The notes under the pieces are model-generated. The model did not search any database, was not told the DNA's origin, and was given only the letters and a program-made list of their open reading frames with translations. Positions 1 to 23,738 of a DNA stretch of 23,738 nt are shown here, piece after piece. The stretch is from positions 1 through 23,738 of the IMG/VR virus record IMGVR_UViG_3300032092_000260. The stretch is one strand, 5' to 3'. A program made the translations under genes and the position numbers. This DNA comes from a virus. The first letter of the stretch is position 1; each line of letters begins with the position of its first letter.

Positions 1-175
1 CGCCGACAGCCCCATTAATAGCAACTAAAGAACTTAACTGAGTAGTACCATCGCCTATGAATAACTCACTAGTATCTGAGTTAAATATAAACTGCCCATC
101 TTTTAAAATCAATGTAGGATTAGCAGCAAAGAAAGCTGCATTTTTTTTACCTATCCTTATGTCTACATTTGCCAT
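1..175 (-). CDS. Tail fibre/receptor-binding protein, N-terminal part only (cut by window edge)
   Basis: The ATG at 175-173 opens a frame of 58 codons that runs off the left edge. It overlaps the stop of the upstream gene (TAATG), so it belongs to the same late operon. The visible part has the pattern RIGKKNAAFFAANPTLILKDGQ, then FNSDTSELFIGDGTT. This resembles the small N-terminal domain of many tail fibres and the major tropism determinant, whose usual form is 'aaNPvLldGEigyetDTgklKiGDGtT'. In that family the domain attaches the fibre to the virion and the variable receptor-binding part follows. The missing C-terminal region prevents any statement on receptor type. The product could also be a head fibre. 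Confidence 0.7.
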   Translation of the reverse strand, partial: MANVDIRIGKKNAAFFAANPTLILKDGQFIFNSDTSELFIGDGTTQLSSLVAINGAVG

Positions 176-822
176 TAGTTAATCGGGTCTATAATTGTTG
201 ATGTGTTATTTGTAATCGTATCTATAATTTGTTGTAATACTTCAACTGTATAAGTGCCACTTGTGTTAAATGTTTGCAATATATTCCCGTCCTGGTCTTT
301 AATTTCAACTAAGAAAGTACCACTTGGAACAGTAGTTCCGCCAACATAAATATAATTGTTAGTTAAAATATTACCCGCTGCAATTGGTAAATTACAACTG
401 TTAGCACCTTGAGGCGAACTTATAGTTAAATCAAAAAAATGTCCACTAACATCGTCATCATTGCGCTCAGTAAAATCAGTTAATGTTACGCTATCATTTA
501 CTTTGAAAGCTCCTATTAATCCACTATTTGAAACAGCTCTCAAGTAATTAGGTAAATCAAAACATATTTGCTCAGTATCACTAATTACATGATCTATGTT
601 TGAAACATCTTTGTTAACTAAATCAGAAACAATACATAAATAATTCCTTGTAACGATACCTTTTGATAAAGTGCTATTTTGTAAAATAACATTAAAGAAC
701 GGATAAACTATTTCTACATTAGTGTCCGCTTCGGATTCATCACCAAAGTAAAATGAATTTATACCCTTATGCTTAATTGCAAATTGGCTAAATAATTCTT
801 TGTCTTGGTTAATCGTTAACAT
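175..822 (-). CDS. Probable virion structural protein, unknown role
   Basis: This is a 215-aa protein if started at the ATG at 822-820. That ATG overlaps the stop of the upstream gene (ATGTTAA), so I prefer it to an in-frame TTG four codons upstream (834). I do not recognise a named family. The C-terminal half is rich in beta-strand and Gly/Thr/Asn. It has the run GHFFDLTISSPQGANSCNLP followed by a small Ig-like or fibronectin-like pattern (VPSGTFLVEIKDQDGNILQTF). Its place between the head-tail connector and the tail fibre suggests a neck, tail-tip or fibre-anchoring protein. There is no signal peptide or membrane segment. Confidence 0.6.
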   Translation of the reverse strand: MLTINQDKELFSQFAIKHKGINSFYFGDESEADTNVEIVYPFFNVILQNSTLSKGIVTRNYLCIVSDLVNKDVSNIDHVISDTEQICFDLPNYLRAVSNSGLIGAFKVNDSVTLTDFTERNDDDVSGHFFDLTISSPQGANSCNLPIAAGNILTNNYIYVGGTTVPSGTFLVEIKDQDGNILQTFNTSGTYTVEVLQQIIDTITNNTSTIIDPIN

Positions 823-1373
823 TCTTTTTTGCAATAATAATCGTTAATATTGGTTTCGTTGTCTCTTATGTAAATCCCGTTAAAATAATTTTTTCTACTT
901 GCATTAATTCCCGAAGTTGTCGCTTCTATATATTTTGGAAAAGTTGTTGTATTATCATTTAAGTAATCCATTAATAGTTGACCGTATGCTTTAGCTTTTA
1001 AAGTCCATTCGTCCTTTAATAATTGAACATCGTTTGTGTCGGCTGCGCTTGAGTTAGCTGAGTTTTTAACTTGTATTCCTTTATTTTGATATGCAAATTT
1101 AAACGACAAACTAGATTCCGCTTTAATGTACCACGCTAAACATTTAGCGATATAGTTATTAATTAATGCCTTTTCGTTTGGATAAGAAGATAAAGATGGA
1201 TTTGAAGCTATTTTCGTTTTAATATCCTCATATAATGGAGTACCTAGAATCGGTTGGATATAAATATCCTGAACCATAATTATAGTGCTTTCAAGTTTTT
1301 TAAAGTCCACGTTTCCGTCAACTCCTACTAACTTCTTAAAGTAGTCTTCTTGTATAAATAATACGTCTGCCAT
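816..1373 (-). CDS. Head-tail connector-like protein (DUF6712-like)
   Basis: This 185-aa protein opens with LFIQEDYFKKLVGVDGNVDFKKL and then a helical segment ending YIQPILGTPLYEDI. This layout (a short N-terminal strand, a helix ending 'yIqpiLGtpLYe.l', then helices with conserved aromatics) is that of the DUF6712 proteins found after the portal in Bacteroidetes phages, and it recalls HK97 gp6/SPP1 gp15-type adaptors. The C-terminal tail (KNYFNGIYIRD...CKKEC) is polar. The start overlaps the portal stop by one base (TAATG), which implies translational coupling. The likely job is to form the ring below the portal where the tail docks. The exact family was not confirmed by search. Confidence 0.65.
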   Translation of the reverse strand: MADVLFIQEDYFKKLVGVDGNVDFKKLESTIIMVQDIYIQPILGTPLYEDIKTKIASNPSLSSYPNEKALINNYIAKCLAWYIKAESSLSFKFAYQNKGIQVKNSANSSAADTNDVQLLKDEWTLKAKAYGQLLMDYLNDNTTTFPKYIEATTSGINASRKNYFNGIYIRDNETNINDYYCKKEC

Positions 1374-3454
1374 TATTTCTTAACTTTTCTTAAACGTGTT
1401 TCAGCAACCCAAATATGCCTGCAATCAGGATCTACTACTTTTGTTTCAGGATTAGTATAGTAACCGCCTCTAAAATCCCAAATATTAGTACCTCCTACAT
1501 TTTCACCAACTCCCTTTAAACTAATGCCGTCTATTTCTTCAAAAGTATATTCTTTATTTAAAGACATTAATTTTTTACAAAAAGGACGAGATGAACCTCC
1601 TTTTTTCAAACTAGGTTTTTCATCGTTAACCTCATATTTATAAACTGTATAAATTTCATCACTTACAATAGGCTCAGTTTGTTTTTCAATAGCTTTTTCA
1701 GTTGGTTTAAAACCTATACTATTACTTTCTAAAAGTCCATTCTTAATTAACCTTGCAATACTTTCTTCCACTTTAGCGAAATCGCTTTGAGTTAACTCTG
1801 ATAATTCATCAATAGACAGTATCGGATTACCTTTTAAAGCGTTTAAAATAGCGTTGTCTAATTGTTCTACACTAATTACTAAAGCATCCGCAAACTTCAT
1901 TATTTGGCGCTCATATTTTAAAGCATCAATTTGACTTTTAAACTTTACCTTTTCACGTTTTAAAACAGTATAAGTTGATGGGTCTTCAATAGTTCCTATG
2001 CTTTCAAAAACCATTAAAACATTATCAACTTGACTAGACATTTTAGCATCTAATCCATCGTTAATACCTAAAAACTTTTTAACTTGACTAACTTTAAATC
2101 CATAAGCCGTTAAACTTGCAATAGCCAAATCAGGGCTTTCTGTTTTACCTGATTTAAACTTTCTTACAATTCTATCAATATCATTACGATCGGTTGCACT
2201 TAAACCAGTTAACATTTCATTATATCCATCCGCTTCTGCTTGTACTGGCAAAGGCTGACCATTTACATCAACTGCAACTGGTTTTAATGGCTCATATCCT
2301 TTTAACTTTCTTCTTTCGTCTTGAGTTAAATCAACGTCATTAGATAAGTCCGCTCCGATTAAACTAATTGGCTCAAACATCATTTCTAAATATTCACCTG
2401 TTTTTATAAATGCTAAGTAAGATAAGAACTCTAGTAAATCATTTTGTCTAGGTTCAATATATCCTTTAACGAATAACTCTTGTAAAGTTAATAAGTCAGG
2501 CGAACCGCTTAAAAATGAATCATCAAACTTTATATTAAATAATTCACTAGCCATCTCGTGACCTGCAAATATTTTCTTTTGCGCTCTTTTAGCAGTATAG
2601 GTAAATCTATCCGCCATATCAGTTGGCGTAACGTCTATAACCTCTGGTGCTTTATCCTCTCTTTCAGAGTGAACAACCATAACAGCTTCGCCGTCTTCGC
2701 CTGTGTATGTTCCTTTAAATCCTCTATCAATAGTAGCAACCATTTTGTCATCTGGCTTACCATTAAAGAAATTAATAATTTTACCCATTGATAAACCATT
2801 GTTTACCATTGTGCTATTAGCTACACTTATTGCAATGTCTGTATTAATATCTTCTACAATACTTTGATATTGCGCAACTGGATAAATCGATTCCAATCTA
2901 CTAGCAGACGCTGAATAGTATTTGAAATCAGTAAAGAAAGTACCAACTTGAATTTCTTTATCATTCCATTTTTTAATTTCTTTTATCTCAATATTGTATT
3001 GGTTTTTCTTCCAATCTTTTGAGAAAAATAAAGTTTCCCCATCCTCTGAAATCCTACAATTTGCGGAATTTAAAAAATACATTTCAATAGCTTCACCACT
3101 TAAATTAGTTATGATCTCAATATACTGACCGTTAAAGATTTCGGTATTTTCACTAATCTTTTTTCCTACTTGGTTTAAAGTTTCTTTTTTGTTGAAATTA
3201 TCAATAAAAGCATTTACTTTAATTTCATCAACTGCATTAACTGCTTTTAATCCTTTTCCCCAAATATACCTAGCCTTGCGTTTAATGATAGCCCTATGCT
3301 CAGGATGCTCACTGTACAGTCTAATTAATTCTTGAGGGTACAAATTATTTTTACCATACTTAACAAACCCCTTATTATCAACAGTAAACGATAATTTAGG
3401 CATAGCCTTTAAGTTAAGTAACTTTTTATTTTCTATAATATTGATACTAGCCAT
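1373..3454 (-). CDS. Portal protein with C-terminal extension
   Basis: At 693 aa this is the largest head-vertex protein here. The N-terminal 450 residues have portal character: KNNLYPQELIRLYSEHPEHRAI near the start, the segment with NGQYIEII around residue 110, and a long helical region with a clip/stem-like stretch (SLIGADLSNDVDLTQDERR). The portal forms the dodecameric DNA channel at one capsid vertex. Residues of about 525-585 look like a small winged-helix (LDNAILNALKGNPILSIDEL...IARLIKNGLL). The last 70 residues carry RPFCKK (Cys626) and DPDCRHIW (Cys678), a pattern seen at the C-termini of minor head proteins. The gene overlaps its upstream neighbour by 8 bp. No separate gpF/gp7-like minor head protein gene is visible, so the C-terminal domain may take that role (inference). 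Confidence 0.75.
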   Translation of the reverse strand: MASINIIENKKLLNLKAMPKLSFTVDNKGFVKYGKNNLYPQELIRLYSEHPEHRAIIKRKARYIWGKGLKAVNAVDEIKVNAFIDNFNKKETLNQVGKKISENTEIFNGQYIEIITNLSGEAIEMYFLNSANCRISEDGETLFFSKDWKKNQYNIEIKEIKKWNDKEIQVGTFFTDFKYYSASASRLESIYPVAQYQSIVEDINTDIAISVANSTMVNNGLSMGKIINFFNGKPDDKMVATIDRGFKGTYTGEDGEAVMVVHSEREDKAPEVIDVTPTDMADRFTYTAKRAQKKIFAGHEMASELFNIKFDDSFLSGSPDLLTLQELFVKGYIEPRQNDLLEFLSYLAFIKTGEYLEMMFEPISLIGADLSNDVDLTQDERRKLKGYEPLKPVAVDVNGQPLPVQAEADGYNEMLTGLSATDRNDIDRIVRKFKSGKTESPDLAIASLTAYGFKVSQVKKFLGINDGLDAKMSSQVDNVLMVFESIGTIEDPSTYTVLKREKVKFKSQIDALKYERQIMKFADALVISVEQLDNAILNALKGNPILSIDELSELTQSDFAKVEESIARLIKNGLLESNSIGFKPTEKAIEKQTEPIVSDEIYTVYKYEVNDEKPSLKKGGSSRPFCKKLMSLNKEYTFEEIDGISLKGVGENVGGTNIWDFRGGYYTNPETKVVDPDCRHIWVAETRLRKVKK

Positions 3455-3842
3455 TATATACTATCGTTTCTATTTGATTGCCATTATACTGAGTTATCTC
3501 AGATATATTGTCAACTAGATTTAATTTTCCTGTTTCAATTTTATTAGTCGCAAGTAATGGATCTAAATTTGTTGCGCTTGTTTGTTCGTAAACATTGTAA
3601 GCGTAAAAACCACTTAATCCTAATTCAAAAGTACCGTTCAATAAATCTTCGGTTTCGTTTTCAATAAAATTAAATTCATTGAATCTTAGTTTATTGTTAC
3701 TTATATCTTCCGCTATAAAACATTTTACTTCTCCACTTTGGTCGTTTATAACTTCAAATAAATAAACAGCATTAGTTAACGTGGTCTTTTCGGATAGCGT
3801 TAAAACTACTATATTGGTACTATTTTTATTAATGATTATCAC
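3447..3842 (-). CDS. Conserved structural protein upstream of portal, unknown role
   Basis: The 131-aa product is beta-rich, with a GFYAYNVYEQTSATNLDP motif followed by IETGKLNLV. I recognise this layout ('G.Y.Y.iYeq.s..NLdp....vE.Gkl.V') from small proteins in Bacteroidetes phage structural modules, but their function is not known to me. The start is a GTG at 3842-3840. The promoter-like element B lies immediately upstream, so the mRNA would be almost leaderless. The stop overlaps the portal start by 8 bp. The position suggests a neck or tail-completion part, or a baseplate accessory. Confidence 0.6.
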   Translation of the reverse strand: MIIINKNSTNIVVLTLSEKTTLTNAVYLFEVINDQSGEVKCFIAEDISNNKLRFNEFNFIENETEDLLNGTFELGLSGFYAYNVYEQTSATNLDPLLATNKIETGKLNLVDNISEITQYNGNQIETIVYNG

Positions 3843-3846
3843 TAAA

Positions 3847-3877
3847 TTAATATACCAAAAAATGTAAACTTTTACAA
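3847..3877 (-). promoter_or_regulatory. Late promoter-like element, copy B
   Basis: Read leftward this is TTG (3877-3875), a 20-nt spacer beginning TAAAA and ending TTTGG, then TATATTAA (3854-3847). The same arrangement recurs at 14379-14409 and 6353-6383. The spacing fits the Bacteroidetes -33/-7 architecture. The -7 box keeps TAnnTT of the TAnnTTTG consensus but ends in AA. It sits 4 nt before the GTG of the portal-operon first gene. Confidence 0.65.
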
Positions 3878-3880
3878 AAT

Positions 3881-3916
3881 AAAAAAAGCTACCTAATTTA
3901 ATAAGTAGCTTTTTTT
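3881..3916. terminator. Bidirectional intrinsic terminator
   Basis: A perfect 12-bp inverted repeat lies at 3881-3892 (seven A then GCTAC) and 3905-3916 (GTAGC then seven T), with a 12-nt loop. Both strands give a stem followed by a T-tract. It lies between the probable tail tube gene (stop at 3936) and promoter-like element B. It would therefore end the capsid/tube transcript just before the portal transcript begins. Confidence 0.85.
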
Positions 3917-3935
3917 ATTTTAATTAATTTAACTA

Positions 3936-4442
3936 TTAAGTTAATAATCCTGCTAAGATTGTAGGGTCAACTTTTTTCGCCGCTGCTTTTGCTCTTCCTT
4001 TTATAGTTAATGTAGTTCCAATGAAATCACCCATTGCAGTACCTGACTCAAATTTAGAATCAATACCAGTAGAACCAAACTCACGTCCTAACATCCAAGC
4101 GTCACCGTTTTGCATTACTGCAATTAATACGCATTTGTTTTGTAAGTATAACGAAATCTCTTCTTTATCTAAAGTATTTAATCCGTGCATTTTAATTGAC
4201 GCTTCCCAGTCGTAAGCGAATGAACCATTTGCGGTTGCTCCAGCACCTGTATAAGACCAATTCCCTTGTTCTATTTCTTGAGCTATTGTTTTAAATGCAA
4301 GTGTTTTTGTGATTGCAGTTACAACATTTGCTGTTAACGTTGATGTTGTAATATTACTAAATGGCGTGATATACCATGAAGCAACTCCAGCTGTCGTTAA
4401 ACAGTCTTTTACTGCGTAATTTTGTGTTAATGGACAAGGCAT
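3936..4442 (-). CDS. Probable major tail tube protein
   Basis: This 168-aa protein follows the major capsid gene. It begins MPCPLTQNYAVKDCLTTAGV and has alternating strands typical of tube proteins (TLAFKTIAQEIEQGNWSYTGAGATANGSFAYDWEASIKM), then LQNKCVLIAVMQNGDAWMLGREFGS and a C-terminal TTLTIKGRAKAAAK. A short 'nGd.wllG...g' strand with a preceding helix resembles Bacteroidetes siphovirus tube proteins. These proteins stack as hexamers around the tape measure. Placement between two terminators suggests a separately tuned, abundant product. It could instead be a capsid decoration protein, but the fold pattern fits a tube better. Confidence 0.55.
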   Translation of the reverse strand: MPCPLTQNYAVKDCLTTAGVASWYITPFSNITTSTLTANVVTAITKTLAFKTIAQEIEQGNWSYTGAGATANGSFAYDWEASIKMHGLNTLDKEEISLYLQNKCVLIAVMQNGDAWMLGREFGSTGIDSKFESGTAMGDFIGTTLTIKGRAKAAAKKVDPTILAGLLT

Positions 4443-4471
4443 AATTTTATAATTTTAATATTAATAAATAA

Positions 4472-4495
4472 GAGGGGATTAATTAAAACCCCCTC
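4472..4495 (-). terminator. Hairpin between capsid and tube genes, probable partial terminator
   Basis: GAGGGG (4472-4477) and CCCCTC (4490-4495) pair. Three more pairs including one G.T wobble extend the stem inward on the leftward transcript. A loose TTATTTATT tract follows leftward, and a run of eight T follows on the plus side. It lies 10 bp past the major capsid stop, so it probably lowers read-through into the tube gene. Confidence 0.7.
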
Positions 4496-4504
4496 ATTTT
4501 TTTT

Positions 4505-5548
4505 CTATCCACCGTATAAAGTGATATAACGTTGATTAGTTACCCATGTAGCCATAGCTTGAGTATTCTTAATGTAACGTTGCATTGCACCGTTTGCCAC
4601 TTTATCAATTTGTAAACTATTCAAATCGCTTGTTGCATCTGTTAACACTTTCAAATAACTAGGTAAAGTTAAAACTCTAAAAGTCGCTCCGATCGGGTGG
4701 AATGAAATCTCAACACCATTGTAGTAAATTTTTTCATTTGCCCCTGCCCCTTCAATTAAAAAATTAACTTGTTGCGCTGCCCCTACTGTATTGTTAGCAA
4801 TTTTTATTAGTTGTCTATCGGCTAATGGCGCAAAAATCATTGGTAATTCACCAGCGCTATTAATTACTTTTTGGTCAGCTCCAGCGTATAATTTACTGTA
4901 TTCTAAAGCAATGTTAGCACTTGTTACAGTAGTGCCAGTTACTTTGATATAGTTACCTAAACCTGCTCCAGGTACTGTTTTTGATTGAGAGTCATTATAT
5001 AATATTCTAGTTACTAATGAATCAAATAACGTTGTAGGCATTGCTGCAACTGCTGCTTGAGCCGCTGCTGTAATAGAGCCTTGACCTGCGCCGGGCGTTA
5101 ATGCTGCAATAGCTGCTTTAGTTGCAGTTGTTGCACCGTTCCAAAGTTTAGATTCAATATCAGCTCCGATAGCTGGTTGAATTTGGATTAATACTTTTTT
5201 GTCAAATTCGTCAGACACTACTTCATAAGCACCTGATTTCATTGATTTTTCGAATTTAGTGCCTTTTAATGAATTATCATTAATACGATCTTCGTAATTG
5301 AAAGCTACTAAAGATACAGGGGTTCTATTTACACCTAAAGCAATGTTACCAGTTGCTGTTACCTCACCAGTATTTAATGCTGTCATTGTAACATCTACTT
5401 TACTTTCGTAAACATCTGTTCCTGATTTGTGACCTTCTTCAATATCAATTACTCTTTCTCTAAGAGTTTTTGAGTCTTGGTATAATTCCTCTGTAATTTG
5501 CTCTAACTCAGAGTGGTTTCTTGTTGAGCCTGTAAAATTTATTGGCAT
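4505..5548 (-). CDS. Major capsid protein, HK97-like fold
   Basis: The 347-aa length, position after protease and scaffold genes, and composition all fit a major capsid protein. Residues 1-45 form a charged helical N-arm (SELEQITEELYQDSKTLRERVIDIEEG). A long Ala/Gly/Thr-rich middle follows. Near the end there is KIYYNGVEISFHPIGATFRV and then the C-terminal ATWVTNQRYITLYGG, an ending style common in Bacteroidetes phage capsid proteins. The protein would form the hexamers and pentamers of the icosahedral head. No proteolysed delta domain is obvious, so maturation may act on the scaffold. The leader upstream of the ATG is A-rich with no Shine-Dalgarno sequence. A hairpin terminator lies just after the stop. 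Confidence 0.75.
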   Translation of the reverse strand: MPINFTGSTRNHSELEQITEELYQDSKTLRERVIDIEEGHKSGTDVYESKVDVTMTALNTGEVTATGNIALGVNRTPVSLVAFNYEDRINDNSLKGTKFEKSMKSGAYEVVSDEFDKKVLIQIQPAIGADIESKLWNGATTATKAAIAALTPGAGQGSITAAAQAAVAAMPTTLFDSLVTRILYNDSQSKTVPGAGLGNYIKVTGTTVTSANIALEYSKLYAGADQKVINSAGELPMIFAPLADRQLIKIANNTVGAAQQVNFLIEGAGANEKIYYNGVEISFHPIGATFRVLTLPSYLKVLTDATSDLNSLQIDKVANGAMQRYIKNTQAMATWVTNQRYITLYGG

Positions 5549-5560
5549 AATTGTTTGTTT

Positions 5561-5734
5561 TTATTTTTGTTTATATTGTTTTAAATCTTCGATTAACCAT
5601 TCAATTTGTTCTTTAGAACAAACGTCTTTTAAATAGTCTTCAATTTTATTAGAGCCTAATGCTTCTAAGAATACTTTGTAATTAACTCCTTCTTCAAATG
5701 GATTAACTACTGATTCAGATTTTTCTTTTGCCAT
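5561..5734 (-). CDS. Small conserved protein between scaffold and capsid genes
   Basis: A 57-aa frame runs from the ATG at 5734-5732 to the TAA at 5561. The sequence starts MAKEKSESVVNPFEEGVNYK, continues VFLEALGSNKIEDYL, and has a helix with KEQIEWLIEDL. It fits the gap between the scaffold-like gene (stop at 5746) and the major capsid gene exactly, with 11-12 bp on each side. The NPFEEGVNYKxFLEAL start and EQIEWL helix recall small acidic proteins at the same site in related phages. The function is unknown; a scaffold or capsid accessory is possible. It is acidic and soluble, with no signal peptide. Confidence 0.7.
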   Translation of the reverse strand: MAKEKSESVVNPFEEGVNYKVFLEALGSNKIEDYLKDVCSKEQIEWLIEDLKQYKQK

Positions 5735-5745
5735 GTTTTTTGTTT

Positions 5746-6327
5746 TTATAATTTACCTTTGTTAAATAACATTTTTTCGTAGTTGCTCATTTCTTCGTAA
5801 GCTTTAGTAGCTTTTTTAGAAGGCTTTTGAGATTCTAAATTAACGGCAACAGCTTTGCCATTTAATTCACTAATAGCATTTAAAGCAACTCCTAAACCTT
5901 TTTTTGTTTCAGATAATTCAGCTTCTAAAGTTGTTTTTGATGCTACATTGTTTTTTTCAAAAGCATCTAAACGCTCAGATAATTTTGATAGCATAGCCTT
6001 CATTTCAGATTCCACAGGCTCTACCTCTGCAACAGGTGCTTCTACTTCTTTCGGTTTAATTTCAGTAACCACACCAGCAGCGCAAACAATTTTAGTTCCG
6101 TCCTCTAATTCAAATTCACCTTCGGCTGGGATAGCAACACCGTCCTCACCAGTAAATGTAGCTGGTGAACCAACTTCCATTTTATCAACAGATAGAACAG
6201 TTCCATCAATTAATTTAACGTCTTCTAATTTTGCAACAGTCGGCTCTACTTGTTTAGCTGGTAAATTAATACCGAACTTTGCTAAGTATGTGGCAACTGC
6301 TTTTTCTGCTTTTTCACTTAAATTCAT
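5746..6327 (-). CDS. Scaffold-like capsid assembly protein
   Basis: This 193-aa protein has four parts: a short N-terminal helix, a compact beta module (residues about 30-92) with VAIPAEGEFELEDGTKIVCA, an acidic/proline linker (KEVEAPVAEVEPVESE), and a coiled coil of about residues 105-155 (MKAMLSKLSERLDAFEKN...). It ends NYEKMLFNKGKL. The 'G.y.leDGt.ivv..GvvteI' module followed by a coiled coil recurs in scaffold-type proteins next to the protease and capsid genes of Bacteroidetes phages. The likely role is to guide procapsid assembly and then be cleaved. Promoter-like element C lies upstream, giving a leader of about 20 nt. Confidence 0.65.
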   Translation of the reverse strand: MNLSEKAEKAVATYLAKFGINLPAKQVEPTVAKLEDVKLIDGTVLSVDKMEVGSPATFTGEDGVAIPAEGEFELEDGTKIVCAAGVVTEIKPKEVEAPVAEVEPVESEMKAMLSKLSERLDAFEKNNVASKTTLEAELSETKKGLGVALNAISELNGKAVAVNLESQKPSKKATKAYEEMSNYEKMLFNKGKL

Positions 6328-6352
6328 ATTTTTTTTATTTAATGTTTCTAAA

Positions 6353-6383
6353 TTAATATACCAAATAAATTTGCTTTTTACAA
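6353..6383 (-). promoter_or_regulatory. Late promoter-like element, copy C
   Basis: Leftward this is TTG (6383-6381), a 20-nt spacer starting TAAAA and ending TTTGG, then TATATTAA (6360-6353), followed by TTTAG as in copy B. It lies between the protease gene and the scaffold gene. It would start a transcript for scaffold, the 57-aa ORF and capsid. Confidence 0.65.
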
Positions 6384-6384
6384 T

Positions 6385-6990
6385 TTATTTTTTTATGAGA
6401 TTGTAGATAATAGATTCGATTTGTTTTTCGTCTAAGTCAATTTCTTTTTCCAAATCAAAAAAACCCTCTAAAGAAATACCGTTTACTTTACCAGCTTTTG
6501 CTTCTTTCCAAATAGCGTCGTTGTTGACTTTCATAGAACAATAGATAGTCCCGTCACTAAGATTTTCAAATCCTTTTGGAGCTGTAATACCTCTACTTTC
6601 GTCACTCATAAATATTTCAAATACAAATACGCCTTTGGACAAGTCCTGAGTGTCATGTGTTAATTTTACTTTCTTTTGATTACCGTCACTCATATATTTT
6701 TGAAGTATTTGCATGTTAGTGTCTTTTTTATAAACTACATAAAACTCTTCATTTTCAACTTTACGATAGATAGGTAGATCAGCTATAATAACAGGGGCTG
6801 TTATAATTCTCTGTTCTTCTTGTAGTGCCATTTTAAATTCAACAGGCTTATGTTCGCTAAACATTAACCACTCGGTAAGCATAGCAGGACTATCTACTAA
6901 AGCGATATTTTGAATGCCTTGTTGTTTTAATTCTAATCCGTTTAGATCTTCATTGATCGTAGCGTAATAAATTGGTAGTTTCTTTTCCAT
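6385..6990 (-). CDS. Prohead protease, XkdF-like
   Basis: The 201-aa product has NIALVDSPAMLTEW near residue 30. It then has KLTHDTQDLSKGVFVFEIF with His112, and finally WKEAKAGKVNGISLEGFFDL with Ser173. The 'sLVd.PA' start and the ending 'W..v..G.v.G.SlEgff' are marks of phage prohead serine proteases of the XkdF type, whose His/Ser pair processes scaffold or capsid during head maturation. The neighbours agree: scaffold and capsid genes follow immediately. The gene starts 5 bp after the tape measure stop, so it is probably co-transcribed with the tail genes. Assignment of His112 and Ser173 as catalytic is inference from pattern. Confidence 0.7.
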   Translation of the reverse strand: MEKKLPIYYATINEDLNGLELKQQGIQNIALVDSPAMLTEWLMFSEHKPVEFKMALQEEQRIITAPVIIADLPIYRKVENEEFYVVYKKDTNMQILQKYMSDGNQKKVKLTHDTQDLSKGVFVFEIFMSDESRGITAPKGFENLSDGTIYCSMKVNNDAIWKEAKAGKVNGISLEGFFDLEKEIDLDEKQIESIIYNLIKK

Positions 6991-6995
6991 TTTTT

Positions 6996-8702
6996 TTATT
7001 TAAAAGTTGATTGTTCTTCTAATACTTTCACGTCGTTTTGTTTGTCATTTATTTCTTTAACGCTTACAGTTGAATTAACATTAATAGTTGGCTTAATAGG
7101 TTCTTTTTCACCTCCTACTTTTTTCCCCGTTTCATCGAAAGAAGTAGAACTATTTGTATTTGCGCTTGGAGTGTTAATTGTTGGAGGGCTAGGAACTGCA
7201 ACGGCTGCAACTCCACCACCTCCACCACCTCCGCCACCGGGATTAAATTTTTGAGATGCTATCTTTGATATATTAACAGCTGCAGTAACTCCAACAGCAG
7301 CAGCCGTAACACCTTTTAAAATAGATCCAAATGGTTCTGGAATAACTGATTGAGCAGATAGAGCATTAACAACCCCTTGAATCCCTGATATAGTAGCGTT
7401 TGCAATAGCAATACCTTTATTAATATCAAATTGTTTTTTAGCTTGTTTTAATTCTTCGGCACTACCTTTTTGTAGGTTCTTTGTTTTAAAATGAAAGTAA
7501 GCGTCTGATAAAGATTGTAGAGAGTTCGTTAAAGATTGAGCAGCTTCTAAAGAGTTGTTTCTCCACATTGCTTCATTCTCAGCATCCTTTTTAGCAGCTT
7601 CTTCTTTTTGTTTACTTAAATTTTCTAAAGATATTCTATTCCTTTCCGCTTTCCCCAACTCCATAGCTTCGTCTTGAGCTCGTTGTCTTTCTTCTAAAGC
7701 TAATTGGTCAGCTTCTTCTTTAGCTCTAGCTTGGTCTGTTAAGGCTTGATTATCTAATTGATTTTGTTGTTCTCTTGCCCAAAAAGCGTCAGATTCAGCT
7801 AAAAGAATATCGTCTTGTATTTTCTTTTTAGCTCTATAATCTTCTTGTTGTTTTAATAACTTGTCATTTTTCTCTTTCTCAGCATTTAAAGTAATTACTT
7901 GTTGTTGAGTAGCAGCGTTTTTAATGGCATTTAGTTGCTCAGTAAGTAGTTTGTTTTGCTCTTCAGTTAAAACGCCTCCTTGTTTTACATACGCTATCGT
8001 TTGCTGAACTAATGCTTTGTTAGTTTCAATTATAGCTTGTTGTTTTGCTATCTCTAAATCAACTGCACTTTTACCACTAGCTTTTGCTACTGCTATTTGC
8101 CTATCATATTCCGCTGTCTGTCCTGCTAATGCGTCTTTAGCTGCGTTTGCATTTTCAACAGTAGCCTCACCCATTTTGTCGAGTTGGCTATTTGTCAGCC
8201 CTAAAGCGTCGGTTAATTTATAAGCAGCGTTTGTAATTGAATTAATAACATCTCCAACACCTCTCAATACTTGAGCTAACACACCGCTGCCTTTAGAAAG
8301 CTCTTCAAAGTTTTCTACTAAGTACATTACTGCCTGAACTATTAATCCAATTCCTACGGCAGCCAATGCGGACTTCATAGCAACTAAACCAACTTTTACT
8401 TTATCAAAATCTAAGTTTCTTAAGCCTTCACCTAATTGATTAAATCCCTCACTTGCACGTTCTACGCCGCTACCTTTTAAAGATTTAGTGCTATCCGCTA
8501 AATCGTCAACTTTATCTTTTAAAGCTGAAACTTTTTTACTAGCATCGACAAACTCTTTTGAGCTTTCACCGAAAACGGCAGCTGCTCTGACTTGTTCGTC
8601 TTTAGCAGCTTTAATGGCATTCTTTAAATCCTTTACGGAATTTATAGATTCCTCAGTCCCCTTGACCTCAACTTCTATCGCTATCTTTTTATCCTCTGCC
8701 AT
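6996..8702 (-). CDS. Tape measure protein (short)
   Basis: At 568 aa this is a short tape measure. Residues 1-100 are helical with a repeated A-K-D pattern. Residues 103-130 form a hydrophobic helix (VGLVAMKSALAAVGIGLIVQ...). A long charged, Gln-rich coiled coil covers about 190-390 (QQEDYRAKKKIQDD, AKEEADQLALEERQRAQDEA). A second hydrophobic Ala/Val/Ile segment at about 425-480 is followed by nine consecutive glycines (489-497) and a low-complexity C-terminus. Tape measures set tail length; at roughly 0.15 nm per residue the tail would be about 85 nm (inference). The start overlaps the end of a 50-aa ORF. A coiled-coil structural protein of another kind is the main alternative. Confidence 0.65.
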   Translation of the reverse strand: MAEDKKIAIEVEVKGTEESINSVKDLKNAIKAAKDEQVRAAAVFGESSKEFVDASKKVSALKDKVDDLADSTKSLKGSGVERASEGFNQLGEGLRNLDFDKVKVGLVAMKSALAAVGIGLIVQAVMYLVENFEELSKGSGVLAQVLRGVGDVINSITNAAYKLTDALGLTNSQLDKMGEATVENANAAKDALAGQTAEYDRQIAVAKASGKSAVDLEIAKQQAIIETNKALVQQTIAYVKQGGVLTEEQNKLLTEQLNAIKNAATQQQVITLNAEKEKNDKLLKQQEDYRAKKKIQDDILLAESDAFWAREQQNQLDNQALTDQARAKEEADQLALEERQRAQDEAMELGKAERNRISLENLSKQKEEAAKKDAENEAMWRNNSLEAAQSLTNSLQSLSDAYFHFKTKNLQKGSAEELKQAKKQFDINKGIAIANATISGIQGVVNALSAQSVIPEPFGSILKGVTAAAVGVTAAVNISKIASQKFNPGGGGGGGGGVAAVAVPSPPTINTPSANTNSSTSFDETGKKVGGEKEPIKPTINVNSTVSVKEINDKQNDVKVLEEQSTFK

Positions 8703-8841
8703 TTTCTAATGCTTTAATTAAATCATCATTACCAGTTACTGCAACATCTAAGCACATGTGAATACATATTAACCCGTCAACTATTACTTGACTAGGTTTG
8801 TTATTCATTAGGCTTTCTAAAAGTTCTATTTTTTCTATCAT
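8689..8841 (-). CDS. Small ORF between tail-tip and tape measure genes
   Basis: A 50-aa frame runs from the ATG at 8841-8839 to the TAA at 8689. It fills the only gap between two long genes. Its ATG overlaps the upstream stop (ATGA), and its end overlaps the tape measure start by 14 bp (ATGGCAGAGGATAA). That double overlap is a strong sign of a translated, coupled gene. The product starts MIEKIELLESLMNNKPSQVI, then VDGLICIHMCLDVAVTGNDD. It is a small, mostly helical protein that I do not recognise. The position next to the tape measure would suit a small assembly factor, but that is a guess. Confidence 0.65.
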   Translation of the reverse strand: MIEKIELLESLMNNKPSQVIVDGLICIHMCLDVAVTGNDDLIKALENGRG

Positions 8842-11800
8842 ATTCTTATTTTTTCAATTAAACATTCAGTTACTATCACTCCAGTATTAGCATTAGAATA
8901 TTGTAACTCCATTGTAAAATCTAATGTATTAGAAATAGTCGTATTTATAGGACTTATACTAGCTGTTAAGCAAAGTGATTCGGATAGTTTATAAAAAGTA
9001 TTAGCAGCATCTAGTTTAGTGTAATTAATTGTTCCGTGCGACATAAAAGAACCACTACTACCAACTGTTCTAACTGTTATTAATGCTTCAATTTCAAAAT
9101 CTCTCAAATCAGGGTTTGTGTCTATAATTCCATTACATGTGTTTGTTTCTAACGTAGTGCCATTAATTTTAAATCTAGTTTTAAAATAACCAACTACATC
9201 AGGTAAAGTAAATATAGCTGCGTAAACTCCTTTAATTTTAATTCTAATAACATCACCAACATTTAAGCTACTAGCTGGTATAGTTACGCTTCCCAAACCT
9301 GTGCCTATCAATGATGTTTCAGTAGTTGTATTAGTTACTGATTTGTTTGAGGTTTGAACGAATAAAACATTTGTTTGAGAGGTAACTCCATTTATAGCGT
9401 TGTAACCGTTAGTAGTAACACTTACATCATTAGTATTAATTACACTAGCATTACTTACATTTTCTTCTACTTTTATATTATTTCCAATGGCAGTTATATT
9501 AGAACAACTTTCGGGAATGTAAATGTTTTCTCCGACAGCTATACAATTTTCACCTAAATTAATAACATTTTTACCAACATTTAAACTTGTGTTCATTCGA
9601 GCAGTTAAAACATCTCTTCCGCTCGATACCGTTTCAATTTCAATTATTCTTATTGATTGTGGAGTGAAAACATTTGCAGTTAGTAATTTTACCAACTCAA
9701 ATTTTGTTGACGTTTCATTTAAAGGAGTGTAATTTTCAATTTTGTTTACAATCCAATAAGCGCCGTCACTAAATATTCTATGTCTAAAATTAAATTCATT
9801 AATATCTTTTGAATTTAACCACAAATATTTAGTTTCAAATTTAGAATCTCTGTTAGTTAAATTTTCAATGTAGTATTTATGAAAACGATTATAAAAATTA
9901 TTTGTTGTAAAATAAGTATTAACGTATGTGTAGTAAACTTCTTTAGGTAACCCAAAATTCAAATCAATAGTAGGATTAAACGGATCGTCCGTGTGCCCAG
10001 CGTATAGATAATCATTCGTAATTAAATCAGCGTTACCAAAATCTTTATAAGTGTATGGATTAGCCGTTTGCTTAACGCCACCGCAAACTAATAGCCTAAT
10101 ATTTGGCACTATTGGTTTCTTAACTGTAATACCTCCATCTTGCTCTTCTTTGTAAATACGAGGATGAGCAATGCCTAAACCATAGTTTGCAGCGTTTGGA
10201 GTTGGAGAAAAAATAATCTCAGTTACTTTGTCGTTTTTACTAAAATCATTTTCAATATCTATCTGTTCACTTCCAAAAACTTCGTTCCAAGTATTTTTAT
10301 ATTGTTCGTTAAATTTATCTTTGTCCTCTTTATATTTGAAAATATATCTTTTGCTATCTAGTATATTTACGTTAACAGTCTTTTCCTTGTCTTCGTCTGT
10401 TTTGCCTTCGTAATTTAAAATAGGTAAAGTATTATAAAATGTATCAAATGATTCAATGATTAAATTAGTTTTGTCATCGGGGTCTAAGTCAATATACAAA
10501 TTTAAAGCCTTAACAATTGACATTAACAAATCCTTTTGTTTTATTTTTGTTGGCAAAGCGTTTTGAGCTAACAAAGTATTACCAGCTATTAACTCTTTTC
10601 TTGTTGCAAGTGCATAAAACGAAGTCTTTGCAGCTCCACTAATTAATTCGATTGTTACAGTTCCAGTTCCTGTTGCTACAACGTTGTTGCTAACATCGTA
10701 GTAAGTAATTCCAAAAAGCCTTAAATAACTTTGAGCCTCTAAATAGTCGCCAGCCGTTAAGAACTGTTCGCCAGTTGCTACTTGGTTTGTGAAGTAGTAA
10801 TATGTGTTAATGTTTATTTTAGATCCATTATTATCATAATTAACATAGCTTTCATATGACAAATTAAACCAGCCAATACCACCATTTCCTGATTTTCTAA
10901 TTCTTTTTCCGCTTTGATGTAGTGCCTGAGCATTTACGACTGATGGGTCTGTATGGGTAAATGATATTCTGTAATAGTCAGCAGCTGCGATATTATAATA
11001 TCCGCTATCGTTAATTATAGCATAAGTTCCTGCACTTTGAGAGCCATCATCAAAGAATCCATCACCACTTGTCTCATTAGTATAGTTAACATTTACCCAT
11101 GCACTATTAGCAGTTCTTACACTATTAGCAGTTAATCCAACGTAAAATTGTCTATTCTCTAATTGACTTTGAGACAGTGGTATGCTTGTCAGATTTGGGT
11201 AAACAATATACTTTTTAAATTCAGCGCTATCTAGTATTGAACTTGTAAATGTGTAACCTGCTTTTGTAATTATTTTTTCAATGTATTCCCTTAAATGAAA
11301 ACATGGTAAAAAATCAGTTGTATTCCAAACAGTATCAGACCCACCGTTACTACCTTTATCAATGAATGGATATACAACATCTAAGCCAGTACCGTAATTC
11401 GCACGTGTACTTATTTGGGTAGCTCTATTGTATGTATGATCGTAATCACTAAAGTCCAAGTCTTCCGAACTGTTAGCGTTTCCAACGATTAATTTTTCAC
11501 CTATCTCAACAAACAAAGAACCACCTTCTCCGATAATAGAACATTCGTAAACCATGCTATTATCAGGTCTCTTAACTATTTTAAGCAATTGTAAACTGCC
11601 TTCAAAATTTAATATTTCATTTACAAAATATTTGCATGGGGTTTTTAAATTCTTGTTAAAATATTGAGTTGCAATATTAACTTCAAATATATTTTCAAAG
11701 CATTTGTTAATTTCATTTGATGCGTCTATTGAAATTGTCAAGCTCCTAGATGCTTTTCGCTTATCAGGCTCTCTAACATCGGCTAAGTTAAAATTCAAAG

Positions 11801-11885
11801 ATACAGGTATATTATCATTGAATGGCTGTGATTGTAAACCGCTGCCATCTTTATTAAAAATCTCTAATCTAGTTACTACTGCCAT
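8838..11885 (-). CDS. Large baseplate hub/tail-tip protein with C-terminal beta domain
   Basis: This 1015-aa protein starts with LEIFNKDGSGLQSQPFNDNIPVSLNFNLADVREPDKRKASRSLTI, a pattern ('.f.d..i.is.n.siaDirdPdkR.as.SlTI..das..n..F..iF.vn') that I associate with the hub or tail-tip proteins of Bacteroidetes siphoviruses. A middle region (about 480-720) has the NILDSKRYIFKYKEDKDKFNEQYK segment, also typical. Residues of about 755-815 hold short repeats (GKNVINLGENCIAVGENIYI...ITAIGNNIKV) like a stacked beta solenoid. The last 190 residues resemble a jelly-roll module (TETSLIGTGLGSVTIPASSLNVGDVIRIK). The C-terminal part may contact the cell surface. The gene overlaps the preceding ORF by one base. 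Confidence 0.7.
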   Translation of the reverse strand: MAVVTRLEIFNKDGSGLQSQPFNDNIPVSLNFNLADVREPDKRKASRSLTISIDASNEINKCFENIFEVNIATQYFNKNLKTPCKYFVNEILNFEGSLQLLKIVKRPDNSMVYECSIIGEGGSLFVEIGEKLIVGNANSSEDLDFSDYDHTYNRATQISTRANYGTGLDVVYPFIDKGSNGGSDTVWNTTDFLPCFHLREYIEKIITKAGYTFTSSILDSAEFKKYIVYPNLTSIPLSQSQLENRQFYVGLTANSVRTANSAWVNVNYTNETSGDGFFDDGSQSAGTYAIINDSGYYNIAAADYYRISFTHTDPSVVNAQALHQSGKRIRKSGNGGIGWFNLSYESYVNYDNNGSKININTYYYFTNQVATGEQFLTAGDYLEAQSYLRLFGITYYDVSNNVVATGTGTVTIELISGAAKTSFYALATRKELIAGNTLLAQNALPTKIKQKDLLMSIVKALNLYIDLDPDDKTNLIIESFDTFYNTLPILNYEGKTDEDKEKTVNVNILDSKRYIFKYKEDKDKFNEQYKNTWNEVFGSEQIDIENDFSKNDKVTEIIFSPTPNAANYGLGIAHPRIYKEEQDGGITVKKPIVPNIRLLVCGGVKQTANPYTYKDFGNADLITNDYLYAGHTDDPFNPTIDLNFGLPKEVYYTYVNTYFTTNNFYNRFHKYYIENLTNRDSKFETKYLWLNSKDINEFNFRHRIFSDGAYWIVNKIENYTPLNETSTKFELVKLLTANVFTPQSIRIIEIETVSSGRDVLTARMNTSLNVGKNVINLGENCIAVGENIYIPESCSNITAIGNNIKVEENVSNASVINTNDVSVTTNGYNAINGVTSQTNVLFVQTSNKSVTNTTTETSLIGTGLGSVTIPASSLNVGDVIRIKIKGVYAAIFTLPDVVGYFKTRFKINGTTLETNTCNGIIDTNPDLRDFEIEALITVRTVGSSGSFMSHGTINYTKLDAANTFYKLSESLCLTASISPINTTISNTLDFTMELQYSNANTGVIVTECLIEKIRI

Positions 11886-13051
11886 TATATACCTCTTTGT
11901 CTAGTTTCTTTAACATCATATTCGCAAGTAATTTTCATGCTCAACAATGGATCTCCAAATCCTTTTGGAATAGGCAAACTACTATCTGTTAAAGTGAATG
12001 ATTTATAATTTTGGTTTTCGTCTACTATCCACGAAACAGGACTATCCCAAAGCTCTTCAAGTGCTTCAATTTGTGAAGCTGTAATCCAATTAGTATTTAA
12101 TGTGATTTGCTTTGCCGTTTGAGTGCTTACTGTTTTTGTCTCAGATTCCCAAACATTAGACCCATAAGTTAACCCACCTATAATTCTTTTAGGATTCAAT
12201 CTAACTGTATTGTTTTTCTTTGTTACAGTAACCGAGTTAATCATCTCAAAATTAAAGCGCTGTATGTTTCCATTGCGTTTTAAATATTGAATAGTGAATT
12301 TTTCATATTTAGTATGTAAATCAGTAAATGTGTATGAAGTAGAATAGTAAACAGTTGCACCGTTTTTAATCTCAACCCCAACACTCCAACCGTTTAAAGG
12401 AGTGTAACCATTAGCTAGTAATGTCTTATAGCCTATGTTAGCGTAGTATATTAATTGATTAGTAGTTGGAATAGTTAAAGTTATAGTGCCTTGTAATACG
12501 GCTAATTCATTATATACTTTCAAAACAATGTCAGTAGTTGAGTTTCTAAAAAAGTGAATCCAAATATCATTCTTAACGTCCGCTATATTTTCAGGTTCGT
12601 TAAATTCTTTAACAACGTTGCTTAGCAACTTAATATTTGAAGCACTTGAAACGTAGTTAAGATAATTATAATTTCTAAAATCTTCATCTGTTAGACAAGC
12701 ATCAAAAGCTATGTAGTTAATAGTAGTAGTTGCGTGAATAGAACCAGTATAATATTCTTTAATCTTAACCTCAACCGTGCAGCTTTTCCCTTCTGCATAC
12801 TTACAAAGGGAATTTGTCGGGTTAAAGTAATCTCTAGTAATATAATTCTTAACTATTTCAATAGGATCGTAAACCAAATACCCGTCAGGACGCTGAAGTA
12901 TATTTTCAGTAAAAATAGTACCTCCATTTACTTGAACTGTAACAATGTATTTAAAATCAGGTAATGCAATTTGATTTGATTTAAACAGAAATGTTTGGTC
13001 ATTATAAGCTGGAGTGTATGCTTGTGGTATCTGATATTGTATTAATGCCAT
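11885..13051 (-). CDS. Distal tail/baseplate protein, Bacteroidetes phage type
   Basis: The 388-aa protein opens MALIQYQIPQAYTPAYNDQTFLFKSNQ, then FKYIVTVQVNGG and RPDGYLVYDPIEIVKNYI. This is the recurring start of a Bacteroidetes phage tail protein ('P..w.paYn.i.fv.dS.n...p.F.Yi.dvyv.g') usually encoded before the hub. The C-terminal region (QIEALEELWDSPVSWIVDENQNYKSFTLTDS) resembles the 'L..l..S..vw......g.y.pv.itd' ending of these proteins. It is all-beta and has no catalytic motif. It overlaps both neighbours by one base and so sits in a tight translational chain. The probable role is linking tube and hub. Confidence 0.6.
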   Translation of the reverse strand: MALIQYQIPQAYTPAYNDQTFLFKSNQIALPDFKYIVTVQVNGGTIFTENILQRPDGYLVYDPIEIVKNYITRDYFNPTNSLCKYAEGKSCTVEVKIKEYYTGSIHATTTINYIAFDACLTDEDFRNYNYLNYVSSASNIKLLSNVVKEFNEPENIADVKNDIWIHFFRNSTTDIVLKVYNELAVLQGTITLTIPTTNQLIYYANIGYKTLLANGYTPLNGWSVGVEIKNGATVYYSTSYTFTDLHTKYEKFTIQYLKRNGNIQRFNFEMINSVTVTKKNNTVRLNPKRIIGGLTYGSNVWESETKTVSTQTAKQITLNTNWITASQIEALEELWDSPVSWIVDENQNYKSFTLTDSSLPIPKGFGDPLLSMKITCEYDVKETRQRGI

Positions 13052-13623
13052 TAGTTACTAATATTTATTATTATATCCGTTTTTATTAATTCGGATAATC
13101 GTTTTTGTAATTCTTCAATCCTACCATCATTTATAACATCGGTAAAAAAATTAGTAGGTTCGATTGTTTTCTTCTTTAAAGAACGTGCCACTAAAAAACC
13201 AGCTGCTTTCTTTGCCCTATCAAATGGCATCTTCTTTAATTTCTTTAATCCATTTTTTCGTTTAGATAAGCTTTGCTTTTCCTTCCTAGCTTCTAAATCA
13301 GATATTCTAATATTTTCAGCAAATCCACTTAATCCGCTCCACTCTGATATTTTATTTTGTCCCTCTTCGCTAACACTTCCCGGTTTCCTTCCTTTGTCAA
13401 CAATGTCCCAGTAGTCATTCATTACAAATGTAAATCTTAAAACACCGCCCGAGTAACTTATTGGCAAAGCCTTTGCGCTATTCTCTAAACGACTTGTTCT
13501 TTTACGACCACCATGTTTAGCAGCCCTAGCGTCCAACTTACTTTTCAATGATGCCTTAGTATCAACGGTGAGCTTTAAACCAAACTCATTAAGTAAATCT
13601 TTTATGTCGTCATTTAGAGCCAT
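13051..13623 (-). CDS. Tail completion/head-tail connector protein, HK97 gp10-like
   Basis: The 190-aa product has a helical N-terminus and a central YWDIVDKGRKPGSVSEEGQNKISEW. It ends LVARSLKKKTIEPTNFFTDVINDGRIEELQKRLSELI. The 'v..G.kp......i..W...kgl' centre and 'ar.i...Gi.p..Ff......' ending are those of gp10/tail-completion proteins that cap the tail or join it to the neck. It is very basic (many Lys in residues 110-155). The start overlaps the end of the frameshifted chaperone by 14 bp. The first residues (MALNDDIKDLLNEFGLK) confirm the ATG at 13623. Confidence 0.6.
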   Translation of the reverse strand: MALNDDIKDLLNEFGLKLTVDTKASLKSKLDARAAKHGGRKRTSRLENSAKALPISYSGGVLRFTFVMNDYWDIVDKGRKPGSVSEEGQNKISEWSGLSGFAENIRISDLEARKEKQSLSKRKNGLKKLKKMPFDRAKKAAGFLVARSLKKKTIEPTNFFTDVINDGRIEELQKRLSELIKTDIIINISN

Positions 13624-13879
13624 TCAACATTATTTCAAATTTTCCTTTGTCTTTCAAGTAACTTAACTTAGTATAGAACCTTAATACATTCCAATTATAA
13701 ATATCATCTTCACTTAATCCGCTATCCTGAACGACTAAGCTAATCGAGTATTCCCATCCCCACCTTTCAAAAAAGTCTGAAACTCTCGGTCTTCCATCAT
13801 CGTTTTCGCGTGTGCTTGTATCATTTCGTTTGCTTTCAGTAAACAATCCTCTATAATCACGCTGTAACTTTTCAAACAA
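13610..13879 (-). CDS. Tail assembly chaperone, gpT-like part expressed by -1 frameshift
   Basis: This frame has no ATG, and the first possible start codon is a TTG at 13879. It overlaps the upstream chaperone gene by 145 bp in the -1 frame. It stays open back to a run of nine T (13895-13887 read leftward). A -1 slip there would give a 254-aa fusion that keeps residues 1-162 of the upstream product and adds 92 residues. The content fits the gpT half of a lambda gpG/gpGT-type pair: FFERWGWEYSISLVVQDSG, then LRFYTKLSYLKDKGKFE. Such chaperones coat the tape measure during tail assembly. Independent TTG initiation is the alternative. Confidence 0.65.
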   Translation of the reverse strand: MFEKLQRDYRGLFTESKRNDTSTRENDDGRPRVSDFFERWGWEYSISLVVQDSGLSEDDIYNWNVLRFYTKLSYLKDKGKFEIMLNGSK

Positions 13880-14373
13880 TTTGAATAAAAAAAAACAGCC
13901 CCTAGAGAATCTTTTAATTTACTTTGCTTAAAAAGTTCTACGTTTTTAAAATGATTTTCAGGTTTATATTTCCAACCAAATAGAGTTAATTCTTGGTGGC
14001 AAATAGCCATTAACTCAGGCATACAAGCAATGTAATCATTGTTGTTAGCCTTTAATATTTCTGTGAAATCCTTTTGTTGAGCCGTTGTATATTGGTCAAT
14101 AGACTTAATGTATCTAAATTTTTTATAAGCTAAAGTAAACGACTCAGGACTAGCCATTGAATTAATAGGCTCGATTAAGAAGATAGCGTCTAATAACTTT
14201 TCGTAAACTAAAGAAGGTTTTAATGTTTCAATATATTCAACTGATTTGCCTGATAGTATAGATAATCGTTTAATTGACTTATCCAAATTGTCTAGTGTAT
14301 CATCGTTTTTTAACGCTTCAAGTTCTTGAAACTGATTAACTGTTAAATCTTCGTATCGTTTAGGTATATTCAT
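13735..14373 (-). CDS. Tail assembly chaperone, gpG-like (zero-frame product)
   Basis: The 212-aa product begins MNIPKRYEDLTVNQFQELEAL and has NLDKSIKRLSILSGKSVEYIETL, a start shared with tail assembly chaperones of many phages ('..w.dit...y..l..l.......d..i..lsil.g.s.eei..l'). It ends EFQTFLKGGDGNTRLA, also a gpG-like tail. The GTT TTT TTT TAT stretch at codons 160-163 is the slippery site that links it to the -1 frame. It is the first gene after the large terminase. The promoter-like element A ends only 5 nt before its ATG, suggesting a nearly leaderless late transcript. It lies about 5 kb upstream of the tape measure, whereas the pair is usually adjacent. Confidence 0.65.
   Translation of the reverse strand: MNIPKRYEDLTVNQFQELEALKNDDTLDNLDKSIKRLSILSGKSVEYIETLKPSLVYEKLLDAIFLIEPINSMASPESFTLAYKKFRYIKSIDQYTTAQQKDFTEILKANNNDYIACMPELMAICHQELTLFGWKYKPENHFKNVELFKQSKLKDSLGAVFFYSNCLKSYSVIIEDCLLKANEMIQAHAKTMMEDREFQTFLKGGDGNTRLA
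13887..13896 (-). promoter_or_regulatory. Probable -1 ribosomal frameshift site (T9 run)
   Basis: Leftward the codons are GTT TTT TTT TAT. The nine consecutive T give a U UUU UUU heptamer that allows both tRNAs to re-pair after a -1 slip. The -1 reading continues TTA TTC AAA TTG and stays open for 92 codons. The zero frame stays open for 50 codons past the site. Confidence 0.6.
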
Positions 14374-14378
14374 ACATT

Positions 14379-14409
14379 TTAATATACCAAAAAATATAAG
14401 TTTTTACAA
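14379..14409 (-). promoter_or_regulatory. Late promoter-like element, copy A
   Basis: Leftward this is TTG (14409-14407, preceded by TT), a 20-nt spacer beginning TAAAA and ending TTTTTTGG, then TATATTAA (14386-14379). Copy B at 3847-3877 is almost identical across the whole element. It lies in the 38-bp gap between the terminase stop and the chaperone ATG, so it would start the tail transcript. Confidence 0.65.
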
Positions 14410-14411
14410 AA

Positions 14412-15590
14412 CTATTGAATTATAAAAGTTGATTTCTTTAACCTATTTAATGCAACATAACGAACGCCATCTATTGCATGATCGTTGCCTACTTCGGGAA
14501 CATTTGTTTGTTTGCCGTCTTTATCAGTAGCCCAACGATAAGTTCTTAACTCACTCTTTAAATTAGTTGAGCGTTTAGTTACATTGATTGTATGCCTTAG
14601 TAAAGTATCTAATCCATTCTTAATGCTATCAGCGCCTTTCTTAGCACCTTCAATTCTATACCCAGCCCTTCTAATATCTTCTATACTTTTAGGCTCAGCA
14701 CTATCAGCTACAATCATATCATGTCGTTTAATTCCTAATGATTCAAACTCTTTAATTATATCACTATTAGTTAGCTTAGTCTTATAAAGTAATTCATCAA
14801 AGTAAAGTTCACCATTGTAACGATATACGGCTGTTAATGTAGTAGGGTCATTCGTAAACCCAAAATCCATTCCATAGGATATGAACTCAGCTTCTTTAGG
14901 TATATCTTCACATTCTTTCCAATTCTCGAATATAACGCCTATCAAATTGCCTATGTTTCCTAATCCGTAAACTTGCCATAAGTTAGCCCAGTATTTATTC
15001 TTAACCGTTCCGTCTTCATTGTAACCCTGATTATAATAGTTTAGAATTTCGTCACGCTCACCCTCTTTTAGGCACTCATTGTCTTTGAAAGTTAATTGTA
15101 TGAAGTCGCAGTCTGGTCTAGGTAGTATGTCAGTATCAACATAAAATTCAGCATCGGGGTTGTAATCCAAATAGATATTATCTGAACGGGAAGCCATTTG
15201 CCTAAACGTTTCCTGATTAACTTTATTAACCTCATTGAAGTAAACAACATGAGAACGCAACCCCTTACCGACATCTTCTTTATCTAATCCTATAAACTTA
15301 ATATTTGAACCATTTGGGTAACGATATTCACGACCTGCAAGAAATCTATCTTCACTAAATAAACCAGCTTCACGCATAATATTAACGAAATCCTTTATAA
15401 CAGTATCTCGCATCTTAGTTAACTCAGCACTTACCACATAGATATTCCTATTAGGTTTACTACTAGCGTGGTTAATAAGAATGGTTAATATGCTAAATGT
15501 TTTAGATGAGCCTTGACCACCTCTAACAGCTCTATACTTTTTTCTTAAAGCTGCTATCTTACGAAGCGCTGTTGTTTGTTTGAGTGGCAT
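14412..15590 (-). CDS. terL: Terminase large subunit
   Basis: This is a 392-aa packaging motor of the PBSX/Terminase_3 type. Walker A is RGGQGSSKT (23-31) and Walker B is VVYFNE (115-120). The C-terminal RNase H-like nuclease has Asp242 in YGMDFGFTNDPTTL, Asp296 in IVADSAEPKSI and Asp370/Asp374 in VGNDHAIDGVRY. The ATPase pumps DNA into the prohead and the nuclease cuts the concatemer. A Ser replaces the usual Gly or Thr before the Walker Lys (GSSKT), a normal variant for this branch. The length is normal for the branch. The ATG overlaps the small-subunit stop by one base. Confidence 0.93.
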   Translation of the reverse strand: MPLKQTTALRKIAALRKKYRAVRGGQGSSKTFSILTILINHASSKPNRNIYVVSAELTKMRDTVIKDFVNIMREAGLFSEDRFLAGREYRYPNGSNIKFIGLDKEDVGKGLRSHVVYFNEVNKVNQETFRQMASRSDNIYLDYNPDAEFYVDTDILPRPDCDFIQLTFKDNECLKEGERDEILNYYNQGYNEDGTVKNKYWANLWQVYGLGNIGNLIGVIFENWKECEDIPKEAEFISYGMDFGFTNDPTTLTAVYRYNGELYFDELLYKTKLTNSDIIKEFESLGIKRHDMIVADSAEPKSIEDIRRAGYRIEGAKKGADSIKNGLDTLLRHTINVTKRSTNLKSELRTYRWATDKDGKQTNVPEVGNDHAIDGVRYVALNRLKKSTFIIQ

Positions 15591-16006
15591 TAATCCATTG
15601 GTTTATCAATCGGGTCAATATTAAGAATCGACACATTAGTATTTTCAGTTTGCAATTTATCTGTCCAACCTAATTTGTTCTTAGCGTAGAATATTCCTTT
15701 GCCTTCATTTGCAACTATATCCCCAGCTAGTGCCAAAAATAAATTATCTATTTTTTTAATAGTGTCCCGTTTTAACTCATCTTCACCTTTACGCCACTCG
15801 TAGTAAGTATTCCTACCTAATGTATCTAATTTCAATAAAGGTAGCCATATGTTAAGAAAATAAGCAATAGTAGGTATATGCCTATCTTCTATCTTTACTA
15901 TTTTACCTGAACCAGTTGCAACCTCTTTAGTGTGTGACAAGCACTCTTTAATGTATGCATCAGCATAGTTAGGTAATTCGTTTATGAAGTCAATTGATTT
16001 TGCCAT
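15590..16006 (-). CDS. terS: Terminase small subunit
   Basis: The 138-aa protein lies directly upstream of the large subunit and overlaps it by one base. It has a helical N-terminus (SIDFINELPNYADAYIKECLSHTKE), a middle with HIPTIAYFLNIWLPLL and YYEWRKGED, and a C-terminal NLFLALAGDIVANEGKGIFYAKNKLGWTDK. The closing 'a..g.........Fy.KN.lGW.dk' segment is typical of DNA-packaging/terminase small subunits in Bacteroidetes and Firmicutes phages, which recognise phage DNA and load the large subunit. TYYEWRKG looks like the recognition part of a small helix-turn-helix. Confidence 0.8.
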   Translation of the reverse strand: MAKSIDFINELPNYADAYIKECLSHTKEVATGSGKIVKIEDRHIPTIAYFLNIWLPLLKLDTLGRNTYYEWRKGEDELKRDTIKKIDNLFLALAGDIVANEGKGIFYAKNKLGWTDKLQTENTNVSILNIDPIDKPMD

Positions 16007-16008
16007 TG

Positions 16009-16164
16009 TTAAATACTTTCAAGTTGTTTTATAGAAAGGCTGTTTATTTTATTCCAAGCTTTACTAAATTCAGATATTGCTTTTGCCATTCTTTTTTTAT
16101 GTGCTTTTTTCTTTTTTCGTGGCAAATCTTTAGCCACTACTTCCTCAAAACTAAGTGTTGCCAT
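16009..16164 (-). CDS. Small basic protein upstream of terminase
   Basis: A 51-aa frame runs from the ATG at 16164-16162 to the TAA at 16009. Its ATG overlaps the stop of the gene upstream (TAATG), and its stop lies 2 bp from the terminase small subunit ATG. The sequence has a very basic patch (LPRKKKKAHKKRMAKA) followed by a helix (ISEFSKAWNKINSLSIKQLE). Tight packing between neighbours on both sides supports translation. A small nucleic-acid-binding role would suit the charge, but no family is recognised. Confidence 0.6.
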   Translation of the reverse strand: MATLSFEEVVAKDLPRKKKKAHKKRMAKAISEFSKAWNKINSLSIKQLESI

Positions 16165-16403
16165 TATTTTTTCTTTTTAAGAACTACTACTTCTTCTTGA
16201 CTATTTATATAAGCCAATATAATTTTAAACGTATCCTTGAATTTGTTTTCGCAAGTTGAGCAACCTACTAATATTTCGGCTGTACTATCTATTTTAGAAT
16301 AAGCTTCTAAAATTTCTTTAACTACTTGTTGGCTTTCGTCTGGACGGATTAAATCCCTTGCGACCATTTCAATAAATCCTTTGTGTTTTACTAATGTTTC
16401 CAT
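16164..16403 (-). CDS. Small hypothetical protein with CxxC
   Basis: The 79-aa product is mostly helical. It has EMVARDLIRPDESQQVVKEILEAYSK and then GCSTCENKF (one CxxC, insufficient on its own for a zinc site in a monomer). It ends in EEVVVLKKKK. It follows the sigma-like gene by one base and overlaps the next ORF by one base, so all three are probably translated from one mRNA. No family recognised. A co-factor of the sigma-like protein or a packaging accessory are possible by position only. Confidence 0.6.
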   Translation of the reverse strand: METLVKHKGFIEMVARDLIRPDESQQVVKEILEAYSKIDSTAEILVGCSTCENKFKDTFKIILAYINSQEEVVVLKKKK

Positions 16404-16404
16404 T

Positions 16405-16968
16405 TTATTTTAATTTTCTTTTTAATTCTTTTTTAAACTTGTCGTTTTGATATATCAATTTTCTTTGGTTAAGTCCTAATTCTTGAGCTACTTGTCTAGT
16501 ACTAGTAACAACTGACTTAAATAACACTTCGCTTTTAAATTTATCAATTTTCGATATTTGTTCTATTTTCTCATCAATTTCAAAATCATAGATATTTTCA
16601 TTGTGATATTTGTCAGCGTTCAAATTCATTTTAGTAACCCTTTCGTTTTTGTCATCAAATTCAGTGTAATAGTCATGTTCTAATACATGAAATCTGTTGC
16701 AGTTTTCTACCATAGGACATTTAGTGTTAACTAGATCATTGTTTCTTAACCTGTGTGAATTTAAACCTTTAATGCAATTGCTGCAATATGAGATGAATTG
16801 AGCGTCGTTGTATTTATTTAATAAAAATTCATCAGGTTTTTCGCATAAATAAAGTAAGAACTCTTGGTATAGATCATTGTGAATGTCCCGATAGTTGCAC
16901 AATTTAACTGCTAAATTTCTTAGCAACTTAGAGTTTGCAGCTATGGTAATCAATTGATTCTTATCCAT
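16405..16968 (-). CDS. Sigma-70-like RNA polymerase sigma factor, phage-encoded
   Basis: The 187-aa protein has a region-2-like N-terminus: DIHNDLYQEFLLYLCEKPDEFLL (28-50) followed by AQFISYCSNCIKGLNSHRLRNND, the layout of 'D..Qe.fl.l.......f....f...l...i......k..r'. A helix-turn-helix resembling region 4 lies at about 153-187 (VTSTRQVAQELGLNQRKLIYQN). Small sigma-like proteins of this size occur in Bacteroidetes phages. It would redirect host polymerase, perhaps to the TATATTAA-type elements seen before three late gene groups (inference). An early-type promoter ends 8 nt before the ATG. It could also be a plain DNA-binding regulator, as region 2 is weakly conserved. Confidence 0.6.
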   Translation of the reverse strand: MDKNQLITIAANSKLLRNLAVKLCNYRDIHNDLYQEFLLYLCEKPDEFLLNKYNDAQFISYCSNCIKGLNSHRLRNNDLVNTKCPMVENCNRFHVLEHDYYTEFDDKNERVTKMNLNADKYHNENIYDFEIDEKIEQISKIDKFKSEVLFKSVVTSTRQVAQELGLNQRKLIYQNDKFKKELKRKLK

Positions 16969-16976
16969 TAATATTG

Positions 16977-17008
16977 CAAATATACAAAATTATTGACATT
17001 CCGCACAA
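16977..17008 (-). promoter_or_regulatory. Early-type Bacteroidetes promoter for sigma-like gene
   Basis: Leftward this is TTG (17008-17006), a 21-nt spacer, then TATATTTG (16984-16977), a full match to TAnnTTTG. It lies over the end of the lipoprotein gene. The expected start site is at about 16970-16973, only a few bases before the ATG at 16968, so the mRNA would be almost leaderless. Confidence 0.6.
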
Positions 17009-17247
17009 TTATTTTTTTGTTCAGTTGTTGGGTACAATGTTAGCCCTTGTTGAGAGTACTGAGTCATTTTCTCATTACGTTCCTGTTCGGTTGCAGCGCA
17101 GTATAGATAAGCTTTGTTACCGTTAAAATTAGAGTAAATGCACCATACTTTTGAAGTTGGTTGCTGTTGAGTTGGTTGTTTGGTTGTTTTCTTTTTGTCG
17201 CAGTTCGTCAAAATTAATGCTAATGCTAGGATTGTAATTGTTTTCAT
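16990..17247 (-). CDS. Phage-encoded lipoprotein
   Basis: The 85-aa product starts MKTITILALALILTNC, a short basic-hydrophobic signal peptide ending in an LTNC lipobox with Cys16 as the lipidation site. Next come DKKKTTKQPTQQQPTSK, a polar tether, and then a small globular part with WCIYSNFNGNKAYLYCAATEQERNE and a C-terminal NNCAECQ. Mature Cys residues besides Cys16 suggest disulfides outside the cytoplasm. It would be a surface or periplasmic lipoprotein of the infected cell. Phage lipoproteins of this kind often act in superinfection exclusion or lysis (Rz1-type), but neither is shown here. It sits with non-structural genes, not with any lysis gene. Confidence 0.75.
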   Translation of the reverse strand: MKTITILALALILTNCDKKKTTKQPTQQQPTSKVWCIYSNFNGNKAYLYCAATEQERNEKMTQYSQQGLTLYPTTEQKNNCAECQ

Positions 17248-17315
17248 GTTTATTTGTTTTTTTAATTTTTTTAATTTGAGTTAAATGCTTTTGTGAAATC
17301 TTCTATTTTCATAAT

Positions 17316-17507
17316 CTAAATCGGTTTAAATGTTTTGTTATAATAATCTATTGAATTTGATTGTTCCATTAATCCAGCATCGTAAGCATCGATGATCTGT
17401 TGTTTTTCTTGTTGTAGTATTTCAGTAGCTTTTATCTGTAATTCTAAAGGTAATTCAAAGGAATATGCATTAAGCCACTCTATCCATTCATTCATTGCTG
17501 TTTTCAT
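17316..17507 (-). CDS. Small hypothetical protein
   Basis: The 63-aa product, MKTAMNEWIEWLNAYSFELP and so on, is helical and has LQIKATEILQQEKQQIIDAYDAGLMEQSN. The segment 'i...A.e.l..Ek.qIi.Ay..G' matches short accessory proteins that occur widely in Bacteroidetes phages and in some plasmids, with no known function. A 21-bp repeat lies just upstream. No signal peptide or membrane helix is present. Confidence 0.65.
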   Translation of the reverse strand: MKTAMNEWIEWLNAYSFELPLELQIKATEILQQEKQQIIDAYDAGLMEQSNSIDYYNKTFKPI

Positions 17508-17515
17508 GTTATTTG

Positions 17516-17536
17516 TTTAATTTTTCGTTAATTGTT
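17516..17536 (-). repeat. 21-bp intergenic repeat, copy 1
   Basis: This is identical over 21 bases to 17779-17799; the core on the plus strand is TTTTTCGTTAATTG. It begins right after the stop of the 71-aa gene and ends 9 bp before the ATG of the 63-aa gene, so it occupies the leader of that gene. Confidence 0.85.
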
Positions 17537-17752
17537 TTATATTTTTTTAATAACTGATTTTAATAAAAACAGTATATCATCTGGACTATTGCCATTAAAC
17601 TCATTACAAATAGATTCTGCATCTTCTATCGAACATAATCCTAAGTTATGATGTATAGAGCCTGCTAATTCAAATGAAGGCACGTAATCGTAATGCTCTG
17701 CAATATCGTGAGCAATTACTAATCTTTTCAATATTTCAATATTTATTTCCAT
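17537..17752 (-). CDS. Small hypothetical protein
   Basis: The 71-aa acidic product is helical, with VIAHDIAEHYDYVPSFELAG in the first half and IEDAESICNEFNGNSPDDILFLLKSVIKK in the second. I do not recognise a family. It is flanked by the two copies of the 21-bp repeat, one before its start and one after its stop. The reading frame length and clean intergenic borders support a real gene. Confidence 0.6.
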   Translation of the reverse strand: MEINIEILKRLVIAHDIAEHYDYVPSFELAGSIHHNLGLCSIEDAESICNEFNGNSPDDILFLLKSVIKKI

Positions 17753-17778
17753 AATCTTAAAAAGGGTTTTCTATATTT

Positions 17779-17799
17779 TTTAATTTTTCGTTAATTGTT
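17779..17799 (-). repeat. 21-bp intergenic repeat, copy 2
   Basis: Same 21 bases as 17516-17536. It overlaps the VRR-NUC stop codon by two bases and lies in the leader of the 71-aa gene. The positions relative to the upstream stops are the same in both copies, which suggests a duplicated gene-plus-leader unit or a shared leader signal. Confidence 0.85.
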
Positions 17800-18274
17800 A
17801 AAAAGGGTTAACTAATCCGTTATAAAACATAATAAATTCGTCAAAATCTCTGGCTATAAAGTAAATACCACCTGCACGTTCAATATTCTTTTGATATTCC
17901 TTTTGTGCATCTGATTGTTTATCCTTCATCTTAACCTCTATTTTTACAGATAATCCTTTAATTGTTGCTGAAATATCAGCTGATCCGTTTGTTCCACTAC
18001 CTTTAATATACTTGCCTGTTCCAATTTTACGAGTATTACCTAAAACATCTTTAACCATTTTTGAATCATCAATATAACGTCCAGTTGTTGAAATACGTTC
18101 TGCTTGCCATCCGTTTAAATTTAACCAACTAACTATACACTTAGTAAGACCATTAGCAGTCTTATCAGTAAATGTAGTTTTAGGTACATAATCAGGACGC
18201 ATTGAAGTTTGAGAACATCTAATAGACCAGTCTAGGTCTGTTAAATTTTGTAGTGATTGTTTTTGTTTTGCCAT
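17798..18274 (-). CDS. VRR-NUC domain nuclease
   Basis: The 158-aa protein has the core of a VRR-NUC/PD-(D/E)XK nuclease: GSADISATIKGLSVKIEVKM with Asp100, Glu113 and Lys115, then SDAQKEYQ with Gln124, and a final AGGIYFIARDFDEF. That order (G.aDi....g......E.K......s..Q......i...gg.y.v......F) is diagnostic for the family, which in phages often encodes a Holliday-junction or structure-specific nuclease. Residues 1-90 form an N-terminal extension with NGLTKCIVSWLNLNGWQAERIST. It follows the helicase and fits a recombination/replication role, such as resolving junctions before packaging. An 11-bp tandem repeat lies just upstream of the ATG. Confidence 0.85.
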   Translation of the reverse strand: MAKQKQSLQNLTDLDWSIRCSQTSMRPDYVPKTTFTDKTANGLTKCIVSWLNLNGWQAERISTTGRYIDDSKMVKDVLGNTRKIGTGKYIKGSGTNGSADISATIKGLSVKIEVKMKDKQSDAQKEYQKNIERAGGIYFIARDFDEFIMFYNGLVNPF

Positions 18275-18284
18275 ATTGTTTTTG

Positions 18285-18328
18285 TTTTTTACCTATTTTT
18301 TACCTATTTTTTACCTATTTTTTACCTT
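18285..18328. repeat. Tandem 11-bp repeats (TTTTTTACCTA), candidate iterons
   Basis: Three perfect units lie at 18285-18295, 18296-18306 and 18307-18317, and a fourth partial unit (TTTTTTACC) at 18318-18326. The period is close to one helical turn. On the leftward strand the units read TAGGTAAAAAA and fall in the leader of the VRR-NUC gene. They adjoin a very A+T-rich tract, so an origin or a protein-binding array are both possible. Confidence 0.8.
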
Positions 18329-18344
18329 GTAACATACTGATTAT

Positions 18345-18414
18345 TAAGTATATATATATATAAGTAAAATATATATATATAAATACTAAAAATTCTTATA
18401 AATTATTTTAGTAT
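18345..18414. other. TATA-rich tract with hairpin, candidate DNA-unwinding region
   Basis: Alternating TA runs (18350-18362 and 18370-18381) flank AGTAAA-like bases. A 9-bp inverted repeat follows: ATACTAAAA (18383-18391) and TTTTAGTAT (18406-18414). There is no good leftward T-tract, so it is a weak terminator candidate for the helicase gene (stop at 18465). No gene is visible in 18275-18464. Confidence 0.5.
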
Positions 18415-18464
18415 ATTTTTTTTCGTGGTAACTTGTAAAACGTTTTTTACTTTTACTTTTTACT

Positions 18465-20042
18465 TTAAAAATCAATTTCTTCATTATTTATTATTATATC
18501 TTTCTGATTATCAATAATTTGCTCTTTTTCAATTTTTGAACGAAAGTAAAAAGGTGCGCCAGTAATCATTGAAGTTGTCTGAGAATGTTTGTTAAAAGGT
18601 AGATATTTTTTAACTTTTAGTGTTTCAATTTTCATTTCTTCCTTTATAACTTTTCTAATATAAGATATACTTATTTGATTATTATTTAAAAACCATTCAT
18701 TTTTAATATCTCCTGCAGTTGCTTCAAATTCATTTACATTATTGTTATTAAAAAAGAAATCTAAATGATATTCAATTTCTTTACAAAGACTAGATTTTGA
18801 TTCGTTTTTAATACTATCAAGTGCAGTAGTTTTTATTTCATCTTTAGTAAATACCATACGAGATAATGAAAAATCAATATCAGGTAAATCTGTTAATAGT
18901 TTTAAAAATTTAGGTATTTCAGTTGTTAAATCTTCTTCAATATTTGTATTTCTTTTTCCTTTTATAGGGTTAATTTTACGAACCCAAAAACGTATTTCTT
19001 CGTCATCAATACGCATAAAGTCATTTTCTTTGTTTGTGCATATAATAACTTTACCAAAAAAAGGCACAGAATAATGCGCTACAAATTTTTGAGATACTGA
19101 CATTGATTTTGCAGTTGCTATTGATTTAAGTTTTTCAACAGTATTTTGTTTTTCAATCACAGTTTCATCAATCATAATTATATTTTTCGTAGCGTATGAG
19201 TCATTAAATCCAGAAGCTAAATCACTTGGATTGATTAACGTAGAATTTTCGCCAAATAATATTTGAATATAATTAAGAAATGTAGTTTTTCCAGTTTCAC
19301 GTTCAGTTGAAACAAGTGCTAATATTGGCATTATTTGTTTAGGATGCTCATAAATAACCTTCATATATTTTAATCCAAGTTCCCATTGTTCTCCAAAAAT
19401 ATGTTTTATTAATCCTATTGTGGTAGGTATATCATTTAATGAAACATCTCCATCAAATGGTTCGTGTGAGAATTTAGAATATAGATTATAGCAGTTATTT
19501 TCAACAGGTATAAATTCCTTGTTATTTGGAATAATAGTAAAATCGTCAAATCTATTAATGTGGTCTATTAATTTTTTACCGTGATCATCTGTAATTGTTG
19601 ATTTGTCCCATTTTTTTAATATTGTTTGTGGCACACCATATCTATTAGTTTTATTAAAAACTTTAAATAAATCAATACCTACACGGATATAAGGTATATC
19701 ACTTTTCATTACATAAAAATTAATAAAGCTAATAGCGTGATTAGTATTACCTTTAAATTTTACTGCAGCTAAAAGCATAAATTTTGATATACTTTGTCCT
19801 GTTGCTAAATCAAAAGAATTTTGTTTGTTAACGTCAACTAATCCATTTTTATTTAAAACAAAAGTAGGAGATTTAGAAGTTATTTCTCCTGTTTTTTCTA
19901 TTGTAACAAATGTAGCTGAATTATCAGTATAAGATATACAACCCTTTGTTGATTCAAAAATTTGCTCAAAAGTTCCAAAGAAATTAAAATAGTCTACTGG
20001 AGTTAGTAATGGGTTTGATTCTGGTTTCTTAAATTTGCTCAT
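18465..20042 (-). CDS. SF3-type replicative helicase (phage/plasmid primase-helicase family)
   Basis: The 525-aa protein carries the superfamily 3 helicase core: Walker A TERETGKTT (246-254), Walker B NIIMIDE (287-293), sensor KVIICTN (331-337) and RFWVRKI (351-357) with a likely arginine finger. The first 240 residues are unlike a catalytic primase and may bind DNA or a partner. The last 130 residues may form a winged helix (FEATAGDIKNEWFLNNNQISISYIRKVIKEE). SF3 helicases unwind the origin and fork of small replicons; P4 gp-alpha is a known relative. The primase is encoded separately upstream. The leader of about 145 nt contains a large stem structure. Confidence 0.85.
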   Translation of the reverse strand: MSKFKKPESNPLLTPVDYFNFFGTFEQIFESTKGCISYTDNSATFVTIEKTGEITSKSPTFVLNKNGLVDVNKQNSFDLATGQSISKFMLLAAVKFKGNTNHAISFINFYVMKSDIPYIRVGIDLFKVFNKTNRYGVPQTILKKWDKSTITDDHGKKLIDHINRFDDFTIIPNNKEFIPVENNCYNLYSKFSHEPFDGDVSLNDIPTTIGLIKHIFGEQWELGLKYMKVIYEHPKQIMPILALVSTERETGKTTFLNYIQILFGENSTLINPSDLASGFNDSYATKNIIMIDETVIEKQNTVEKLKSIATAKSMSVSQKFVAHYSVPFFGKVIICTNKENDFMRIDDEEIRFWVRKINPIKGKRNTNIEEDLTTEIPKFLKLLTDLPDIDFSLSRMVFTKDEIKTTALDSIKNESKSSLCKEIEYHLDFFFNNNNVNEFEATAGDIKNEWFLNNNQISISYIRKVIKEEMKIETLKVKKYLPFNKHSQTTSMITGAPFYFRSKIEKEQIIDNQKDIIINNEEIDF

Positions 20043-20067
20043 TGTTTTTCATATTTATAAAATTACA

Positions 20068-20141
20068 AAACCATTATTGATGCGTTTGGGCTACCAACCC
20101 TAGACAGGCTCTAACCCCCGTCAACACACCAATAATGGTTT
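20068..20141 (-). ncRNA. Structured leader element upstream of the helicase
   Basis: The arms 20124-20141 and 20068-20085 pair over 18 bp on the leftward transcript, with two G.U wobbles and a 38-nt G/C-rich loop. The outer 12 bp are a perfect inverted repeat (AAACCATTATTG). On the opposite strand the wobbles become A.C mismatches, so the fold favours leftward RNA. The loop contains GGGTTGGTAGCCC, itself a small hairpin. The element stands out from its A+T-rich surroundings. No known RNA family recognised. Confidence 0.6.
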
Positions 20142-20192
20142 AAATGTTTTTTATGTTAGAGTATATTAATCCGTTGGTTATTCGGATATTTG

Positions 20193-20200
20193 CAAATATA
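20193..20200 (-). promoter_or_regulatory. -7 box of probable helicase promoter
   Basis: Leftward this reads TATATTTG, a full match to the TAnnTTTG consensus. No TTG is found at the expected -33 position, where the sequence is TTTT. It lies inside a 17-base segment (20191-20207, TGCAAATATAATAATTA) that is also present at 22319-22335 over the early promoter. Confidence 0.5.
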
Positions 20201-20224
20201 ATAATTATATTCTAATAAATAAAA

Positions 20225-20599
20225 TTAATTAGTTAATACATTTTTTAATTCAAATATTTCAAAAAATCTAGATAAGTAATTAATATTTAATTCACTACAA
20301 TTATTTAAACATATTGATATTATTATTTTAGGATTTATTTTGAAAACATTATGATATTGCTTATAAACAGATATACTATCTATAATATTAGTAAAAGCTA
20401 GTAAATCATTTTTATTAATATCTAAATCGTCTATAAATATTACTTCAGTATCTTTATTGCAGTCTCCAAATAAAAAATTACATTTCATTAATTCATTTCT
20501 TCCGTTTATTATTACACTTTTATTATTAGCCATTAATAAATTAGCTAATCTAGATTTACCACTAAATTGTTTTCCTATTATTAAAATTCCTTTTTTCAT
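20225..20599 (-). CDS. Minimal P-loop ATPase (AAA+/SF3-like)
   Basis: Only 124 aa, yet it has a complete motif set: Walker A GKQFSGKS (9-16), Walker B VIFIDDLD (53-60), a sensor-like KIIISICLNN (91-100) and an SRFFEIFEL segment with Arg111. The order and spacing match the core of an SF3/AAA+ helicase without an N-terminal or C-terminal domain. It follows the primase by one base. A full SF3 helicase is encoded just downstream, so this is a second, stripped-down ATPase. It may load the helicase, or it may be a decayed VirE-type helicase. No trace of the missing domains was found in the flanking DNA. Confidence 0.7.
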   Translation of the reverse strand: MKKGILIIGKQFSGKSRLANLLMANNKSVIINGRNELMKCNFLFGDCNKDTEVIFIDDLDINKNDLLAFTNIIDSISVYKQYHNVFKINPKIIISICLNNCSELNINYLSRFFEIFELKNVLTN

Positions 20600-20600
20600 A

Positions 20601-21482
20601 TTAATTAGTTAAAAAAACAGGATTTAACATTCCTTTATTTATCATAGTAAGACTTGTTTTTTTATAAACATATCCTTTTTTTGATAAGTAATGATGCGAG
20701 TCAATCATTTTATTTATCATTTGTATTGAATAGTTATAATCTAAATAACCTGCTCCAACATAACCACCTAATAAATAAGCTGTTGCTCTTAAAATTCCGT
20801 GACCTGAGTCAGTTATTGTATTAATACGGTTAAGTATTATTTTTTCAATACTAGATGTTTTATCACTTACTACATATTGAATAACAGGTGGTTTTTTAAT
20901 AGGAATAAATTTACGAGTCCAAACGCTATAATCATTTCTAATTAATATTTCGGGATCATAAGACATAAATAAAGGTAAAACACAATTTTTAGGTGCGGCA
21001 TCAAAACCTTTATAACTACCTAATTCGTTTTGAATAGCATTAAAATAATGTTTAAATTCATCTACACTAGAACAAATTGGTATTTTAACAACAGCCCTGA
21101 CACCTCTTTTAGAAGCACTAAGCCATGAAGATATAATAAATTTATTTTTATTAAAAAGATATTCTTTAAATTCTTTTGCGTATTCTACAGATTCCATTTT
21201 ATCAAAATCTAACATAAGTAATCCAGTAAAATGTTTAATATTTTCATATTTACGTTTACCTTCAATAAACACACAAGGGTTAAAAGAATATAGTTTTGTT
21301 TTTAGTTCCTGTTTTAGTTTAACATCTTTGTTTTCATCAGCTATCATTATCTGTTCAAAGATATGTTTTATATCTTTTTTAGGGCTTTTAATAGCATTAA
21401 GTAAATAATCTAATGAAACGTAACCTAAAGGAGTATGATGTGTAATATCAGCATCATAATAAGGAAAAATTATATCTTTCAT
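20601..21482 (-). CDS. AEP-type primase, VirE_N/BT4734-like
   Basis: In the 293-aa protein the catalytic signs are LLMLDFDK (Asp92, Asp94) at 88-95, SASKRGVRAVVKI at 122-134 (the 'S.SG.G...' motif with Arg) and GFDAAPKNCVLPLFMSYDPEIL at 159-180 (third acidic residue Asp161). This order, and the closing 'SyDP.il.n', identify the VirE N-terminal/BT4734-like branch of the archaeo-eukaryotic primase fold, common in Bacteroidetes mobile elements. It would make primers for phage DNA synthesis. It is usually fused to a helicase, but here the ATPase and helicase are separate genes. It overlaps the nuclease gene by 4 bp (ATGA). Confidence 0.8.
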   Translation of the reverse strand: MKDIIFPYYDADITHHTPLGYVSLDYLLNAIKSPKKDIKHIFEQIMIADENKDVKLKQELKTKLYSFNPCVFIEGKRKYENIKHFTGLLMLDFDKMESVEYAKEFKEYLFNKNKFIISSWLSASKRGVRAVVKIPICSSVDEFKHYFNAIQNELGSYKGFDAAPKNCVLPLFMSYDPEILIRNDYSVWTRKFIPIKKPPVIQYVVSDKTSSIEKIILNRINTITDSGHGILRATAYLLGGYVGAGYLDYNYSIQMINKMIDSHHYLSKKGYVYKKTSLTMINKGMLNPVFLTN

Positions 21483-22072
21483 ATACTAAGTTTTTTTAAA
21501 AGTTTAGTATAATTTTCGTGATGTAAACCGTTTATCTCATTACTGTTCCATTTTAATCTAGTTGAAAATATAGTCTTATTACTAACTGAAAAAAAGTAAC
21601 TACCATCTATGTGTTTACGAACTTCGCCAACATTAAAAGCCCCTAAAAAACCATTAAATGAATGATGTTTATAATGTTCTTCGTGCCTATCTTGATGCCA
21701 TTTACAAAAAGGTTTTCCATCAAATGAAACATTTTCAATATTATTTATAACACTTGATCTCTCATTCATTAAAAAATACTTGTAAGATAATGGAGGACAA
21801 ATAAAAATAGGTATCTTCTTAAATATTCCAGCATGAACTTCAAACTCATATTCAGTATATCTAATGGCTTGTTTTACATATTCACCTATTTGTTCACCTC
21901 TTTTAGAATCAGGTTTTTTACATTCTAAACCAAAGTGTATGTTATTAGGTAATGATAATAATATATCAATTCTACCCTTTCTACATTTACTAAATACTTC
22001 AGTCTTAACTTTGAAATGTTTGCTAAAAGATTTAGTTAGTTGTTCTACAAATTCCGCTTCTGTTTTAATCAT
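21479..22072 (-). CDS. PD-(D/E)XK-type nuclease
   Basis: The 197-aa protein has KGRIDILL with Asp36, then HFGLECKK with Glu50 and Lys52, and GEQIGEYVKQAIRY with Gln69. The spacing Asp-(14)-Glu-x-Lys and the following 'Q..eYv.QA.RYt' helix define a restriction-endonuclease fold. The second half has CKWHQDRHEEHYKHH and GFLGAFNVGEVR, which could bind a metal or DNA. It is the first large gene of the early transcript and overlaps the primase gene by 4 bp, so a role in recombination, replication or host DNA breakdown is possible. It is distinct in sequence from the VRR-NUC gene. Confidence 0.7.
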   Translation of the reverse strand: MIKTEAEFVEQLTKSFSKHFKVKTEVFSKCRKGRIDILLSLPNNIHFGLECKKPDSKRGEQIGEYVKQAIRYTEYEFEVHAGIFKKIPIFICPPLSYKYFLMNERSSVINNIENVSFDGKPFCKWHQDRHEEHYKHHSFNGFLGAFNVGEVRKHIDGSYFFSVSNKTIFSTRLKWNSNEINGLHHENYTKLLKKLSI

Positions 22073-22211
22073 GTTTGTTTAGTTTTAAATAATCAATATT
22101 AGAAAATTTATACCCTTCAAAATCTACTATCTTTTGAACTGCATGGTAAATGGTTTCGGCTAAAACATTGAACTTTCTGCCAGTTGGTGATTTAATAAAA
22201 TATGTTTTCAT
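22065..22211 (-). CDS. Small ORF, first gene of early leftward transcript
   Basis: A 48-aa frame runs from the ATG at 22211-22209 to the TAA at 22065, overlapping the nuclease start by 8 bp. The sequence starts MKTYFIKSPTGRKFNVLAET, followed by IYHAVQKIVDFEGYKF. It looks like a small alpha/beta protein with a basic start. Its position right after the structured leader and its overlap with the next gene support translation. No family recognised. A short regulatory or anti-host early protein would fit the position, but nothing in the sequence shows this. Confidence 0.6.
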   Translation of the reverse strand: MKTYFIKSPTGRKFNVLAETIYHAVQKIVDFEGYKFSNIDYLKLNKHD

Positions 22212-22226
22212 ATTGGTAAAATAAGA

Positions 22227-22309
22227 AACCCACCTAAAAAGAAGTTGCGATTTCCTTTTAAATGGGTTCTTTTAACTATTAAAGTTAAATTTTTGAATCT
22301 GTCGCAACT
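22227..22309 (-). ncRNA. Pseudoknot-like leader of the early transcript
   Basis: Two interleaved perfect pairings are seen. AGTTGCGA (22243-22250) pairs with TCGCAACT (22302-22309), and AACCCA (22227-22232) pairs with TGGGTT (22263-22268). The first pair starts inside the loop of the second and closes outside it, an H-type pseudoknot topology. A third hairpin, TTTAACT (22271-22277) with AGTTAAA (22283-22289), lies within the larger loop. The structure begins at the predicted transcript 5' end and stops 15 bp before the first ORF. Not a known riboswitch that I recognise. Confidence 0.55.
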
Positions 22310-22320
22310 CAGATATTCTG

Positions 22321-22352
22321 CAAATATAATAATTAATTTTCTTTAATGCAAA
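22321..22352 (-). promoter_or_regulatory. Early promoter for the leftward replication operon
   Basis: Leftward this is TTTG (22352-22349), exactly 20 nt, then TATATTTG (22328-22321). This is a full Bacteroidetes -33/-7 match. Transcription would start at about 22313-22316, just before the pseudoknot-like leader. Confidence 0.75.
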
Positions 22353-22480
22353 AAAAAATATATATTTACATTAACAGTACCTATGGGCCTCTTATTAATG
22401 ACGAAGCTCTAACAAATTGGCTACTTGTTATCTTCGGTTTTTTATTTTTTCTATCTGATAATCAACACTTTACGAAATAA
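22346..22480 (+). CDS. Possible small membrane protein (weak)
   Basis: A 44-aa rightward frame starts MQKKIYIYINSTYGPLINDE and has WLLVIFGFLFFL as one hydrophobic helix. It lies in the intergenic region between divergent operons. No rightward promoter of good quality precedes it (only TTTG at 22292-22295 with a poor -7), and a strong terminator-like hairpin lies inside it. It overlaps the -33 box of the leftward promoter. I rate it more likely chance than gene, but the length and hydrophobic end merit a note. Confidence 0.25.
   Translation: MQKKIYIYINSTYGPLINDEALTNWLLVIFGFLFFLSDNQHFTK
22402..22436 (+). terminator. Rightward intrinsic terminator-like hairpin
   Basis: CGAAG (22402-22406) pairs with CTTCG (22432-22436) and TAACAA (22410-22415) pairs with TTGTTA (22425-22430). 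A 3/1 internal loop separates the stems and the terminal loop is 9 nt. TTTTTT and then another T-rich run follow on the plus strand. It may end a short rightward RNA or shield the rightward promoter at 22493. Confidence 0.55.
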
Positions 22481-22492
22481 TGTAAAAATAAA

Positions 22493-22524
22493 TTTGGTAG
22501 TTGTGTACAAAGTGTGTACATTTG
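22493..22524 (+). promoter_or_regulatory. Rightward promoter with operator-like repeats
   Basis: TTTG (22493-22496), a 20-nt spacer and TACATTTG (22517-22524) match TTTG-N20-TAnnTTTG. The spacer and -7 box hold two copies of TGTGTACA (22502-22509, 22513-22520), 11 bp apart and so on the same face of the helix. Each contains the palindrome TGTACA. A repressor bound there would block this promoter. The first gene starts at 22565. Confidence 0.75.
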
Positions 22525-22564
22525 TATCAGATAATTAATTAATAACTTTTAAAAACTCTGACAA

Positions 22565-22801
22565 ATGAAAAATTTATTAAACTTAGCAAATGCAAAAAAA
22601 GCAAAATTAGAATCTATGCCAACTGTACAATTAGCAGCTTGCCAAAATAATGGAATGACTGTAATTTCTGAAAACGGAAAATTAATTCCTTCAACCGAAT
22701 TGCAAAAATTCGAAAATGGATTTGCTTTTGTTAGCGGATTATTTGCATCTGAAATGGTTGGTGTAATGGTTGCTTGTCGTCAAAATAATATTAAAGCGTA
22801 A
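22565..22801 (+). CDS. Small hypothetical protein, first gene of rightward operon
   Basis: The 78-aa product begins MKNLLNLANAKKAKLESMPT, followed by VQLAACQNNGMTVISENGKLIPSTELQKF. The C-terminal half is more hydrophobic (GFAFVSGLFASEMVGVMVACRQNN) but not a clear membrane helix. No family recognised. It has the best promoter in the window and an operator-like repeat, so it is strongly expressed and regulated. The methyltransferase starts 4 bp after its stop. Candidate roles (regulator, anti-defence factor) rest only on position. Confidence 0.65.
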   Translation: MKNLLNLANAKKAKLESMPTVQLAACQNNGMTVISENGKLIPSTELQKFENGFAFVSGLFASEMVGVMVACRQNNIKA

Positions 22802-22805
22802 TTAT

Positions 22806-23441
22806 ATGGTAAATTTTTATAACATTGACAATATAGACTTTATGAGAAGTAAACCTGACAAATATTACGACCTTGCAATAGTTGACCCGCCTTATGGGCT
22901 TGGGGTTGTTAGAAGCGTAAACGGTAATATGACTTTAAATAAAACATTTAATAACAATTTTGATAAATGGGATATAAAGCCAAAAAAACAATACTTTGAA
23001 GAATTATTTAGAATAAGTAAAAATCAAATAATATTTGGCGGAAATCATTTTACGAATCATTTGCCTGAATCTGCCCATTGGATTGTTTGGGATAAAAAAA
23101 TAGCAGGAAATAGGTTTAGTAATTGCGAATTAATTTGGACATCGTTTGGTATTAGTTATAATGAAAAGGAAAAAATGTCAATTAGAAAACTAACTCATTC
23201 TGTTGGCAAAAAATATCATCTTACTGGAAAACCAGTTAGTTTATATATAGATATAATTTCAAGATATGCTAAGAATGATTTTAAATTAATTGATACAAAT
23301 GGCGGGTCTGCTACAATTGCTATTGCTAAAGAAAAAATAAACTTAAATTTAACTTTAGATATCTGCGAAACAAACGATGTTTATTATAAACAATCTATTT
23401 CAAGATATACAGAATTTAAAAAACAATTAAAACTATTTTAA
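22806..23441 (+). CDS. DNA adenine methyltransferase (N6_N4 Mtase-like, beta order)
   Basis: From the ATG at 22806, 4 bp after the upstream stop, the gene gives 211 aa; a longer in-frame start at 22770 would overlap the upstream gene. Catalytic motif IV is DPPY (27-30) in LAIVDPPYGLGV. Target-recognition and helix regions follow, then TGKPVSLY (140-147). SAM-binding motif I near the end is LIDTNGGSATIAIA (about 161-174), a weakened form of 'DpF.GSGttaiA'. Motif IV before motif I is the beta order. No restriction enzyme gene is adjacent, so it is an orphan enzyme, probably protecting phage DNA from host restriction. Motif I departs from consensus at Phe and one Gly, so activity is not certain. 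Confidence 0.8.
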   Translation: MVNFYNIDNIDFMRSKPDKYYDLAIVDPPYGLGVVRSVNGNMTLNKTFNNNFDKWDIKPKKQYFEELFRISKNQIIFGGNHFTNHLPESAHWIVWDKKIAGNRFSNCELIWTSFGISYNEKEKMSIRKLTHSVGKKYHLTGKPVSLYIDIISRYAKNDFKLIDTNGGSATIAIAKEKINLNLTLDICETNDVYYKQSISRYTEFKKQLKLF

Positions 23442-23443
23442 TT

Positions 23444-23638
23444 ATGAAAACTTACAACGTAATCCTAACAGGACAGCAAAAACACATTAAAGGGAATTCA
23501 TTTGAAAATCAAACCGAATCTCAAGTTAATCAAATTATAGATAAATACATTTCGGATGGCTACGACCGCCCGAAATTTAACGGAGATTCATTTGAATTAA
23601 ATAATGATTTATACATTGAAATAAAATTAATATCTTAA
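23444..23638 (+). CDS. Small hypothetical protein
   Basis: The 64-aa product, starting MKTYNVILTGQQKHIKGNSF, is acidic to neutral with a possible alpha/beta fold (YDRPKFNGDSFELNNDLYIEIKLIS). It follows the methyltransferase by two bases, so it is co-expressed with it. I recognise no family. A helper of the methyltransferase, or an unrelated early protein, are both possible. A nested-stem structure begins right after its stop. Confidence 0.6.
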   Translation: MKTYNVILTGQQKHIKGNSFENQTESQVNQIIDKYISDGYDRPKFNGDSFELNNDLYIEIKLIS

Positions 23639-23639
23639 C

Positions 23640-23733
23640 AGGTCAGAGGGTTAAGCCTCAACTCAAACCACGCTCGATATACGGTAGCGTGGATTTTGAG
23701 GTATAAGAGTTCATTGACGTATTGTGAAGACCT
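23640..23733 (+). ncRNA. Nested-stem structure at the end of the rightward operon
   Basis: Three nested pairings are present: AGGTC (23640-23644) with GACCT (23729-23733), CCTCAA (23656-23661) with TTGAGG (23696-23701), and CCACGCT (23668-23674) with AGCGTGG (23686-23692). The inner loop is 11 nt. No T-tract follows before the window edge, so it is not a simple terminator. It is richer in G+C than its surroundings. It could be a structured RNA, a regulatory leader or a DNA site. Confidence 0.5.
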
Positions 23734-23738
23734 ACAAG

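Follow-up and report, generated by a model that had tools for sequence, protein, structure and literature searches.

A structured leader RNA, apparently of an undescribed class, at the heads of gene clusters in flavobacterial phages

The helicase leader and its surroundings

The stretch of DNA analysed here, called the window, comprises 23,738 nucleotides of IMG/VR record IMGVR_UViG_3300032092_000260, and its leftward (-) strand carries a DUF5906 helicase/primase-type gene (18465..20042, 525 aa) in whose leader the element under study is located. A 124-aa ORF with a P-loop-like motif (GKQFSGKS; 20225-20599, leftward strand) lies between the primase gene and the leader; it has no match in Pfam or PHROG and is missing at that site in the 93%-identical phage L001. 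The nearest relatives of the helicase in viral contigs (93-100% identity) retain the leader, while in several relatives at 57-68% identity the primase and helicase genes abut without it, and promoter and leader therefore behave as a module that some primase/helicase junctions have and others lack.

The leader is preceded by a promoter -7 element, TATATTTG (20193..20200, leftward strand), found by pattern match to the Bacteroidetes consensus TAnnTTTG. Matches to this motif in the AT-rich window are near chance (50 found, 42.5 expected), so the promoter call rests on position and on recurrence, the motif being present upstream of every leader collected. Transcription of the leader would begin from this motif, by which the start site was placed. 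About 5 nt past the -7 element lies a 5' hairpin, H1 (20169..20187), of the form ATCCG-AATAACCAA-CGGAT, and its loop contains the pentamer ACCAA (20174..20178), the 5' side of a loop pairing that we call K2. A second 5' segment, CTCTAAC (20155..20161), provides the 5' side of another loop pairing, K1, and is joined to the stem that follows by an A-rich linker, ATAAAAAACATTT (20142..20154), which is conserved in the alignment of 21 leaders described below.

Beyond the linker is an inverted repeat with arms of 19 nt each (20068-20086 and 20123-20141), which are 89% complementary as DNA and 36 nt apart. Because both mismatches between the arms become G.U pairs in the leftward RNA (they are A.C on the other strand), the stem of that RNA consists of 19 pairs. 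Folding of the leftward RNA gave -38.0 kcal/mol compared with -19.1 kcal/mol for shuffled sequences (z -6.0, with none of 200 shuffles as good), and folding of the rightward strand gave -23.5 kcal/mol (z -3.6). The minimum-energy fold of the leftward RNA is a three-way junction in which an outer stem, P2, encloses two inner hairpins, P3 and P4. The right arm of the repeat (20123..20141) is the 5' strand of P2 and the left arm (20068..20086), located by repeat search and by the type I alignment, is its 3' strand. P3 (20103..20122) reads GACGGG-GGTTAGAG-CCTGTC, with the K1 partner GTTAGAG in its loop (20115-20109), and P4 (20088..20100) reads GGG-TTGGTAG-CCC, with the K2 partner TTGGT in its loop (20097-20093). 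As shown by covariation among relatives, the repeat corresponds to the outer part of a larger fold in which the loops of P3 and P4 pair back to the 5' end of the leader. Directly after P2, a U-rich, terminator-like tail (20056..20067) runs into the translation start region.

The initial annotation of this DNA had described an 18-bp stem closing a 38-nt loop; the stem is real, and its size was off by one pair (19 pairs and 36 nt). Its observation that two wobble pairs are G.U in the leftward RNA only and A.C on the opposite strand proved correct, and the second hairpin that it noticed in the loop, GGGTTGGTAGCCC, is P4 (20100-20088). About half of the whole fold had thereby been seen, and P3, H1 and the two loop pairings had been missed, as had a related leader at 22320-22212 and the membership of both in a class that occurs at several operons per phage.

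Covariation and distribution of the fold

An exact P3 pattern matched only two near-identical contigs, and a longer P3-P4 pattern added the related phage L019. Relatives with a differing H1 loop were gathered by a pattern scan of viral contigs, and 21 distinct leaders of this kind (type I) were aligned. Over the six elements H1, K1, K2, P2, P3 and P4, standard pairs fill 98.7% of 853 pair cells, and both partners vary in 27 of the 41 pairs; these counts come from related sequences, so that cells are not independent events, and from a structure derived from the same sequences. Controls in which the alignment was slid are 27-40% paired, and the covariation score is 0.571, compared with 0.172 for shuffled and 0.03-0.06 for slid alignments. 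By element, P2 is 98.7% paired with 13 of 15 pairs doubly changed, P3 100% paired with four of six (for instance GACGGG/CCTGTC in the window and GACAAG/CTTGTC in L019), and P4 100% paired with three of three. All seven pairs of K1 are standard in 21 of 21 sequences, five of them being doubly changed, and single positions show as many as four pair types. K2 (97.1% paired) shows a C-G to G-C exchange between the window and L019 on one side and the other 19 sequences on the other, and in H1 96.1% of pairs are standard over the 21 sequences, with one pair doubly changed. Mutually unrelated groups (the window with L019, the L032 group, the L068 group and L079) each retain the fold, and the sequence is nearly free outside the A-rich linker and the H1 loop of type I, which makes the fold hard to find by sequence search. 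A covariance model of type I scored 113.6 bits on the window, which was part of its training set.

The asymmetry of wobble pairs in this alignment (33 G.U cells, 5 A.C cells), together with the two-sided changes, upholds the proposal of the initial annotation that an RNA of the leftward strand folds in the helicase mRNA leader. Related phages in which pairing is broken without compensation had been named there as the outcome that would speak against an RNA; the opposite was seen. We are almost certain that a conserved fold exists and that it is RNA of the leftward strand. An inverted repeat beside replication genes might also serve as DNA, either as a replication origin or as a recombination site with dyad symmetry, but such a DNA element is extremely unlikely given the excess of G.U over A.C in type I and in the type II alignment presented below, the loop pairings, which a DNA cruciform does not need, and the occurrence of relatives on either strand, also at operons other than those for replication. 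A replication origin as the general role was rejected, since relatives head other operons.

In the contigs of relatives, the same order of interleaved pairing (S1 ... P2 ... S1' ... P2' ... T-run ... ATG) recurs past TAnnTTTG with unrelated letters. When whole contigs were scanned for pseudoknots without constraints, the noise was too high for the scan to be used alone: thousands of matches appeared at loose thresholds, and nearly as many in shuffled sequence. Among 43 sequence-distinct leaders picked solely by promoter motif, length and following ORF, 16 had an interleaved helix pair beyond all 100 shuffles, and 19 reached p 0.05, where about two are expected. Type I heads replication operons that are built from non-homologous genes, the families so led being DUF5906 helicase, DnaB-like helicase, Toprim/DnaB primase-helicase, Lin1244-type and DUF6291 replication proteins and SNF2-type helicase. 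Exactly one strong type I copy was present in 10 of the 20 phage records tested.

A second set of leaders (type II) is found on both strands ahead of other early genes, and one of them, leader 2, lies in the window itself (22226..22314, leftward strand, by direct reading). Its -7 element, again TATATTTG (22321..22328, leftward strand), was found by pattern match through its similarity to the first promoter. H1 of leader 2 (22314-22297, leftward strand) is ATCTG-AGTTGCGA-CAGAT, and an 18-bp hairpin follows (22269-22226, leftward strand) whose loop sequence TCGCAAC (22250-22244) is complementary to GTTGCGA (22308-22302) of the H1 loop. Both leaders of the window thus have a 5' hairpin with a loop complementary to a later loop (ACCAA/TTGGT and GTTGCGA/TCGCAAC). 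Leader 2 precedes a 48-aa ORF (MKTYFIKSPTGRK...) starting at 22211; its relatives sit ahead of similar small ORFs in other phages. Seven leaders of one type II subgroup were aligned over H1, an 8-bp loop-loop helix, P2 and P3, the other type II leaders being listed individually. This alignment, which is independent of type I, is 98.6% paired, with 15 of 31 pairs doubly changed, 100% loop pairing, and 14 G.U and no A.C cells. Judging from the aligned leaders, type II is a simpler, also covarying relative of the type I fold that heads other operons.

Leaders of the same topology occur in cultured phages as well, with shuffle p values of 0.005-0.02. The Flavobacterium elemo phages carry three leader variants at one site of the replication operon, with the loop helices GTGAGATG/CATCTCAC, TGAGAGCT/GGCTCTCA and GTGGAGG/CCTCCAC. 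In Riemerella phage RAP44, two leaders whose 5' helices measure 15 bp stand before genes at or next to annotated antirepressors. The two RAP44 leaders (L190, 13712 on the plus strand and 30567 on the minus strand) are homologous to each other, their 15-bp 5' helices covary and an inner hairpin is common to both.

No convincing leader was found in Fpv5, Cellulophaga phi46:1, Bacteroides SJC10 and B124-14 or Flavobacterium 6H, where matches were AT-only. Neither did 299 Flavobacterium genomes contain a convincing copy by the type I model, the two matches (L184 and L185) being ordinary terminators made of a stem plus a T-run. A blastn search of phage and plasmid records for DNA homologues returned chance matches only, and alignment of the helicase against genome contigs found none.

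Comparison with known RNA families

A scan of the window with Rfam 15 gave no match at the gathering threshold and a relaxed scan gave nothing convincing, in agreement with the earlier impression that no known RNA family has this form; among 10 related loci scanned against Rfam only a tRNA reached the cut-off, and a tRNA/tmRNA search found none. The S15-Flavobacteria leader (RF03161) resembles the window leader in its flavobacterial promoter and A-rich stretch. It was rejected as an identification: the score of 35.9 bits (E 0.0019 in a 251-base search) is below the gathering threshold of 46.5, the partial match covers the promoter and linker of the window and not the fold, the next gene is a phage helicase and not rpsO, and the match did not recur in the other leaders searched.

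Type III toxin-antitoxin RNAs (ToxI-type) are tandem pseudoknot repeats located before a ToxN-like endoribonuclease gene. They share with the present leaders a pseudoknotted RNA that extends from a promoter to a terminator ahead of a gene. This candidate was also rejected, as the leader has no direct repeats and is followed by the DUF5906 helicase with no toxin gene; unlike in toxin-antitoxin loci, the genes after the leaders are varied replication and early genes.

The leaders are also comparable to the put elements of phage HK022, which are RNA elements in phage early transcripts that form a specific RNA contacting RNA polymerase (PMC9378689). Here as there, a structured, 5'-proximal RNA is found in cis on phage early transcripts, more than once per phage. 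Compared by description, the two differ in that the helix sequences of our leaders are freely exchanged, while the loop pairings to the 5' end and the terminal U-run are constant. Antitermination of this kind, in which the leader would bind RNA polymerase so that downstream pauses and terminators are ignored and the U-run would serve as a pause for folding, fits the conserved structure and the presence, within one phage, of 5'-terminal RNAs at the heads of several operons, as for HK022 put in early transcripts (PMC9378689). We nevertheless think it quite unlikely, since an RNA that binds polymerase is expected to keep a sequence motif and the sequence here is nearly free.

In overall layout (promoter, folded leader, GC-clamped stem with U-run, and first gene directly after), the leaders also resemble attenuators and terminator-type riboswitch leaders, from which they differ in having no conserved sequence resembling a ligand pocket and in a stem that encloses other hairpins. 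A further difference concerns alternative pairing. Of the 21 type I leaders, 20 have a predicted local hairpin that would compete with P2, the exception being L079; most type II leaders lack one too. A classical antiterminator/terminator pair is therefore not shared by the whole family, and a universal antiterminator switch was rejected. A search of the openly accessible journal literature found no description of such a leader. The leaders appear to be a new family within a known broad kind, the cis-acting leader RNA, with an architecture unmatched to any described family; on the basis of the sequences compared, the same fold, written in almost wholly different letters, appears to head gene clusters in many flavobacterial phages as an undescribed class of RNA control.

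Possible roles of the leader

The element is very probably a cis-regulatory structured leader RNA that makes up the first ~135 nt of the phage operon mRNA. The combination of promoter, compact fold and U-run would also be expected of an independent gene for a small RNA that acts in trans, made up of promoter, folded RNA and terminator, the phage gene being just its neighbour, but a start codon occurs ~10-30 nt past P2 in nearly all leaders measured, and we regard such a gene as very unlikely. Moreover, the sequence of the fold differs among phages and among the operons of one phage, which points to action in cis.

As a function in cis we favour, tentatively, a co-transcriptional termination gate. 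P2 and the U-run would act like an intrinsic terminator; pairings of the 5' end, which can form before P2 is complete, would set whether P2 closes, or at what speed, during the time that RNA polymerase spends on the U-run, and the operon would be read or cut short according to the outcome. When polymerase has moved on into the operon, this fold would keep the 5' end closed and the start region open. What suggests this is the sequence at the 3' end of the leader, where a GC-rich stem base is directly followed by a U-run: in type I the outer four pairs of P2 are 73% G-C, compared with 27% for the inner eleven, and the tails contain on average 5.9 T in the first 8 nt, whereas helices of equal stability at other places in these contigs are followed by a mean of 2.77, and by at least 6 T per 8 in only 3% of cases. 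Type II tails are 72% T, and generic start regions in these contigs have ~27% T per position. The hallmark of start regions in F. johnsoniae is A's, at -3, -6 and -14 to -11 (PMC6847099), which likewise favours the gate. The hairpin of leader 2 was scored as terminator-like by a consensus scan, the two matches of the type I model in Flavobacterium genomes are plain stem-plus-U-run terminators, and the predicted hairpin competing with P2 in type I is likewise consistent with a gate. Against it, P2 of type I, with 15-19 bp around 30-40 nt, exceeds usual terminators in length and is not as compact; the U-run is interrupted in the window (TTTTGTAATTTT) and in several type II tails, and the window tail, TTTTGTAA, with five T in eight, is among the weaker ones of type I. 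In addition, the U-run could serve S1 or translation start, and the distance from the end of P2 to the start codon, 17-21 nt in 19 of 20 type I leaders measured and 28 nt in the window, suits a role in translation as well.

That spacing bears on another possibility, namely that the knotted fold blocks 5'-end-dependent decay and leaves the start region unpaired, so that the phage mRNA would be long-lived and well translated, with the U-run as an unstructured spacer. H1 begins ~5 nt from the -7 element, the linkers are A-rich and unpaired (those of type II leaders are nearly always unstructured), and the 17-21 nt between P2 and the start codon place the end of P2 at the edge of a low-structure zone, which in F. 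johnsoniae extends from -20 to +20 around the start (PMC6847099). On the other hand, a plain 5' hairpin would suffice for protection, the GC clamp and U-run would be left unexplained, and the spacing to the ATG is looser in type II, and for these reasons we hold this role to be somewhat unlikely.

If the leader does act as a termination gate, its 5' strand, lying within a few nt of the start site, might allow the operon to tell its own transcripts, which have a free 5' end, from readthrough. The full proposal, that phages of Flavobacteriia share a class of leader RNAs, defined by topology and not by sequence, in which pairing of the 5' end with loops inside a terminator-like stem decides whether polymerase reads on, is in our view unlikely. 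This common and well-supported RNA fold sits at the very heads of early and replication operons; to our knowledge, Bacteroidetes do not use Shine-Dalgarno sequences. Were the termination gate correct, it would be a novel mode of polymerase control, exerted by the 5' end of the transcript itself, and were mRNA protection correct, the leader would offer a portable stabiliser for Bacteroidetes genetics. The cultured elemo phages on Flavobacterium sp. BAL314 are a ready system for work on the leader fold.

Three minor observations concern individual phages. In L019, four leaders of the class lie within 10.7 kb (3909, 6685, 7680 and 10447, plus strand), and their loop-pairing sequences are all different, as if cross-pairing between leaders were avoided. 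The contig L175 (DIHL01000034.1), which is binned in the Bacteroidetes MAG UBA5697, encodes a terminase 90% identical to that of the window and is possibly a lead to the host, or else a mis-binned phage contig. Finally, an ATG 18 nt past P2 in the window opens a 7-codon ORF (MKNNEQI; 20052-20029, leftward strand) that overlaps the helicase start; the ATG at the matching place in L019 opens a 62-aa gene, and the window may therefore have lost this gene.
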